64,000 nt of DNA, taken from NCBI RefSeq assembly GCF_036880985.1, contig NZ_JBAJNO010000003.1:186001-250000 (forward strand), read 5' to 3'. How positions within the stretch are numbered: position 1 is the stretch's first letter; each line of letters starts with the position of its first letter. Under the pieces are notes generated by a model. It made no database searches. It was not told the origin of the DNA and worked only from the letters and a program-made list of their open reading frames with translations. This DNA is from Limibacter armeniacum. Lineage in GTDB: Bacteria > Bacteroidota > Bacteroidia > Cytophagales > Flammeovirgaceae. Shown here in pieces: positions 1 to 64,000 of this stretch. A program made the translations under genes and the position numbers.

Positions 1-562
1 TTACATTGGCATCAGACCCTACTCTACCTTCAGTCTGTCCCACGTTTTCGTAGTGCCACTGATTATGGTAAAGCGGATCATTTGGCTTCTCTGTCATTGT
101 ACGGTTGTGAGCACCACTTTCCTCAACCTGACCGAACTTTCTGTAAGAAGCCTGCATCTCTACATGCTCAACCTCAGTCAGTTCACCATACTTAGTGATT
201 AGTTCTTCGGTTGAGATAGTGCTATCCACCCTTACTTCATACCATAGGTCTAACCCGTATTCACGGTGCCTTGTCTCAAACCTTCCAGCAGGTCGGAAAA
301 CCCTCTTCAGTTTTGTAGCACGAAACTCACCATTCAAGATATTGAAGTCCACCAACCCTGTACGTACAGGATCAATCCCTTCTTCTTCTGAAATGTTGAC
401 TGCTTCTTCAGTCAATTGGGAAGCTGCTTCGGGCGTTAATTTAACCCGAATCACCCCCTTTGTAAACCCTCCTTCTGTGTCCTGGGCAGTAGCAATACTC
501 CCCCCTATAATTAGGGAACCCAGTAGAACGAGTAGTTTAAAAGTTAGTAACTTCTTTTTCAT
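1..562 (-). CDS. Subtilisin-like serine protease, N-terminal part (truncated by window edge)
   Basis: The minus strand is open from an ATG at 562 to the left edge of the window, giving 187 residues. It starts with a signal peptide (MKKKLLTFKLLVLLGS then a small-residue stretch ending in TAQ). A propeptide-like region follows, then the motif NDPLYHNQWHYENVG, which is typical of the start of the mature catalytic domain in secreted S8 subtilases of Bacteroidota. The Asp/His/Ser triad lies beyond the window, so activity cannot be judged. It is probably exported and self-processing. Family assignment rests on the propeptide junction motif only. Confidence 0.8.
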   Translation of the reverse strand, partial: MKKKLLTFKLLVLLGSLIIGGSIATAQDTEGGFTKGVIRVKLTPEAASQLTEEAVNISEEEGIDPVRTGLVDFNILNGEFRATKLKRVFRPAGRFETRHREYGLDLWYEVRVDSTISTEELITKYGELTEVEHVEMQASYRKFGQVEESGAHNRTMTEKPNDPLYHNQWHYENVGQTEGRVGSDANV

Positions 563-1237
563 AAATTTTTGTTTGTAGTATAAAAGATTGGGCCCCTCAT
601 CTAATCAAATAATAATTGAATTGGTTGTATTGATGTGAACCACTTTGTAATAAAATTTTGACAATTGTTTTAGCATTAACAGTGGTTCAATATTGACAAT
701 AATTAAATGAGTTGCACAGTGTTACTCCTTAACCCTTTTACTACAGGCATTAAAAACAACCATAACAACACCACTCAAAGCCCAAAAAGATGTTTTTTAA
801 ATGGGAAAAGTACTTTTTAGATAGGGTTAAAAAACAAGAAGGGAGGTTTGAATCACCAAAACATTAAAATGAAATACACCACACACACAATACAATCAAT
901 CACACAACACACCAAAAGCAAGTAATAAAAAGTAAAATACAGCTAAACAACGAATGATAATATGTTTTTCTTAAGTGATATAATGGGATAGGAATATGAA
1001 AACAGCAATATCACATCAAGATTGACCAATGTGAAAGAAAAGTATAATACTACATTATTTTTACATGATCTTATATTTCACTAAAAGCCATATTTTAAAA
1101 CTAAAAACCAACCAATTGTTATATATATAACTAGTTATTTTAAACAACAATAGCTCATATTTATATAGATTTTAGATTCGCAATAATAAATAAAAATATA
1201 ATCTCATCCTGCTTAATCTATTGACCATTAAACACAA
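563..1237. other. AT-rich intergenic region without a recognised gene
   Basis: About 670 bases between the protease start and the terminator at 1238. Stop codons are dense in all frames. The stretch has A/C-rich low-complexity sequence around 860-920. The protease promoter must lie in its left end. No RNA gene or operator was recognised. Confidence 0.5.
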
Positions 1238-1276
1238 AAATCCATCATAAACCTGAATCAGGCTTATGATGGATTT
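1238..1276 (-). terminator. Hairpin terminator after the TPR-LuxR gene
   Basis: Arms 1238-1256 and 1258-1276 are inverted repeats of 19 bases with a single mismatch, starting AAATCCATCATAA. They lie about 65 bases past the stop codon at 1342. On the minus strand the stem is followed by TTTGTG, so termination in that direction is likely. Confidence 0.65.
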
Positions 1277-1341
1277 ATATACATTTTATCTCTTTGTATT
1301 CTAGGTTCCTACCCTACGTAGATCTCACAAACTAGCTTCCC

Positions 1342-2964
1342 TTACATCTCCATTAAGAAAGTATTCAGGTTGGTACTTGTATTTGTAAGTTTTAGCTTTT
1401 TTCTCAGTCGTGATCGGGCTACCTCAACACTCTTAACACTTTGATGGGTAATATCTGCAATTTCCTTGGAGGACATTCCCAACCTCAGTAAGGCTGACAA
1501 CTTTTCTTCTCCCTGAGTCAGATCAGGAAAATCTTCTCGCAGTTTTTCATAAAACCCCTTGTGCACTTTCTGGTACCTGACTTCAAACTCCTCCCAAACT
1601 GTTTTGTTGATACTCGAATTGACATCTTTGATTACCTGCTTAAGTACTTCCTTATCTTCAGGTTGTACTTTTTCTTTTAAAGATGACAGTTGGATCACAA
1701 CTCCTTCCATTGCCGCATTCTTTTCCAACAGGTATATTTCCTTCATTACCAGTTCCCTTTGCCTGAGCTCAAGGTCCTTTTCCAATGACTGTTTTTCAAA
1801 GTAAGTACTCGCTGCACGGCTCCGATTCAACCACAGAATCAACCAAGTTATCACCACTGCAAAAACCAGCAGGATAATAATGATACTATAAATAAGTCTT
1901 GTTCTTTCCTGTTCTGCCTTTGCGACCTCCTCCTTTTTCTCAAAATCATATAGCATATGGAGGCGTGTGATTTCCTTGATACTTTGCTCGTTGAAAATAC
2001 TGTCATGGTAAGTCAGGAAATTCTCATGAGCTTGCAATGCCTGATCACTTCTACCTAATTCCTTATAAATAGTGTAAAGGAAATAAGAAGCACTTTCCAT
2101 ATGATCCAAGGCACCGATCTGGTCAGCACTGCTCAAAGCGTCCTCTGCTCTTTTCAATGCTTCCTTCGGCAATTCCTTCTTCAGGTAATAATTAGCCAAA
2201 AGCAAGTTACTCTCAATTAACTGTAACTGGTTGTTGGTTTGCTTACTATGCACTTTTGCCTTTTGAAGATACTCAAAAGCCTCTTTATCATTGTCCATGT
2301 GAAGGGCATTGTCCGCAAGGTTATTGTAAAGTGCACTAAATCCTGATAGGTCATCTATGTCATAGGTATTGGCGATTTCAAGTGCTTTCAGAAAATATTC
2401 TTTTGACTTATCAAAATCCTTTTGTTCTGAGCTGATACTACCAAGGTTGTTGTAGAACTTGTAGACCTGATTGATATTGGATGAATCCCCTTTTTCCAGC
2501 AATTTCTCTTGCTCCGAAATCACGTACCTTGAGAGTTCAGCAGCTTTGTCATACTCTTTCATCTGCATATGGACAATACAGATATTGCTGATCTGCCCTA
2601 TTTCACGACTGGTATCACCCAACTTCTCATATATCTTACGACACTTGATAAAATAGTCAAGTGCCTTACTGTGTTGTCCACTCTGAAACAGTAAAATGGC
2701 GATCTTGTTATTGGCAAAACCTTCCATTTCAAGATTTTCTATCTTTTTGGAAAGCACCAATGCCGCCTCGGCATATTCTAAACTTTTATCAAAATCATTG
2801 CTTAGGTAAAGTTTGGATAAATCCAAAAGCAGCAACGCTCTGACACTATCATCAACAGCTACTTCGAGCTGGTGTCTCAAGCTATCTACAGCAGTCTGCT
2901 TTTGCGCTATTCCACTAACCGACAGCAGCAAACCTATAATTAGACTAATTATCCTCTTGCTCAT
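1342..2964 (-). CDS. TPR-repeat membrane regulator with C-terminal LuxR-type HTH
   Basis: 540 residues. A signal peptide (1-21) is followed by tandem TPR helices (about 25-345), one transmembrane helix (about 357-380, IIIILLVFAVVITWLILWL), a charged coiled coil (385-430) and a LuxR/GerE-type helix-turn-helix (482-540, core EKLSALLRLGMSSKEIADIT). This periplasmic-TPR, single-TM, cytoplasmic-HTH architecture is common in Bacteroidota one-component regulators. It is transcribed divergently from uxaC across a 410-bp gap, so control of the uronate operon is plausible but inferred. No ligand can be predicted. Confidence 0.85.
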   Translation of the reverse strand: MSKRIISLIIGLLLSVSGIAQKQTAVDSLRHQLEVAVDDSVRALLLLDLSKLYLSNDFDKSLEYAEAALVLSKKIENLEMEGFANNKIAILLFQSGQHSKALDYFIKCRKIYEKLGDTSREIGQISNICIVHMQMKEYDKAAELSRYVISEQEKLLEKGDSSNINQVYKFYNNLGSISSEQKDFDKSKEYFLKALEIANTYDIDDLSGFSALYNNLADNALHMDNDKEAFEYLQKAKVHSKQTNNQLQLIESNLLLANYYLKKELPKEALKRAEDALSSADQIGALDHMESASYFLYTIYKELGRSDQALQAHENFLTYHDSIFNEQSIKEITRLHMLYDFEKKEEVAKAEQERTRLIYSIIIILLVFAVVITWLILWLNRSRAASTYFEKQSLEKDLELRQRELVMKEIYLLEKNAAMEGVVIQLSSLKEKVQPEDKEVLKQVIKDVNSSINKTVWEEFEVRYQKVHKGFYEKLREDFPDLTQGEEKLSALLRLGMSSKEIADITHQSVKSVEVARSRLRKKLKLTNTSTNLNTFLMEM

Positions 2965-3374
2965 TTTCTTATGCCTGAAATGCTATTCCCGCTGTTGGTT
3001 TTTAACTTACCTCTTTATTTTTAGTAAGGATGAATCAACTCTCTCTGTCATACAAGTGGTCACACCCTCAACCGCAATTTATATATTATTTTAATAAAAA
3101 TATAGATTATTTTTACACCTTTCATTGTAAATAAGACACTTTTATTCCTCTTTTCACCTAAAACTCAGATGAAAACTACATTCTCAATAAGTTTTCATCA
3201 CTCCCTGTTCTCATATGCACATGAATCGATTTAGAATGGAATTTCTTTGATAATTTTGTTTTTGCGCAATCGATTGCATAATTTCATGGCAGCTACAACC
3301 AAAATTTAAAAAGTCCTTCTCCAAAAACTAAGGAGTATGGATACATATAAGGTATTTTCTTAAAACCAAAGACA
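2965..3374. other. Divergent promoter region between the TPR regulator and uxaC
   Basis: 410 bases with no gene. TAATTTTG at 3251-3258 fits the Bacteroidota -7 consensus TAnnTTTG and would serve uxaC. The palindromes listed separately at 3224-3231 and 3266-3277 flank it. Confidence 0.5.
3224..3277 (+). promoter_or_regulatory. Candidate operator pair for the uxa operon
   Basis: AATCGATT at 3224-3231 and the perfect 12-bp palindrome GCAATCGATTGC at 3266-3277 have centres 44 bp apart. The second lies just downstream of TAATTTTG (3251-3258), where the transcript should start, as expected for a repressor site. A third, imperfect copy (GCAATCGATAAC) begins at 3377 within the uxaC start. The CG centre resembles LacI- or GntR-type operators; the binding protein is unknown. 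Confidence 0.5.
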
Positions 3375-4793
3375 ATGCAATCGATAACACAGACCCAAAC
3401 GATTTTTACTGAAAACTTTCTGCTCCAAAACAAGACAGCAGAAGCGCTCTACCATGAGTATGCCAAGAGTCTTCCGATTATTGACTATCACTGCCACCTC
3501 CCTCCTAACGAGTTGGCTGCCAACAAACAGTTTGAAAACCTGACACAGGTTTGGCTGTATGGCGATCACTATAAGTGGAGAGCGATGAGGACTTACGGTA
3601 TTGATGAAAAGTATGTCACTGGTCAGGCGAGTGATCAGGAGAAGTTCCAGATGTGGGCGAAGACGGTTCCGCAGACTGTCCGCAATCCACTTTTCCATTG
3701 GACCCACCTTGAGCTGAACCGCTATTTCGGGATAGATGAGTACTTGAATGAAAAATCAGCTGACTCAATTTATCAAGCCTGTAACGAAAAGCTGACGTCA
3801 GGAGATTTTTCTGCAAGGGCTTTACCTGTACAGATGAATGTAAAAGTAATCTGTACGACAGATGATCCGACAGACTCACTGGAGCATCACCTGAAATTAC
3901 AAGCTGAGAATTATGCGGTAAAAGTGCTGCCCACTTTCCGTCCTGATAATGTGCTGCGCATTGATGAACCTGCTTTTTTCCTAGACTATATCCAAAAATT
4001 GGAAAAAGCGGCTAACCAAGATATTGCTACGCTGGATGATCTGCTATCTGCACTAATGAGTAGAGTTGAGTTTTTCCATCAGGTGGGTGGTCGCCTTTCT
4101 GACCACGGACTGAATTACCTATTCTCCGCAGACTTCCATTTGGACACTGTTAAGAATGCTTTTCTAAAAGCTCGAAACGGACAGGCAGTAAACCCTGAAA
4201 ATGCAGAGCAGTACAAATCGTATGTCCTATACGAATTGGGCAAGATGTATCATGCCAAAGGCTGGACACAACAGTTCCACCTAGGGGCTATCCGTAATAA
4301 CAACGAGCGATTCCTTCGCACGTTAGGCGCTGATTGTGGAGTAGATTCAATTGGTGATTTCAGCCATGCGGAAAATATGTCACGTTACTTCAACCGCCTT
4401 GACAATGAAGATGCATTGGCTAAAACGATCATCTATAACCTGAACCCTGCGGACAACGAGATATTCGCTACCATGATTGGTAATTTTCAGGATGGCAGGA
4501 CTGCTGGCAAGATGCAATTTGGTTCAGGCTGGTGGTTCCTTGACCAAAAGGATGGGATGGAAAAACAAATGAATGCGCTTTCCAATATGGGATTGATCAG
4601 TCAGTTTGTGGGTATGCTTACTGACTCACGCAGTTTCCTTTCCTACCCAAGGCACGAGTACTTTAGAAGGGTACTCTGTAACCTGTTTGCTAAGGATATG
4701 GAAAGCGGGCTATTGCCACACGATATGCAATGGATGGGTGGCATTATTAGCGATATCTGCTACTACAATGCAGAAAAATATTTCAGGTTTTAA
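3375..4793 (+). CDS. uxaC: Glucuronate/galacturonate isomerase
   Basis: 472 residues, the usual length for UxaC (amidohydrolase superfamily). It converts D-galacturonate to D-tagaturonate, or D-glucuronate to D-fructuronate, the first step of cytoplasmic uronate breakdown. The N-terminal metal-binding motif IIDYHCHLPPNEL is present. So are the family blocks VWLYGDHYKWRAMRTYGI, NPLFHWTHLELNRYFGI and, near the C-terminus, MLTDSRSFLSYPRHEYFRR. It is first gene of a three-gene operon with uxaB and uxaA, 18 bases upstream of uxaB. A nearby pectate lyase fits galacturonate as the main substrate. Confidence 0.96.
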   Translation: MQSITQTQTIFTENFLLQNKTAEALYHEYAKSLPIIDYHCHLPPNELAANKQFENLTQVWLYGDHYKWRAMRTYGIDEKYVTGQASDQEKFQMWAKTVPQTVRNPLFHWTHLELNRYFGIDEYLNEKSADSIYQACNEKLTSGDFSARALPVQMNVKVICTTDDPTDSLEHHLKLQAENYAVKVLPTFRPDNVLRIDEPAFFLDYIQKLEKAANQDIATLDDLLSALMSRVEFFHQVGGRLSDHGLNYLFSADFHLDTVKNAFLKARNGQAVNPENAEQYKSYVLYELGKMYHAKGWTQQFHLGAIRNNNERFLRTLGADCGVDSIGDFSHAENMSRYFNRLDNEDALAKTIIYNLNPADNEIFATMIGNFQDGRTAGKMQFGSGWWFLDQKDGMEKQMNALSNMGLISQFVGMLTDSRSFLSYPRHEYFRRVLCNLFAKDMESGLLPHDMQWMGGIISDICYYNAEKYFRF

Positions 4794-4811
4794 CCCAAAA
4801 GCAATTCAATA

Positions 4812-6251
4812 ATGATTACGCAAGAAAATATAGTAAACAATAAAAAAGAGAAAGTAGCCCTTCCGATTAGGGTACTGCAGTTTGGGGAAGGAAATTTTCT
4901 CCGTGCTTTCGCTGACTGGGTGATTGATACCCTCAATGAGAAAGCGGACTTCAATACAGGTGTGGCTGTCGCTCAACCGATCCAACATGGCATGACCGAT
5001 GTACTGGCAGCACAAGCCGGTCAGTATCACCACCTGATTCGTGGTATTCAAAAAGGAAAGCAGGTCAACGATATCAGGCTAGTCAATTGTATCCAGCAGT
5101 CGATCAATCCTTTTGAAACTCCTGAAGCCTTATTTGATTTGGCGAAAAGTGAGGAACTTGAGTTTGTGATTTCTAATACCACTGAAGCAGGTATTCAGTT
5201 TAAGGAAGAAGCAAAACCTGAAGGACTTGTCCTAGCAGAGACCTTTCCCGGCAAGCTGACACAACTGCTGAAAATCCGTTTTGACTACTTCAATGGCGAT
5301 GAAAGCAAAGGATTGATTCTGATTCCTTGCGAACTGATCGAGCAAAACGGTGATACGTTGAAAGCTTGTATTATCTCCTATGCCAAGCAATGGAATTTAG
5401 GGGAGGACTTTGTAAAGTGGATTGAAAACAGCAACCATTTCTGTAATACCTTGGTAGACCGCATTGTACCGGGTTATCCAAAAGATGAGTTGGCACAACT
5501 GAAAGACAAACTGACTTTCGATGATAAGTTGGTAGTTGCTTCTGAGGTATTTCACTTGTGGGTAATTGAAGCCTCACAATATGCAAGAGAGCGTTTCCCT
5601 GCAGATAAATTCGGATTGAATGTCGTCTATACGGATGACATTACGCCTTACCGCACCCGTAAGGTGAGAATCCTGAATGGCGCGCATACTTCTATGGTTC
5701 CTGTTGGTTTGCTTTCGGGTATTGAGACTGTAAGGGAAAGTATGGAAGATAAAGTGGTCGGTGATTATATCCGAAAAGCCATGCTGGAGGAAATTGCCCC
5801 TACCATTGACTTGCCGAAACAAGAGATTGAGGACTTTGCTCACGAGGTAATGGAGCGTTTCTTGAATCCATTTATCAGACATGAGCTGAAAAGTATTTCC
5901 CTCAATTCTGTTTCGAAATACAAGGTTCGGGTACTGCCTACAGTTAAAGACTACTACCAATCCAATGGCAAGTTACCACAAAGACTGGTACTGGCTTTGG
6001 CATGTCTGATCAAGCTTTACCTGTCTGATGATTTCCAGATCAATGACAATGAAGAGGTCAAAGTATTTTTCGGTGAGTTGAAAAAACAGGCAGGCTCTGT
6101 TCAACAAATTACAGAGAAAGTCCTTTCCAATACTGAATTCTGGGAAGAAAACCTTTTGGATTTGGGTAACATGTCTGAACTGGTAAGCAATTTCCTGACA
6201 CAGATAGCAGAAAAAGGTATTACGGAAACCCTTCAATCAATTCAGTCATGA
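4812..6251 (+). CDS. uxaB: Tagaturonate reductase (altronate oxidoreductase)
   Basis: 479 residues, a full-length member of the polyol-type long-chain dehydrogenase family. It reduces D-tagaturonate to D-altronate with NADH in the cytoplasm. The N-terminal Rossmann-type segment reads LPIRVLQFGEGNFLRAFADW. The central KVRILNGAHTSMVP block carries the Lys and Asn/His positions expected in the catalytic site of mannitol-dehydrogenase-like enzymes. Its last codons overlap the uxaA start by four bases (ATGA, 6248-6251), so translation is probably coupled. Fructuronate reductase (UxuB) is the nearest alternative; the neighbours uxaC and uxaA favour UxaB. Confidence 0.93.
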   Translation: MITQENIVNNKKEKVALPIRVLQFGEGNFLRAFADWVIDTLNEKADFNTGVAVAQPIQHGMTDVLAAQAGQYHHLIRGIQKGKQVNDIRLVNCIQQSINPFETPEALFDLAKSEELEFVISNTTEAGIQFKEEAKPEGLVLAETFPGKLTQLLKIRFDYFNGDESKGLILIPCELIEQNGDTLKACIISYAKQWNLGEDFVKWIENSNHFCNTLVDRIVPGYPKDELAQLKDKLTFDDKLVVASEVFHLWVIEASQYARERFPADKFGLNVVYTDDITPYRTRKVRILNGAHTSMVPVGLLSGIETVRESMEDKVVGDYIRKAMLEEIAPTIDLPKQEIEDFAHEVMERFLNPFIRHELKSISLNSVSKYKVRVLPTVKDYYQSNGKLPQRLVLALACLIKLYLSDDFQINDNEEVKVFFGELKKQAGSVQQITEKVLSNTEFWEENLLDLGNMSELVSNFLTQIAEKGITETLQSIQS

Positions 6252-7867
6252 AAGCAATAACGATACATCCCGATGACAACTTGGCGGTAGCATTGAATAA
6301 CTTACCGAAAGACGCTTCGGTATCCGTTAACGGAAACAACTATACGCTTCAGGAAAACATCACCCTAAAACACAAGTTTGCCCTTGAAGACCTAGCAGCT
6401 GGTGACGAACTGTATATGTACGGCTTGGTAGTAGGCACTGCCAATCGTCCAATACAAAAGGGGACTGCCATCACCACTGAAAACGTTACACATAAAGCTG
6501 CTGCCTATGACCTTGACCGAATGGAAGAATACGTATGGGTAAGGCCTGACGTATCCAAATGGGAAAATAAAACCTTCAATGGCTACCACCGTACTGACGG
6601 TCAGGTTGGTACACAAAATATATGGTTGGTGTTTCCGCTTGTATTCTGCGAAAACCGTAATGTGGAAGTGATCAAAAAAGCGTTAGGCAAAGCCTTGGGT
6701 TACGACACAGACAACCAATACGAAAGGCTAGCCAAGCAACTGGTCAATCAATACGAAACGGGGTCTACTGATACAGAAACCGTTGTCGCTACTGAAACCA
6801 AGAAAGAGGTATTTGACAATGTAAAGGTACGTTTTATCACACACCAAGGTGGTTGTGGTGGTATCCGTCAGGATGCTGAAGCCCTTTGCAGATTGCTAGC
6901 AGGTTATATCAAAAATCCCAATGTCGCAGGTGCTACTGTACTAAGTCTTGGCTGCCAGAATGCAGAAGTAAGTCTTTTCCAAAAAGCACTGAAATTACAA
7001 CAAGTAGACAAGCCCGTTATTATTCTTGACCAACAACAAACTGGTAAAGAAGAAGACCTTGTCAGTACAGCAATAAGAGAAACATTCGACCAACTGGTAA
7101 AAGCCAATCAACTTACCAGAAAACCTGCACCACTTAGCAAACTTAATGTTGGGCTAGAGTGTGGAGGCTCTGATGGTTTCTCAGGTATCTCTGCCAACCC
7201 TTCTGTTGGACAAGCCGCAGACCTAATCGCCGCTTTAGGTGGAAAGGTAATGCTTGCAGAGTTTCCAGAACTTTGTGGCGTAGAGCAGGAACTGATCAAC
7301 AGGATAGGCAACAAGCCTTTGGCTGAAAAGTTTACAGGTCTGATGCGTCGCTATGAGCAAACTGCCATCGAGGCTGGATCGGGCTTTGATATGAACCCTT
7401 CTCCAGGTAATATCAAGGATGGACTAATCACCGATGCCATGAAGTCCGCTGGCGCAGCACGAAAAGGTGGTTTCTCTCCTGTCCACGATGTATTGGATTA
7501 TACCGAATATGCACAAAAAGGCGGACTAAGTCTGCTTTGTACACCAGGCAATGATGTGGAATCTACTACAGCACTGGCTGGTTCCGGAGCCAATATGATC
7601 CTGTTCACTACGGGCTTGGGCACACCAACAGGAAATCCTGTAGCGCCTGTCATCAAGATTTCATCCAATACCCAACTCTCAGAGCGAATGCCTGATATTA
7701 TTGACCTAAATGCAGGTCAGGTAATTGATGGCAAAACAAGTATTGAGCAAATGGGTGAACAGATGTTGGATTTGATTATCAAGGTGGCTTCAGGAGAGGT
7801 GGAAACCAAAGCCATGACATTGGAACAATATGACTTTATCCCTTGGAAACGGGGGGTATCGCTGTAA
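6248..7867 (+). CDS. uxaA: Altronate dehydratase
   Basis: 539 residues. An N-terminal SAF domain (about 1-100) is followed by the long UxaA catalytic domain. Diagnostic stretches are YHRTDGQVGTQNIWLVFPLV, the cysteine-rich THQGGCGGIRQDAEALCRLL, GLECGGSDGFSGISANP and LCTPGNDVESTTALAGSGAN. The conserved cysteines are those thought to hold the metal or Fe-S centre. The enzyme dehydrates D-altronate to 2-keto-3-deoxygluconate (KDG). KDG kinase and aldolase are not in this window and must be encoded elsewhere. Last gene of the operon; a terminator hairpin follows 29 bases after the stop. Confidence 0.95.
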   Translation: MKAITIHPDDNLAVALNNLPKDASVSVNGNNYTLQENITLKHKFALEDLAAGDELYMYGLVVGTANRPIQKGTAITTENVTHKAAAYDLDRMEEYVWVRPDVSKWENKTFNGYHRTDGQVGTQNIWLVFPLVFCENRNVEVIKKALGKALGYDTDNQYERLAKQLVNQYETGSTDTETVVATETKKEVFDNVKVRFITHQGGCGGIRQDAEALCRLLAGYIKNPNVAGATVLSLGCQNAEVSLFQKALKLQQVDKPVIILDQQQTGKEEDLVSTAIRETFDQLVKANQLTRKPAPLSKLNVGLECGGSDGFSGISANPSVGQAADLIAALGGKVMLAEFPELCGVEQELINRIGNKPLAEKFTGLMRRYEQTAIEAGSGFDMNPSPGNIKDGLITDAMKSAGAARKGGFSPVHDVLDYTEYAQKGGLSLLCTPGNDVESTTALAGSGANMILFTTGLGTPTGNPVAPVIKISSNTQLSERMPDIIDLNAGQVIDGKTSIEQMGEQMLDLIIKVASGEVETKAMTLEQYDFIPWKRGVSL

Positions 7868-7895
7868 ATGAAGTTTTGTGAGTTATTTTATAAAA

Positions 7896-7930
7896 AACAC
7901 CTTCAAAGACCTTTGGTATTTGAAGGTGTT
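7896..7930 (+). terminator. Terminator of the uxaCBA operon
   Basis: Perfect 12-bp inverted repeat AACACCTTCAAA / TTTGAAGGTGTT (arms 7896-7907 and 7919-7930). The A-run before it may allow it to work in both directions, also ending the convergent lipoprotein gene at 7972. Confidence 0.75.
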
Positions 7931-7971
7931 TAGTGTATCAATAAGTTGAAATCATAATCTAGCATACAAGC

Positions 7972-8748
7972 CTAATCTTTATCTAAATTAATATTAAGGA
8001 GGATCTCTGATTTTACTTTTTTACCATCTAAAATCCCCGGCTCCCATTTACCCATTCCTTTCAAAACAACTCCTATTTGTTTCTTAAGCACAGGCAAGTG
8101 TTTTTCATTGATTGGCTTTAAAATATGGGAACTATCAAAACTCCAATCCAACATTTCCCCTGTATTGTCAATCGTAACAATCACTTCTATATATTGATGC
8201 AAATGCATAGGAATTGTATCCCACCCTTTCGGATAAATTAGGTCCCTTTTTATAAAATACTCTGGATAGGTCATTTTATAAGTAGGGTTTTGATCTAAAT
8301 GCCAATACATATAGGTTTTTGTCTGCCAAGCTGCTAAATAAATACTGTCTGCCTTTTTCTCCATACTATCAATAAAACCTTGACTGAATCGGGATTTTAC
8401 CACACTATCCATATAGTAACCATAGCAATTTCTTTCAACTGTAGTACATGACAACCTGCTATCAAAGTGGATATTCTCTTTTGACCACAGTTCTTTAAGC
8501 TCTTCGTTGTAACGTGGCGTTCGCCCATAATATACTGTAAAAGTCAAGCTATCTTTTTCGGCATCAACTTTTGCCTTTTCTAGCTGCTCAAGACATTCTG
8601 TAGATGAATAATCTAATCCAAATTCCCATATATAGTTTTCGACCAAAGCTTCCTCTTTATCCGAAGTAGTATTTTCAGATTTGTTGCAGCTCACCAGAAG
8701 AACAAGTAAAAGAGATATACTTACGGTAAAATACTTCATCATATTCAA
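7972..8748 (-). CDS. Lipoprotein with TonB-C-like C-terminal domain
   Basis: 258 residues. The signal peptide ends in a lipobox (LLVLLVSC, Cys about 21), so it is probably anchored in a membrane on the periplasmic side. The C-terminal about 80 residues (IEVIVTIDNTGEMLDWSF ... MGKWEPGILDGKKVKSEI) resemble the TonB C-terminal fold, with its usual W-x-PG-x-x-DGK signature. No transmembrane anchor and no proline-rich linker of a true TonB is present. Function is unknown. Monocistronic, convergent with uxaA. Confidence 0.75.
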   Translation of the reverse strand: MNMMKYFTVSISLLLVLLVSCNKSENTTSDKEEALVENYIWEFGLDYSSTECLEQLEKAKVDAEKDSLTFTVYYGRTPRYNEELKELWSKENIHFDSRLSCTTVERNCYGYYMDSVVKSRFSQGFIDSMEKKADSIYLAAWQTKTYMYWHLDQNPTYKMTYPEYFIKRDLIYPKGWDTIPMHLHQYIEVIVTIDNTGEMLDWSFDSSHILKPINEKHLPVLKKQIGVVLKGMGKWEPGILDGKKVKSEILLNINLDKD

Positions 8749-8890
8749 TAGTTAGCAGTTATCAGTTTTCTGACCATAATAATGAGCATCCTAGGAATCG
8801 TTACAATATCAAATTACTTTCTAGACTAACTGATGATCATAGCAAAAGCTCATGATAGCTAGTTTCTTGCCATTTTGTTTTCACAAAAAA

Positions 8891-8920
8891 ACAGCGAGCG
8901 TCTTATTCAACCCTCGCTGT
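8891..8920 (-). terminator. Terminator of the small 74-residue gene
   Basis: ACAGCGAG (8891-8898) pairs with CTCGCTGT (8913-8920). On the minus strand the stem is followed by a run of seven T. It sits seven bases past the stop at 8928, which supports expression of the small ORF upstream. Confidence 0.8.
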
Positions 8921-8927
8921 CAAATGG

Positions 8928-9152
8928 CTATTTATGCCTGTACTGTTTTTTTCTATAAAACTTCCAGCTTTGCTTATTTTTATTTAGCGTAGCATTAATT
9001 GTCTCAAAGCCATGTGGAAAACAAAAAGAGCAGCCCATTAGCTCTCCCAATTCCAACCTAGAAACTTTTACATTCGAGATTTTAGACGGAAAATCTGCAA
9101 AACCAAACTCATTTTCCCCAAAGGCATTCAAGAACACTTTTTTGTCTTTCAT
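8928..9152 (-). CDS. Small conserved-looking protein of unknown function
   Basis: 74 residues from the ATG at 9152; an alternative ATG at 9176 adds eight residues. It has no signal peptide or membrane helix. Notable are a central CSFC cysteine pair (MGCSFCFPHGFETIN) and a strongly basic, aromatic C-terminus (SWKFYRKKQYRHK). I do not recognise the family. A well-formed terminator directly after the stop and an inverted repeat directly before the ATG argue that it is a real gene rather than a chance ORF. The Cys pair followed by basic residues could bind a metal or nucleic acid; this is speculation. Confidence 0.6.
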   Translation of the reverse strand: MKDKKVFLNAFGENEFGFADFPSKISNVKVSRLELGELMGCSFCFPHGFETINATLNKNKQSWKFYRKKQYRHK

Positions 9153-9154
9153 AT

Positions 9155-9187
9155 CATTGCATTTAGATGAAACCATCTAATGCAATG
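9155..9187. promoter_or_regulatory. Inverted repeat at the start of the small CSFC gene
   Basis: CATTGCATTTAGATG (9155-9169) and CATCTAATGCAATG (9174-9187) pair with one bulged base around a four-base loop. In the minus-strand mRNA the hairpin ends two bases before the ATG at 9152 and would mask a ribosome site. On the plus strand it is followed by a T-run at 9192-9197 and looks like a terminator. Confidence 0.5.
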
Positions 9188-9338
9188 CACCTTTTTTAAA
9201 AGTGATTAATCTTATCAATTGGACTTTGTTTAATATAAATTTCTATATACAAACAAAACAATAAATGGCTTATACCAAAAACCCGACTTACAATGTAAGC
9301 CGGGTTTCCTTCAGCAAATATGAAAACATGTTTTTTTA

Positions 9339-12300
9339 CTACTCCTTGATAAACATCTTGAGCCTTGTAGGTCCATGTGATTTCAATTGAATGATATAGA
9401 TTCCTTTTGGCAGCATACTGATATCCACACCAGTTTGCTGGTCTTCCAATTTGATTTTCAACATTTCCTTTCCTTGCAAGCTGACTATTCTCACTTCCTC
9501 CGCACCTGTAAAATCAGGTACTTCAAGGGTAAAGAAGTTGGTTGCTGGATTTGGAAACAGGTTTACATCTGCCAGCTTATCCATGACTTCCATCCGCTTT
9601 CCAAGTCTTGCACCACTGCTGATTTTACCAACCCCTGCATTGGCTACTATCACAGATGGCACATTGGCAGAAGTTGTCAGAATTGAAGTATAGCTGTAAG
9701 GGATACTCGCTGTACAATCCAATGGGTCGTTCACATCTGACTGAGACAGGTTCCAAGTCACATTGTCAAAGGTATTGCCACTTTCATCAGTTGCGCCCAA
9801 GGTGCTGCTATAAGCTGATACAATTGGGTTCTGTGAATCCTTAAAGTAGTTGTTTTCTACCTTCAGACAGGCTCCCATTCTTGAGTTGACTCCCGTGGAA
9901 GCTATACCACTGTAATAGTTATTAAAGATATGCCCGCTACCGAAACGGAAGAGCGGCATTCTTGAGTTCACATTGTCAAAGTAGTTATGGTGGATGGTGA
10001 TTTTTCGGTCGTAGTTATCAGAATCAGAACTACCAACCAGCATCATTTTCCAACTGTCATGCATATAGTTATAGGAGTAAGTAATGTACTCAGCATCTTT
10101 TTTAGCATCCAGCAAGCCGTCATAGTAATCCTTATCCACACCATCGTATTCTGCATACAATTCACAGTGATCCACCCAAACATGATCGGCAGGACCTTCA
10201 ATGCTGACCGCATCCTTATCGCCAATATTCACATGGTGTACCGTTACATTCTGAATAATCACGTTGCCTGCCCTGTACACCTTGATGCCAATACCATCAA
10301 ACACACCTGAAGTACCTACTCCTATAATGGATACATCTCTTACATCCTTGATGTCAATCTTGGTAAAGGATGTATTCGACGGTGTTACCGTACCATTTAC
10401 ATAAATAGTCAATGGCTGTGAAATGATGTCATCCTTCTTTTGATCAATCAGATCCATAATACAGTCGCCTGTACTACAGGTATAGCTGACACCTCCCTGT
10501 CCTCCGGTAGTACCTCCTGCCAAAGATGCATACCCGATTGGTCCTCCTGTTGATGGTGGCGGCGTTGATGTTGAGATAAAGTTTGCTACAATTGATTTGT
10601 TTGCATCCAATGTAAGTGTCAATGGGTTTGTTGAGCCAGATGCATCACCTCCCCAACCTGAGAACTCATAGCCACTGGCAGCTGTAGCAGTTACTGTAAC
10701 CTGTGTGCCATTATCATAGGTACCACTTGATGGGGTAACACTTCCCTGCCCTGTTACACTGGCTGACAATGTATAGGTTGTGGTTCCACCTCCACCATTG
10801 TCTCCACCACCAGTACTGCCTGATGCATTGTACACTTCAAACTCTGCGATCTGTGGAGCTGAGGAAGCAGAAAGAATCACAAGGTTAATCTTATCCAATG
10901 TAACATCTGAGAATGTAATCGTCTTCTCTGACCCTAACCCACTTCCTGTTGCCAAAACGTCACCTGTATCGTGGTTGACCACTTCCCAACTACCTACGAC
11001 ATCCCCGATTTCCTTTATGACGATGGTATTACAGGTTACACTACTGCTCCACTTGATAGAAATCCGCTCATTGCTTGTACTACTTGGTTCCCAATAGGTA
11101 CTGGTGTCACCATCTCGCACATTGCCATAAGATGTTCCTCCACCTTTACTTGTTCCATCAGAGCCGACTCCCGGACCTGTTATTGCCAGATTGTCTCCCA
11201 AGTCTCCGCCACCTGACTGCGTATCTTCTATAAAGGTGGCTGTAATGGACTTGTTACTACTCATCGTTATGGTCAATGGATTGGATGCACCTGAAGCATC
11301 TCCACTCCAGCTACTGAATGACCAACCACTTGCTGCTGTTGCAGTAAGCGTTACACCTGTACCATCATCAAAGGTTCCACTTGATGGGCTTACTGAGCCT
11401 TGTCCTGATGAAGTTACTGACAAAGTATATTGTGGAATTTGAATCTCAGTAAAGTTAGCTGTCATAGATTTATGGTTATCCATTGTCAAGGTCAGTGGAT
11501 TTGTTGTACCAGACGCATCTCCACTCCAACCTGTAAACTCGTATCCAGATGCTGGCGTAGCAGTTACAGTTGCCTGATCTCCGTCATTGTAGGTACCACT
11601 TGTTGGTGAAACACTACCCTGACCTGTATAATTGGCTGTCAATGTATAAGTAGTGATAGTTGGCGTTCCTGTTGCATTGTAGACTTCAAACTCGGTAATC
11701 TGTGGAGCTGAAGAAGCTGAGACAATAATCAGGTCTATCTTACCAAGGGTTACATCATCAAAGGTGATGGTTTTACTTGTACCCAAACCACTTCCTGTTG
11801 CCAGTACATCTCCATTATCATGGTTGACCACTTCCCAACTACTCACCACATCCCCGATTTCCTTTATCACGATGGTATTACAGGTCACATCACTACTCCA
11901 TTTGACCGAAATACGTTCATTACTAGTACCACTTGGCTGCCAATAGGTACTGGTATCACCATCTCGCACATTGCCGTAAGAAGTACCACCGCCTTTACTT
12001 GTTCCGTCAGAGCCTACTCCCGGACCTGTAATGGCTAAGTTATCCCCTAAGTCTCCACCTCCTGACTGTGTGTCTTCAGTAAAGACCGCTGTAATAGATT
12101 TATTTCCATCCATGGTAATCGTCAGTGGGTTAGAGGAACCTGATGCATCTCCACTCCAGCCACTAAACAACCAGCCACTAACTGGAGTAGCTGTCAATGA
12201 TACAGAAGCCCCATCAGCAAAAGAGCCTCCAGATGGACTTACTGATCCCTGACCCGATGAAGCCACCGTCAATGTGTAGCTTTGCCCTGATACTTCTGTG

Positions 12301-13763
12301 AAGTTGGCAACAATGGACTTGTTTCCATCCATTGTTAAACTCAATGGGTTCGAGCTGCCTGATGCATCTCCACTCCAACCTGTAAACTCCCAACCACTTG
12401 CAGCCGTAGCTGTCACTGATACCGTTTCATTTGCATTAAACGTCCCACTGCTTGGCGTTACACTACCTGAACCATTGACAGAAGAAGAAAGTGTATATGT
12501 AGTAGGCGGTGTTACAGTCCCTCCATATTCAATGGCTCCTATATCAAGTGCTGAACCATTGTAAGCCACTCCTGAAACTGTGCATCCTGCATCAATAAAA
12601 CCACTGCTGCTAGCCAAGTTCAGGAAGCCATTGGACGTTGGGTCGCTGTCAGGACCTGGTGTCATGGTTTGAAAATCTGATGTGGTAGTCACCAATGTCC
12701 ACTGTGTATCGGTATCATCAAAGGCATTACAACCTGTTGGTGCATCTCCCACAATCCTGTCAGTATGATTTCCACTCAACGTGATATTGTTTCTGAAAAT
12801 GTGTGTTGCATTATCCCTTGTGTGATAGTTGTAATCGCCATTGTTGTAAGAAGTATTGTTGTAGAACTTAATGCTACCAATATTTCCGTTATCCGTAAAT
12901 CCGTGTTTTCCATTGTTGAAGGCGATACAACGCAAAACTGTATGGTTCACTGTATTGGAAGATGACCCTAGCTTAAAGCCGTTCTTGTCTCCACCTCCTG
13001 AAGTACTTCCGTCACTCAATGTTCCATTATTGTGGGCAATACAATCTTCCAACAGTATTTCCCCAATTGGTCCTGTTTCAGACTTGGTGTACATATCCCA
13101 ACCATCATCGATATTATGGTGAGAAACACATCCACGAAAGACATTGCCATCCCCTACCGTCAGCTTGGGAGCAAAACCGTCTGCATCCTCCGCATCACTG
13201 TCTGCATTATCATGCGACTCGCAATTCAGAATCAGGTTATACGCAGGCCATTCACTTTTCGTGTCTGCACTAGTGCTATAACGGCTCAGCTGTAACCCCG
13301 AATCATGGTTATAGCGGAACACACACTCCTCAATGATACAGTAGTTGGCCGAAAGCAGCATGCCGTTATCACCTGCCTTCTCGATGATAATCCCTTTCCA
13401 GTGCCAATAGTGGGCATCCTGTACAATTCCCCGACTTGAGGAAAGTTCCACGTCATCAAACTGAAGTACAGGCACTTCACTTCCATAAGCCAATACGGAT
13501 ATCATTGCACCGGAAGTACCACTTTTTGAGCGGTCAATCACAAAGGAGGTTCCCATTGAGTAAGTTCCTCCTCTCAGGTAGATGTTGTCTCCTGGTGTTA
13601 CCATACTCACTGCTTGTCCCAAAGTAAGGAAGGGTGCAGAGATTGACCCTGAGTTACTGTCATTGCCATTAGTGGCAACATAGTAGTCTGCTGCGAAGGC
13701 ATTCATCCATACCGAGAGCAGCATGAGCGTAGCAAGTAGAATAGTTTTTTTCATTGCATTCAA
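9339..13763 (-). CDS. Secreted bifunctional pectate lyase, PL9 + PL1, T9SS substrate
   Basis: 1474 residues. Signal peptide 1-24. PL9-type right-handed beta-helix 25-415 with the family blocks DAEDADGFAPKLTVG, NIDDGWDMYTK and KNGFKLGSS, the last probably holding the catalytic Lys. Glycine/tryptophan-rich 'SGWEFTGWSGDASG' repeats (B-repeat type) at about 422-489, 495-563, 705-772, 778-845 and 996-1063. Two discoidin-like domains at 573-696 and 853-976. A second lyase of PL1 type at 1075-1370, with calcium-site Asp residues around 1209-1220 and the Arg of NSRMPLFRFG. A T9SS sorting domain (1400-1474) suggests cell-surface display or release. It should cleave polygalacturonate by beta-elimination, feeding the uxa pathway. 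The repeat-repeat-discoidin module is duplicated. Confidence 0.93.
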   Translation of the reverse strand: MNAMKKTILLATLMLLSVWMNAFAADYYVATNGNDSNSGSISAPFLTLGQAVSMVTPGDNIYLRGGTYSMGTSFVIDRSKSGTSGAMISVLAYGSEVPVLQFDDVELSSSRGIVQDAHYWHWKGIIIEKAGDNGMLLSANYCIIEECVFRYNHDSGLQLSRYSTSADTKSEWPAYNLILNCESHDNADSDAEDADGFAPKLTVGDGNVFRGCVSHHNIDDGWDMYTKSETGPIGEILLEDCIAHNNGTLSDGSTSGGGDKNGFKLGSSSNTVNHTVLRCIAFNNGKHGFTDNGNIGSIKFYNNTSYNNGDYNYHTRDNATHIFRNNITLSGNHTDRIVGDAPTGCNAFDDTDTQWTLVTTTSDFQTMTPGPDSDPTSNGFLNLASSSGFIDAGCTVSGVAYNGSALDIGAIEYGGTVTPPTTYTLSSSVNGSGSVTPSSGTFNANETVSVTATAASGWEFTGWSGDASGSSNPLSLTMDGNKSIVANFTEVSGQSYTLTVASSGQGSVSPSGGSFADGASVSLTATPVSGWLFSGWSGDASGSSNPLTITMDGNKSITAVFTEDTQSGGGDLGDNLAITGPGVGSDGTSKGGGTSYGNVRDGDTSTYWQPSGTSNERISVKWSSDVTCNTIVIKEIGDVVSSWEVVNHDNGDVLATGSGLGTSKTITFDDVTLGKIDLIIVSASSAPQITEFEVYNATGTPTITTYTLTANYTGQGSVSPTSGTYNDGDQATVTATPASGYEFTGWSGDASGTTNPLTLTMDNHKSMTANFTEIQIPQYTLSVTSSGQGSVSPSSGTFDDGTGVTLTATAASGWSFSSWSGDASGASNPLTITMSSNKSITATFIEDTQSGGGDLGDNLAITGPGVGSDGTSKGGGTSYGNVRDGDTSTYWEPSSTSNERISIKWSSSVTCNTIVIKEIGDVVGSWEVVNHDTGDVLATGSGLGSEKTITFSDVTLDKINLVILSASSAPQIAEFEVYNASGSTGGGDNGGGGTTTYTLSASVTGQGSVTPSSGTYDNGTQVTVTATAASGYEFSGWGGDASGSTNPLTLTLDANKSIVANFISTSTPPPSTGGPIGYASLAGGTTGGQGGVSYTCSTGDCIMDLIDQKKDDIISQPLTIYVNGTVTPSNTSFTKIDIKDVRDVSIIGVGTSGVFDGIGIKVYRAGNVIIQNVTVHHVNIGDKDAVSIEGPADHVWVDHCELYAEYDGVDKDYYDGLLDAKKDAEYITYSYNYMHDSWKMMLVGSSDSDNYDRKITIHHNYFDNVNSRMPLFRFGSGHIFNNYYSGIASTGVNSRMGACLKVENNYFKDSQNPIVSAYSSTLGATDESGNTFDNVTWNLSQSDVNDPLDCTASIPYSYTSILTTSANVPSVIVANAGVGKISSGARLGKRMEVMDKLADVNLFPNPATNFFTLEVPDFTGAEEVRIVSLQGKEMLKIKLEDQQTGVDISMLPKGIYIIQLKSHGPTRLKMFIKE
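10990..12290 (-). repeat. Internal tandem duplication in the pectate lyase gene
   Basis: DNA coding for residues about 495-696 and about 778-976 is nearly the same: two B-repeats flank and precede a discoidin-like domain in each copy, with only scattered substitutions. It looks like a fairly recent duplication of the carbohydrate-binding linker. Limits are approximate. Confidence 0.65.
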
Positions 13764-13927
13764 ATCTTATGTGAAATAAAGGTTCATTGGTTGGTTACAA
13801 TCAAACCTATCAAAAGTGATATGAATACAAGTCCCAAAAACATAACCGCCCGTTGAGCAAAGTGAACAGATGTTGCAAATTGGAATGGAGTGGTACCGCC
13901 ATAATTTTATGCTAACAGATTGTGAAA

Positions 13928-15259
13928 TTATGCAGAGTGGTGATCCATATTTCGCAGGTAACGACTCGGGGAAACCCCTATATGCTTACTAAAAGTTTTT
14001 GAGAAGGAGTTGGGAGAACTGAACCCGGTTTCCTTTGCGATGTCTGCAATACTTAGCTTCCGTTCTTTAAGTAGCTCAATCGCTTTTTTGATTCGGAATG
14101 CATACAAATACTCTGAAGGTGTCTGACCTGTCTGTGACTTCAGCTTGCGAAACAACTGGCTTCGGCTCATGCAAAGGTCTTCAGCCAATTCTTCTACACT
14201 CAATTCTGTATTGCTGTAATGCTCATTCACCACATCCAGTAACCTCGACAAAAAATTCATATCCAATTTTCCATCTCCCTTCCCGGATTCAATCAGTAAA
14301 CCGTCCTGAATGTTCTGCAGCAACCGTTCTCGGTTCTTTAGCATAGCCAGCAACTTTGCCTTCAGTACCTCCGCATCAAAAGGTTTGATAATATAGTCGT
14401 CTGCTCCTTGCTGATACCACTCAACCTGATCCTGCTGTCGGCCACTGTCAGCCAAGACAACCACCGCCATATGATTTGTGACGACATTCCCTTTCAACTC
14501 CTCATAGCATGCAAAGCGACTTTCTTCCTTTTTCATACTCCCTAACAATATAAGGTTAGGTTCAAAATCAAAGAGTGCTTTTTCAGCTGACTTCCAATGC
14601 TGTATTGCCAGCACCTGAAACGTATCGCATAAAACATGTGTCAGGAAACGGAGTAAATCCGCATTCTTTTCTACGATAATAAGTTTGTAACTGGTAGACG
14701 CAAAATCTACTAAGGGAATGGGGTCCAGCTTGTCTTCTGTGTTATTTTCATCAGGAAAAGCCTGTATATCCTGTGAAGTATTTTCTTCAAACAGGTCTAC
14801 CAGTTGCTCGAAGGCACCTTTTAGCTGACCTCCAACCTCAAGAGTGCATTCCACTTCCCTTTTCAAAAGTGAGGATTTAGTGGATTGTTTCGTCAAGCTA
14901 GCCAAGGAAGTCAGCATTAATGTTAGTGGTGTTCGAAACCGTTGAGTCGCTTCATAAAGACCTTTAATTTTTTCAGTTTGCTCTTCTGATTGTTGCCTGT
15001 GTTTTTTAAGACTATTCTGAAGCACTTTATACCTGACCCAAAAAAGATATAATAGATGAATGGTAAAGATAAAACCCAAAAGTAAAATCGAATATGCTAT
15101 TGCTCCCAAACGTTCTTGAAGGTGCCATTCATTTGTCAGAAGCAATACAGATAAGATAAAGTCCGGTACAACATACAGCCACTCAAAAAAGGTCAAATCA
15201 TAAAAATAAAGTTTCAGTAAAGATAGTGGTGTTTCGGTTAGGAAGTAGATTAGTTTCAT
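13928..15259 (-). CDS. AraC-type regulator with degenerate kinase H-box and receiver domain
   Basis: 443 residues. Two N-terminal membrane helices (about 26-42 and 50-75) have almost no periplasmic part. A histidine-kinase dimerisation-like segment reads ATQRFRTPLTLML (104-116), with Gln106 in place of the phosphorylated His; no ATPase domain follows. A receiver-like domain (191-312) ends in the usual IIKPF Lys, but the phospho-acceptor Asp is replaced (NLILLGSMKK, Gly240) and the acidic pair is lost (IVEKN). An AraC HTH fills 334-437. It cannot signal by phosphotransfer as a normal hybrid regulator does. It lies upstream of the pectate lyase on the same strand and divergent from an intact hybrid regulator, so control of pectinase expression is likely but inferred. 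Confidence 0.85.
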   Translation of the reverse strand: MKLIYFLTETPLSLLKLYFYDLTFFEWLYVVPDFILSVLLLTNEWHLQERLGAIAYSILLLGFIFTIHLLYLFWVRYKVLQNSLKKHRQQSEEQTEKIKGLYEATQRFRTPLTLMLTSLASLTKQSTKSSLLKREVECTLEVGGQLKGAFEQLVDLFEENTSQDIQAFPDENNTEDKLDPIPLVDFASTSYKLIIVEKNADLLRFLTHVLCDTFQVLAIQHWKSAEKALFDFEPNLILLGSMKKEESRFACYEELKGNVVTNHMAVVVLADSGRQQDQVEWYQQGADDYIIKPFDAEVLKAKLLAMLKNRERLLQNIQDGLLIESGKGDGKLDMNFLSRLLDVVNEHYSNTELSVEELAEDLCMSRSQLFRKLKSQTGQTPSEYLYAFRIKKAIELLKERKLSIADIAKETGFSSPNSFSKTFSKHIGVSPSRYLRNMDHHSA

Positions 15260-15591
15260 ACACAGTCAACATACTGTTGCTTTAACACTTAAAGCAAAAC
15301 AATGAAAAAAAAGCCGATGACCTGAATTATAGTATCGGCAGTATAATGTGATTTTTAATATACAGAATACAATTTTTGAAGACTCTTCCATATTCAACAA
15401 ATGCTATTCACATTCTAATAAATATAATAGTACCATATACAGTTATTATTGCTTTAAAACTTGATTGATGTATTGAAAATCATTAGAATAGGGCACAAAC
15501 AGAAACCTATTGATAAACCGGACAGTTGCCCTAGCAATAACCGTCATTTTTCATTGCTGATTAGCAGTACACTGCTTCCGATACTAACAAT
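15260..15591. other. Divergent promoter region of the two AraC-type regulators
   Basis: 332 AT-rich bases, no gene. A similar stretch occurs twice, near the starts of each promoter half (about 15258-15293 and 15433-15462, sharing ACAGT and GCTTTAA). GCCGAT/ATCGGC at 15313-15339 forms a weak inverted repeat. No firm operator assignment. Confidence 0.35.
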
Positions 15592-18500
15592 TTGAAGATG
15601 CAAAGACATCAACTCTCTATTCTATTTTTACTGTGCTTGCTTAGTGTTTATTCTTTCGGGAAGGAACAATATCAACCAAAAATAACAGACCCCATGCTAG
15701 AGCCTTGGAGGTATGTTGATTTTCCAGAACTGAACGGTAAAGGAGTCAGGTGCATGACTTCAACTTCTGAAAATGAACTATACTGGTTTGGGCTTGACTC
15801 AGGAGTAGTTTCCTATAACGGCTACGACTGGCATTACTATGGAAAAAAAGAAGGACTCACTGGAACTCCTGTACAGCAGTTATTTTCAAATAATAAAGGC
15901 GAGGTCTATGCCGGTACAGCTAAAGGTTTGTATCTATTCAGCAACAATGAATGGCAACCTGTTTTTGAGTTATCAGAAAAAATAACCCTCTCATTTCAGT
16001 CAATTTCTCAACTGAAAAGTGGCACATTGGTATGTGGAACCAACCTTGGCGCTTTTCTGATTCAGGATAAGCAACAAGTAGTCCTGACTAGCCAAGAGAA
16101 ATGGAAAAAGCTACAGGAAGAAACTGCCAAACTCAGGTTTGTCGAAATACCAAATGAGTTATTGTTGAAAGGAAACTTCCAGCGTATCTCTGATATTTTT
16201 GAGTTAACTGACGGGCAGTTATGGTTAGCCACTACTTTCTCGTCGGAAGATGAGATTGGAGATATCATGATGTTTTCCGAAAAAGAGATCCTTAGCGGAA
16301 AAACAATCCACTATAACCTTTTAAGCCGTTTCTACTCCATCAAATTAGGCTATGAGCAGAAAATATTCAGGGAGTCCAACGGCAATATATGGATTATCAA
16401 CAAGTCAAATAAAGTTCCTACCTCCCGCTTTTCCAATGGCAAATGGCAATATATAGAACACGGTGCCCAGTTTGGTAATGACGAATATTCTGAAGCCATT
16501 ATCGAGACTGCTGATGGGAAAATATGGATAGCCGGAATTGGTAATCTGTACTGTCTAAATAGAAGTGGACAATGGTCAAAATATGATTTCCAGACTTTGG
16601 ATATTCCACAGGGACATTTGGGGTTGCACTCTGGAAATGGCACCGACCTATGGATATTCGGTTACCAGTCAGAGGTTTCAAAAATTGACCTTTCAACCGA
16701 TAAGTGGTTATCTTATCTTGATCTGAATTTTCAAGGTAACCAACAAAATGGCACAGAGTGGTTTCTTAATTTTGAAGGGGATGTCATTCAGCATCAGGAT
16801 AACAATTGGAAAGTTTTCAATCATGCCGATGGGTTGATGGATGCTCCCGTAAGTCTTTTTATTACTTCCAACGACATTGTTTGGGCTATCGGCAGTGATC
16901 AGGAAGTGTCATGTGCTGGCTATCTCAAAGATGGTAAATGGACCAACTTTCATTTTGATTCACTCTCATGGGGTGTAGACTACAGGGCATTTTATGAAGC
17001 AAAAGATGGCAGTATCTGGATTGGTGGCAGCACAGATGTTTACCTTGACAAAGGACAGAATGGTGGGGTACTTCAAATTGTAAACCCTTATGAAAAAGAC
17101 AAAAAAGTAGTCTATCACAAACCACGTACAAATGGTCTAAATCAGTTGAATGCCTATGGCATTACACAATCCGCAAACGGTTATATCTGGATTGGTGGCA
17201 GCAGGCTTTGTTATTATGATGGATCCATTTGGCAATCATTGGATAATAAAAGGCTCGACAACTTTGTCAATACGGTACACAGTGACAGTAATGGAAAACT
17301 GTTTGTTGGGACCAGACAGTATGGCTTATATATATATGAGCAAAACGAATGGAAAAACTACTATGTAGGAAATGGGCTTATCAGTAATAATATCATTAGC
17401 ATAGCCACAGATGATGAAAACAATGCCATTTGGCTAGCGACTGACAAGGATTTCAGTTTTTACAATGGAGAAACATGGATCAATAACATCTTTCCAAAAG
17501 ATCTCACTCTTTCATACGAAGGAGGTGCTTTGGTTTTTAATCATAAAAATGAAGTATGGGTCAACAAGTCCCTAAGAGAATGGAAAAGAAGAATTTATAC
17601 TGGAAAAACCCCTAGAAAATCCATTCGGGATAAATTTGTCACCTACCGTTTTATCAAGGACAATCACTTGCCCGAAACTTCAATTGATATCTATTCAGAT
17701 GAAGTTGATTACTCAGGAAACAATACTGTTTTCTGGTCAGGAAGGCATTTTTTCAATAAGTCAAAACCATCAGAACTATACTTTTCATTTCAACTGAATG
17801 ATGGAAATTGGTCTAGCTTCAGCAAGAAGGACAACCATACTTTTATTGACTTACCGGATGGGGATTACACCTTTAGGGTGAGGGCTATGGATCAGGAAGG
17901 TAATGTAGACCCAACGCCTGCAACGGTTAGTTTTACTGTAAAACCTCCTATCTGGAAACAAGGCTGGTTCCTGCTATTGATAGCCACTTTCCTGATTACC
18001 GTTGCTTTCTTCCAATTCCAAATCCTGAAAAAGAGAAAGATTCTGGAAAAACTGAACCTCTCTCTTCAGGATGCGAACAGTAGACTTGAATCCAGCAATA
18101 AAGAAATTGCCATTCAAAGGGACAACTTGGGAGAACTGGTAGAAAAAAACAGTGAACTGACCAAAGCCAAGTTGAGATTCTTTACCAATATTACACATGA
18201 GTTCAGAACACCATTGAGCTTAATTCTTGGTCCTATCGAGCAATTGTTACAAGAAAACGGCTCGGATAGTCAGACTTCTGTAACCAACTCCTACAACCTG
18301 ATCAAGAAAAATGCGCTCAGGCTACACCGATTGATTAACCAGTTACTGGAAATCAGAAGAATTGAATCTGGCTCCTTAGAACTGAACCTTCAGAAAGATG
18401 ATCTTGTAAGGTTTGTTTCTGACACCAAAAGCCTTTTTCACAACAAAGCCGCTGGAGATAGTATTTCACTATTTTTCCATTCTGAATACAAACAACTGTC

Positions 18501-19770
18501 CATCTATTTTGATCAGGATAAAGTCGAAAAAATCCTATTTAATTTGCTCTCTAATGCATTCAAGCATACGCTTAAAAATGGAAAGATTTCGATCAAGTTA
18601 CTGAAGCCTGATACCACATACCCCGACTACTTCCGTATTATGGTAGAGGATAGCGGGCAGGGAATTGATGAAGAGATTCAGGACCTGATTTTTGACCGAT
18701 TCACTGTCGGAAACAAGTTGAGCAGTACTGACATTGACGAGAGTAGTGGGATCGGACTCTCCTATATCAAAGATTTGATTGAGTTCCACAAAGGGCATAT
18801 CCGCGTTAGCAGTAAAAAGGGTATTGGCAGTACATTTACAGTCTATTTGCCAGATCACTTAAAGCCTTCTACTGAAACGGATGGTATCTCGGATTTCGAT
18901 ATCATGGGTACGGTAGATGCCAATATTATGACTACCAAATCCCTGCTTTCTTATGAAATAGCCAGCAATACAGATGGTGGAGAATTACCTACTTTGCTGA
19001 TCGTGGAAGACCATAAGGATATGCGCTTTTTTATTGCAAACCTGTTGGATAAACAATATAGAATCCTGACAGCCGAAGATGGCTCTGAAGGGTTAAAAAT
19101 ATTGGAAGATGAAGATGTTGACCTTGTAATCAGTGACATTATGATGCCAGAAGTTGATGGCATTACATTCTGTGAAAGGGTCAAATCCAATCCTGTGACA
19201 AGTCATATTCCAGTCATTTTGCTAACAGCCTTAGCCATGGATGAAAAACGGATTATGGGATATGAATCAGGAGCAGACTCCTATATTGTCAAACCCTTTA
19301 AGCCTGAGCTACTGAATGCACGTGTCAAAAACCTGCTGGAAGCAAGAGACGAGATCAGAAAGAAACTTTCTGAAGACCTTCGTTTCAGACCTAAGGAAAT
19401 CAGGGTAACATCTATGGATGAGCAGTTTATGGAAAAGCTTGCCTCACTTATAGATGAGAACATCTCCAACTCAGAGTTTGATGTATCTACCATGTGCGAG
19501 ATGATGAACATGAGTCATATGCACTTTATCAGAAAAGTGAAACAACTTACTGGTAAAAAACCGATAGACCTGTTGAAGCATTACCGCATTACAAGAGCCA
19601 AACAATTGCTGGAGCAAAATAAGCTCAACATTTCGGAAGTGAGTTATATGGTCGGGTATGATTTACCCAACTCTTTTGCACGGGCATTTAAAAAAGAAGT
19701 GGGGATCTCCCCCACTCAGTTTATCCAAGAAAATGCAAGTAAAACAGTCTCTCAGGAGATCGATAACTGA
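15592..19770 (+). CDS. Hybrid two-component system (sensor kinase, receiver and AraC regulator in one chain)
   Basis: 1392 residues. Signal peptide 1-24. A large periplasmic sensor of repeated propeller blades (recurring xxxGxIWIGG units) ends in a Y_Y_Y domain (about 700-785). One transmembrane helix (about 793-812) precedes a coiled coil and the H-box FFTNITHEFRTPLSL with an intact His near 868. The ATPase domain carries NLLSNAFKHT (about 983). The receiver (about 1135-1250) has an intact Asp in VISDIMMP and Lys in IVKPF. The AraC HTH spans 1277-1385. Such regulators bind oligosaccharides in the periplasm and switch on polysaccharide loci. Next to the pectate lyase, the signal is probably a pectin oligomer. 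Confidence 0.94.
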   Translation: MKMQRHQLSILFLLCLLSVYSFGKEQYQPKITDPMLEPWRYVDFPELNGKGVRCMTSTSENELYWFGLDSGVVSYNGYDWHYYGKKEGLTGTPVQQLFSNNKGEVYAGTAKGLYLFSNNEWQPVFELSEKITLSFQSISQLKSGTLVCGTNLGAFLIQDKQQVVLTSQEKWKKLQEETAKLRFVEIPNELLLKGNFQRISDIFELTDGQLWLATTFSSEDEIGDIMMFSEKEILSGKTIHYNLLSRFYSIKLGYEQKIFRESNGNIWIINKSNKVPTSRFSNGKWQYIEHGAQFGNDEYSEAIIETADGKIWIAGIGNLYCLNRSGQWSKYDFQTLDIPQGHLGLHSGNGTDLWIFGYQSEVSKIDLSTDKWLSYLDLNFQGNQQNGTEWFLNFEGDVIQHQDNNWKVFNHADGLMDAPVSLFITSNDIVWAIGSDQEVSCAGYLKDGKWTNFHFDSLSWGVDYRAFYEAKDGSIWIGGSTDVYLDKGQNGGVLQIVNPYEKDKKVVYHKPRTNGLNQLNAYGITQSANGYIWIGGSRLCYYDGSIWQSLDNKRLDNFVNTVHSDSNGKLFVGTRQYGLYIYEQNEWKNYYVGNGLISNNIISIATDDENNAIWLATDKDFSFYNGETWINNIFPKDLTLSYEGGALVFNHKNEVWVNKSLREWKRRIYTGKTPRKSIRDKFVTYRFIKDNHLPETSIDIYSDEVDYSGNNTVFWSGRHFFNKSKPSELYFSFQLNDGNWSSFSKKDNHTFIDLPDGDYTFRVRAMDQEGNVDPTPATVSFTVKPPIWKQGWFLLLIATFLITVAFFQFQILKKRKILEKLNLSLQDANSRLESSNKEIAIQRDNLGELVEKNSELTKAKLRFFTNITHEFRTPLSLILGPIEQLLQENGSDSQTSVTNSYNLIKKNALRLHRLINQLLEIRRIESGSLELNLQKDDLVRFVSDTKSLFHNKAAGDSISLFFHSEYKQLSIYFDQDKVEKILFNLLSNAFKHTLKNGKISIKLLKPDTTYPDYFRIMVEDSGQGIDEEIQDLIFDRFTVGNKLSSTDIDESSGIGLSYIKDLIEFHKGHIRVSSKKGIGSTFTVYLPDHLKPSTETDGISDFDIMGTVDANIMTTKSLLSYEIASNTDGGELPTLLIVEDHKDMRFFIANLLDKQYRILTAEDGSEGLKILEDEDVDLVISDIMMPEVDGITFCERVKSNPVTSHIPVILLTALAMDEKRIMGYESGADSYIVKPFKPELLNARVKNLLEARDEIRKKLSEDLRFRPKEIRVTSMDEQFMEKLASLIDENISNSEFDVSTMCEMMNMSHMHFIRKVKQLTGKKPIDLLKHYRITRAKQLLEQNKLNISEVSYMVGYDLPNSFARAFKKEVGISPTQFIQENASKTVSQEIDN

Positions 19771-19788
19771 TAGACTTTCAAATAAAAG

Positions 19789-19821
19789 AACACCTTGTCT
19801 GACGAGTTCAGACAAGGTGTT
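19789..19821. terminator. Bidirectional terminator between the hybrid regulator and a small membrane gene
   Basis: Perfect 14-bp arms AACACCTTGTCTGA (19789-19802) and TCAGACAAGGTGTT (19808-19821) with a five-base loop. It lies between convergent genes. Confidence 0.8.
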
Positions 19822-19835
19822 TATATTTTATCCCA

Positions 19836-20021
19836 TCAACCATTCGCTCCTTTGGTTGCCTTATAATTCAAAATAGAAAAAGGTATCCACCAAATAGCGA
19901 TAAGCCAATATGTCAATGCAGGGTCATATTCGGGAAATAACTTAGCCCCTACAATAATCAATGCTGCAAAAAGTAGCGACAGTGCAATATTGAGAAATAC
20001 TGTTTTCCTTGAGTTCATCAT
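19836..20021 (-). CDS. Small two-helix membrane protein
   Basis: 61 residues from the ATG at 20021 (MMNSRKTVFLNIALSL). A longer frame exists upstream but overlaps the end of the acetyltransferase gene, so the shorter start is preferred. Two hydrophobic helices are seen (about 8-26 and 35-52), separated by a short loop (FPEYDPALT), and the tail is short and basic. No known function. It follows the GNAT gene by 53 bases in the same direction and may be co-transcribed. Confidence 0.6.
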   Translation of the reverse strand: MMNSRKTVFLNIALSLLFAALIIVGAKLFPEYDPALTYWLIAIWWIPFSILNYKATKGANG

Positions 20022-20074
20022 ATCATTCTGTTTTAGCCAAACCATTTCGATCAGGCAAATCCAATTACAAACTT

Positions 20075-20614
20075 TCATTGAGAAATAGCTTCCCATTCTT
20101 CCTTTCCCAACCTATACCAGTTTACAGGTTCTCCTTCATACTCAAATATTTCTATAAATTTAAAACCTACTTTCAATATGATTTTGTTTGAAGCAATATG
20201 GTCAACATCTGCCGCAGCAAAGATCTCCTTTAGTCCCAACTCTGTAAAACCATACTTCAGTGCTGCCAATGCTGCCTCAGTTGCAATTCCTTGCCCCCAA
20301 TAGGCTTGCTTTAGCCGATAGCCCAAGTCATAATATTTTAATTCTGGTCTAAGCATTTGCTCATATTTCAGCCCTGCCCACCCCACAAAATCTTGGGTTT
20401 CTTTATCAATCACAGCCCAACGCCCAATACCAAATTCCTGATACTGTTTTCTGATATTCGCAATGATTTCTTTTGACTGCTCAATATCCGTTACTGGATT
20501 GTTACCTAAGTATCGATGCACTTCAGGGTCTGAGTCCAATTCATAAAATCCCATTAGGTCATCCTCTATAACCTCTCTTAGGATTAACCTTTCCGTTTCT
20601 ACAATCGCTTCCAA
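20075..20614 (-). CDS. GNAT-family acetyltransferase (RimJ/RimL type)
   Basis: 179 residues, typical length. It starts with the family opening VETERLILREVIEDDLMGFYEL and carries the acetyl-CoA binding stretch LGYRLKQAYWGQGIATEAA with the Q/R-x-x-G-x-G/A motif, followed by a C-terminal NKIILKVGFKF block. It probably transfers an acetyl group to a protein N-terminus or small amine in the cytoplasm; the substrate cannot be told from sequence. Not obviously connected with its neighbours. Confidence 0.88.
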   Translation of the reverse strand: MEAIVETERLILREVIEDDLMGFYELDSDPEVHRYLGNNPVTDIEQSKEIIANIRKQYQEFGIGRWAVIDKETQDFVGWAGLKYEQMLRPELKYYDLGYRLKQAYWGQGIATEAALAALKYGFTELGLKEIFAAADVDHIASNKIILKVGFKFIEIFEYEGEPVNWYRLGKEEWEAISQ

Positions 20615-20801
20615 TTTGATCCTGTTTAGTATTAAAAAATAGACTTGGGTAATTTTTTGCCTTTACTTTCTAAAAGTCATTTAGTTTCAACAAGATAAAA
20701 AATGTAAGTAGTAGGTCACCAGTTCTATTCAATTATTGTCACAACTCTACCCATATTTCACATTGTATATTATGAAATTTACGCTCTTGATATATTAGTA
20801 T

Positions 20802-21804
20802 TTATCACGATTAACAATCTATGTATTAACAAGTCTTCTCCTTCGAGATCTGAAGTTATGTAAACCCGCTCCAATTTTCATCACTCTATCTAATGCCCCT
20901 TCTCTTCTTAGCCTGAAAATATCCTTGAGGATTCTGAGCCTTTTAATCCCGCAGATAGCATGCTCAACACGAACCCTTATACTTGCCAGCTTTCTATTCG
21001 CCTCTTTCATAAAATCAGGTAGCTCAATCCCTTTGTGTTTTTTGATAGGCACAATGAATGTAACATTATCAAGATCAATGCCCTTGAAGGCTAAGTCCCC
21101 CAGTAGCTTGATACCTTTTTTAGGAAAGGCAAACTGTTGTTGATCAAAAAGCTTTTTATCATGAATACTACCTGCTACAGTCTCAGAAAGATAGAGCACT
21201 TGCTTACCCTCTTTGTCGGTGATGACAAGGTTCTTGGTAGTATGTCTCTTCTTCTTTCCACTGTAGTTCATCTTTTGCTTTTCCGAGTCCTTTGGACGCT
21301 GTATGAGGCGTTCTACTCCATCCACTAAGAATACTTCACTCCAGTAAGGCTTAAGTTTTTTTCGAAACTCTTCCATTACATTGGCAGGTAGCTCTCCTAC
21401 ATAATTTAATGTTTGTAGTAAGCAGTTTCCCAGGAAATATAGCCATTCACTTACCTTACTTTGACTGATATTGAAATACAATCCTAGTGATTCTTGCGTG
21501 GGATTCTCCTTCAAGCTATATAGAATAAAAAAGAGTTTAGTCTCTATCCCTTGGAGACTGCTGTTACGGTAATCATCCAGCTTCTTCAAAGGCTTCCTGC
21601 GAGGCCTCCCTTTCATGGTATACTGCTGTAAGGCTTCAACATAAACATATGAGAAAATTCCTTCCAATTCTCTCAACTCTTCCTTGGTCAAGGACGTTAA
21701 ACTCTGTAGGCGACGGGCACTTATGGATTTAGGTTTCACAACTAAATGAGTGCTTTGTCGCCTTCTTTTGTTCCTAATTCACAACTTTTTGTTAATCGTG
21801 ATAA
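20802..21804 (-). mobile_element. IS5-type insertion sequence, about 1.0 kb, apparently intact
   Basis: One transposase gene is bounded by perfect 16-bp terminal inverted repeats: TTATCACGATTAACAA at 20802-20817 and its complement at 21789-21804. No longer target duplication is visible; at most a TA dinucleotide if the ends are read two bases in. Single copy in the window. Confidence 0.85.
20819..21739 (-). CDS. DDE transposase, IS5-type (DDE_Tnp_4)
   Basis: 306 residues. The N-terminal helical DNA-binding region (about 1-130, with NPTQESLGLYFNISQSKVS as HTH) precedes a DDE catalytic core. The first Asp is in FLVDGVERL, the second in LLGDLAFKG and the Glu in RVRVEHAICGIK. Reading frame and both inverted repeats are intact, so the element could be active. 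The basic C-terminus (RSRRRRLVNT) is usual for the group. Subgroup (IS427/IS1031-like) is not certain. Confidence 0.9.
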   Translation of the reverse strand: MKPKSISARRLQSLTSLTKEELRELEGIFSYVYVEALQQYTMKGRPRRKPLKKLDDYRNSSLQGIETKLFFILYSLKENPTQESLGLYFNISQSKVSEWLYFLGNCLLQTLNYVGELPANVMEEFRKKLKPYWSEVFLVDGVERLIQRPKDSEKQKMNYSGKKKRHTTKNLVITDKEGKQVLYLSETVAGSIHDKKLFDQQQFAFPKKGIKLLGDLAFKGIDLDNVTFIVPIKKHKGIELPDFMKEANRKLASIRVRVEHAICGIKRLRILKDIFRLRREGALDRVMKIGAGLHNFRSRRRRLVNT

Positions 21805-22011
21805 TGTCTATTGATTAAGCACCTGAAATACTTATACATACCTCCTTTAAACTTATGGGAAGTTAATCTACTTTTAATCTTTTTTACGCTTGTGATAGTG
21901 TATTTTTTTATCAGAAAATATTTTATTGACCATATCAGAAAGCTTTAGCGTTCTACAACAAACGTAGTCTTAAAGCGAAGCAGTACTTCATATTTTCTAA
22001 TAGTAGTATAA

Positions 22012-22041
22012 AAAAGGGATCCCATTATGGAATCCCCTTTC
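22012..22041 (-). terminator. Terminator of the GH87 gene and of the locus
   Basis: AAAAGGGATCCCAT pairs with ATGGAATCCCCTTT with one bulge and one mismatch. On the minus strand an A-T rich run follows. It lies 25 bases past the stop at 22066. Confidence 0.65.
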
Positions 22042-22065
22042 TGTTACAATTTACTCAACTTCAAC

Positions 22066-25000
22066 TTATTTAATAAGCAGCTTCTTGGTGAAACGCTCTC
22101 CCTGAGCCTGAATGCGCAGCAGGTAAATACCTGATGGCATCTTGCCCCTGTTCAAGGTCGTTTTCTGACCAGTCAGCTTTTCAGTTCTGATCAATGCACC
22201 TGTCAGGTCATAGAATTGAACCACTGATTGCGCATCCACTTGCCCATTGAAACTGATTGTAAAGTAATCCGCATTCATTGGGTTTGGATAAACGTTCAAT
22301 TTTTCAGACACATCCAGTTGCTCCCTTGTAAAGCCCGCAACTCTCGAAGAAGAACCACCAACAGGTTCCAGTACCCACTTGGCACTTCCCCATGCATCAT
22401 AGATGGTGCCGTGTTGCGCATGTCCTTGCAAGTTCTCCACATGGATATAGTTATTGCTTTGCCACGCATTGCGGATTCTTGACTCTCCATTTCCTGCATC
22501 TTCCACTGCCCAGCGTGAGCTGTACCAGCCAAATGTTCTGGTGGTAGCCTGCACATAACCTGTCAGGTTCTCGATATGCATATACTCTCCAGTTCCTACG
22601 TTCTTGATCTCCACATATCCACCACCTACATCTTCCAGCTCCCACTCAAAGTTGCTGCCTGATGCTGTCGTATTGTAGGTAACCCGATCGCCACCGTCCG
22701 CTAGATAGGTATTCTGCCATACATTTCGGATACGGTATGCAGATGCGCTTCCTCCTCCACTTGAGGTAACTGTTACCGTGCTGCTTGCTGTATAACCACC
22801 GTCTGCTGTCGTTACCGTGATGGTTGCCGACCCTGCCGCTACTGCTGTTACCAAACCGGAACCACTCACCGTTGCTACGGATGTATTATTTGAACTCCAC
22901 GAAACAGCTTGGTTGCTTGCATTGGATGGCGCTACTGTTGCTGACAGCTGCTGTGTGTTTCCTTCGCTCAATGATACGGATGTTGGGGAGACACTCACAC
23001 CCGATACCGGTACGGAGCTTGGAGAACCAACTGTAACAGTTACGTCATCCGAGCTGCTCAATGAACCATCGCTGACAGTCAATCGGAACACATAAGTATT
23101 GCCATCTGCCAAGCCTGATACCGTTGCATTGGCACTGCTTGCATTATTGATTGTAACTGATGCGCCACTTACCTGCGTCCAGGCGAAAGTGATCGGGTCA
23201 TTGTCAGCATCAGCACCTGAGCCACTCAAACTGGCTGATGTACTACCTGAAGCCAAAGACTGATCGTTGCCTGCATTGGCAGATGGCGCCTGATTGCTTG
23301 GCACACCACTACAGTCGGTCAAGTAGATCGATCCGAACAAACTTGGATTGCTCCAACCTGCATCGCTTGTCGCGATAGAAACGACTTGTGCATCACGGTC
23401 ACCGCCGTTGTCGTCGTCATCGACTGCCACATCAAAACCGATTGCTGTCCCGATATTCGGTGTTGTACCGATTGTAGACCAAGGAATGGCTGCTTCCAGT
23501 ACATAACCACTTCCTGATGCATACATACTGAAACTGATGCCTGTCGTATTCTGAACGGAGTTGCCTCCTACATTAACCGAGGCATCATTCCAACGGAATG
23601 CCAACTGGAAGTCATTCAAACCATCGTAAGAAGTCCCTTTGCTGTTATCCCCATCGATAAAAATCTCCACCACATCGTCATTCCACCAGTTTGCACCTGA
23701 ATCATTGGTACGGGTTGCATCTCCAACTTCTACCAGTACATACAGGTTGTTGTTGTCATACAACGCTCTCCATTGACCAGAATAATCACCTGGTGTTCCA
23801 CCAATCGTTGTATTGCTGATATTCTTGGATGGAGCACTTCCCCAAACCGACTCTATACTTTGGTCGATTGCAGGAGTAGTAGAAGCATAGCCAATGATAG
23901 GAGCCGTACAAGGCGGGAAGTCATTGTCCGCAATGGTAACCGTCGCCGATGTGCTGCCTCCCAACTGATAACCACTACCTGACAGCAGTGTAATCTGCAA
24001 GGTTTCCGCTCCCTCAAATTCAGCATCATCCGAAGGGGTAATGGTAATTGTCTGGGAAGGATTGGAAGGCGTCAGTGTTACAGAACCGCTCAGTGATGGG
24101 CTGCTGCTGTAATCACTGCTTGAAGCTGTACCACCTACCGAATAATTTACCGTGATGTTCTGTGCAATGCTGGACGTACTGATCACGAATGTACCCGTGT
24201 TGCCACCTTCCGCAGCTGATGCATCCGTTGCTGTAATATTCACGGCTGCATTCACCGTTACCGAAGTGGTTGCCGTAAAGCCTCCGTCTTCTGTCGTCAC
24301 AGTGATAGTCGCCGTACCTGGAGCTACCGCTGTCACCAAACCTGCTGCATTGACTGTTGCCACATTCGCATTGGATGTCGCATAGGTCACGTTCTGGTTG
24401 GTCGCATTGGCAGGCTGAATATTCGTAGACAACTGCTGCGTCTGTCCTTCAGCCAAAGAGAAATTCTGTGGTGAAAGGCTTACACCTGTAACCGCCTGAT
24501 TGCCTAGCGTGTTTATCAAAAAGTTCGGGTCCGACTCATTCTGGATGGAAGCCGTTGGTGTGTTGTAGATATTCAGGTTCTGGGTGGTCATAAAACCATC
24601 CACTTCCGGCAATACCAGCAGACCGTGCCCCTGATAATCATCATAATCACCTGATGTATAGTTGTTGGCGTTGCCATCCATACCTGCGCCATCGATCGTC
24701 ACATTGATCAGCTCCACGTTGGTGATGGTATAGTTGGAAGCGACATCGTAGATCATGATGGCATCCTTCTGTGAGTTCAGGATATCCACGTTTCTCAGTC
24801 TCAGGTTCTGCACGTTGTAGAGCCTTGTAAAGATATCCACGGCACCATAACGGTTGAACCACAGGTTGGCATTGGTACCACAACCAATCACGGTTGTCTC
24901 ATAGATTTCCATCCACTCTGTTGTGCTGAACTGGTGATTGACAGGGAAGTCAGAGTTCACACGGATTCCCGTCTCGACGTTATCCTTGATGATCAGGTGG

Positions 25001-28000
25001 TGCCCTTTGTGACCTCCGCCACCGAAGAAACCGATACCTGCCGCACGCCACGTATTCTCCGCTGTACAGTAACGGAACTCGTTGTTCACACTCGCTGATG
25101 GCCCGTCCGCAGACCAAGTAGCCATTGCATCATCCCCATTGTTACGCATATCGGAATGTTCACAGATCGAGTTACGGGTACCTTTTGCGAAGTTTACACC
25201 ATCTGCATAGTTGTTTCTGAAACGGCAATTTGAGATCACCAATCCATCTGTCACATCTGTGCTCTGGTAGTTGGCAATCCATGCGCCTACTTCAAAGTGC
25301 TCTACCCAAACACGCTCAATAGTAGAGTTTGTGTACAGTCCTACAAAAGCTTTGTAGGCATCCGTTCTCGTAGTGTTTTCAGAACCCAAATGGAAGTCCT
25401 GGAAGTGAAGGTTAGAACCTCTTGTCTCGAAACCACCATTGTTGGAAGAGGCATTGTAGCAGTACAAATCCGTATGCCAGATACCTGCCCCTTGGAATGT
25501 CAGGTTACTGCCATCCACCCAAAGTCTTCCGATTCTGAAGTGTCCTGCCGGTACATATACAGATTTTCCTTGTGTAATCGCTGCTTGGATACAATTCTGG
25601 AATGCCTCCTGATCGCTGTTCAGGTCTGTTCCGTCTGCCCCATAATCCAGTACAGACAGGGAGTTGGTAGGCTGAGGAATCACTGGCTCAATTGGTTCCA
25701 GCTCCACAAAGTCCACCACATAATCGATATTGCCTGAAGCGCTTGTCTTCTGGATTTTCACCTCAGCGCCTACTGGAATCTGCGAAGCCAGTTTTACACG
25801 CACCTCATCGAATTTCATTCTGGAAGTATAACCTGCAATCGGTGTATTGGATGGATGCTTGGTACCATCTCCCGGATTCGGGCTGAAGTACTGCCATGCC
25901 CATTTCGAGCTGACATCAATATCCTGCACAAAGTTTCCGTCAACATACAGTGCCAGCTTGCCACTCTGTCCACCACCACCTGCTGCATCTGGCATACTGA
26001 AACGCATTACCAAACCTTGTCCCGCTGCTGTGGTTGTCCATTTTACAAAGGAATTTACAGCGCTTAATTTGGCACAAACCTGATCGGTTGCTTCTGATTC
26101 CACCTTGGTCTGATCAAAAGATGGTCCCATCAGGACAGCACCTCCACCCAACGAGCTGGCATCTGACTCATATCGGGTATATGGCATCATATAGGCACCT
26201 CTTGAGGTTCCGTCACCGCCACCTCCTGTAGAGCCAGGGTTGTTCACCGTCAAGGTAACATCATCTGTCGCACTCAGTTCACCGTCGCTTACTGTTAACC
26301 TGAAGGTGTATGAATTGCCATCTGTCAAACCTGATACCGCAGTGGCTGCACTGTTGGTGCTGCTGATGGTTACCGCATTACCACTTACCTGTGTCCATGC
26401 ATAAGTTAGTGTACCATTCTCAGGGTCAGCTCCCGAACCGCTTAGGTTGGCTGAAGTGGAGCCTGCCGCCAGTATCTGGTTGCTGCCTGCTTCAGCTGTC
26501 GGTGCCTGATTGGCTGCTGGCGAATTAACAATTACCTGTACATCGTCAGATGCGGTAATCTCTCCGTCATTAACCGTCAGCCTAAATACATATGTATTGC
26601 CATCTGCCAGTCCTGTTACTGACGTGCCTGCGCTAGCAGCATTGCTGATTGAAGCTGCCGGACCGCTCACCTGACTCCATGTGTAGGTCAAGGCATCACC
26701 ATCTGGGTCTGTCGCTGAACCATTCAGGTTTACAGAAGTGGTGCCTGCCACCACAGTCTGGTCGCTGCCTGCATTTACCGATGGCACCTGATTGCTTGGT
26801 GCACCGCTACAGTCAGTCAGGTAAATCGATCCGAAAATACTTGGGTTGCTCCAGCCTGCATCTGTTGTTGCGATCGATACCATTTGCGCATCCCTGTCTC
26901 CCCCGTTATCGTCATCATCCACTGCTACATCGAAACCGATCTGCGTACCAATCACGGGTGTAGTACCTATGGTAGACCAAGGAATGGCTGCCTCCAATAC
27001 ATAACCACTACCTGCCGCATACATGCTGAAGTTGATCCCTGAAGTATTCTGAACAGAGTTGCCTCCTGCATGGACTGTGGCATCATTCCAACGGAATCCC
27101 AACTGGAAGTCATTCAAGCCATCATAGGTAGTGCCTTTGCTGTTGTTTCCATCAATAAAGATTTCCACCACATCGTCATTCCACCATTCGGAACCTGAGT
27201 CATTGGTGCGCGTTGCATCACTCACTTCCACCAGTACATACAGGTTGTTGGCATCGTAAAGTGCTTTCCACTGTCCTGTATAATCACCTGGTGTTCCGCC
27301 AATCGTCGCATTACTGATTCCTTTGGCAGGAGCGGTTGACCATACTGCGTCTATGTTCTGATCAATGGATGGCGCTGTCGCGATATAACCGATCACCGGA
27401 GCAGTACAAGGAGGGTTTTCATTGTCGCTAATGGAAATCGTAGCCGAAGTGTTACCACCCAACTGGTAACCTGTTCCCGGAAGTAGGGTCAGCTGCAAGG
27501 TTTCCTGCCCCTCAAAGGAGGTGTCATCGGTAGGGTTTATCGTAATGGTCTGTGACAGATTGGTTGGCGTAAGCGTTACCGAACCTGTCAGGGCTGGATT
27601 GGCTGCATAGTCTGAAGCAGAAGCTGTACCGCCTACTGAGTAATTTACCGTGATATTCTGTGAAGTCGATGAAATGGCAATGGTGAACTCACCTGTATCA
27701 CCACTTTCGCTCGCCTGATTGTCCGTAGCAATAATATTGACCGCTGCGCTAACCGTCACCGTTGTACTTGCCGTGATGGAAGGATTCTCTACAGAAGTTG
27801 CCGTAATGGTCGTTGTTCCTGTCCCGACTCCTGTCACCTGCAAGCTTTGTGCATCAAATGTCGCTACAGCAGGGTTTGAGTTACTCCAAGTCACGCCCTT
27901 ATTGGTAGCATTGGTTGGGTTAAAGCCAATGGCTATCTGCTCAGTCTCCCCTACTACCATATCTACCGGAGCTGGTGACAGGGTGATACCCGTCAGGTCA

Positions 28001-29925
28001 ATCTGCGTATCAATCACATTCAGGTTGAAGCCAGCATTGCGGTTCAGGATATCCTTGTTGCCGTCCTCATTGACTGACTCAATATCTGACATGGCAATCT
28101 TGTTCACGGTGAGCGTACCGCTGTTGGCCTGTACCATCATTGCCAGACCGCCGTACACATCACCAGCGATATTTCTGACTGTTGCATCCTTTCCGGTGCC
28201 ATCCACCGTGATGTTATTGAAATTCACATCATTGAAGCCATTTCCTTCAATCTGAATGGCATGTCGCTGCGAATTCAGGATATCAATGTTCTCAAACAAC
28301 ACATTGTTCAGTCCTTGCGGTACGTTGATCTCGATTGATCCTCTTTTCCTGTCCCACAGGTCATAGCTTGTACCACAGCCGATAATGGTGTTCTCATAGA
28401 TTTTCATCAGCCCTGAAGCCTTGAACTTGGGAGACTCAGGGGTTGAGAAGTCCGTAGTCAGTCGGATACCGGAACCCGCAAAACCATCCTTGATGATACA
28501 GTGGTGAATCTCATGGTTACTTCCCCCAAAAAGGGCAGCACCACCCGCCCGGTAAATATGCTCTACAGTATTGTAACGGAAGATATTTCCTTCTGCAAAT
28601 ACAGTGGTTCCACTGCCGTCAGGCCATACTGCCATCCCGTCGTCACCGCCGTTACGGACGTTACTATGTTCCAGTACACAGAAAGAGGATCCGTTCGCAA
28701 AGTTACAGCCATCCGCATAGTTGTTACGGATTCTCATTCTGGAGAATGTGGTGTTCATGGCGATGTTACGAGGCATATGATCGTAGTCACCCATCCAGAT
28801 TCCCACCTCGAAGTGTTCTTGCCATACGTCATGGATATTGGATTGCGCGAAGGTTCCCATAAACGCCTTATAAATCTTGTATGGCGTCCCTGGTGCTTCA
28901 CTGTATCCTTCATGGTAATCCATACGGTCGTTGTTGACTGTATTGATATAGAAATTACCCATGGTCACATTGGTAGCACCATCTCCATAGATACCACCCC
29001 CAAACTGGTCGTTGTTGGAGAAGTACAGGTTGGTATGCCACATACCAGCACCCGTTACGGTAACATTACTTTGTGGGACTATCCATCGGAAATCTAGGTA
29101 CCATGTTCCTTCCGGAATGTAGACACCTGTTCCGCTTGCAGCCGCAGCCGCCATACAGCTTTCCAGTGCCGGAAGGTCATCGCCAGTATCGTTGGCTACC
29201 GCTCCATAATCACGGATATCCAGAAATCCTGCCGGCTTCTGAATGGCAGCAGGCACAGGTTCTACCTCGATAAAGTCAATCCCATATTCTGTTCCATCAC
29301 TCGCATTCTTGGCTATGGTGATGGTACTTCCTGCTGTTACATTCTGGTTCAGTTTGAAGTGCACCTCATCAAAGCGCATCCTTACCTTGTTTCCCGCACC
29401 GGGACTGTTGGAAGGATGGATGCTTCCAGTGGCCAGGTACTGGTAAGCCCAATACGAACTCACATCCACTACCTGATCAAGGTTGCCATTGACATACACT
29501 GCCAATGTTCCATTGATGCCGTCACCTCCTGCCGCATCAGGCATTGTGAAACGCATGGTCACCCCCTGACCCGATGTTGTGGTGGTGAATGTTACGGCAC
29601 TGCCATTGCTCGGCAATCCTACATACTTTTGGTTGGAGGCTTCTGAAGCCGTTTGTGACTGGTCAAAAGCGTTTGCCTGATAAAGTGTGCCGCTAAAAGA
29701 TGCATCTTCTGCCTCGTAGCGAGTATAAGGCATTTGATAGGCACCCCGTGGCAATCCGTCACTTTGCGCATTTAGCCACAGGGGTATAAACAGCATACAT
29801 AGGGTTATTGCTGTTGTCATTGTAGATTTTGCAAGGTGTTGGACCCATTGTTTAGGCGTAATCCGCCCTGCTGTATGGAGAGACGTTCCCCTCCCACAGG
29901 CTAAAACTTGGTCATACATTGTCAT
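22066..29925 (-). CDS. Giant secreted enzyme with two GH87-like (alpha-1,3-glucanase) modules, T9SS substrate
   Basis: 2619 residues. Long N-terminal export region ending in ...LWLNAQ (53). Module 1: CBM35-like 58-222, GH87-like beta-helix 232-625, Ig-like BIG2 640-725, Calx-beta 728-835, CBM9-like 838-1040, two PKD/REJ-type domains 1045-1229. Module 2 repeats this: CBM35-like 1240-1410, GH87-like 1420-1800, BIG2 1811-1892, Calx-beta 1894-2001, CBM9 2005-2205, PKD 2210-2300, BIG2 2305-2388. A beta-trefoil-like domain (2394-2524) and a T9SS sorting domain (2543-2619) follow. Both GH87-like domains keep NNYADG...GDD with Asp405/428/429 and 1575/1598/1599, the spacing I recall for the family's catalytic Asp residues. 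Likely an endo-alpha-1,3-glucanase; nigeran is an alternative substrate. The start could instead be Met36. Confidence 0.88.
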   Translation of the reverse strand: MTMYDQVLACGRGTSLHTAGRITPKQWVQHLAKSTMTTAITLCMLFIPLWLNAQSDGLPRGAYQMPYTRYEAEDASFSGTLYQANAFDQSQTASEASNQKYVGLPSNGSAVTFTTTTSGQGVTMRFTMPDAAGGDGINGTLAVYVNGNLDQVVDVSSYWAYQYLATGSIHPSNSPGAGNKVRMRFDEVHFKLNQNVTAGSTITIAKNASDGTEYGIDFIEVEPVPAAIQKPAGFLDIRDYGAVANDTGDDLPALESCMAAAAASGTGVYIPEGTWYLDFRWIVPQSNVTVTGAGMWHTNLYFSNNDQFGGGIYGDGATNVTMGNFYINTVNNDRMDYHEGYSEAPGTPYKIYKAFMGTFAQSNIHDVWQEHFEVGIWMGDYDHMPRNIAMNTTFSRMRIRNNYADGCNFANGSSFCVLEHSNVRNGGDDGMAVWPDGSGTTVFAEGNIFRYNTVEHIYRAGGAALFGGSNHEIHHCIIKDGFAGSGIRLTTDFSTPESPKFKASGLMKIYENTIIGCGTSYDLWDRKRGSIEINVPQGLNNVLFENIDILNSQRHAIQIEGNGFNDVNFNNITVDGTGKDATVRNIAGDVYGGLAMMVQANSGTLTVNKIAMSDIESVNEDGNKDILNRNAGFNLNVIDTQIDLTGITLSPAPVDMVVGETEQIAIGFNPTNATNKGVTWSNSNPAVATFDAQSLQVTGVGTGTTTITATSVENPSITASTTVTVSAAVNIIATDNQASESGDTGEFTIAISSTSQNITVNYSVGGTASASDYAANPALTGSVTLTPTNLSQTITINPTDDTSFEGQETLQLTLLPGTGYQLGGNTSATISISDNENPPCTAPVIGYIATAPSIDQNIDAVWSTAPAKGISNATIGGTPGDYTGQWKALYDANNLYVLVEVSDATRTNDSGSEWWNDDVVEIFIDGNNSKGTTYDGLNDFQLGFRWNDATVHAGGNSVQNTSGINFSMYAAGSGYVLEAAIPWSTIGTTPVIGTQIGFDVAVDDDDNGGDRDAQMVSIATTDAGWSNPSIFGSIYLTDCSGAPSNQVPSVNAGSDQTVVAGTTSVNLNGSATDPDGDALTYTWSQVSGPAASISNAASAGTSVTGLADGNTYVFRLTVNDGEITASDDVQVIVNSPAANQAPTAEAGSNQILAAGSTSANLSGSGADPENGTLTYAWTQVSGNAVTISSTNSAATAVSGLTDGNSYTFRLTVSDGELSATDDVTLTVNNPGSTGGGGDGTSRGAYMMPYTRYESDASSLGGGAVLMGPSFDQTKVESEATDQVCAKLSAVNSFVKWTTTAAGQGLVMRFSMPDAAGGGGQSGKLALYVDGNFVQDIDVSSKWAWQYFSPNPGDGTKHPSNTPIAGYTSRMKFDEVRVKLASQIPVGAEVKIQKTSASGNIDYVVDFVELEPIEPVIPQPTNSLSVLDYGADGTDLNSDQEAFQNCIQAAITQGKSVYVPAGHFRIGRLWVDGSNLTFQGAGIWHTDLYCYNASSNNGGFETRGSNLHFQDFHLGSENTTRTDAYKAFVGLYTNSTIERVWVEHFEVGAWIANYQSTDVTDGLVISNCRFRNNYADGVNFAKGTRNSICEHSDMRNNGDDAMATWSADGPSASVNNEFRYCTAENTWRAAGIGFFGGGGHKGHHLIIKDNVETGIRVNSDFPVNHQFSTTEWMEIYETTVIGCGTNANLWFNRYGAVDIFTRLYNVQNLRLRNVDILNSQKDAIMIYDVASNYTITNVELINVTIDGAGMDGNANNYTSGDYDDYQGHGLLVLPEVDGFMTTQNLNIYNTPTASIQNESDPNFLINTLGNQAVTGVSLSPQNFSLAEGQTQQLSTNIQPANATNQNVTYATSNANVATVNAAGLVTAVAPGTATITVTTEDGGFTATTSVTVNAAVNITATDASAAEGGNTGTFVISTSSIAQNITVNYSVGGTASSSDYSSSPSLSGSVTLTPSNPSQTITITPSDDAEFEGAETLQITLLSGSGYQLGGSTSATVTIADNDFPPCTAPIIGYASTTPAIDQSIESVWGSAPSKNISNTTIGGTPGDYSGQWRALYDNNNLYVLVEVGDATRTNDSGANWWNDDVVEIFIDGDNSKGTSYDGLNDFQLAFRWNDASVNVGGNSVQNTTGISFSMYASGSGYVLEAAIPWSTIGTTPNIGTAIGFDVAVDDDDNGGDRDAQVVSIATSDAGWSNPSLFGSIYLTDCSGVPSNQAPSANAGNDQSLASGSTSASLSGSGADADNDPITFAWTQVSGASVTINNASSANATVSGLADGNTYVFRLTVSDGSLSSSDDVTVTVGSPSSVPVSGVSVSPTSVSLSEGNTQQLSATVAPSNASNQAVSWSSNNTSVATVSGSGLVTAVAAGSATITVTTADGGYTASSTVTVTSSGGGSASAYRIRNVWQNTYLADGGDRVTYNTTASGSNFEWELEDVGGGYVEIKNVGTGEYMHIENLTGYVQATTRTFGWYSSRWAVEDAGNGESRIRNAWQSNNYIHVENLQGHAQHGTIYDAWGSAKWVLEPVGGSSSRVAGFTREQLDVSEKLNVYPNPMNADYFTISFNGQVDAQSVVQFYDLTGALIRTEKLTGQKTTLNRGKMPSGIYLLRIQAQGERFTKKLLIK

Positions 29926-29956
29926 TGGTTTAGAAAATTGAAATAAGAAAAGAAGG

Positions 29957-29978
29957 AACCGGTACCGAATGACCGGTT
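29957..29978 (-). promoter_or_regulatory. Hairpin in the GH87 leader
   Basis: AACCGGT (29957-29963) and ACCGGTT (29972-29978) pair 32 bases upstream of the GH87 start. The same CCGGT/ACCGG design with a similar loop recurs at 31707-31728 ahead of the GH71/99 gene. Confidence 0.4.
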
Positions 29979-30047
29979 GCTTGAAGAAATAGTTACAGAT
30001 TCAAATGTGGTGCGCTGCTGCATTCAACAGAAAAATGTTGGGTAAAA

Positions 30048-30070
30048 CTGCCGGGAAGAGCTCCCGACAG
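30048..30070 (-). terminator. Terminator-like hairpin after the GH71/99 gene
   Basis: CTGCCGGGA and TCCCGACAG pair with one mismatch around AGAGC. On the minus strand the stem is followed by TTTT. It could end or attenuate the GH71/99 transcript before GH87. Confidence 0.5.
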
Positions 30071-30209
30071 TCATTTCAAAGTGAACTTGTTCTAACAGCG
30101 ATATGAAAATGAAAGTCTTGGGTTTTGTGCTGTTGCTTGATTCAGATTGACTAAGTAACTGACATGTATATCGTCCTACTAGCACTTGTTAGATGTTGCT
30201 TATACGACG

Positions 30210-30247
30210 ATGGGATAAATCCCATCACTGATATATTTTGTCCCTTC
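30210..30247. repeat. Dispersed palindromic repeat, copy 1
   Basis: 38 bases starting ATGGGATAAATCCCAT, with an internal palindrome and a second hairpin (GTCCCTTCGGGAC). Matches 50082-50119 at all but one position. REP-like element. Confidence 0.65.
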
Positions 30248-30457
30248 GGGACAGCTTCATTACTTTCAGATAAATACTCAAACTTGATAAAACAACTGCA
30301 CACCAACTGCCTATATATTGTTTTAGGAAAGATGTCATCAGCAAAAGGTAGTAACGAGGCATACTGTACCTACCGCTATTTAGTGCGAAGGTATTATCCA
30401 GATCAACAGTATAAATGGTACAGCATACCTTGCACTACACAATCAGTTGCTTGAAGT

Positions 30458-31678
30458 TTATTGTGTCAGTTCGTCTATGACGCCTTTTGCCTCATCAATC
30501 CTTAATGAAACCAGCTTATAAAATACCTGATCGAGCTGCTGTGTCATCTCCTTACCTGTAGACTGCTGACGCAAGTCATACAGCTGCCTTACCAGTTTTA
30601 GCTCCTCTTCACCAAATCCTACGCCCAGCTTTTGCTGCAAGGTGGTCAGGAAACCGTAGCCAAACTCCTCAGTCGGCTCAATCATGGTGCCCTCCCCATA
30701 GTCGTTCCAGGTTACCAATTGAATATATTGGAGATCAGCGTCCAATGCCAGATCCAATGTCTGCGTAAAAGTGGACAACTGGTTATGGTCAATGCTAAAG
30801 GTTGGTCCACCCCATCCGCCTTCGTTGTAAAAGGTCTTGAAGCCGGGATACACGGATCCTATTTTCAAACCGCCATAATTGTTCTCATAGAAATTTTTCA
30901 ACCCGTTCATATGGTCACTGTACACCCAAGCGTATTCGCCTGTTGCATTGCTGCCTGCCTCCCCTGACTCATGCCATAGTGTAATGAATGAAGTAGAGGC
31001 AACTGACAGGATTTGTGACCACGAAGCTTCCGTAGTGAAGGTTTGAGGACCGAATACCATCAGCAATGGTTTTCCATTGACCTTGATGTAATTGCTGTCC
31101 TTGAAATAGTTTTGAGCCATATAGGAAACATCTGCCTGTGCTGCCTGTATCTTGTTGGTTACGACTCCCTGATCATAAGCGATATTGATGTTCTGGTCCT
31201 CATAAACTATGGCATACTCCAACCCCACTTTTTCCAACTTGTCAATAATGGCATTGCTGTTGGCAAGATTGGCAGCATAATCATAAAGGTCTGTCGTTCC
31301 GGGCCAATCAATCAGTACTCCATCAATACCTGACAGCTTCATTAGCAACAGCTGGTATTCAATGATATCCCTGTCTCCTGATGCATATGGCCCGGTAAGC
31401 GGATAGTAATGGGAAGCGATCTGCCTGCGGTCTCCATCCAGCTGATCGGGATTCTGGTTAGCCATCGTCCAATGGATACCCCAACTCCCGCTACCTGATG
31501 TCTCCTTGCTTTCAAACCAAGGCATCAGGTGTACATACACTTTCTGATCGGCAGTTTTGGATACTGCTACAGGTTCATGTTCCTCCAGTTTAAAGCCACT
31601 GTCAGACGGATCGTCCTCATTACAGGAAAACAGAAAAAGAAAACACACACATCCCAGTAGTAATCTTTTCATGTCCAT
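30458..31678 (-). CDS. GH71/GH99-like glycoside hydrolase, lipoprotein
   Basis: 406 residues. A lipobox (FLFLFSC, Cys about 19) predicts an outer-membrane lipoprotein. The catalytic barrel opens with VYVHLMPWFES and contains SGIDGVLIDWPG, YAIVYEDQN, LLMVFGPQTF, ITLWHESGEAG and the GH71-like block LVTWNDYGEGTMIEP. Fungal GH71 enzymes cleave alpha-1,3-glucan; related GH99 enzymes cleave alpha-mannose linkages. With GH87 and GH97 next door, alpha-1,3-glucan is the more likely substrate. In line with SusC, SusD upstream and the GH87 gene downstream. Confidence 0.8.
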   Translation of the reverse strand: MDMKRLLLGCVCFLFLFSCNEDDPSDSGFKLEEHEPVAVSKTADQKVYVHLMPWFESKETSGSGSWGIHWTMANQNPDQLDGDRRQIASHYYPLTGPYASGDRDIIEYQLLLMKLSGIDGVLIDWPGTTDLYDYAANLANSNAIIDKLEKVGLEYAIVYEDQNINIAYDQGVVTNKIQAAQADVSYMAQNYFKDSNYIKVNGKPLLMVFGPQTFTTEASWSQILSVASTSFITLWHESGEAGSNATGEYAWVYSDHMNGLKNFYENNYGGLKIGSVYPGFKTFYNEGGWGGPTFSIDHNQLSTFTQTLDLALDADLQYIQLVTWNDYGEGTMIEPTEEFGYGFLTTLQQKLGVGFGEEELKLVRQLYDLRQQSTGKEMTQQLDQVFYKLVSLRIDEAKGVIDELTQ

Positions 31679-31706
31679 TCAGTTTTAGTTTTTAGCCCTT
31701 TAGGAA

Positions 31707-31728
31707 TTCCGGTACCAATTGACCGGAA
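31707..31728 (-). promoter_or_regulatory. Intercistronic hairpin between SusD and GH71/99 genes
   Basis: TTCCGGT (31707-31713) pairs with ACCGGAA (31722-31728). No T-run follows, so RNA processing or stability is more likely than termination. Confidence 0.4.
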
Positions 31729-31763
31729 CCCAAAGGAGCTATATGCTAGGTACAAGAGTAATT

Positions 31764-33269
31764 TTAGTTAGAATAGCCAGGGTTTTGCACCAACTTAGCA
31801 TTGGCAGCCATGGCATTGGCAGGGATCGGGAAGATCGTTCTGTATGGTTCACTCACCTCTTTAGCCCACCATGCTTCACCAAACCTTCCGAAACGGATCT
31901 GGTCTGTTCTGCGGTGTCCTTCCCATACAAACTCACGAAGCAGCTCATCATACATAAAGTCCAGATCAATATCTGTTGGTGTTGAGAGCCCTGCACGATC
32001 GCGTACTTGCGCCACCAACGACTGTGCCTCGCTAGTTCTGCCCAGTCTCATCAGTGCTTCAGCCTTGATCATCACGATTTCTGCATAACGGATCAACACC
32101 CAGTCGTTGCTTCTTTCCCAGTTGTCCCCTTTTGCAATCTCATACTTGATATTTCGGACACCGTCACCTTGTTTCGCATTCTCAAGGCTTGTGATCTCTG
32201 GCGTATGGATGACAGGGTTACCATCATCTTGCAGCAATTGTGTTCCGTCAGGAGCCAACAATGGACCTTCCAATAGACCGTTACGGCGCTTATCCGCTTC
32301 ATCATACAAGCCCCATACCTTAGGCTCAGCGCACATACCATTACCACACCATGCATTGATCTCAAATGCAATACCTGACTTGTAGTGCAGGTACAGCGAC
32401 TGCCAGTAATTACCAATCGTTACACTCTCATCGAAAGGTATCACAAAGATGTTTTCACTTGACCCCTCATTCTCTTTCAGGAAGTTGTCAAAGATATTGC
32501 CTTCCAGGCTGTAACCTGTCACCTGATCTGCGGCATCAATTGCCTTCTGCCACATGGCTTCTCCCTTGAATACCTCAGCATTCAGGTACAAGCGTGCCAG
32601 CATGCTGTAGCCAACATTCTTGGTGAACTTTCCGTACCCTGAAGCAGGCAGGTAATCAATTACGTCCAGCAATTCTGACTCGATAAAATCGAAGATTTCG
32701 GATCGTGAAGTATTCGATTTCAGCTCCTTGTCACTGAAGTCTGTCTGCAACGGCACATTGCCGAAGAGGTCACAAAGAACATAGTAATAATAGGCACGCA
32801 GCCCTCTCAATTCCGCCTTGATATTGTTCTTGTCTTCATCACTTAGCTCTGCCTTGTCGATCTCATAAATAATTGAGTTGACCTTTGAAACACCCGTAAA
32901 GTAGATGTTCCATGACTTTTCAATGGCTACGTTATTGACTGTCCACTGGTGACGCTGGATATCCTGATGTAATCCGCCATCAAACCAGTCTGTACCTCTT
33001 GTCGGGATTACCGCCTCATCAGATGCACCTTCCACCAGAAACAGTGGAAACTCCAAAGTCCAGTTGCCATCATAACCTCTCATGGAAGCGTATGCACGCC
33101 CTACGATGGTCTCAATTTCGGCAGGTGTTTTACCGTATTCATCTGTCAGGACTGTGTTGTACACCTCCTCACTCAAATCTGTACAGCTTCCGATCATCAG
33201 TGCAGGTATTGCAGCCATTACCGAAGCCCATTTCTTGAATTTATATTTTCCGTTTAACATGGTATTCAT
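31764..33269 (-). CDS. SusD-family glycan-binding lipoprotein
   Basis: 501 residues from the ATG at 33269; the frame is open 26 codons further up but the lipobox (PALMIGSC) fits this start. RagB/SusD features: the opening SEEVYNTVLTDEYGKTPAEIETIVGRAYASMRGYDG, split here as an N-terminal helix, TPR-like central helices (IKAELRGLRAYYYYVLCDLFGN) and the C-terminal EFVWEGHRRTDQIRFGRF. It lies over the SusC barrel at the cell surface and captures oligosaccharides. Pairs with the SusC gene directly upstream. Confidence 0.95.
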   Translation of the reverse strand: MNTMLNGKYKFKKWASVMAAIPALMIGSCTDLSEEVYNTVLTDEYGKTPAEIETIVGRAYASMRGYDGNWTLEFPLFLVEGASDEAVIPTRGTDWFDGGLHQDIQRHQWTVNNVAIEKSWNIYFTGVSKVNSIIYEIDKAELSDEDKNNIKAELRGLRAYYYYVLCDLFGNVPLQTDFSDKELKSNTSRSEIFDFIESELLDVIDYLPASGYGKFTKNVGYSMLARLYLNAEVFKGEAMWQKAIDAADQVTGYSLEGNIFDNFLKENEGSSENIFVIPFDESVTIGNYWQSLYLHYKSGIAFEINAWCGNGMCAEPKVWGLYDEADKRRNGLLEGPLLAPDGTQLLQDDGNPVIHTPEITSLENAKQGDGVRNIKYEIAKGDNWERSNDWVLIRYAEIVMIKAEALMRLGRTSEAQSLVAQVRDRAGLSTPTDIDLDFMYDELLREFVWEGHRRTDQIRFGRFGEAWWAKEVSEPYRTIFPIPANAMAANAKLVQNPGYSN

Positions 33270-33315
33270 CAATTTTTGGGAATAAAAACTTAGAAACCTT
33301 ACCCTGTTGGGGTAA

Positions 33316-33345
33316 GTGCCTGCCGCTTTTATCTGCGGCAGACAC
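33316..33345 (-). promoter_or_regulatory. Hairpin between susC- and susD-like genes
   Basis: GTGCCTGCCGC and GCGGCAGACAC (arms 33316-33326 and 33335-33345) pair with one mismatch. It follows the SusC stop by 16 bases without a clear T-run; it may adjust the SusC:SusD mRNA ratio. Confidence 0.45.
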
Positions 33346-33360
33346 AACTGATCTCTTTGA

Positions 33361-36318
33361 TCAGAATTTCACGCTTGCACCTAAAGTGATCGTGCGTGGT
33401 CTAGGATAAACATTATAGTTGTCGATACCTGGGTTCAAAAGTCCCGACATGTTTACTTCCGGATCTACACCTGAGTAGTTGGTGATCAGGAACAGGTTCT
33501 CACCCGTTACGTAGATACGCGCGCTTCTCAGCTTGGAAGTAGCCTTGACAGGTACTGTGTAGCCCAACGTTACGTTTTGCATTCTGACAAATGAGCCATC
33601 CTCGATCCAGTAATCTGAGAACTGAGGAGCGTCATTCAATTGGTCTGTCAGTGCTTCATCCGGTACGTTGTTGCCTGGTAGCCTGCCCTCATCCATAATA
33701 CTCATCTTCGTAGCATTCAGGATGTCGTGACCGATAATAGAATTCAAGAAGAAGCTAAGGTCAAAGTCTCCGTAACGGAAGTTCATTCCCAAACCTCCTA
33801 CAAGATCAGGCTGTGCATCACCCAAAATCTGCTTGTCTTCCTCACGTCCTTCTCCTTCCAACACATACTTGCCATCCTCATCAAACTCCTTGAATTTGAA
33901 GCCGTAGAAAGTACCTGGTACATAACCTTCACGGATTGTTTGTGTGTATAGCTCAGAGAAGCCCCTGTTTTCGATCTTGCCAGACTGGATAGCGTCTGTT
34001 GTATAGATATCATTTGACAGCGATTCAATCTTCTGCTTGTTGTAAGCGATATTGAAATCAATGCTCCAATTGAATTTACCTTTCTCCATCACCGATGTGT
34101 TCAGGCTGAATTCGATACCCTTGTTGCTTAGTGAACCTACGTTGGCAAGCATATAGCCATATACATATGGCGGCTGAGGAACTTGGTAAGTATAGAGCAA
34201 GTCATCAGTTTGCTTGTCATACAGGTCGATTGAACCTCTGAAACGGTTCAGCAATGCGAAGTCGATACCAATGTTCATCTGTGTTGTTGATTCCCACTTC
34301 AGGTCAGGGTTAGGGTTCTGTACAGGGCCATAACCATACTTCCAAGTACCTGAGTTTGAATCATAGTAAGGGTCGTTACTTGTCGGTCCTGACAAAGCCA
34401 GTGACTGGTAAGGAGCAATTCCTTCCTGATTACCTGTTATACCGTAACCTGCTCTCAGTTTCAGGTCATTTACCCAGCTTTGAGCGCTTTCCATAAAGGC
34501 TTCGTCCGCAATGTTCCAACCTACTGATACAGCAGGGAAAACACCCCACTTGTGATTGTCTCCAAACTTGGATGAACCATCCCTTCTCAATGAAGCCTGC
34601 AACATGTATTTGCCCATATAGCTGTAATTGGCACGTCCGAAGAAGGACACCAGCTTGGAGCTGTTACGTCCTGACCATACATCACCGATACGGTAATCCT
34701 GACCTGCACCCATGTTGTCATATCCGAAGATGTCTGAATCAAAGCCTCTTCTGCCTGCACCAGACCACTCGTTCATCTGGTCGAAGTATGAATAACCACC
34801 TACCAGATTGATGTTGTGATCTCCAAATGACTTGTTGTAGTTCAAGTAAGCTTCCAATAACCTTTGGTGCTGCTCATTCTGCTCCTGCAAGGCAAAGCCC
34901 TTGTCCTGTTCTCCCAACCTTGAGTCAGTTGGCAGGTAATATTTTCTTTTGTATGAGTTTACACTGTAAGACGTATTCAGTACTGCATTCAAGCCACTGA
35001 TGATCTCCAGATCAACTTTCGCCACACCCAATGTTCTGCGTCTTGAACGGTCATCCTGACGCTGATGCAGCAAGGCTACAGGGTTGTTGTATTCATTCAA
35101 GCCCCTTGACTCAAAGAAATCGCCGTTGGCATCATACACAGGCATTGTTGGGTTCAGGTTGTATGCGAAACGGAAAGGTGAGTTATGTGCCTTGCCATCT
35201 GGCTCCGTCAGTAGGTTGTTCACCGGAACGTATTCGTCAAAAGTTGAACTCAAGCTCAAGTCCACTTTCAGTTTGTCATCCAATGCTCTTTGCTGTACGT
35301 AAAGCTTGGCATTCAACCTTTCAAGCTCACTGGTCTTTACGATACCCTCATTCTGGATAAAGTTTACCGAAGCCCTGTATGAAGTATTCTCTGATCCGCC
35401 TGACAAAGCTACGTTGTGCGAATGTGAGATAGCTGTCTGAAGGATTTCTGCCTGCCAGTCTGTATCTGCACCATAGTCGATCGCACCTTGGACATCATTG
35501 TCACGTACATACTGTCTCCACTGGTTGGCAGACAACATGTCAAGGTATTTAGCTGCTGAACCTACTGATACATAAGTGCTGTACTCAACGCTGCTGTCAC
35601 CTTTCTTCGCTTTCTTGGTATTGATGATGATGACACCGTTAGCTGCTCTCGCACCGTAGATGGCTGTCGCTGCAGCATCTTTCAGTACATCCATTGACTC
35701 AATGTCGTTAGGAGATACCGTATTGATATCAGCACCCGGTACACCGTCCACTACTACCAGCGGAGCGTTACCACCTGAAAGTGAAGTACCACCACGCAAA
35801 CGGATCGAAGCACCTTCTGCTGGATCACCGCCTGCCTTTACAATTGTAAGACCTGCTACTTTACCTTGAATCAGCTGCTCAGGCGAGTTGATTACCCCCT
35901 TGTTGAAGTCATTGGAAGTAACGGATGCTGTTGAGCCTGTTACCTCACCTTTCTTCTGGATACCGTACCCTACTACCACAATCTCATCCAGTTGCAGGTT
36001 ATCCACTTCTAAGGATACATTAATTTGAGACCTGCCGTTTACAGGTATTTTTTGGGTAGTATAACCAATAAATGACACTACCAACATTGCATCGGCATTG
36101 GGTACTTCCAAGCTGAACTTACCATCTACATCTGTGATAGTACCGATACTTGTTCCTTCTACTGATACTGATGCTCCTGGTAGGAGCTCATCTGAATCAG
36201 CCGTCTTGATCTGCCCTTTGACCATTATCGCAGCCGAGTTTTCTTGGGCAACGGCAGCGGAACCCCAAAACACTATTAGCACAGTGCTGAGGATATATAT
36301 CAATTGTGAAAATTTCAT
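33361..36318 (-). CDS. SusC-family TonB-dependent outer-membrane transporter
   Basis: 985 residues from the ATG at 36318 (MKFSQLIYILST), whose signal peptide ends in AAVAQ; a start ten codons up would overlap the previous gene. Order: carboxypeptidase-regulatory-like domain (about 35-115, VKGQIKTADSDELLPGASV), TonB box region and plug (QLDEIVVVGYGIQKKGEVTG), then a 22-strand barrel ending in Phe. The SusC hallmark ARAANGVIIINTKKAK is present. It imports oligosaccharides across the outer membrane with TonB energy; partner is the SusD protein downstream. Confidence 0.96.
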   Translation of the reverse strand: MKFSQLIYILSTVLIVFWGSAAVAQENSAAIMVKGQIKTADSDELLPGASVSVEGTSIGTITDVDGKFSLEVPNADAMLVVSFIGYTTQKIPVNGRSQINVSLEVDNLQLDEIVVVGYGIQKKGEVTGSTASVTSNDFNKGVINSPEQLIQGKVAGLTIVKAGGDPAEGASIRLRGGTSLSGGNAPLVVVDGVPGADINTVSPNDIESMDVLKDAAATAIYGARAANGVIIINTKKAKKGDSSVEYSTYVSVGSAAKYLDMLSANQWRQYVRDNDVQGAIDYGADTDWQAEILQTAISHSHNVALSGGSENTSYRASVNFIQNEGIVKTSELERLNAKLYVQQRALDDKLKVDLSLSSTFDEYVPVNNLLTEPDGKAHNSPFRFAYNLNPTMPVYDANGDFFESRGLNEYNNPVALLHQRQDDRSRRRTLGVAKVDLEIISGLNAVLNTSYSVNSYKRKYYLPTDSRLGEQDKGFALQEQNEQHQRLLEAYLNYNKSFGDHNINLVGGYSYFDQMNEWSGAGRRGFDSDIFGYDNMGAGQDYRIGDVWSGRNSSKLVSFFGRANYSYMGKYMLQASLRRDGSSKFGDNHKWGVFPAVSVGWNIADEAFMESAQSWVNDLKLRAGYGITGNQEGIAPYQSLALSGPTSNDPYYDSNSGTWKYGYGPVQNPNPDLKWESTTQMNIGIDFALLNRFRGSIDLYDKQTDDLLYTYQVPQPPYVYGYMLANVGSLSNKGIEFSLNTSVMEKGKFNWSIDFNIAYNKQKIESLSNDIYTTDAIQSGKIENRGFSELYTQTIREGYVPGTFYGFKFKEFDEDGKYVLEGEGREEDKQILGDAQPDLVGGLGMNFRYGDFDLSFFLNSIIGHDILNATKMSIMDEGRLPGNNVPDEALTDQLNDAPQFSDYWIEDGSFVRMQNVTLGYTVPVKATSKLRSARIYVTGENLFLITNYSGVDPEVNMSGLLNPGIDNYNVYPRPRTITLGASVKF

Positions 36319-36347
36319 GCGTAGATATTTTAATAAGGTTATGAACA

Positions 36348-37457
36348 TTAGTTCGTCTTGACAAATGTGAAGTCTGACTCATGGAATGTGATACCGAAGT
36401 TGTCTTTAACCACCACATTGATCGACTCTACTTCCTTATCCTTCAACCAGCCACTCAGGTTAATGATCGCCCTGTATTCAGGATTTGCGCCATCGAATGT
36501 TCCTTCCATTACATCCTCACCAGCAGTGATTTTATAGTGCATAGACGAAACCTCCTCATCACCATTGGTGGCAACCAAGGTAAGGATATCGTTCTTCGTC
36601 ACTTTCTGAGGGAAAAACTGGAAACCAGGCTTTACATCAGGCTCAACCACTATCTGATTGATAATAAAGTCAGCACAACCAGCATCAAGTCCCAATAGAC
36701 TCCACTCCTTGTTAGCCAAAACCACATCTATACGCTTAATTGGCGTATCACCACTACCGTAGTACTCGCTAGGGATCATGTCCATTCTCCAGATACCATC
36801 ACCCAAATGTGTCAGGGCAGTCTTCTCAAAATTGTCTGGATTGTTTTCTACCACGTTCTGCCACTCATTGATACCTGAATGCAAGTGTACAGCATCCGCC
36901 CCAGCCAGTTTACCTACATTGCCACTTCCTGAGTCATCACAATCAGACATGGTATTGTTAGCATTGAATACCATAGAGAATGGTCTATCAACAGGAATTT
37001 CTTTTGGGTAATAATCTACCGTCAGGGTAGTCTTGATATCCGTCAGGCTATACAAGTTTACAGCGTTCCCCTTATCAGGCGCAAAGGCATCTGTCACCTT
37101 TGAACCGTCCTTGTTTTTCAGCAAGCCATAGATGGAAACAATACTTGATGCATCAACTCCATAGTACTCTGAAGGAACCATCGTGATCTGCCAGATATCG
37201 CCTTCTACATGTGTCAGCTTGGCAAATTCAGAGGAACTTTCCCAGTTGCCTGCATCCGGTTCTGAAGGGAACCAAGACCACAAGTAAACATCTTCTGATG
37301 CTCCAGCCAATGATGTCCCTGTTACGTCAAAGTATATCGTCACTTCTTCATCTGCCACGAAGATGGCAGGCTGTGTCCAGATATCTGCAATCCGAGCCTG
37401 ACAAAAACCAAGAATCGGCATTGCCAGTATGGTAAGTGTAAATAGTAATTTCTTCAT
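36348..37457 (-). CDS. Secreted SusE/F-like carbohydrate-binding protein (two related domains)
   Basis: 369 residues with a signal peptide ending GFCQ, no lipobox. Two related segments carry the same signature: LTHVEGDIWQITMVPSEYYG (about 85-105) and LTHLGDGIWRMDMIPSEYYG (about 215-235), each followed by a SIYGLLKNKDG/DVVLANKEW strand. This duplicated beta-rich layout recalls the surface glycan-binding proteins SusE/SusF and accessory proteins of Bacteroidota loci. The stop nearly abuts the SusC gene. It probably binds the polysaccharide at the surface; binding residues cannot be assigned. Confidence 0.7.
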   Translation of the reverse strand: MKKLLFTLTILAMPILGFCQARIADIWTQPAIFVADEEVTIYFDVTGTSLAGASEDVYLWSWFPSEPDAGNWESSSEFAKLTHVEGDIWQITMVPSEYYGVDASSIVSIYGLLKNKDGSKVTDAFAPDKGNAVNLYSLTDIKTTLTVDYYPKEIPVDRPFSMVFNANNTMSDCDDSGSGNVGKLAGADAVHLHSGINEWQNVVENNPDNFEKTALTHLGDGIWRMDMIPSEYYGSGDTPIKRIDVVLANKEWSLLGLDAGCADFIINQIVVEPDVKPGFQFFPQKVTKNDILTLVATNGDEEVSSMHYKITAGEDVMEGTFDGANPEYRAIINLSGWLKDKEVESINVVVKDNFGITFHESDFTFVKTN

Positions 37458-37473
37458 GAGAATGGTGTGTTAT

Positions 37474-37998
37474 TTAATTGGTTTCAGGTGAAAAAGTGAA
37501 AGTATAAGACAGGAACGGAACGCTACTGCCTACTACCGAACGGCTAAGTTTCAAAGCCAAAGAAGGTGTACCTCCTGGCACATTGGTCACTTCCAACTGA
37601 CCTATTTTCTGTGACTTTGCCTCATCTGAGTATAGGTTCATGATAGCAGCTTCTCCATCAGCAAATGCTGAATTCAAATCCCAATACCCCTTCTGAACAA
37701 ATAGCTGAGGAGCATCGCCTGTCACTTCAAATGAAGTTGGGTTGTTTGACTCATCCTCATTCAGTTTGATTTTCATTGTGGCGAAGTCAAACTTGCCATA
37801 AAGGCTCAGTTCTGTTACTCCTGAGGTAGCCTGCTCGTCAGCTTGAACAACATCTGTCAATGTCCAGCTGCCTTTCATTTTTTCGTATCGTGTAATTGGT
37901 TCTACAAAGCTGCCATCCTCAGGCGAGAAACAGCCGTAGAGCATGGTTGTCAGGAATAAACCTATTCCCACACCTTTGATGATCGATCTCATTTTCAT
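37474..37998 (-). CDS. DUF5004-type lipoprotein
   Basis: 174 residues from the ATG at 37998 (MKMRSIIKGVGIGLFL). Lipobox TTMLYGC predicts lipidation. The body starts with KMKGSWTLTDVVQADE, the pattern that opens DUF5004/lipocalin-like proteins, and is all beta. These proteins occur beside SusC/SusD genes in Bacteroidota loci; function is unknown, perhaps glycan binding. The gene is preceded by a 10-bp perfect hairpin at 38101-38131 and followed within 17 bases by the SusE/F-like gene. Confidence 0.75.
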   Translation of the reverse strand: MKMRSIIKGVGIGLFLTTMLYGCFSPEDGSFVEPITRYEKMKGSWTLTDVVQADEQATSGVTELSLYGKFDFATMKIKLNEDESNNPTSFEVTGDAPQLFVQKGYWDLNSAFADGEAAIMNLYSDEAKSQKIGQLEVTNVPGGTPSLALKLSRSVVGSSVPFLSYTFTFSPETN

Positions 37999-38100
37999 AC
38001 TTATGATAGTTGTTGGATGTGAATGAACTATAACTCCATAGACACAAGGTGTCTGGTATGCAGTATCACCAGAATATTTTCCTGACACTGCCATCTTGGT

Positions 38101-38131
38101 GGATAGCTCCCTAATTGAACAGGAGCTATCC
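38101..38131 (-). promoter_or_regulatory. Intercistronic hairpin after GH97
   Basis: Perfect 10-bp arms GGATAGCTCC (38101-38110) and GGAGCTATCC (38122-38131), 34 bases past the GH97 stop. On the minus strand no T-run follows, so partial termination or mRNA protection is likelier than a full stop. Confidence 0.5.
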
Positions 38132-38164
38132 TTTATCATATATGTTTTAAAATTGGGTTGCTTA

Positions 38165-40177
38165 TCAGATTTGCTCCATTGGCTGGAAGCTTACTGCTGC
38201 CCCTCCTCCCGGTGCCAGCTGCAATGTCAGCGTCGTACCATTACTGCTTATCGTATCACTGTCAATCTGCATGGATAATGGGTTACTGGTCATATCAGCA
38301 TCCTTTCCATCAGCGTAGACCGTCATCTGGTATGTCGTGTTAGGATCCAAGAAATCCAATGGCACTTCCAGTGTTCTCCCCTTCTCATTGGTAATGCTTC
38401 CCAAGTACCACGACCTGCTTTCTTTATCTCTCCTAACGGTAGTGATATACTCACCAATCTTAGCATTCAATACCTTTGTTTCTTCCCAGTCAACCGGCAC
38501 ATTCTTGATAAACTCAAATGCTGGCTGATCTTTGTAATTCTCGGGAAGATCGGCAGTCATCTGCAACGGACTGTAGATTACGATATAGAGCGCCAATTGC
38601 TTCGCCAGTGTAGTCTGTACTCTGTTGTTCGGTCTGCTTTCGATCATGATATCAAAGATACCCGGCGTGTAATCCATTGGTCCTGCCAGCAGTCTTGTAA
38701 AAGGAAGAATAGTCGTATGGCTTGGCGGGTTTCCATCACTCCACGCGTCATACTCTGTTCCTCTTGCGCCTTCCGCAGTCATCAGGTTCGGGAAGGTTCT
38801 ACGTAAACCTGTCTGTTTTACTGGCTCGTGGGTATCCAACATGATCTGTCTTTTGGCCGCCTCTTCCATCACTCTTCTGAAGTGACGAACCATGTACTGA
38901 CCTTGGTGTCTTTCCTTATCGTTGATCAGTTTAGAAACATAGCCCGTTTTGACATAGTGGACGTTATGTGCCTTGTAAAGGTCAAAGGCATCTTCCAATT
39001 GTCTGTCATAGCTCTCTACATTTCCTCCTGTCTCGTGGTGACCAATCAGTCCAACGCCCACTTCTTCACCATATCTTGTGATTTCTGCCAAGTCAAAGTC
39101 AGGGTATGGTTTTGTAAAGTCAAACCTTCCTTCGGTCCAGTCGCCATCCCATCCTTCGTTCCATCCTTCTGCCAATACACCCGAAAGGTTGTTTTTTGCG
39201 GCAAAGTCCATCATGGCTTTTACATTTTCCGTTGTCGCACCATGCTTAGGTCCCTGTCCCCAAGTCTGCTTTTCCAGGTGCATTCCCCACCAGATACCAG
39301 TATATCTTGCTGGCTTAATCCAAGAATCGTCTTCCAGCTGATTAGGTTCGTTCAGGTTCAAAATCAGGTTGGAAGTCACCAAATCACCTGCCTTATCACC
39401 AATCAGAATCGTTCTCCAAGGTGTTTTCATTGGTGCTGCCGTCTTAACCTTTGTCCCATCTGACCAAGGCACCAAATCACATGAGAGCGTATTGTCACCG
39501 ATATTCAGCAGTGTCATCCCTGCATAATCTACCAAGGCCGCCTCATGGATACTGATATAAAGACTGTCCTTATATTCCATGGTCAGTGGCGTATGCACTG
39601 CTTCACGCAACACATTAGCAGGACTTTTCTTATACAAATACTCATAATCCTGATTGTCTCCCACTGCTGGAATCCACCACGCCTGAAAATCTTTTGCCAA
39701 GGCAAACTCCGTCAACTCATCCATGATTACCAACTCTTCCAGATGTGGCTGCTCTGGAATTTCATAGCGGAAACCAACACCGTCATTAAATACCCTGAAC
39801 TCCAGATTCAGCTTTCGGTTCTCTCCGCTTTTCTCCTCCAAAGCTACATTCATGCGCTGGTGATAGTCTCTTACAGTCTTGGACTCTCCCCAAGGCAATT
39901 CCCATGTATTGTCCACTATCTCTTTCTTGATATTGACAATATGGAAACCTGTATCCAAGGCTGCTGCATTTTGGAAAATAAATCCCAATCGGGACGGGCT
40001 GATAATGGGCTCTCCTTCTTTGGAGATCTGATAGTAAGGGACGCCATTCTTTACTTCGAATGTCAGGGCAATTTTTCCATCCGGTGATGTTACCTCTTCC
40101 TTGTCTAGGTCAGGTACTTTTTCAGCACAGGATGCCATTACCAACACGACCCAAAAAAATAGAATAACCTTCTTCAT
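38165..40177 (-). CDS. GH97 alpha-glucosidase, inverting type, lipoprotein
   Basis: 670 residues, SusB-like length. Lipobox WVVLVMASC. N-terminal beta-sandwich (about 30-290), catalytic barrel (about 300-570) and C-terminal beta domain. The catalytic region has VHYVKTGYVSKL rather than the Asp nucleophile of retaining members, followed by LDTHEPVKQTGLRRTFPNL and AEGARGTEYDAW, which hold the Glu residues of inverting GH97 enzymes. It should release glucose from the non-reducing ends of alpha-glucans in the periplasm or at the membrane. First gene of the glucan utilisation operon. Confidence 0.94.
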   Translation of the reverse strand: MKKVILFFWVVLVMASCAEKVPDLDKEEVTSPDGKIALTFEVKNGVPYYQISKEGEPIISPSRLGFIFQNAAALDTGFHIVNIKKEIVDNTWELPWGESKTVRDYHQRMNVALEEKSGENRKLNLEFRVFNDGVGFRYEIPEQPHLEELVIMDELTEFALAKDFQAWWIPAVGDNQDYEYLYKKSPANVLREAVHTPLTMEYKDSLYISIHEAALVDYAGMTLLNIGDNTLSCDLVPWSDGTKVKTAAPMKTPWRTILIGDKAGDLVTSNLILNLNEPNQLEDDSWIKPARYTGIWWGMHLEKQTWGQGPKHGATTENVKAMMDFAAKNNLSGVLAEGWNEGWDGDWTEGRFDFTKPYPDFDLAEITRYGEEVGVGLIGHHETGGNVESYDRQLEDAFDLYKAHNVHYVKTGYVSKLINDKERHQGQYMVRHFRRVMEEAAKRQIMLDTHEPVKQTGLRRTFPNLMTAEGARGTEYDAWSDGNPPSHTTILPFTRLLAGPMDYTPGIFDIMIESRPNNRVQTTLAKQLALYIVIYSPLQMTADLPENYKDQPAFEFIKNVPVDWEETKVLNAKIGEYITTVRRDKESRSWYLGSITNEKGRTLEVPLDFLDPNTTYQMTVYADGKDADMTSNPLSMQIDSDTISSNGTTLTLQLAPGGGAAVSFQPMEQI

Positions 40178-40655
40178 GTGAACACTGCTTTATAATGCTT
40201 TTACTTGAGAAATACTTACCAGCCAAATCTGATAAGAGTATCTCCAACACTTGTTTCACAAATAAAGGTCAGTTGTACACGAACATGAATTTATCAAAAC
40301 AAAATCTAGAAAAAATAAGACAAAAAAAATCTCAATCAACTGATTATCAATATAATTATTGAATCAAAAATCTAGACAAATCAAGAGCTTATCAAGCCCG
40401 AAAATGCTCTATATTGAACATTTCAAAGAGTATTTTTCATGATTTCTGATACAAAAACAACAAGTATATGGTTTACGCTTACCCATTAATACCATTAGAA
40501 TCGGTCACTTTTTATAAGGAAAGAGTACGATGTCTTTTATGTTTTTTAAGCGATAAAGTGTACCAAATCACTTTAAAAAAACAACCCCCAACCTGTCAGT
40601 CAAAACTAACAAGTGGGGGTGTTTCGTTATACACACTTTTACCGAATATTAAAGC
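40178..40655. other. Promoter region of the alpha-glucan utilisation locus
   Basis: 478 AT-rich bases between galT and GH97, with the galT terminator at 40580-40624. No operator was recognised; the galactose operator palindrome is absent. Confidence 0.45.
40580..40624 (-). terminator. Terminator of the galK-galT operon
   Basis: AACAACCCCCAACCTGT and ACAAGTGGGGGTGTT pair with small bulges around a short loop; on the minus strand the stem ends in a T-run (from AAAAAAA at 40574-40581). Confidence 0.7.
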
Positions 40656-41720
40656 TTAGTTGAATACATTCCTTTTGCTTTTGTAATGCTCCTTGGAAAG
40701 TACTCTCAATCTTGCTGCCGCCTGTTCCGCTGTAATATCACGTTGCGGATTTGCCAGCATCTCATAGCCTACCATAAACTTCTTGACTGTGGCTGAGCGC
40801 AACAATGGCGGATAGAACATCATATGCATATGCCATTCCTCATGAGCTTTGCCATCTGTAGGAGCCTGATGGATACCTGCCGAGTATGGGAAAGAAATCT
40901 CGAACAGGTTATCGTACATAATACCTAATTGCTTATAGGCATCAGCGAAGGCATCTCTTTCTGCATCTGTCAGGTCAGTGATACGAGCTACATGGCGTTT
41001 AGGGACGATCATCGCCTCAAATGGCCAAACTGCCCAAAATGGTACCAAACCCACAAAGTGCTCATTTTCAAACAAGATACGCTCACCTGATTCCAGTTCT
41101 ATTTTCAGGTAATCAGTCAACAACGATGTTCCATTTTCTTTCCAATATGCAAGCTGTTGCACTTGTTTTTTGGCTGGTTCTACCGGAACTGTCTCCTCTG
41201 CCCAAATCTGACCGTGCGGGTGTGGATTGGAACAACCCATCGTAGCACCCTTATTCTCAAAGATTTGTACGTAATTGATAAATTCCTTTTTACCGAGGTC
41301 TTCGTATTCCTTTGCCCAAAGGTCTACCACTTTTCTGATGGCAGCTACTTCCATCTCAGGAATTGTCAGGTCATGGCGTGGTGAGAAGCAAACTACTCTT
41401 GCCATTCCTCTTTCACTCTCCGCTTTCAGTAGCCCACCTTTACTGAAGCTTCCTTCTGGAGTATCTGAAAGCAATGCTGAGAAATCATTGGTAAACACAT
41501 AGGTATCAGTATATTCAGGGTTTTTCTCCCCTCCTACCCTAGTGTTTCCGGCACACAAGTAACAGTCAGGGTCATGCTTCAGGCGCTTCTCCTCCTCCAT
41601 GTCTTCAACCTGACCTTGCCAAGGTCTCTTGGAACGGTGAGGCGATACCATTACCCATTCGCCAGTTAGTGGATTATATCTTCTGTGAGGATGTTCCTCA
41701 AATGAGAATTCTTTATTCAT
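40656..41720 (-). CDS. galT: Galactose-1-phosphate uridylyltransferase
   Basis: 354 residues, normal length. It swaps UMP between UDP-glucose and galactose-1-phosphate in the cytoplasm (Leloir pathway). Visible motifs: zinc-site [10 protein letters not shown], substrate loop [17 protein letters not shown], the HIT-type catalytic [12 protein letters not shown] and [19 protein letters not shown] near the C-terminus. Located downstream of galK on the same strand, separated by a long hairpin. Confidence 0.97.
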
Positions 41721-41743
41721 TTTCTTAAGATATTAGATACTAG

Positions 41744-41811
41744 ATAGGTATAAGAAACCAGAGGCTTGTACAAACCTGTTTATAAGCAAAAATCCAGTTT
41801 CTTATACCTAT
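41744..41811 (-). promoter_or_regulatory. Long-stem hairpin between galK and galT
   Basis: ATAGGTATAAGAAACCA (41744-41760) and its complement at 41795-41811 match at 15 of 17 positions, with a 34-base loop that can fold again. It fills most of the 95-bp gap and could stabilise galK mRNA or reduce galT expression. Confidence 0.5.
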
Positions 41812-41815
41812 TAAT

Positions 41816-42976
41816 TTATGCTTTCAGAAACTGCTCAGCCTTAGCACCATCTCCGATTACGACCGTATAAGCCGTCATATCCTTGCCCATCGCGGCTTTA
41901 TAAGCAGGTCCTACTTCTGCAATAAATGCTTCTACCTTTTCTTCTTTGACTAAGTTGATGGTACAGCCTCCGAAGCCACCACCCATCATTCGGGCACCCA
42001 GAACATAGTCCTTGTCGAGAGTCTGTTCTACCAGAAAATCAAGCTCCTTACAGCTTACTTCATACTTCTCACTCAACCCTTTGTGTGACCCGTACATCTG
42101 CTTACCTAACCCTTCCAAATCCTGATTTTCAAGACAATGACATGCCTCTTCCAAACGCTCATTTTCTTCCACTACATAGCTGCAACGGTCATATACCACT
42201 TTATCCATCTCTGCCTGACATTCGTCAAGCATCTCATGGGTTACATCACGCAGGTTCTTTACCTCAGCATACTTGGTTTTTATCACTTCGACACCTGACT
42301 CGCACTGTGCCCTACGTGTATTGTATTCTGATGAGGCCAATGAGTGTGCTACATTGGTATTGCACAAAACCAGCTTGTAGCCTTCTATATTCAGTGGGAA
42401 ATGCTGAATTTCTTGTGTTCTGCAATCCAAACGGATAACATGGTTTTCTTTGCCAAATGTTGAAGCAAACTGATCCATGATTCCACACTTAACACCTGCA
42501 AAATTGTGCTCCGCAGCCTGTCCTGCCAATGCAATATCCACAGGCTCAAGAGAACCTTCGAAAAGCGAGTTAAGGCCCGTTCCCAAACCACATTCCAATG
42601 CCGCAGAAGATGACATACCTGCTCCCAGTGGTACATCACTGGTAAACACGACATCAAAGCCTCTCACTTTCAGTCCTTTTTTCTGCGTTTCAGCTACTAC
42701 ACCAATAATGTAGTTAATCCACCCTTCTTGAGGAGAAAGGTTGTCCAAGTCAAATTCTCCGTGCTTATTAAGGTCTATAGCATAAGCCTGAACCTTGTCC
42801 AGATCATTCTTGCGTAGCACAAATACCATTTCCTTGTCAATGGCAGCAGGCAATACAAAACCATCATTGTAGTCTGTATGCTCGCCAATAATATTGACCC
42901 TTCCGGGTGCTCTAGCAATCACCTCTGGAGTACCAAACAGTTCTTCGAACTTCTTTACTGCATTTCTTGTATTCAT
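41816..42976 (-). CDS. galK: Galactokinase
   Basis: 386 residues from the ATG at 42976 (MNTRNAVKKFEELFG); the frame extends 25 codons upstream toward the operator, but the shorter start matches the family. GHMP kinase motifs are intact: signature RAPGRVNIIGEHTDYNDGF, ATP-binding PLGAGMSSSAALE, and ARMMGGGFGGCTINLV. It phosphorylates galactose at C1 with ATP. A shared palindrome lies 111 bases upstream, between galK and the divergent LacI-type gene. Confidence 0.97.
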   Translation of the reverse strand: MNTRNAVKKFEELFGTPEVIARAPGRVNIIGEHTDYNDGFVLPAAIDKEMVFVLRKNDLDKVQAYAIDLNKHGEFDLDNLSPQEGWINYIIGVVAETQKKGLKVRGFDVVFTSDVPLGAGMSSSAALECGLGTGLNSLFEGSLEPVDIALAGQAAEHNFAGVKCGIMDQFASTFGKENHVIRLDCRTQEIQHFPLNIEGYKLVLCNTNVAHSLASSEYNTRRAQCESGVEVIKTKYAEVKNLRDVTHEMLDECQAEMDKVVYDRCSYVVEENERLEEACHCLENQDLEGLGKQMYGSHKGLSEKYEVSCKELDFLVEQTLDKDYVLGARMMGGGFGGCTINLVKEEKVEAFIAEVGPAYKAAMGKDMTAYTVVIGDGAKAEQFLKA

Positions 42977-43086
42977 AATCCCCGAATTGATTGTAACTTT
43001 CACATTTATAACACTAGTATAGTGAGATAAGATTGATAAATTGCCACTCATAACAAGCTAATTTGACACTAAAAGTGAAATACCGT

Positions 43087-43106
43087 TTCCGGTAACGTTA
43101 TCGGAA
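43087..43106. promoter_or_regulatory. Galactose operator 1 (LacI-family type)
   Basis: TTCCGGTAACGTTATCGGAA, a 20-bp palindrome with one mismatched pair and a central CG. An identical copy occurs at 45968-45987 in front of the symporter. Located between divergent galK and the LacI-family gene, whose start is about 32 bases away, so autoregulation is likely. Confidence 0.8.
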
Positions 43107-43137
43107 AAAGGCTGCGTTAAGCTTTTGACAATCAACC

Positions 43138-44190
43138 ATGAAAAAGAAGAGAAATACCACCATAAAGGATCTAGCCCGAAGACTTGATATTTCCGTCTCC
43201 ACAGTATCAAGGGCTTTGCGTGATGCACCTGATGTCAACTACGAAACCAAACAGCAGGTACTAGCATTGGCGGAACAGCTAAACTACAAGCGCAATATGC
43301 TTGCTACCAGCCTTGTAAGTAAAAGAACCTACAATATTGGTGTGATTGTTCCTGAACTGTCTGTCCCATTCTTTGGCTACGCCATCAGTGGTATACAACA
43401 GACACTTTATGAGTATGGATACAAGATGTTGATTGGACATACTTCAGAGCAGTTTAAGCTGGAACAGGATAGTGTACAGATGATGATTGATAACCAAGTA
43501 GACGGTATCATTATCTCTGTTTCTAAAGACACTGAAGACTATCAGCACCTTCATCAAGCAAAGGAAGAAGACATTCCTGTGGTTATGTTTGACCGTGTAA
43601 TCCCTGAACTGCAACAAGTATTTTCCAATGTGATAGTGGATGACAAGGATGGTGCGTTCAATGCCACTGCCCATCTGATTGAGCACGGCTATAAACGAAT
43701 CGCTCACATCAGTGGCCCTAAAAACCTGTATATCAGCCAGAAACGAATAGAGGGATATAAAGAAGCGTTGGAGATGTATAACATTGGTTTTCAGTCTGAA
43801 TACCTGATCCATTGTAACCTGAGAGTCGATGCGGCAACTGCTACAGAGCAATTACTTAGACTTCCAGAGCCTCCTGATGCTATTTTTGCAATCAATGACC
43901 CTGTAGCATTTGAAATTTTACATTACTTGAATGAACTAGGTGTAAAAGTCCCTGAAGAAATTGGGGTTGTAGGCTATACAGGAGACCCTATGGGTAGACT
44001 TTTTAACCCAAGCCTTACCTCTATCAGGCAACCTTCTGCCATGATGGGGTCAAAAGCAGCTGAGTTGCTAATCAAAGAAATAAACCATAAGCACAACCCT
44101 GCTACCAAAAACTTGCCTTTTGAGCATAGCACCATAATCTTACCCACTGAATTGATTACGGGAAGGTCAAGTGTGAAAAAGAGACTTTAG
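43138..44190 (+). CDS. LacI-family transcriptional regulator of galactose genes
   Basis: 350 residues. N-terminal LacI HTH (TIKDLARRLDISVSTVSRALRD) with hinge helix (NYKRNMLATSLVSK), then a periplasmic-binding-protein-like sensor (about 65-345) with NIGVIVPELSVPFFGYAISGI. Divergent from galK with the palindromic operator between them; the same palindrome precedes the galactose symporter. It is therefore probably a repressor relieved by galactose or a derivative. Family is certain, ligand inferred from context. Confidence 0.92.
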   Translation: MKKKRNTTIKDLARRLDISVSTVSRALRDAPDVNYETKQQVLALAEQLNYKRNMLATSLVSKRTYNIGVIVPELSVPFFGYAISGIQQTLYEYGYKMLIGHTSEQFKLEQDSVQMMIDNQVDGIIISVSKDTEDYQHLHQAKEEDIPVVMFDRVIPELQQVFSNVIVDDKDGAFNATAHLIEHGYKRIAHISGPKNLYISQKRIEGYKEALEMYNIGFQSEYLIHCNLRVDAATATEQLLRLPEPPDAIFAINDPVAFEILHYLNELGVKVPEEIGVVGYTGDPMGRLFNPSLTSIRQPSAMMGSKAAELLIKEINHKHNPATKNLPFEHSTIILPTELITGRSSVKKRL

Positions 44191-44213
44191 AAACGATATT
44201 GGAGATTGTACAC

Positions 44214-44257
44214 AAAAAAGACCTACCGGAAAATCTGAATCCCGATAGGTCTTTTTT
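44214..44257. terminator. Bidirectional terminator after the LacI-family gene
   Basis: AAAAAAGACCTACCGG (44214-44229) and CCCGATAGGTCTTTTTT (44241-44257) form a stem with flanking A- and T-runs, between convergent genes. Confidence 0.8.
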
Positions 44258-44289
44258 CTGATATCTAGTGTCTAGAATCTACTATCTAG

Positions 44290-45855
44290 CTACCACCAAA
44301 GTGCATAAATTGCAGCTACGAAAGTAAATAGAAGGATTGACACCATATTAAACACTGAGCTGGTCTTGAATAACTCCATCCCAAAGGTAAAACCTTTACT
44401 GTGTGAATACCCTTCGATATATGTAATAGCAACCATCATTGCTGAAAGTATCAAGAAAACTACACCCATTTGGTCGATAAATGGCATCTCTGGGAACAAT
44501 ACACTGTCTACCAGAATTGAGAATGGAATAGAAGCTACAGCCACTGCCAATGCAGCATTTGCTGTCGATTTTTTCCAGAACAATCCGAAAATAAAGATTA
44601 CCACAACACCTGGGCTTACATAACCAGAGTATTTTTGGATAAACTGGAATGCCTGATCAAGGTTTGCCAGCTGAGGGCCAACCAAAACAGCAATCAACAG
44701 TGCTACAGCACTTGTCAAACGACCTACTTTTACCAGATTACCTTCAGAAGAGTTTTTGTTGAAAAACGGCTTGTAGATATCTAGCGTAAAGATAGTAGAA
44801 ATACTGTTGATCATTGAGCTAAGTGAAGAAACCACTGCTGCAATCAATGCTGCGAATGCCAGTCCTTTGATTCCTGTTGGCACAAATGTACTCAGAAGCC
44901 AAGGATAAGCCTCATCTGGCTTGGCAATATCTGCCTGCAATGCGAATGCTGCAATACCTGGAATTACCACGATCAAAGGCAGAACCACTTTCAAGAAACC
45001 TGCAAACAGGATACCTCTCTGTCCTTCTTCAATGTTTTTAGCTGCCAAAGCACGCTGGATAATGTATTGGTTACATCCCCAGTAACTCAAGTTAGCGATC
45101 CACATACCCCCTACCAGTACAGAAATACCTGGTAAATAAGAATATGCCTCCTGATTAGAATCAAAAATCAAATCAAACTTTTCAGGAGCTTTTTCCAATA
45201 AAGCAGAAGCACCTGCAAAGAAACCAGTATCACCACCCACTGCATTTACAGCCAAGTAAGTTGTAATCAGACCTCCACCAATTAGGAAGATCACCTGAAT
45301 CACATCTGTCCATGCAACAGCCTTCAGACCGCCATAGATCGAGTACAGCCCTGAAAACAATGCCAAACCGATGATACCATACATCAGATCAACCCCCATA
45401 ATGGTCTGCAATGCTAATGCACCCAAGTAAAGGATTGAAGTCAGGTTGACAAATACAAACAGGAAGATCCAGAAAATCGCCATACTTGTTCTCACTCGGC
45501 TATCGTAACGATGCTCTAGGAACTGTGGCATTGTAAATATTTTTTCCCTGATAAAAATGGGTAAGAAGAATTTGGCAACCACAATAAGTGTTATTGCTGC
45601 CATCAGCTCATAGCTGGCAATACCAAAACCGATTGCATAACCAGAGCCTGACATACCAATAAACTGTTCAGCAGAAATATTGGATGCGATCAGTGACGAA
45701 CCAATAGCCCACCAAGGTAATGACTTACTGGCCAGAAAATAATCTTCGGAGTTCTTTTCATGCCCTCCCTTGTCTCGAGATACCCACAAGCCAATCCCGA
45801 TGATCAGCAGGCAGTACCCGATAAACACAATAAAATCAATCGTTGAGAAATCCAT
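44290..45855 (-). CDS. Sodium/galactose symporter (SGLT type, SSS family)
   Basis: 521 residues with about 14 membrane helices. The sequence strongly resembles the Vibrio sodium/galactose transporter, with SNISAEQFIGMSGSGYAIG, VNLTSILYLGALALQTIMG, SIYGGLKAVAWTDVIQV and ANLSYWGCNQYIIQRALAAK. It moves galactose or glucose with Na+ across the inner membrane. Preceded by the same operator as galK, at 113 bases from the start versus 111 for galK. Part of the galactose regulon though transcribed separately. Confidence 0.93.
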   Translation of the reverse strand: MDFSTIDFIVFIGYCLLIIGIGLWVSRDKGGHEKNSEDYFLASKSLPWWAIGSSLIASNISAEQFIGMSGSGYAIGFGIASYELMAAITLIVVAKFFLPIFIREKIFTMPQFLEHRYDSRVRTSMAIFWIFLFVFVNLTSILYLGALALQTIMGVDLMYGIIGLALFSGLYSIYGGLKAVAWTDVIQVIFLIGGGLITTYLAVNAVGGDTGFFAGASALLEKAPEKFDLIFDSNQEAYSYLPGISVLVGGMWIANLSYWGCNQYIIQRALAAKNIEEGQRGILFAGFLKVVLPLIVVIPGIAAFALQADIAKPDEAYPWLLSTFVPTGIKGLAFAALIAAVVSSLSSMINSISTIFTLDIYKPFFNKNSSEGNLVKVGRLTSAVALLIAVLVGPQLANLDQAFQFIQKYSGYVSPGVVVIFIFGLFWKKSTANAALAVAVASIPFSILVDSVLFPEMPFIDQMGVVFLILSAMMVAITYIEGYSHSKGFTFGMELFKTSSVFNMVSILLFTFVAAIYALWW

Positions 45856-45967
45856 ATCTTATAGCTAATAGTCGTAAAAAGTACATTTTTTTACCAATTA
45901 TATACTATTGACGGGATATAAAACAGTATCTATCAACAATTTTGAGTGTCTAAACACGAAATATCGT

Positions 45968-45987
45968 TTCCGGTAACGTTATCGGAA
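45968..45987 (-). promoter_or_regulatory. Galactose operator 2, upstream of the symporter
   Basis: Same 20 bases as at 43087-43106; identity extends leftward so that 29 of 30 bases agree. Evidence for one regulator controlling both transcription units. Confidence 0.8.
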
Positions 45988-46015
45988 TCTTATGCTGACT
46001 TGGTTAGCAACAAAA

Positions 46016-46039
46016 AAGGAGTCCTACACTGGACTCCTT
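46016..46039 (-). terminator. Terminator of the HTH/coiled-coil gene
   Basis: AAGGAGTCC / GGACTCCTT with a six-base loop, 24 bases past the stop at 46063; on the minus strand a T-run follows. Confidence 0.75.
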
Positions 46040-46062
46040 CTTATTTGTCATCAAGACAATTA

Positions 46063-46476
46063 TTATTTCAATTTTTTGACGTTGAGATCTTCTGCAACCT
46101 TCTCCCCTAATACCTTTGTCAGATAGCCTAACATTTGCCTGTATTCGTTCTCTGCACTCCTAAATTCCTTCTCTCGCTCCCTACTCTCTTCTACCTGTTT
46201 ACGTAAAAAAGCGATCTCTGAGCGCAACTGAGCAATCATTTCAGACTCATCTATCGATTTATCATCTGTATTTTGATCGCTAATACCGAACAGTTGCTTA
46301 GCGTATTCCAACTCTACAAAGTATCGCACCTGTTTACCACGGTACGGCTCTGCAATAATGCTGTCATTATGCTTATTTTCCTTGAATTTGGCAGCAATTG
46401 TCTTTCTTACCGTAACTTCCGCCTTGCCAGCTAGTTCTGACAGTTCGCTTATCTTGAGATACCTTTTATTGCTCAT
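46063..46476 (-). CDS. HTH DNA-binding protein with coiled coil, replicon backbone
   Basis: 137 residues. An N-terminal helix-turn-helix (about 6-45, LKISELSELAGKAEVTVRKTI) precedes a short strand region and a strongly charged coiled coil (about 75-120, with REREKEFRSAENEYRQ). No known family recognised. Layout resembles small plasmid-borne repressors or partition accessory proteins. Divergent from the membrane protein gene at 46749. The 272-bp gap between them holds repeated TATCGCTAAT-like half-sites next to its start, so it is likely autoregulated. Confidence 0.7.
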   Translation of the reverse strand: MSNKRYLKISELSELAGKAEVTVRKTIAAKFKENKHNDSIIAEPYRGKQVRYFVELEYAKQLFGISDQNTDDKSIDESEMIAQLRSEIAFLRKQVEESREREKEFRSAENEYRQMLGYLTKVLGEKVAEDLNVKKLK

Positions 46477-46488
46477 TTATCAGTTAAA

Positions 46489-46544
46489 TATCGATTAATT
46501 AGCGATATTTTTATCGTTATTTTATTGCTAATTTTATCGCTAAT
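46489..46544. promoter_or_regulatory. Cluster of half-sites TATCGCTAAT upstream of the HTH gene
   Basis: ATTAGCGATA (46498-46507) and TATCGCTAAT (46535-46544) form an inverted pair. TATCGATTAAT (from 46489), TATCGTTAT (about 46512) and TATTGCTAAT (about 46523) lie around and between them. The cluster covers the region just before the start at 46476. Confidence 0.55.
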
Positions 46545-46554
46545 CTATAAAATT

Positions 46555-46615
46555 GCAGTAAATCATCCTAATCGCTCACTGAGCGCAAACTTATTGCACC
46601 CATTAGGATGATTAA
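46555..46615. promoter_or_regulatory. Inverted pair of iteron-like sequences with nested hairpin
   Basis: AATCATCCTAAT (46561-46572) and ATTAGGATGATT (46602-46613) form a perfect 12-bp inverted repeat. The right arm in context, GCACCCATTAGGATGATT, matches the Rep iteron consensus at 52.8-53.1 kb. Between the arms CGCTC/GAGCG (46573-46585) makes a second small hairpin. Confidence 0.6.
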
Positions 46616-46748
46616 GAGCTATTACTTTTGAAACCACTTTTTAGGGAAATCAACAGCTTCTCCTAAAAGAATTTAATTAAAAAAACACTTCCCCTTCCGC
46701 GACCAAACTTCAGGGGAAGCGCTTAAATCAAAATTTATCATTGATCTT

Positions 46749-47909
46749 ATGTCAAAATTACAAAATCCTCTCGAAAAAATCCTCGAAAGAACCAAATACG
46801 AGGATCACCTGCATAGAGCACAAGATCGTTTTGCATGGAAGCCATTTGCTATCAGGTTTGCATCACTCAGAAAAATTGCATCATTGAGTAAGTATCTACT
46901 ACCATTACTCTCCATTGCGACGGCAACTACTTTTCTTTGGACACTACTTGCTACTTCCCTTCCAATATGGCTGGCAATACCTTTGGCACTTCTAATGCTC
47001 ACAGGTTGGGAAACAGCGAAAGCCCAATTGGTACGTATCAGTTCAGAAATGTACTATGGAGGCAGACAAGCTGGTATTGCTTTACTTGTAGTTACATTGT
47101 TTTTTTCAGTTGGAAGTGTAGTGATGAGTATGGAAGGAGCCAAACAGCTTTACAATCTAAGTAACTCATCATTCCAAGAGCTTCAAAAAAGTCACCTGAA
47201 AAGTGTCGATTCTCTTCAAAGTTACTATACTTCAGAAATCCAATCTCTAAAAGAGGAGAAAAAGCAATTCTACCAAAACAATACAGTTTATTTAGGAAAA
47301 GGAAAATATGCGCTAAACCATAAAGTCGCAAAAGCATATGCTGACTATGACAATAGGATTTCCTATCTCCAAAAATTGATGCATACCAAGCAAGGGCAAT
47401 TACAGGATCAATTTAAAGAGCAAAAGTATTTACTCTCTCAAGGTCATCAGTTTAATAGTTTGATATTTGCGGCTGTCGCATGTCTGGTTGATTTACTTAT
47501 TTTACTGACAGGTTGGTTTATTATTTATTTTGACTTTCAGGTGTTGCACGAGCAGCAACTTATTTATAAGTATCAGGCAGTCTCTCCAAACGATCAGCTA
47601 AAGCAATACGCCACGCTCCCATCCACTGTCTCTGACTGGCAATTGGAAACCACTACTTCAGCGAATACTTCATCCGTTAGCCACAAAGAAGAAAGTAATG
47701 CTAGTATTGGATTTAAATTTAATGGTAAAGATGAACCACAAAAAGAAGACAAAGCCGCTTCCCCAAAAATTAAAGTTTCTCCAAGAACAGACTTGGATGG
47801 CCTAATTGGAGCTGTCAGGTCTGGCATTAGAGATTATCGATACTTAATGAAAATTTTTCATGCCAATGTAAAAACTGTTACAGAAGTCATTAACACATAT
47901 GGACAGTAA
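46749..47909 (+). CDS. Membrane protein with long coiled coil, unknown function
   Basis: 386 residues. Predicted membrane helices at about 48-68, 70-86 and 107-128, then a coiled-coil/helical segment (about 140-230), a fourth helix (236-262), a polar low-complexity linker (285-345) and a short conserved-looking basic C-terminal domain (347-386, LIGAVRSGIRDYRYLMKIFH). With both soluble ends outside the helices, the termini probably share the cytoplasm. No family recognised. Lies between iteron-like sites and the palindrome array of the partition region, divergent from an HTH gene. A membrane anchor for the replicon is an attractive but unproven idea. Confidence 0.75.
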   Translation: MSKLQNPLEKILERTKYEDHLHRAQDRFAWKPFAIRFASLRKIASLSKYLLPLLSIATATTFLWTLLATSLPIWLAIPLALLMLTGWETAKAQLVRISSEMYYGGRQAGIALLVVTLFFSVGSVVMSMEGAKQLYNLSNSSFQELQKSHLKSVDSLQSYYTSEIQSLKEEKKQFYQNNTVYLGKGKYALNHKVAKAYADYDNRISYLQKLMHTKQGQLQDQFKEQKYLLSQGHQFNSLIFAAVACLVDLLILLTGWFIIYFDFQVLHEQQLIYKYQAVSPNDQLKQYATLPSTVSDWQLETTTSANTSSVSHKEESNASIGFKFNGKDEPQKEDKAASPKIKVSPRTDLDGLIGAVRSGIRDYRYLMKIFHANVKTVTEVINTYGQ

Positions 47910-47948
47910 TCGTAAATCCACGCTCTTATTACTTTTTCATCAACAACC

Positions 47949-49321
47949 ATGGTATCAGAATGACACCATGGTTTCTTTTTTGTGATAATGGTATCAATTT
48001 GATACCATGACTTCATATCACTCAATATAAGACGGTAAACCAATTGTAGAAAGTGACAGACCTTTATACTTATTCGAGCAATTTCGATTTTATAGCTTGG
48101 TATCATTTTGATACCATACAATGAAACCTTGATTCAAAAAACTACTAACGCATGGTATCAATTTGAAACCATGACCTATCAACATCTTAATAGATATACA
48201 ATTGATTTAGCTACTAGTATTAAGACCCTCAAAAAATTATTGATAAGATAAATCGTAGAATTATTTTTTAACCAACTACTTCAGGTCTCCTACCCTATTC
48301 AGAATACCTCCCACTTTTCTCTTGATCAAATTTTCAATACTGAATAATTGGTTCATTCTTCAATCAAAAATTGATTTAGCATCTGTTATTAGAATAGGCA
48401 TGTAAAAAGAGTTATCCAAAATGATATTATATGTAAAAGAATATCATGGTATCAATTTGAAACCATGACTTCATATCACTCAATATAAGACGGTAAACCA
48501 ATTGTAGAAAGTGACAGACCTTTATACTTATTCGAGCAATTTCGATCTTATAGCTTGGTATCATTTTGATACCATACAATGAAACCTTGTTTCAAAAAAA
48601 ATACTAACCTATGGTATCATTTTGACACCATGACCTATCAACAACAGAATAGAAATACAATTGATTTAGCTACTTGTATTAAGGCTCTCAAAAAATTATT
48701 GATAAGATTGGCTGTAGAATTATTTTAGAGCGAACTATTACAAGTATAAAAACTACATCGAGTATTCAATCCAGATATTTCCCATTTTTCTCTTGATCAA
48801 ATTTTCAATGTTTAAAATTTGGTTAATTCTTCAATCAAAAATCTATTTAGCTTCTGTTATTGGGATAGTCATGCAAATAGATTCAATCCTAAATTACATT
48901 TAATAACACCATGGTATCAAAATGAAACCATGGGAATCATTACCTCATATTGTCTTCTCTTGACAAAGAATAGAAAATATCAGTAGAAATTATAGATGTA
49001 AAATAGAGTATTGAAACTTGGTGTCATTTTGATACCAAGACTTCTTAATTGTAGCTTTTCATTATGCTATCTTAAGAATAGTATATATTCTATTGGCAAT
49101 TGAAATTGCATTAGGATAAAACTGGATATCATCAGTCACTACATTACTGAATTGGTAATAGCATTAAGATATTTATCTGAAGGTTAGATGAAAATTAAAC
49201 TTGATGAAAGGAATTCATAATATGTTTATGATATAGCCCATGAAGAATAATTTAGAAATAACTTCATTAAAGACTTTAATACAAATATGCTAGTTTAGGT
49301 ATGGTATCAAATTGATACCAT
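47949..49321. repeat. Array of ten 21-bp palindromes (centromere candidate)
   Basis: Sites of form WTGGTRTCA-N3-TGAYACCAW start at 47949, 47988, 48097, 48152, 48446, 48555, 48611, 48911, 49018 and 49301. Copies at 47988 and 49301 are perfect palindromes; others differ by one or two positions, mostly in the right arm (TGAAACCAT, TGACACCAT). Spacing is irregular, which is unlike CRISPR. No ORF covers the region. Position next to parA/parB suggests ParB binding sites. Confidence 0.75.
47988..48880. repeat. Direct duplication of about 430 bp inside the palindrome array
   Basis: The segment at about 47988-48410 recurs at about 48446-48880. Long runs are identical, e.g. from 48009 and from 48467 for over 100 bases with one or two changes; later parts are more diverged. 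The duplication carries three palindromes with it. Confidence 0.7.
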
Positions 49322-49472
49322 GATCAACTTATACATAACATTTATTTATTTTGGATAAAAAAGCCTAAAGAGAATTAGCAAAGAAGGAAGTATTTAAAAC
49401 TAGATTTTTCTCAATAAACTAAAATTAGCTACATGTTATATTTTGGATTAGTTACCCTCTTTATAGGTACCA

Positions 49473-49910
49473 TTGGATTATTGTCTACAATTAGTCACTG
49501 CTTTCTATAGCAGAAGGTCAGAATACTGGACTTATACCAGAAATAGCTTTGCTATTACAATCACGATTACATTAATACTTACCCTAATCCAGGAAAATAT
49601 TTTATATCCACCTAATCCAAAAATTGACCAACTGATATTGTCAGCATATAGAGAAGCTCCATTTGGAGGATACTGGTTAGGTCTTTATACTGACTTAACT
49701 TGGGAATTAGGTAATACATCTAGAGAAATTTCTGCAAAAGGTATCTATGCAGTAAATAATGATACCTTGGAATTGACAACAGTAAAAGGGAGTTATTTTA
49801 ATGGAGATACAATTAACACCTTTATTTTTGAAGGTAAACATCTTATCGAAGTAAAGAATACTGGAATAAAAGGGCTAGAAATCGAGTTAAATAAGCTACG
49901 TAAAAAATGA
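49473..49910 (+). CDS. Small membrane-anchored protein, possibly frameshifted at its start
   Basis: 145 residues: one membrane helix (about 26-42, NSFAITITITLILTLI), then a soluble beta-rich domain (DLTWELGNTSREISAKGIYAVNN ... INTFIFEGKHLIEVKN). No family recognised. Upstream in another frame, an ATG at 49433 opens a hydrophobic stretch (MLYFGLVTLFIGTIGLLSTI) that stops at 49510, just inside this gene. Joined, the two would make a two-helix protein, so a single-base shift near 49500 is possible. Base composition is low in GC like the surrounding array. Confidence 0.5.
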   Translation: MDYCLQLVTAFYSRRSEYWTYTRNSFAITITITLILTLIQENILYPPNPKIDQLILSAYREAPFGGYWLGLYTDLTWELGNTSREISAKGIYAVNNDTLELTTVKGSYFNGDTINTFIFEGKHLIEVKNTGIKGLEIELNKLRKK

Positions 49911-50453
49911 GCTTATATCTCAAATAGCCAAAACCTCGCTTTTATTTAGCTAGTAAAACTTCTAAACAATAGTATATAATATCACTAAGTACTTAACTAC
50001 ATTTTTCTATTACAGTAGTATTTAAGTGAACTATGGATTATATCTCCCTTTCAGGGCTAAAAAAATGTCCTCTCCTTTACAATGGGATAAATCCCATCGC
50101 TGATATATTTTGTCCCTTCAGTACATATACCCTGAAGGGGCTTTATACAATAGAAATGGGATTCATCTCATTGACATGATATATGCAATATCCTGCCCTA
50201 AAAAGACGAAATAAGAGCTATTTTAATCCATAACTCACGTTATTTACTAAGTCATAGGTAAGTTTAAAACTTCTCTAAAACAAGCTTCAATTACCCAAAA
50301 ATAGCCTTCCCAATATAAAAAATAAGGTTTAGTAATATTTTAGTACGAAATATGATTTTTTGTCTATGATTCTTGACAATTGTGCCTCATTTTATCTTAT
50401 ATTGCATACAACAAAAGTTATTTTGTCGATTTTTTCAGACATAAACAAAACTA
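49911..50453. other. Region between the small membrane gene and parA
   Basis: 543 AT-rich bases. Contains the second copy of the dispersed palindromic repeat (50082-50119) and, 28 bases before parA, the inverted repeat ACAAAAGTTATTTTGT (50411-50426), a candidate autoregulatory site. No gene seen. Confidence 0.5.
50082..50119. repeat. Dispersed palindromic repeat, copy 2
   Basis: Agrees with 30210-30247 at 37 of 38 positions, but the second hairpin (GTCCCTTCAGTAC) is degraded here. Confidence 0.65.
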
Positions 50454-51446
50454 GTGATGACAAACACTGATGTTATTAATTTTTTAAAGCGCAATCCGTC
50501 TTTATCTATTTCCGGATTGGAAAAAGAGGCTGAAATTCCTGCCTCTACCTTATCAAAAGTTATGTCTGGCTCTAGGGTACTCAATGACGAGCATCTTGGA
50601 AGACTGGAACCAATTCTTAAACGATATGGCTATCACGAAACTATGGGAGCAAAAGTAATCAGCATTGTAAACAACAAAGGTGGCGTTGCCAAAACCACTA
50701 CCTGTTCAAACCTTGGAAGGGCATTACACCTAGAAGGATATAAAGTTTTGATGTGTGACCTAGACCAACAGGGTAACCTGTCTCAAACTTATGGTATAGA
50801 TGCTCCTGAAGATGAACTTTACCAAAGTCTTTCTTTTGCCATCAATGCGCCTCTCCATAACTGTATTATGGAAATATTTGAAGGATTGGATATTTGTCCC
50901 TCTTCAATCGCATTGGGACAGGCTGCTCTTGACCTTCAGAATAACCAACTGACAGGTTATAAACGAATGGCTAAAGTATTGGAGCAAGTTAAGAATGAGT
51001 ATGACTTCATCTTGATTGACTGTCCACCTTCACTAGACATCCTGACAGGTACTGCGCTCGTTGCGTCTGATTCAGTTATTCTTCCTGTACAACCAGAAGA
51101 GCATGCCGTAAAAGGTTTACGCAATGTATTTAACCTGATTGAGCAAATGAAAGACCTTAACAGCCGTATTCAGGTTGACGGGATTCTTTACACATTGGTA
51201 AATCCAAATACCACTTTGCATAAGAGCTATATGGAAGCTATTAAGGAAGGTATGCCGCATGTAAGGTCATTTGAGGCAATGATCAGAAGGAGCATTTCCA
51301 TCCCTGAAGCAACAGCTACCCATCAGAGTATCTTTGATTATGACAAAAACTCTAATGGCTCAAAGGATTATAAAGCCTTCGCTCAGGAATTGCTTGGTAA
51401 AGTAAAAAAGAAGAAAGACAAGAAAGAAAAAGTAGCAAATGGCTAA
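50454..51446 (+). CDS. parA: ParA-type partition ATPase with N-terminal HTH
   Basis: 330 residues from GTG at 50454 (ATG follows at 50457). N-terminal HTH-like region (about 5-60, SISGLEKEAEIPASTLSKVMSG), then a deviant Walker A motif KGGVAKTT (75-82), Walker A'-like LMCDLDQQGNLS and Walker B DFILIDCPPSLD. The HTH plus ATPase layout is that of type Ia partition proteins, which also repress their own operon. It segregates the replicon by forming nucleoid-bound ATP-dependent gradients with ParB. Its last eight bases overlap parB, so the pair is co-translated. Confidence 0.93.
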   Translation: MMTNTDVINFLKRNPSLSISGLEKEAEIPASTLSKVMSGSRVLNDEHLGRLEPILKRYGYHETMGAKVISIVNNKGGVAKTTTCSNLGRALHLEGYKVLMCDLDQQGNLSQTYGIDAPEDELYQSLSFAINAPLHNCIMEIFEGLDICPSSIALGQAALDLQNNQLTGYKRMAKVLEQVKNEYDFILIDCPPSLDILTGTALVASDSVILPVQPEEHAVKGLRNVFNLIEQMKDLNSRIQVDGILYTLVNPNTTLHKSYMEAIKEGMPHVRSFEAMIRRSISIPEATATHQSIFDYDKNSNGSKDYKAFAQELLGKVKKKKDKKEKVANG

Positions 51447-52344
51447 GAAAAAATTCAATACATCAAACCTTGTATCAGAAGTAGGATCAGCGGCATCCAA
51501 TATCACAGGAAAGTTTTCTCCTTCACCAAGTGTACCAACAGGTGACAGAATTGAGAAAGCCGTAAGGGACAATATCAAAATATTGCCCGAATTGGAGTTC
51601 TTTATCCGTAAACTGGGAGAATCTGAGTACAACCTGCTAAAAGAAGATATCAGTAAAAACGGCTGTAAGGAATCCATTAAACTATGGAGACGTGAGGATG
51701 ACTTTGTGATTGTAGATGGTCATCACCGCTATCAGATCTGCCAGGAGCTTGGTATTGATTTCAAGACAGAGTCATTGGATTTTGCATCAATCGAGGATGT
51801 GAAAATCTTTATGGCAAAGTTACAGTTAGGCAGAAGAAACCTAACTCCCCAAGAATCAAGCTACCTGAGAGGTATGCAATACGGTTTGTCTCGTAAAACA
51901 GCTGGAGGTATTCAAGAAGATAGTGGACAGGGTAGAACCCGAACATTACTGGCTCAGGAGTATGGAGTGAGTGAAGCCACTATTATGAGAGATTACAAAC
52001 TTTATAGAGGGTTGGAAAAAGTAGGGGAAGCAATCAAGCAAGACTACTTGAGCGGTGATTCCTTCCTTAGAAAAATGCATATCGAATACATTGCAGTTGA
52101 GGAACTGTTGGATGTACAAAGGTTTATTTATTTCATCGAAAGGGGTGGAAGTCTTGAGGAGTATAAAGCCCAATCGCAACACGGAACTCAACAAATTCAA
52201 ACTGCACCTAACGGGTCAAAAAGCAAACCTAGCTATTTTGAGGCTTTTGCGAGTAAATTTGATAAGGAGTTAAAGGTCGCTGATACTGAAAGAAAGCAAG
52301 AAATGAAGCATATGCTACAGAGAATGCTCGAAAAGATTGGCTAA
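51439..52344 (+). CDS. parB: ParB-family partition protein
   Basis: 301 residues. A basic N-terminal tail (1-35) probably contacts ParA. The ParB/Srx-like domain (about 45-145) has FVIVDGHHRYQICQELG where chromosomal ParB has GERRxRA, so CTP use is uncertain. An HTH region follows (about 170-205, LAQEYGVSEATIMRDYKLYRG), then a charged C-terminal tail (270-301) for dimerisation. Overlaps parA by eight bases. The ten palindromes at 47.9-49.3 kb are the most likely binding sites. Confidence 0.88.
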   Translation: MAKKKFNTSNLVSEVGSAASNITGKFSPSPSVPTGDRIEKAVRDNIKILPELEFFIRKLGESEYNLLKEDISKNGCKESIKLWRREDDFVIVDGHHRYQICQELGIDFKTESLDFASIEDVKIFMAKLQLGRRNLTPQESSYLRGMQYGLSRKTAGGIQEDSGQGRTRTLLAQEYGVSEATIMRDYKLYRGLEKVGEAIKQDYLSGDSFLRKMHIEYIAVEELLDVQRFIYFIERGGSLEEYKAQSQHGTQQIQTAPNGSKSKPSYFEAFASKFDKELKVADTERKQEMKHMLQRMLEKIG

Positions 52345-53133
52345 TAGAACCCAAAAAGATGAATATAGGCTTAGAAAAACACTCAAAAGGATGAACTTCA
52401 TGTATCTTTTTCATCCTTTTGAGTGCAATAAGCCTTTTTTTATATCCTATTGGGGTGTTCAAATAGTACCAAACAGTCTCAACTAATAAGAAATTTCGAC
52501 TTAATTGGTGTAAATATATCTTTTAAGGTATAATTCTAAGATCACTTTAACCTTTAAATACACCAAAAAGGATGTTATTACACCGAGTTAGATGAATCTG
52601 GATAGTATAATTGTTCATCAATTTGATTTAGGGGCTTTAATTTTTAGAAAAAGAAAAATATTGAAAAAAGAATTCATCCCAATCGGAACAGTTTATACCT
52701 ATAATTATAGAGTTTGTAATTACTTTATAGTATTTATTATTTATGTAAGCCATTTCATCATGATTTACAGGTAGTTAAGGGGCTTAAATGTACCGAAATA
52801 GATGAATCACAGCACCCTGTTAGATGAATATCTACACCCATTCAGATGATGGTATTACACTTAAAAGGATGAATATCTACACCCATTCAGATGAAAAAAT
52901 GCACCAAAAAAGTCGAATATTATTTTAATGTTCCAAAAAAGATGAACTTATTGCACTCAAAAGGATGAATAATTACGGCTCAGGTATCACTAGATGAGAA
53001 TTGATAAAAAAATACCAGCTTAAATAAATAACCTATTTTCATCCTTTTCGGTGGTTTTTACTATTAACCAAACTTTTTACTATCCTTTTGGGAGCTTTTC
53101 AAGAGCTGAAAGCTTCAGGAACCAAAGACATCC
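52345..53133. repeat. Origin region with iteron array
   Basis: Consensus about RCACYNAAAAGGATGAA. Direct copies start at 52351, 52560, 52578, 52791, 52812, 52834, 52857, 52879, 52901, 52931 and 52953; inverted copies lie at 52410-52425, 53037-53053 and 53079-53095. From 52791 to 52953 spacing is 21-23 bp apart from one 30-bp step, that is two helical turns. AT-rich sequence surrounds the array and the initiator gene follows directly. Typical of an iteron-controlled replication origin. Confidence 0.88.
52380..52436 (+). terminator. Terminator after parB built from two inverted iterons
   Basis: CACTCAAAAGGATGAA (52380-52395) and its exact complement (52410-52425) are followed by a T-run at 52434-52441. 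It can end the parAB transcript, and each arm is also a Rep iteron. Confidence 0.7.
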
Positions 53134-54285
53134 ATGAAATTCATCAAAAGAAAAAAGCTAATCAGGAAATCGAATAAACTGATTAACGCCAAAGAGAATA
53201 CACCACTAACAGCCCTTGAAAGAAAGCTCATGCTATATTCAATTGCTGAAGTAGACAGTGACGGTAAAGTAATATTTCGGATTCAGGATTTATATGGTAC
53301 AAGTAAGCTCAACACGAGCCATTACCGTAACGTCAGAAAAGCTGTAGAAAACCTCCTCAATGTAAAGGTGATTGTAGAGGAAGGAGATGTCTCGGATGAG
53401 GATTGGAGCATTAAGGGGATGAACGTGTTTGATGTGATAGAGGCAAGTAGGGCAGGAGGCAGGATTGCGGCAAAATTTACTCAGTCAATGATGCCTCACA
53501 TCATAAACCTGAAAAGAAACTATACCACTTACCTTTATGATTCCGTTTCCTTGTTTCGTTCAGATTTTAGTATCAGGATTTATGAGTTGTTGATGCAAGG
53601 AATCGATAGGTATGGTAAGAGGGAGTTTGATGTGGAGGACTTGAAGCATAAGCTTAGCCTTAATAACCTGAAAACATATCAGAACTTTAATCAACTACGG
53701 ACTAAAGTATTGGATAAAGCCTGTAATGAGATAACAGAGAAATCTGACATCAATGTCTCTTGGGAAATATCCAAAAAGGTGGGCAAGAAAGTGACAGCCA
53801 TTACTTTCTTTATGAAGAGAAAGGAGAAAGAAGGTGATGGAGAGCAGCTGAATGTACTCAAAGACAGTGGCAATGATAAGCAGCTTGATGCGCTAATGGC
53901 ATTGGGTTTCTCAGAAGAGCAGGTTAGGCTTATTCTCAATATGAAGAAAAGCCCAAGTTCAGGACCAAGAGAGGAACCTATTGAAGAAGCTGAAGTAGTG
54001 GACGAAGCTGATACCCAGGCAGGAGGACAACAGTCTTTATTTGGTGAAACAAAGGCTGCCGATGGAGAGTTGGAAGCCAAGCAAAAACGCCTTGTCAGCA
54101 GGTTGAAGCAGTTAGGCTTGGAGAGCCCTCTTATCAAGAAGACCTTGGAAACGACGGGAGCTTCTAAAGAATCAGGAATTTGGAAGATTCTTTATGACCT
54201 TAATATTGCGATGAAGGACAATACTGTCAAAAACCCCAAAGCTTACCTTGAAAAGGTATTATTTCAGCAATATGGCATCAAATAA
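53134..54285 (+). CDS. rep: Replication initiator, Rep_3 (RepB/RepE) family
   Basis: 383 residues. Two winged-helix parts (about 1-220) carry the Rep_3 hallmarks LINAKENTPLTALERKLMLY at the start and FRSDFSIRIYELLMQGIDRYGKREFDVEDLKHKL in the centre (cited in two parts: FRSDFSIRIYELL, then the KREFDVEDLK segment). A polar, acidic linker (about 265-310) leads to a helical C-terminal domain (315-383). It binds the iterons upstream to open the origin and recruit helicase. The inverted iterons at 53037-53095, just before its start, suggest autorepression. Confidence 0.93.
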   Translation: MKFIKRKKLIRKSNKLINAKENTPLTALERKLMLYSIAEVDSDGKVIFRIQDLYGTSKLNTSHYRNVRKAVENLLNVKVIVEEGDVSDEDWSIKGMNVFDVIEASRAGGRIAAKFTQSMMPHIINLKRNYTTYLYDSVSLFRSDFSIRIYELLMQGIDRYGKREFDVEDLKHKLSLNNLKTYQNFNQLRTKVLDKACNEITEKSDINVSWEISKKVGKKVTAITFFMKRKEKEGDGEQLNVLKDSGNDKQLDALMALGFSEEQVRLILNMKKSPSSGPREEPIEEAEVVDEADTQAGGQQSLFGETKAADGELEAKQKRLVSRLKQLGLESPLIKKTLETTGASKESGIWKILYDLNIAMKDNTVKNPKAYLEKVLFQQYGIK

Positions 54286-54396
54286 AAAGCATTATATTTC
54301 CATATATTATGAATGCTAAATAAAAAGGGGTTTTAAAAAATATTTATTATTAAATTGTGAACCTACAAGAGACTACCATATGATGGCTTTTCAATT

Positions 54397-55665
54397 GTGA
54401 AAGAAGCTAACAAAGCATTTCTCAAGAACATGGAAAAAGAGAGTACAGGAAAAGTATCGATAAAAAAGAGAATAAGGAAAAGCCAGATATTGAGCATCCT
54501 GAGAGATCGTGAAACCCTTTCACCTTCAGAAGTTGCGGGCTATACAGAGTTTACCTTACCAATGTCATCCAGCCTGATGAAAGAGCTGATGGCTGAGGAT
54601 ATGTTGCTACTGGTTGAAGACAGGGCTTCTACAAAGATAGGCCGTCCGCCAACCTCATATGCGCTAAACCCCGATGGAGGCTATTTTTTGGGTGTTAAAG
54701 TGGGTTTGAGAAAAACCCGACTGATTCTTTTGAATCTCAGGGAAGAGGAAGTCTATTTTCACGCTTCAGATACCGCAGGTTTAAATGATTCTGTCTCTTT
54801 TTTGGATCAGTTATGCGATAAGATCAATTACGCATTGGCTGAGTCAGGCATTGACAGGAAGAAGTTACTGGGCTTGGGCTTGGCTGTTCCTGGACTGGTA
54901 AACCGCCAAACAGGACATTCTATTACCTATTTTTCAGACCTTGAACTCAGTTTGAAAAAATATATGGAAATGAAGCTAGGGGTAAAGGTAGAGGTTACAA
55001 ATGATGTGAATGCCGTTACACTAGGTGAGAAACACTTTGGTGCAGCCAAGGACCTTCAGAACGTAGCCTGTATCAACCTTGACTGGGGTATCGGTATGGG
55101 ACTCATCATAGGAGGGGAGCTTTACGAAGGTAAGTCAGGTCTTGCTGGTGAGTTGGGACATATCAAGGTAGAAGAAAACGGAGATATTTGTACTTGCGGC
55201 AAGATAGGCTGTCTGGAAACGATTGCATCAGGTAAGGCAATGCTCAAACAGTTAAAACAGGCTGTAGAGAATGGTCAGGCGACCAATATTGTCAAGATGG
55301 TTGAAAACGGAGATATTGAGAATGCTAGGCTTAATTCGCTGATTCAGTCTGTACAGACAGGAGATCACCTGACCTTGCAACTTATGGAGGATGCTGGAGC
55401 CAAAATTGGTAAAAGTATAGGTATCCTGATCAATCTCTTGAACCTTGAGTGTATCATTCTGGGAGGAAAGCTGAGCCAAGCCGGAGACTCAATCCTGTAC
55501 CCAGTGCGTTCAGCAGCAATCCGTAACTCATTGATTGAGTTGTATAACGACAGTAAAATCATCTGCTCTGACATCAGACGAAAAGCAGGTTGTTTGGGGG
55601 CTTCTACGCTTATATCCAGAAGTGTTTTCAATGCTGTGGAGGATGTAGCAGCTTATTATGTATAG
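54397..55665 (+). CDS. ROK-family sugar-responsive regulator (NagC/XylR type)
   Basis: 422 residues from GTG at 54397; an ATG at 54430 is an alternative start. Winged HTH (about 20-85, RKSQILSILRDRETLSPSEVA), then the ROK sugar-kinase-like domain with VKVEVTNDVNAVTLGEK, GLAGELGHIKV and the zinc motif CTCGKIGCLE. HTH plus ROK means a repressor or activator responding to a sugar, here perhaps an amino sugar since a hexosamine-kinase-like gene follows. Terminated by a hairpin at 55699, so it is separate from the next operon. Confidence 0.9.
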   Translation: MKEANKAFLKNMEKESTGKVSIKKRIRKSQILSILRDRETLSPSEVAGYTEFTLPMSSSLMKELMAEDMLLLVEDRASTKIGRPPTSYALNPDGGYFLGVKVGLRKTRLILLNLREEEVYFHASDTAGLNDSVSFLDQLCDKINYALAESGIDRKKLLGLGLAVPGLVNRQTGHSITYFSDLELSLKKYMEMKLGVKVEVTNDVNAVTLGEKHFGAAKDLQNVACINLDWGIGMGLIIGGELYEGKSGLAGELGHIKVEENGDICTCGKIGCLETIASGKAMLKQLKQAVENGQATNIVKMVENGDIENARLNSLIQSVQTGDHLTLQLMEDAGAKIGKSIGILINLLNLECIILGGKLSQAGDSILYPVRSAAIRNSLIELYNDSKIICSDIRRKAGCLGASTLISRSVFNAVEDVAAYYV

Positions 55666-55698
55666 TTCCTGAAAAGGATTTTATAAAGTATCACCAAG

Positions 55699-55743
55699 CA
55701 GGTTGGTATAAGGCTGAAAGCCATTGTACTAACCTGTTTTTTT
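55699..55743 (+). terminator. Terminator of the ROK gene
   Basis: CAGGTTGGTA (55699-55708) and TACTAACCTG (55727-55736) pair with one mismatch; a nested GGCT/AGCC stem lies in the loop and seven T follow. Confidence 0.8.
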
Positions 55744-55854
55744 ATGCCCTTTGGTGAATTTATATAAAATATATTACCATTATCTTTTAAATAATTAATA
55801 AAAATTATTTAATTGTCAGTAATTAGTTTTTAAAATATATAAATAGGCGATCGG

Positions 55855-56781
55855 ATGAAAGCTACTTTGTTAATACTGGCGGCAGGAATGGGCAGTCGTT
55901 ATGGCAGCCTGAAGCAGATAGACCAATTTGGTCCTTCTGGAGAAACCATTATTGATTATTCAATATATGATGCAATCGAGGCGGGGTTTGATAAGCTCGT
56001 ATTCGTGATCAGAAAAAATATAGAAGAAGAGTTTAAGGAAGTATTTGTAGACAAGTTTCAGGACAGGATAGAAATCGACTATGCTTTTCAGGAACTGGAT
56101 ATTGTACCCAAAGGGATAAATGTTCCAAAGGAGCGGGTAAAACCATGGGGTACCGGTCATGCGTTGATGGTGGCAAGGGAAAAGATCAATACACCATTTG
56201 CGGTTATCAATGCCGATGATTTTTATGGAAAAGAATCATTTAAGGTAATGGCTGATTTACTTCGAGAGCTTGACCCCAATAGTATAGACACTCAGTGTAT
56301 GGTGGGCTTCAGGTTAGGGAATACGCTTTCAGAGAACGGGTATGTTTCAAGAGGAATCTGTCAGGTACATGAAAACAGTATGCTTGAAGCTGTAGTGGAG
56401 CATACCAAAGTAGGATATGGGGCTGATAAGACTTCTATTTTTTCAACTGAAAATGCTCCTGAGCCTATTCAATTGGCATCTGATGCCGTAGCGTCAATGA
56501 ACCTTTTTGGCTTCACCCCAAGGATTTTTGAACATGTCGAAAGGTATTTCAGGCAGTTTATTGCTGAACGCTATACAGAACTGAAATCAGAGTTTTACCT
56601 ACCTTCCATCGTGAACAATCTTATAGAGGAAAATCTTTCGCAGATCAAGGTCCTAGACACACCAGAGAAGTGGTTTGGAGTTACTTACCCAGAAGACAAG
56701 AAAATAGCACAGCACAAGCTCTCTGAGCTTGTAGGTCAAGGAATATACCCTAATAACCTGTGGGCGACTGTACCACAGTAA
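55855..56781 (+). CDS. Sugar nucleotidyltransferase
   Basis: 308 residues. N-terminal pyrophosphorylase loop LLILAAGMGSRYGSLKQID with the G-x-G-x-R nucleotide motif, and FAVINADDFYGKESF for the metal-binding Asp. Related to GlmU/RmlA-type enzymes that make NDP-sugars from sugar-1-phosphates. The next gene, 18 bases on, encodes a hexosamine-1-kinase-like protein, so the pair could turn a free hexosamine into its UDP derivative. The exact sugar is inferred. Confidence 0.85.
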   Translation: MKATLLILAAGMGSRYGSLKQIDQFGPSGETIIDYSIYDAIEAGFDKLVFVIRKNIEEEFKEVFVDKFQDRIEIDYAFQELDIVPKGINVPKERVKPWGTGHALMVAREKINTPFAVINADDFYGKESFKVMADLLRELDPNSIDTQCMVGFRLGNTLSENGYVSRGICQVHENSMLEAVVEHTKVGYGADKTSIFSTENAPEPIQLASDAVASMNLFGFTPRIFEHVERYFRQFIAERYTELKSEFYLPSIVNNLIEENLSQIKVLDTPEKWFGVTYPEDKKIAQHKLSELVGQGIYPNNLWATVPQ

Positions 56782-56799
56782 ACGAAACCAAAGATACCG

Positions 56800-57918
56800 A
56801 TGAAGACTGAAACACTGAGAAGTATAATAGGACACTTTGCTGTCAAGGGGACAATCACTTCCATTACGCCATTTGGCTCTGGACATATTAACGATACTTT
56901 TTTGGCTGAGACAGCTGAGGAGGGAGCGACAGACTACATTTTGCAGCGTGTAAACCACGCCATTTTTCCGAGAGTAGACAAGGTAATGGAAAATATGGAG
57001 CGTGTGATTGATCACCTGAAGGCAAAGTATACATCGATGGAAGGGTATGACCCTTCTCGTAACACAATGACGATCATTCCGACGCTTGAAGGAGCACTTT
57101 ACCTGTTTGATGAGGAAACAGGCTATTGGAGAGTATTGGAAAGGATTACACAGAGCCGCAGTTATGATCAGGTTACAGATGTTACGCAGGCCTATGAAGC
57201 AGGAAAAGCATTTGGAGAGTTCCAAAAATTACTCGCAGACCTTCCGGGGGAACCACTTTTTGAAACGTTGCCCAACTTTCACAATGTAGCTTGGAGACTG
57301 GAAAACTTTGAGAAAGCAGTTGCTGACAATAAAGCAGGAAGAGCAGCTTCTGTACAGGCTGAGATTGACTTTGTAAGGTCACGTGCTGAAGAGATGAAGA
57401 CCATTTTGAGGTTGGGAGAAGAGGGTAAAATACCATCGAGAATTACCCATAATGATACCAAAATCAACAATGTATTGCTGGATGAGCAAGACAGGGCTCT
57501 TTGCGTAATTGATATGGATACAGTAATGCCTGGTTTTGTCCATTATGATTTTGGGGATGCCATCCGTACATCCACCAATACGGGAGCGGAAGATGATAAA
57601 GACTTGAGAAAGGTCTCCATGAATATCAACTATTTTGAAGCGTTTACAAAAGGCTTCTTGTCACAGACAGCTGATACCCTAAATGAGGTTGAAATTGAGC
57701 ATTTGGCAGGCTCTGCCAAGCTGATTACCTATATCATGGGTGTACGTTTTCTGACTGACTATTTGGATGGAGACAACTATTACAAGATTGCTCATAAAGA
57801 GCACAATATTCAACGGACACAGGCTCAGTTCAAGCTAGTGGAAAGTATGGAGCAACAATATGAAGAAATGCAGGAAATAGTGAAGAAAGCAGCGTTGTGT
57901 GGAGAAGCTCCTTGCTGA
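56800..57918 (+). CDS. N-acetylhexosamine 1-kinase-like phosphotransferase
   Basis: 372 residues, aminoglycoside-phosphotransferase fold. Catalytic loop RITHNDTKINNVLLD (His-x-Asp and Asn) and metal-binding CVIDMDTVMPGFVHYDFGD; N-terminal GSGHINDTFLAE nucleotide loop. Closest known activity is NahK, which phosphorylates GlcNAc or GalNAc at C1. It sits in an operon with the nucleotidyltransferase, near GH109-type genes that can release GalNAc, giving a coherent salvage route. No symbol is given because specificity cannot be read from sequence. Confidence 0.85.
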   Translation: MKTETLRSIIGHFAVKGTITSITPFGSGHINDTFLAETAEEGATDYILQRVNHAIFPRVDKVMENMERVIDHLKAKYTSMEGYDPSRNTMTIIPTLEGALYLFDEETGYWRVLERITQSRSYDQVTDVTQAYEAGKAFGEFQKLLADLPGEPLFETLPNFHNVAWRLENFEKAVADNKAGRAASVQAEIDFVRSRAEEMKTILRLGEEGKIPSRITHNDTKINNVLLDEQDRALCVIDMDTVMPGFVHYDFGDAIRTSTNTGAEDDKDLRKVSMNINYFEAFTKGFLSQTADTLNEVEIEHLAGSAKLITYIMGVRFLTDYLDGDNYYKIAHKEHNIQRTQAQFKLVESMEQQYEEMQEIVKKAALCGEAPC

Positions 57919-57977
57919 GAAATGGGTCCGTATTACTACTACTAAATACCCAAATTTTTCACTATAACAATCTGTAA

Positions 57978-59813
57978 ATGAAAACTAGAATTGAATCAAA
58001 AACTGGAATGCTACTTACCTGCTTTATCTTGCTACTACAACTTTTTACGGCGTGTTCTCCTGAAGCAGTTGTTTACCAGAAAGATACTACTCCAGAGGAA
58101 GATGCTGGGGATCGAGTTTCGGCAGCGAATACTGCATTGAGCCTTACGTATACCGTCTCTCCAGGTGGGAATAGCTGGGTAATCAACAGTATAGCAGACA
58201 ACGGTGATGTAATCTATGATGACGGAGTGCATAACTGGACCAATTTGGATCATGTGATCAGGACTTACTTCAAGACGTCCAGTACTGGAGCACTTGATGT
58301 TGGGCTGAACATAAAAGCACCTACAGGGTCGTCCAAAATCGCTGTAACTGTCGGTGATGAAACCAAAGAAGTAGAAATTACCAATACGGTCTATCAGGTG
58401 GTTGACATCGGTACTTTCTCGATTGATACAGCAGGATACCAGTTTATTGAAATTCAAGGTGTAGAGAAGTCTTCTGCCTATATCGGAGATATTACAGGTG
58501 TACTGGTAGGAGGAGCTGCTACTACTGGAGGGATCACTTATGTTGAGGACGATTTCTATTGGGGTAGAAGAGGGCCTTCGGTACACTTGAGCTATGAAGT
58601 ACCTGAGAATAAGGATATCAAATGGTTTTATAATGAGGTGACAATTCCTCAGGGAGAAGATATAGTAGGATCTTACTTTATGGCCAATGGATTTGGAGAA
58701 GGTTACTTCGGGATGCAGGTCAACTCTGAAACAGAAAGAAGAATTCTGTTTTCTGTATGGAGCCCTTACGATACCCAAAACCCAGATGATATTCCGGATG
58801 ATTATAAGATAACCCTTTTGGGAAAAGGAGATGGAGTGACGACGGGTGAGTTTGGAAATGAAGGTTCTGGAGGACAAAGCTATATGGTATATAACTGGAC
58901 TGCCGGTAATACTTACAAGTTCCTCCTAAAAGGAGAACCATCGGTGAATAATTCTACAGATTATACTGCTTATTTCTATGCTCCAGAGGTGGGGGACTGG
59001 CAACTGATTGCTAGCTTCAGAAGACCTTATACATCGACTTACCTGACAAGACCACATTCATTCCTTGAGAATTTCGTAACAGGTGCAGGTTACCTTACCA
59101 GAAAAGGCTTATATGGTAACCAGTGGGTGTTGGATACACAAAGTCAGTGGCATGAGATGACCAGAGCCAAGTTTACGGCTGATGCAACGGCTAGAAGTGG
59201 TGCCCGTCTCGATTATGCAGGAGGTGCCGATGGCAATACGTTTTTCATGCAGAACTGTGGCTTTTTCAGTGATAATACCACAATTGATAGCTACCATGAC
59301 AGAACAGCCAATGGAATTGCTCCAACAATCGACTTTTCTCAGCTGGAAACGCCAACAATAGCAACAGCACCAACCTTGTTGGATAAAACAGGGTGGGAAG
59401 TGAGTGATTTCAGTTCTGAAGCGACTTCAGGTGAAGGAACTAATGGGTTTGCTTCACTAGTATTGGATGGAGATGGTGAGACTTATTGGCACTCTTGCTG
59501 GACAGGTTGTAACCAGACTTACGATTACCCACACTTTTTGACTATAGATACAAAACAAACGCAAAGTGCTGACGGTGTCGCATTTGTGCAGCGAAATGGC
59601 TCAAGAAAGGTGAAAGACATTCAGATAGAGGTCAGTACAGATAACCTGAATTGGACTAGTATGGGGACATTTGTGCTGCAAAATACAGCAGCGGAACAGT
59701 ATATAGATTTCAGTCAGACGACATCCTTCAGGTATGTCAAGGTAACAATGTCATCAGCTTATGATGGACTTTCGTTTGCGGCCATGGCTGAGGTATCGCC
59801 ATTTGTTAGGTAA
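57978..59813 (+). CDS. Lipoprotein with DUF5077, DUF3472 and F5/8-type C domains
   Basis: 611 residues. Lipobox LFTAC near residue 25 predicts lipidation. N-terminal DUF5077-like beta domain (about 48-165), central DUF3472 domain (about 190-370, DFYWGRRGPSVHLSYEVP and SFRRPYTSTYLTRPHSFLENF), and a C-terminal discoidin-like F5/8-C domain (about 465-611, LVLDGDGETYWHSCWTG). Such proteins are predicted surface glycan-binding or processing factors; catalysis is not shown. Follows the kinase gene by 60 bases and ends at a strong terminator. Confidence 0.82.
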   Translation: MKTRIESKTGMLLTCFILLLQLFTACSPEAVVYQKDTTPEEDAGDRVSAANTALSLTYTVSPGGNSWVINSIADNGDVIYDDGVHNWTNLDHVIRTYFKTSSTGALDVGLNIKAPTGSSKIAVTVGDETKEVEITNTVYQVVDIGTFSIDTAGYQFIEIQGVEKSSAYIGDITGVLVGGAATTGGITYVEDDFYWGRRGPSVHLSYEVPENKDIKWFYNEVTIPQGEDIVGSYFMANGFGEGYFGMQVNSETERRILFSVWSPYDTQNPDDIPDDYKITLLGKGDGVTTGEFGNEGSGGQSYMVYNWTAGNTYKFLLKGEPSVNNSTDYTAYFYAPEVGDWQLIASFRRPYTSTYLTRPHSFLENFVTGAGYLTRKGLYGNQWVLDTQSQWHEMTRAKFTADATARSGARLDYAGGADGNTFFMQNCGFFSDNTTIDSYHDRTANGIAPTIDFSQLETPTIATAPTLLDKTGWEVSDFSSEATSGEGTNGFASLVLDGDGETYWHSCWTGCNQTYDYPHFLTIDTKQTQSADGVAFVQRNGSRKVKDIQIEVSTDNLNWTSMGTFVLQNTAAEQYIDFSQTTSFRYVKVTMSSAYDGLSFAAMAEVSPFVR

Positions 59814-59888
59814 ATTTTTAACGCAACCAGCTACTTCCTGAACTGTAAAATCAGGCAGGAATCCCTATCAGTTTATAATAGAAGTGTT

Positions 59889-59932
59889 AGCCGGATGGTC
59901 AGGTGATTTTTCATCAGCCATCCGGCTTTTTT
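59889..59932 (+). terminator. Terminator of the hexosamine operon
   Basis: AGCCGGATGG (59889-59898) and CCATCCGGCT (59918-59927) pair perfectly and a T-run follows. It sits between convergent genes. Confidence 0.88.
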
Positions 59933-60213
59933 TACCTCATTTTTGAGAGTCGTTTTCTGTTTCTCTTTGTCTTATCTGACTTGACAGTGACCGGCTTATT
60001 ACGGACCATCAGATTGTAATTCAAATGGCGAGACCGACTTCTGCTTACTTTGTCAGAGGTGACAGGTTTTCTAGCCTCTTTTAGAGGCACATCTTCTTTC
60101 AGCAGTGTTTTGGATTTACTTCGACTGACCTTGTCTGATGAAGTACTTTGTCCCATGCTATTTTGGGAAGACATCAGCCAAAGTAAAGCAATAATTGTTA
60201 CGATACTTTTCAT
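59932..60213 (-). CDS. Small secreted basic repeat protein
   Basis: 93 residues from the ATG at 60213 (MKSIVTIIALLWLMSS); six codons more are open upstream. A signal peptide ends near SMGQ. The mature part has three spaced repeats, SDKVSRSKSK, SDKVSRSRSR and SDKTKRNRKR, and is very rich in Lys and Arg with no Cys. No family recognised. It could bind a polyanion such as an acidic polysaccharide or DNA outside the cell; this is inference from charge only. Confidence 0.6.
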   Translation of the reverse strand: MKSIVTIIALLWLMSSQNSMGQSTSSDKVSRSKSKTLLKEDVPLKEARKPVTSDKVSRSRSRHLNYNLMVRNKPVTVKSDKTKRNRKRLSKMR

Positions 60214-60333
60214 AGTGTTAGTTGACAGCAATTGCTGATTATATTATGTGTTTTAGATGGTTTTTATAGCAGTTTTCCTGATAGGGAAATGGTTGTATGG
60301 GTACAATCTCCAAATATTTTGGCACATAAAAAA

Positions 60334-60359
60334 ACAGCCGCTTAAGCGAAAGCGGCTGT
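60334..60359 (-). terminator. Terminator of the Tat-exported GH109-type gene
   Basis: Perfect arms ACAGCCGCTT (60334-60343) and AAGCGGCTGT (60350-60359); the minus strand continues with a T-run. Confidence 0.85.
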
Positions 60360-60388
60360 ATATATATTCAAAGCTGGTTATTGGTCTT

Positions 60389-61756
60389 TTATACTTGGCT
60401 GAAGCCGAATACTGGCTTTCTTTTAAACCATTTTCCTCTCGTAAAATCAGGGAAGCTTTGTGGTTCTCCACCTTCCTGTATTGACATTTCCGAAAGTGGT
60501 GTTACCGCACTCCATGCAGCCGCATCATAGGCATCCAATGGAGGAGCTGCTTGCGTTCTGATAGCATGGACAAACTCATGCATCACAAAGAAGTCCATAC
60601 CGCCGTGGCCTGCACCTGTTGCATGCTCACCATATTTTTGCCACAGTGGGTGGTCATATTTATTCAGCCACTCATCTGCATTATCCCAGTGGTGATCTTT
60701 GGTATGTCCCTGAATATGCATCAGGTTACCGCCCATATAGCCATCTTCATGTTGCCATAGCCCGTTGGTGCCTTGTACACGGAAGCCCAAAGAGTAAGGT
60801 CTTGGTAAGTTGGTATCGTGGGTAACGATGATGGTTTCCCCATTGGCTGTCGTGATGGTTGATGTAACAATATCCCCCAGTTTCCAGTCAAGGTGTGCAT
60901 TAGGGTGATCTTTTCCACCCTTCTCGATAATGTAGTTATTCAGTCCTCTTGATTTGGTAGCAAAAGAAGAAATGGAAGTAAAACGGTTGCCACGGTTAAT
61001 ATCCATATAAAGTGCTACAGGTCCCAATCCGTGGGTAGGGTAGAGGTCACCGTTTTTATGCAGGGAATGGTGGGTTCTCCATTTTGCTTCTGAAGCTGCT
61101 TTTTCGCCAAACTCAACACCACCACCATAAATCTGCTCTCCGTTGTTGAACTTGACATGTCTTAGGTCATGCTGATAGCCACATCTTGCGTGCATCATCT
61201 CACCGAAAAGACCTTCTCTTACCATTTGAAGTACAGCCATTACATCTCTTCTGTAACATACGTTTTCCAGAATCATGCAATGTGAACCTGTTTCTTCATG
61301 GGTATTTACAAGGTCCCAGCACTCTTCCAATGTCATGGCAGCAGATACTTCAACCCCTGCATACTTGCCAGCTTTCATCGTGTCTACAGCCATTGGTGTA
61401 TGCCATACCCAAGGAGTTGAGATAATTACGCCCTGAACGTCTTTGCGCTCCAGCATATTCTTGTAATCCTTCTCGTTTTTGCCATAAACCTCAGGAGCTT
61501 TTTTGCCGTATTTCTCAAATTTCTTGAGGGCATTATCAATGGCTTTAGGTGAAATATCACAGATGGCTGTAATCTCTACATCGTCACGCTGCAAGGCATT
61601 GTTGAGGTGGTTCATCCCTCTGGCGCCAACGCCAATAAAGGCTAGCTTAACGATTCCGTCTTTTTTGCCTGCAAATGCAAGTGAAGGGGCAAGGGCAAAA
61701 CCCAATCCAGTGATACCTGCTTTTTTGATGAAGTCTCTTCTGCTGTTTTTATCCAT
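60389..61756 (-). CDS. GH109-type glycosidase / Gfo-Idh-MocA protein, Tat-exported
   Basis: 455 residues. Twin-arginine signal NSRRDFIKKAGITGLGFALA. Rossmann motif LAFIGVGARGMNH (NAD binding), then the blocks TPWVWHTPMAV, GVEVSAAMTLEE, LENVCYRRDVMAVL, RCGYQHDLRHV and YPTHGLGPVALYMDINRG, which I recognise from the GH109 alpha-N-acetylgalactosaminidase branch. These enzymes cleave alpha-GalNAc using bound NAD+. Export folded with its cofactor through Tat fits that chemistry. Divergent from a paralogue at 62030. Confidence 0.88.
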   Translation of the reverse strand: MDKNSRRDFIKKAGITGLGFALAPSLAFAGKKDGIVKLAFIGVGARGMNHLNNALQRDDVEITAICDISPKAIDNALKKFEKYGKKAPEVYGKNEKDYKNMLERKDVQGVIISTPWVWHTPMAVDTMKAGKYAGVEVSAAMTLEECWDLVNTHEETGSHCMILENVCYRRDVMAVLQMVREGLFGEMMHARCGYQHDLRHVKFNNGEQIYGGGVEFGEKAASEAKWRTHHSLHKNGDLYPTHGLGPVALYMDINRGNRFTSISSFATKSRGLNNYIIEKGGKDHPNAHLDWKLGDIVTSTITTANGETIIVTHDTNLPRPYSLGFRVQGTNGLWQHEDGYMGGNLMHIQGHTKDHHWDNADEWLNKYDHPLWQKYGEHATGAGHGGMDFFVMHEFVHAIRTQAAPPLDAYDAAAWSAVTPLSEMSIQEGGEPQSFPDFTRGKWFKRKPVFGFSQV

Positions 61757-62029
61757 AGTAGTTCAGTTTGGAAGGAATTCTTAATATTTCTGCTGTTTAT
61801 TCGGTTTGCTTTAGAAAAGATTGATTTCTAAAGTTAACTCTGATAAAAGGGTCTATTTCAGATCAATAATCCCGAAATATACAGCCTTTTTACATGTTGT
61901 CACATGCGCTTAATCTCTGTAAATTTATTTCCCACTAATATATATAATTTTTATAATTAAATACATGTTTTTAAATTACAATTATTCTTAAATAGCTTTG
62001 AGAGGAACAATTACCTAGAAATAGCACCT

Positions 62030-63274
62030 ATGGATAAAGTAAGGATAGGGATCATCGGAGTAGGCTACAGAGGGATGATTCATTTGCAGAACCTGTTGCA
62101 ACGTGATGATGTAATTATTAGGGCAATCAGTGATCCTAACATTGATAACCTGGCAAAAGCCCTAAGTTTTATAGAGACCCGTGGAGAGAAGAAACCTAAT
62201 TTGTATTCTGAGCTTAACGGATATAAGCACCTGTTAGATAAGGAAAAGTTGGATGGGGTTATAGTCTCTGTACCTTGGCATCTTTACTATCCAATCTGTA
62301 AATATGCGCTGGAAAAAGGCATTTATGTAGGTGTTGAAGCTGCTAGCGCTCAAACGATGGAAGAGTTGTACGATCTGCTTGAAACAGCTCAACGGTTTGG
62401 AGGAAAGTGTATGTTGCTGGAAAACGCTTGTTACCACCGTGATGTAATGGCAGTGATGAATATGATAAAGGATGGACTTTTCGGAGAACTAGTGCACTGT
62501 AGGGGAGGGTATGAGCATGATTTGCGTTCAATAAAGTTTTCTCCTGAAATGGAATTTGGAGCTGGTACACAATCGGAAGCAGCATGGAGAACAGAACATT
62601 CAGTCCGTCGTAATGGAGACCTGTATCCAACACATGGAGTAGGACCTATTGCTCAGTTACTTGATATCAATAGGGGGAATAGGTTTATATCCCTTTCTTC
62701 CTATTCCACTAAATCAGTAGGGCTGAATCGTTATGTAGCCAAGCATCAAGGTGGTCAGCATGAGAACGCAAAGCGGAAGTTCAGACTTGGTGATGTTGTG
62801 ACAACAACCCTGACCACAGCCAAAGGGGAAACGGTAGTGCTTACGCATAACACCAATGTAGCCAGACCATACTCTTTAGGATTCAGAGTGCAGGGAACGG
62901 ATGGAATTTGGATTCAGGAAAATGGCAATCACCTTTACCTAGAGCATTTTGGGGAAGACAATATATGGCATGCAGACAGTAAGCAGCTATTGGAGCAATT
63001 TGACCATAATTTATGGCAACGATTTGGGCTTGCAGCAGCCAAAACAGTCAGGCATGAGATGGACTATTTTGTGTTGAAGGAATTTGTGGAAGCTATTCAG
63101 GAGGAGCGGGAACCTAGGTTTGATATTTATGATATGGTGACTTGGCTGTCGATAACACCTCTTTCTGAGCGGTCAATCGAGCAAGATAATGCAAAAGTGG
63201 CTTTTCCTGATTTTACAGAAGGGAAATGGCAGGAACGAATTAGCTTTTATAAAGAACCAAGCCTGACTTATTAA
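62030..63274 (+). CDS. GH109-type glycosidase / Gfo-Idh-MocA paralogue, no signal peptide
   Basis: 414 residues, starting directly at the Rossmann fold (VRIGIIGVGYRGMIHLQNLL). The same blocks as in the neighbour are present: LENACYHRDVMAVM, RGGYEHDLRSIKF, YPTHGVGPIAQLLDINRG and ATKSVG-like TKSVGLNRYV. It is about half identical to the exported paralogue by eye, but lacks the Tat region and should stay in the cytoplasm. It may act on imported oligosaccharides. A separate dehydrogenase role is possible. Terminator follows at 63278. Confidence 0.85.
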   Translation: MDKVRIGIIGVGYRGMIHLQNLLQRDDVIIRAISDPNIDNLAKALSFIETRGEKKPNLYSELNGYKHLLDKEKLDGVIVSVPWHLYYPICKYALEKGIYVGVEAASAQTMEELYDLLETAQRFGGKCMLLENACYHRDVMAVMNMIKDGLFGELVHCRGGYEHDLRSIKFSPEMEFGAGTQSEAAWRTEHSVRRNGDLYPTHGVGPIAQLLDINRGNRFISLSSYSTKSVGLNRYVAKHQGGQHENAKRKFRLGDVVTTTLTTAKGETVVLTHNTNVARPYSLGFRVQGTDGIWIQENGNHLYLEHFGEDNIWHADSKQLLEQFDHNLWQRFGLAAAKTVRHEMDYFVLKEFVEAIQEEREPRFDIYDMVTWLSITPLSERSIEQDNAKVAFPDFTEGKWQERISFYKEPSLTY

Positions 63275-63277
63275 AAA

Positions 63278-63310
63278 AACAAGGGGTGACTTTACTAAGT
63301 CACCCCTGTT
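63278..63310. terminator. Bidirectional terminator after the cytoplasmic GH109-type gene
   Basis: AACAAGGGGTGACTT (63278-63292) and AAGTCACCCCTGTT (63297-63310) pair with a four-base loop and one bulge, between convergent genes. Confidence 0.82.
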
Positions 63311-63329
63311 TATTCTGGTCATTTCACAA

Positions 63330-64000
63330 TTATGGATTCTGCTCCAAGTTACCTTGGATAAGTCTTTGTGATTCAGGAATATAATCTACTACTCTAGGGT
63401 GTGTGGCTGGTACTTCATACAGAGGTTCAGCACCAGTCAGGTGAGTACCAGGATAGTTTCGATCCAGTGTCAGCCCATTTCTGAATATATCAAACTTACG
63501 GTGGCCTTCCCAAGCTAGTTCGAGTCTTCTCTCTTCTAGTACTACATCCACTACACTTTTGCCTGTTGGTAAGTTACCTTCACTGTAGAGGCCTTCAGTT
63601 GGAATCCCTGCTCTTTCCCTGATCATATTGATATCAGCAAGTGCTTCAGTATCATTGCCTAGGTGTGCATTTGCCTCAGCTTTGTTGAGGTATACTTCTG
63701 CCAATCGTGAAATCACAGGTGACCATAGGTGTGCTTGTTCATCTTGTCCTGAGCATTTCAGGATATAGAATTTAGGATAACCATTTCGGTCTGTCATTGC
63801 TTCCTGAATAAATGCTGAATATGATTTGCCACCTTCTTCCAAAAAGTACTCAGTATTTCCATACTCATTAGTGCTTTTTGTCAGGTAAGTAGTTGTTCCA
63901 GCATTATCATAGAAGTAATTGTCAGTATCCTCGTCATAAGAGATCACCTTGTGAGCATAATTGGTGTTATCATCGACATATAGAGCCCACATTTCACCTG
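63330..64000 (-). CDS. SusD-family lipoprotein, C-terminal part (truncated by window edge)
   Basis: The frame is open through the right edge, so the first Met inside (63992) is not the start; the N-terminus with its lipobox lies outside. About 223 residues are visible. SusD features: LWSPVISRLAEVYLNKAEANAHLG, the TPR-like ADINMIRERAGIP and LEERRLELAWEGHRKFDIFRNG, closing with VVDYIPESQRLIQGNLEQNP-type tail. A SusC gene is expected beyond the edge. May take up the glycan processed by the GH109-type enzymes. Confidence 0.92.
   Translation of the reverse strand, partial: GEMWALYVDDNTNYAHKVISYDEDTDNYFYDNAGTTTYLTKSTNEYGNTEYFLEEGGKSYSAFIQEAMTDRNGYPKFYILKCSGQDEQAHLWSPVISRLAEVYLNKAEANAHLGNDTEALADINMIRERAGIPTEGLYSEGNLPTGKSVVDVVLEERRLELAWEGHRKFDIFRNGLTLDRNYPGTHLTGAEPLYEVPATHPRVVDYIPESQRLIQGNLEQNP

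Follow-up and report, generated by a model that had tools for sequence, protein, structure and literature searches.

Several described ParABS partition systems resemble the locus reported here. The F plasmid carries SopABC, and its sopC is an iterated inverted-repeat centromere separate from the origin. In the Bsr partition systems of the Burkholderiales, several replicons that share a cell carry related ParABS systems, each of which is narrowly specific and has a palindromic parS of its own (PMC5450999). This narrow specificity is thought to prevent incompatibility (PMC5450999). For the switch between ParB and Noc it has been shown by experiment that a few residues of the DNA-binding domain decide which palindrome is bound (PMC7383237). 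On the second chromosome of Flammeovirga, ParA, ParB and parS are named, without a parS sequence in the relevant sections of that paper (PMC8653839). In the literature searched, including the relevant sections of PMC8653839 and PMC13342612, no plasmid parS sequence is described for the Bacteroidota. The evolution of compatible plasmid centromeres is hard to study because few natural ParB–parS series are known.

Here we analyse a stretch of 64,000 nucleotides from Limibacter armeniacum (the window), comprising bases 186001-250000 of contig C3 (368,806 bp), the 369-kb replicon of a genome of 8.04 Mb in 9 contigs. The C3 replicon has its own parA, parB and Rep_3 gene, and upstream of these lies an array of palindromes. 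We consider it very likely (a probability of about 0.92) that this array is a type I ParABS centromere (parS), belonging to a replicon-specific family and bound by the neighbouring ParB; there are no binding or stability data. The relevant features are the following.

47949..49321, no strand: parS-like array of ten 21-bp palindromes, ATGGTATCA-N3-TGATACCAT, found by motif search of window and genome
47949..47969, plus strand: palindrome 1, 0 mismatches
47988..48008, plus strand: palindrome 2, perfect 9-bp arms
48097..48117, plus strand: palindrome 3, found by motif search
48152..48172, plus strand: palindrome 4, 1 mismatch to the consensus quoted in the earlier note
48446..48466, plus strand: palindrome 5, 1 mismatch, duplicate of copy 2
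48555..48575, plus strand: palindrome 6, duplicate of copy 3
48611..48631, plus strand: palindrome 7, duplicate of copy 4
48911..48931, plus strand: palindrome 8, 1 mismatch
49018..49038, plus strand: palindrome 9, found by motif search
49301..49321, plus strand: palindrome 10, perfect 9-bp arms
50454..51446, plus strand: parA, P-loop ATPase (profile matches to AAA_31 and CbiA), starting with GTG at 50454 or ATG at 50457
51439..52344, plus strand: parB, a divergent ParB with the recognition helix S178-EATIMR-D185
52375..53100, no strand: short repeats CACTCAAAAGGATGAA and variants in both orientations, probable Rep iterons (role inferred), unrelated in sequence to the palindromes
53134..54285, plus strand: rep, Rep_3 initiator (Rep3_N 3.7e-25, Rep3_C 1.2e-15)

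The earlier note, made from the sequence alone, had described ten irregularly spaced copies of WTGGTRTCA-N3-TGAYACCAW upstream of parAB. Copies, positions and irregular spacing held: a search of the window with up to 3 mismatches returned exactly ten 21-bp matches between 47949 and 49321, at the start positions listed above, compared to a mean of 0.47 and a maximum of 4 in 100 shuffles. The consensus held in part, as seven of the ten copies fit it exactly and three have one mismatch; palindromes 4, 5 and 8, which read TGAAACCAT, are these copies. The consensus of the array is ATGGTATCA-NNN-TGATACCAT, and only positions 1, 6 (in one copy), 16, 21 and the central N3 vary. With 28% GC the array is poorer in GC than the window (42%). 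A duplication of about 460 bp has turned copies 2-4 into copies 5-7 (157 nt at 97%, 151 nt at 84% and 107 nt at 84% identity). The number of independent palindrome copies is therefore only about seven. The array is flanked by a gene at 46749-47909, which looks by eye like a membrane protein gene, and by a hypothetical open reading frame at 49473-49910. The latter is followed by parA, parB, the block of other short repeats and the Rep_3 initiator gene. The array is located 1.1-2.5 kb upstream of parA.

As a separate observation, C3, C4 and C6 each have near rep and parAB a gene pair (46063-47909 of the window; L021:1628-3342; L023:11267-13201) that encodes a putative DNA-binding protein, 135-137 residues long in the three cases, beside a protein of 378-448 residues which looks membrane-bound by eye. 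A similar protein of 390 residues adjoins parB in a relative from another genus (L146:10057-11229).

Within the genome the motif is unique to the array. We searched all contigs with TGGTRTCA-N3-TGAHACCA, allowing up to 2 mismatches, and with a control pattern. All places without mismatch are inside the C3 array. Outside the array there is one place with 1 mismatch (on C9), and on the forward strand there are 21 places with 2 mismatches on C1, C3, C4, C8 and C9; these are scattered, no pair being closer than 9 kb. Together, the off-array matches with 1-2 mismatches on the forward strand number 22, whereas the control pattern gave 5 on the forward and 8 on the reverse strand. According to the earlier note a motif scattered over all replicons at random would have refuted a centromere. 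This was not observed, as elsewhere only these loose matches exist.

The claim that the motif differs from the chromosomal parS also held. The genome has the chromosomal parS TGTTCCACGTGGAACA on C9 at position 2652459, and a copy with one mismatch 183 bp further on. In the genome search for the chromosomal family TGTTNCACGTGNAACA these were the only two matches with at most 1 mismatch, both on C9. The only match on C3 has 2 mismatches and is situated at 233542, outside the array. We therefore rejected the possibility that the motif is a chromosomal parS. It may be added that the two large contigs C8 (2.84 Mb) and C9 (3.51 Mb) both carry a ParA-like gene, and that the canonical parS (at most 1 mismatch) is present only on C9.

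The location of parA and parB given in the earlier note held, and the two genes overlap by 8 bp. ParA matches AAA_31 with an E-value of 4e-49, carries a KGGVAKTT motif and meets the criterion of a deviant-Walker P-loop ATPase. About 65 residues precede the ATPase domain and have by eye the look of a helix-turn-helix. ParB is more difficult to classify. The protein has no match in Pfam (E ≤ 0.01) or NCBIfam and only weak matches in PHROGs, to ParB-like and unknown proteins (best 2.6e-09). A profile of the ParB family gave nothing useful against PDB sequences. Pfam ParB_N matches three of six family members weakly (best 0.00073) and the window protein not at all. The AF2 model (62 sequences, pLDDT 85) has its best fold matches in ParB, Noc, KorB and Spo0J, both with Foldseek and with VIA-align 2. 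The latter gives ParB, Noc and KorB Z-scores of about 9-10, partly for single domains; both domains together superimpose with a high rmsd because they swing differently. We call the fold ParB-like because the N-terminal domain (about 90 residues, rmsd 2.6-2.8) and, separately, the DNA-binding part (Z 5-7) match. In the latter comparison residues 136-252 matched Noc bound to NBS (6y93) with Z 7.1, where the safe level of the tool is 8, the KorB–operator complex with 5.4 and SopB–DNA (3mky) with 5.2. The comparison shows that the protein, as predicted by the model, has an N-terminal ParB/Srx fold and a helix-turn-helix DNA-binding part. The helices of the helix-turn-helix in the model are 162-175 and 179-195; the covarying residues described below thus lie within the opening turns of the recognition helix. 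In the C-terminal region, where a ParB would have its dimerisation domain, the model has helices at 266-280 and 283-300, and the last 50 residues are barely covered in the fold comparison.

Of the features of a CTP-dependent ParB clamp, the Box II motif GxxR, as defined in PMC12704722, is kept as G94-H-H-R97, and G94 and R97 are invariant in the 62 sequences. In the alignment residues 93-97 read DGHHR where Caulobacter ParB has AGERR, that is, H95-H96 replace E-R. Serine kinase and sulfiredoxin folds are among the weaker structural matches of the model. Because of DGHHR and these folds the nucleotide of this ParB may not be CTP. The nucleotide of a ParB cannot be predicted from its sequence (PMC12704722). 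The canonical ParA-binding motif LG-R/K-GL is absent from the window ParB when read by eye; P1 ParB likewise lacks it (PMC12704722).

The genome encodes paralogues of ParB on C2 (45% identity in the search), C4, C1 and C6 and twice on C7, and paralogues of ParA on C2, C4, C1 and C6, with more distant ones on C8 and C9. A de novo palindrome search around the parAB paralogues shows that C1, C2, C4 and C6 each have a palindrome family of their own:

C2: AAGTGGTCA-N3-TGACCACTT, 5 copies (4 exact, 1 with 1 mismatch)
C4: AAAGTGYCA-N3-TGRCACTTT, 6 copies (4 exact, 2 with 2 mismatches)
C6: AAAGTGACA-TGCA-TGTCACTTT, 3 copies, with a 4-bp spacer
C1: GGGACA-ATT-TGACCC, 12 copies (11 exact, 1 with 1 mismatch), in direct repeats of about 102 bp

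In the genome-wide search, the only matches of a family outside its own contig were places with 2 mismatches on C8 and C9. On the forward strand these number 3 for the C2 family (control 1) and 7 for the C4 family (control 15), and there are none for the C6 and C1 families. The de novo search gave no clear family at C7 or around the parA genes of C8 and C9. On C7 (57,727 bp) two ParB genes with the same scores are 29,745 bp apart, and the repeat tables of the two loci (L024 and L025) match at a constant offset; a unit of about 29 kb is probably present twice, either because the plasmid is a dimer or through duplication in the assembly. The criterion of an iterated or palindromic, replicon-specific parS near parAB is met by the C3 array.

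The palindromes could instead be operators through which ParB or ParA controls the transcription of nearby genes. In favour of this, some copies on C4 and C6 are located just upstream of parA or parB, and ParB paralogues such as KorB are gene regulators (PMC12704722). On the other hand, a hypothetical open reading frame separates the nearest copy in the window from parA, which starts 1.1 kb further downstream, all copies on C1 (12) and C2 (5) are downstream of parB, and ten to twelve iterated copies are, as we infer, more than an operator needs. We consider operators unlikely, and a role as operator only was set aside on account of the downstream arrays of C1 and C2. As a second alternative, the palindromes might be the iterons of the Rep_3 initiator and thus belong to the replication origin. 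In favour of this, plasmids of the Rep_3 type use iterated sites, and rep is found 3.8 kb downstream of the last copy. Against this, distinct short repeats adjoin rep in the window, C2, C4 and C6 have other direct-repeat families near rep besides the palindromes, and the palindromes covary with the helix of ParB, as described below. This alternative appears very unlikely to us, and it was set aside on account of the separate repeats.

A tblastn search with the window ParB returned 77 plasmid records, including 28 from Persicobacter, 8 from Klebsiella, 7 each from Aureibacter and Runella, 6 from Spirosoma and 4 each from Flammeovirga and Emticicia. Within the order, 50 of the 194 genomes searched have a relative at E ≤ 1e-10. 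From the scan of genome contigs the best 80 loci, mostly from Cytophagales, were kept out of 290 relatives. Palindrome families with at least 3 copies were detected in 23 of 124 loci and in none of 620 shuffles; there is redundancy among the 124 loci, L116 being a repeat of C2. A second method gave families of at least 4 copies in 22 of 123 loci and in none of 492 shuffles; the families found in this way include AT-rich noise and repeats of other kinds (e.g. L056, L094, L095, L100). In the relatives, mainly those from Cytophagales, one layout recurs: arms of about 9 bp, an inner dinucleotide which is mostly CA (in some cases AA) and an N3, rarely N4, spacer.

We then compared half-sites and recognition helices. 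The half-sites of 51 loci were picked by eye from lists of palindromes, at a stage when the helices had not yet been set side by side; as an exception, six ParBs of one alignment had been viewed before the half-sites were recorded. Bases are numbered outward from the spacer, base 1 being A, and the rules were counted in 50 systems (L028 excluded). All 42 systems with Arg at residue 184 have C at base 2, and all 8 with Asn, Thr or Leu there have A. At residue 180, Lys goes with GG at bases 5-4 (24/24) and Arg with TG at these bases (9/11, KG in 2), whereas at bases 4-3 Asn goes with CC (6/6), Ser with TT (3/3) and Ala with C/A then T (6/6). Residue 183 corresponds to base 6: Arg is found with T (16/17), Lys with G (18) or A (4), and Met and Leu with G (8/8).

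This covariation also stands out among all columns of the protein. In 36 systems below 80% ParB identity, residues 180, 184, 179 and 183 rank first to fourth of 226 columns by the summed mutual-information z versus the half-site. By the largest single z, residues 184, 180 and 183 are the top three, 179 is tenth, and the N-terminal columns 59 and 128 are fourth and fifth. Common descent might produce such a pattern. However, the correlation between half-site distance and helix match in 630 pairs is r = -0.73, and the partial correlation given the identity outside the helix-turn-helix is likewise -0.73, whereas the partial correlation with overall ParB identity given the helix match is 0.003. 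Of the 485 pairs below 40% identity, 20 share a helix key; their half-sites are closer than those of the remaining pairs by 2.05 of 6 bases, which none of 5000 permutations reached. Due to the partial correlations and the permutations phylogeny was rejected as the cause of the covariation.

The helices of the genome itself are SEATIMRD (C3), GEKTIRRD (C2), SERTIMRD (C4), SEKTIRRD (C1) and TTRTIKRN (C6). The co-resident C1 and C2 agree throughout residues 179-185. Their palindromes are nevertheless different, with G versus T at base 6 and with different outer arms, and C1 violates the rule for residue 183 in having Arg with G instead of T. Since the two share the helix key and have different palindromes, they might be separated by residue 178, by other contacts or by outer bases, or C1 is simply an exception. 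C1 and L028 were excluded from the training of the code. If the code is true, changing the helix of the window ParB from SEATIMRD to GEKTIRRD, the helix of C2, would shift its preference to AGTGGTCA-N3-TGACCACT, and R184N would change base 2 from C to A.

The relation between helix and site was also examined in loci which had not been used before. The ParB of locus L117, from another genus of the same family, has all eight helix residues of the window ParB and is 65% identical to it. The wider DNA of this locus (L146), which was fetched afterwards, contains six matches to the window motif (4 with 0, 1 with 1 and 1 with 3 mismatches), where 0.13 were expected. All are located upstream of its parA (at 8062), by 0.7-4.1 kb. 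For the larger test we started from 112 unassigned loci; without 13 that are near-identical to training loci and 31 duplicates 68 remained, and the helix key of 51 is in the code. At least one predicted site (at most 1 mismatch in 12 positions) was found in 32 of the 51 loci. The sites total 43, L146 contributing 5, versus a permuted mean of 10.8 and a maximum of 29 in 20000 permutations; the permutations can return a locus's own key, which raised the permuted mean. The predicted site was absent in 19 of the 51 loci, and the code had no entry for the helix of 17 of the 68 ParBs.

A further set consists of 14 loci on complete plasmids of Persicobacter psychrovividus and Aureibacter tunicatorum, of which pPP8 was in the training set. 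On pPP1 (L028), which is outside the training, the predicted AGGACA site was found as TAAAGGACAAAATGTCCTTTA together with one further copy. This plasmid also has nine even palindromes like CGACAAACGTTTGTCG, 0.7-5.7 kb downstream of parB and outside the ParB code; they were set aside as its site, as the helix predicted AGGACA instead. On pPP3 (helix SPKSVRNN) we found AGTGGTAA six times. Five other plasmids gave these sites:

pPP6, helix SPRSIMND: ATGTGCAA, two or three copies
pPP7, helix GKATISRD: AGTTCTCA, two or three copies
pPP10, helix SERTIERW: AACCGACA, two or three copies, with C and not T at base 5
pAT2, helix GRATLNRD: AAGTATCA, two or three copies
pAT4, helix SSRTIFED: about AAGGTGCA, two or three copies

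Two or three copies is a number which shuffles also reach with the same method; at bases 2 and 4 the sites of these five plasmids follow the rules. In 6 of the 14 loci (L186, L187, L193, L194, L195, L196) a clear family of the layout is missing: pPP4, pAT1, pAT5, pAT6 and pAT7 have none, and pPP9 has another layout. For pAT1 and pAT7 a predicted site existed and was not found, L193 and L196 being the two failed predictions. The eight helices seen in P. psychrovividus are all distinct, and so are the six in A. tunicatorum.

With these data a third alternative can be judged, namely that the link to ParB is accidental and the palindromes either serve some other regulator or nuclease or are a mobile element in decay. 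In its favour, part of the array is a segmental duplication. However, the duplicated segments agree better inside the palindromes (60 of 63 bases) than outside (214 of 239), which is weak evidence alone, the palindromes recur in the relative from another genus with the same helix, and both the covariation and the held-out prediction argue against an accidental link. We regard it as very unlikely that the palindromes are unconnected to ParB and keep to the centromere.

The code also allowed us to ask where the sites are located. In 91 non-redundant loci with a code entry, 70 of them with a site and training loci included, the density per kb is 0.54 in parB and 0.69 in the next 1 kb, compared to 0.10 in the 1.1 kb that precede parB and 0.16 in the part from 1.1 to 3.5 kb upstream of it. 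Between 1 and 3.5 kb downstream the density is 0.05, and in the far flanks 0.014-0.020. Inside parB there are 44 sites in 37 of the 91 loci, and 43 of these are at codons 143-204, just before the helix-turn-helix. They are in one reading phase in 39 of 44 cases, often encoding KGQNDP-like peptides, and sometimes there are two or three copies 42-63 bp apart (L041, L061, L079, L105, L106, L114 and others). The linker peptide is therefore partly dictated by the DNA site. In several such loci the same site family is also found outside parB (e.g. L042, L045, L084). The motif search of the window gave no site inside its parB gene.

We suggest the following mechanism. The array would serve as the centromere of the 369-kb low-copy replicon. 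A ParB dimer (gene at 51439-52344) would bind every 21-bp palindrome by inserting a recognition helix into each of its half-sites (TGGTATCA), and the ten sites could nucleate a partition complex. The ParA ATPase (50454-51446) would then move this complex over the nucleoid, whereby each daughter cell receives a copy. Physical binding, spreading, movement driven by ParA and a need of the array for stability are all inferred. Residues 179, 180, 183 and 184 of the helix would set much of the site specificity. Co-resident paralogues should not cross-react because their palindromes differ and these four residues mostly differ; the avoidance of incompatibility is likewise an inference. C1 and C2, which have residues 179-185 in common, would have to be told apart in some other way. 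The inference of the earlier note that the array is a centromere bound by ParB is thus supported by replicon-specificity, helix covariation, held-out prediction and the ParB-like fold, with binding itself still inferred. That it is of a new type held in part: the site family looks new, whereas ParABS systems with iterated palindromic parS are known.

A bolder reading is also likely when taken as a whole. Plasmids of Cytophagales and their neighbours may share one ParB scaffold with a near-modular helix-to-DNA code. This would let them evolve centromeres without cross-recognition, and five or more related plasmids could thereby coexist in a cell; in many of them the centromere would also be inside parB. 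A centromere in the linker before the helix-turn-helix would tie the protein and its binding site together in one gene. Neither the site family nor the helix-to-DNA code nor the frequent embedding in parB was found in the literature searched, which did not reach most subscription papers and bioRxiv. The family provides dozens of natural ParB–site pairs that differ in few helix residues, the code predicts sites in unseen plasmids, and swap experiments become possible. It is also a possible source of orthogonal ParB–parS pairs for DNA labelling and of partition parts for Bacteroidota.

Chromosomal ParB–parS shares with the C3 system the ParB fold and a palindromic site, but the chromosomal site of this genome is TGTTCCACGTGGAACA on C9 and the plasmid sites are unrelated to it in sequence. 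The switch between ParB and Noc is the nearest experimental precedent in the literature searched (PMC7383237). Residues 179 and 184 of the window ParB align with Caulobacter R173, which determines specificity, and N178, which contacts parS, although this alignment of the helix-turn-helix is weak (domain score 1.0 bit). In that case there is one switch between two sites, whereas the C3 family has many half-sites and rests on natural covariation only.

The Bsr systems are similar in that several replicons carry related systems, each with its own palindromic site. They differ in their 16-bp palindromes with a central CG (PMC5450999), while the sites of the C3 family are about 21 bp long and mostly have CA and TG on either side of a central N3; no helix-to-base code for Bsr is given in the sections of PMC5450999 that bear on it. 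SopABC, a type Ia ParABS system with the sopC array, has like C3 an N-terminally extended ParA and a ParB with a helix-turn-helix, and the iterated centromere is a further likeness. Its closest look-alike is C1, whose 12 palindromes are part of direct repeats of about 102 bp. C3 differs from SopABC in the palindrome sequence, the 3-bp spacer, the irregular spacing and the position of the array upstream of parA, and the ParBs are hardly related, SopB–DNA matching the DNA-binding part only weakly. By analogy we suggest that the C3 system may work like SopABC and like the multi-replicon Bsr systems (PMC5450999).
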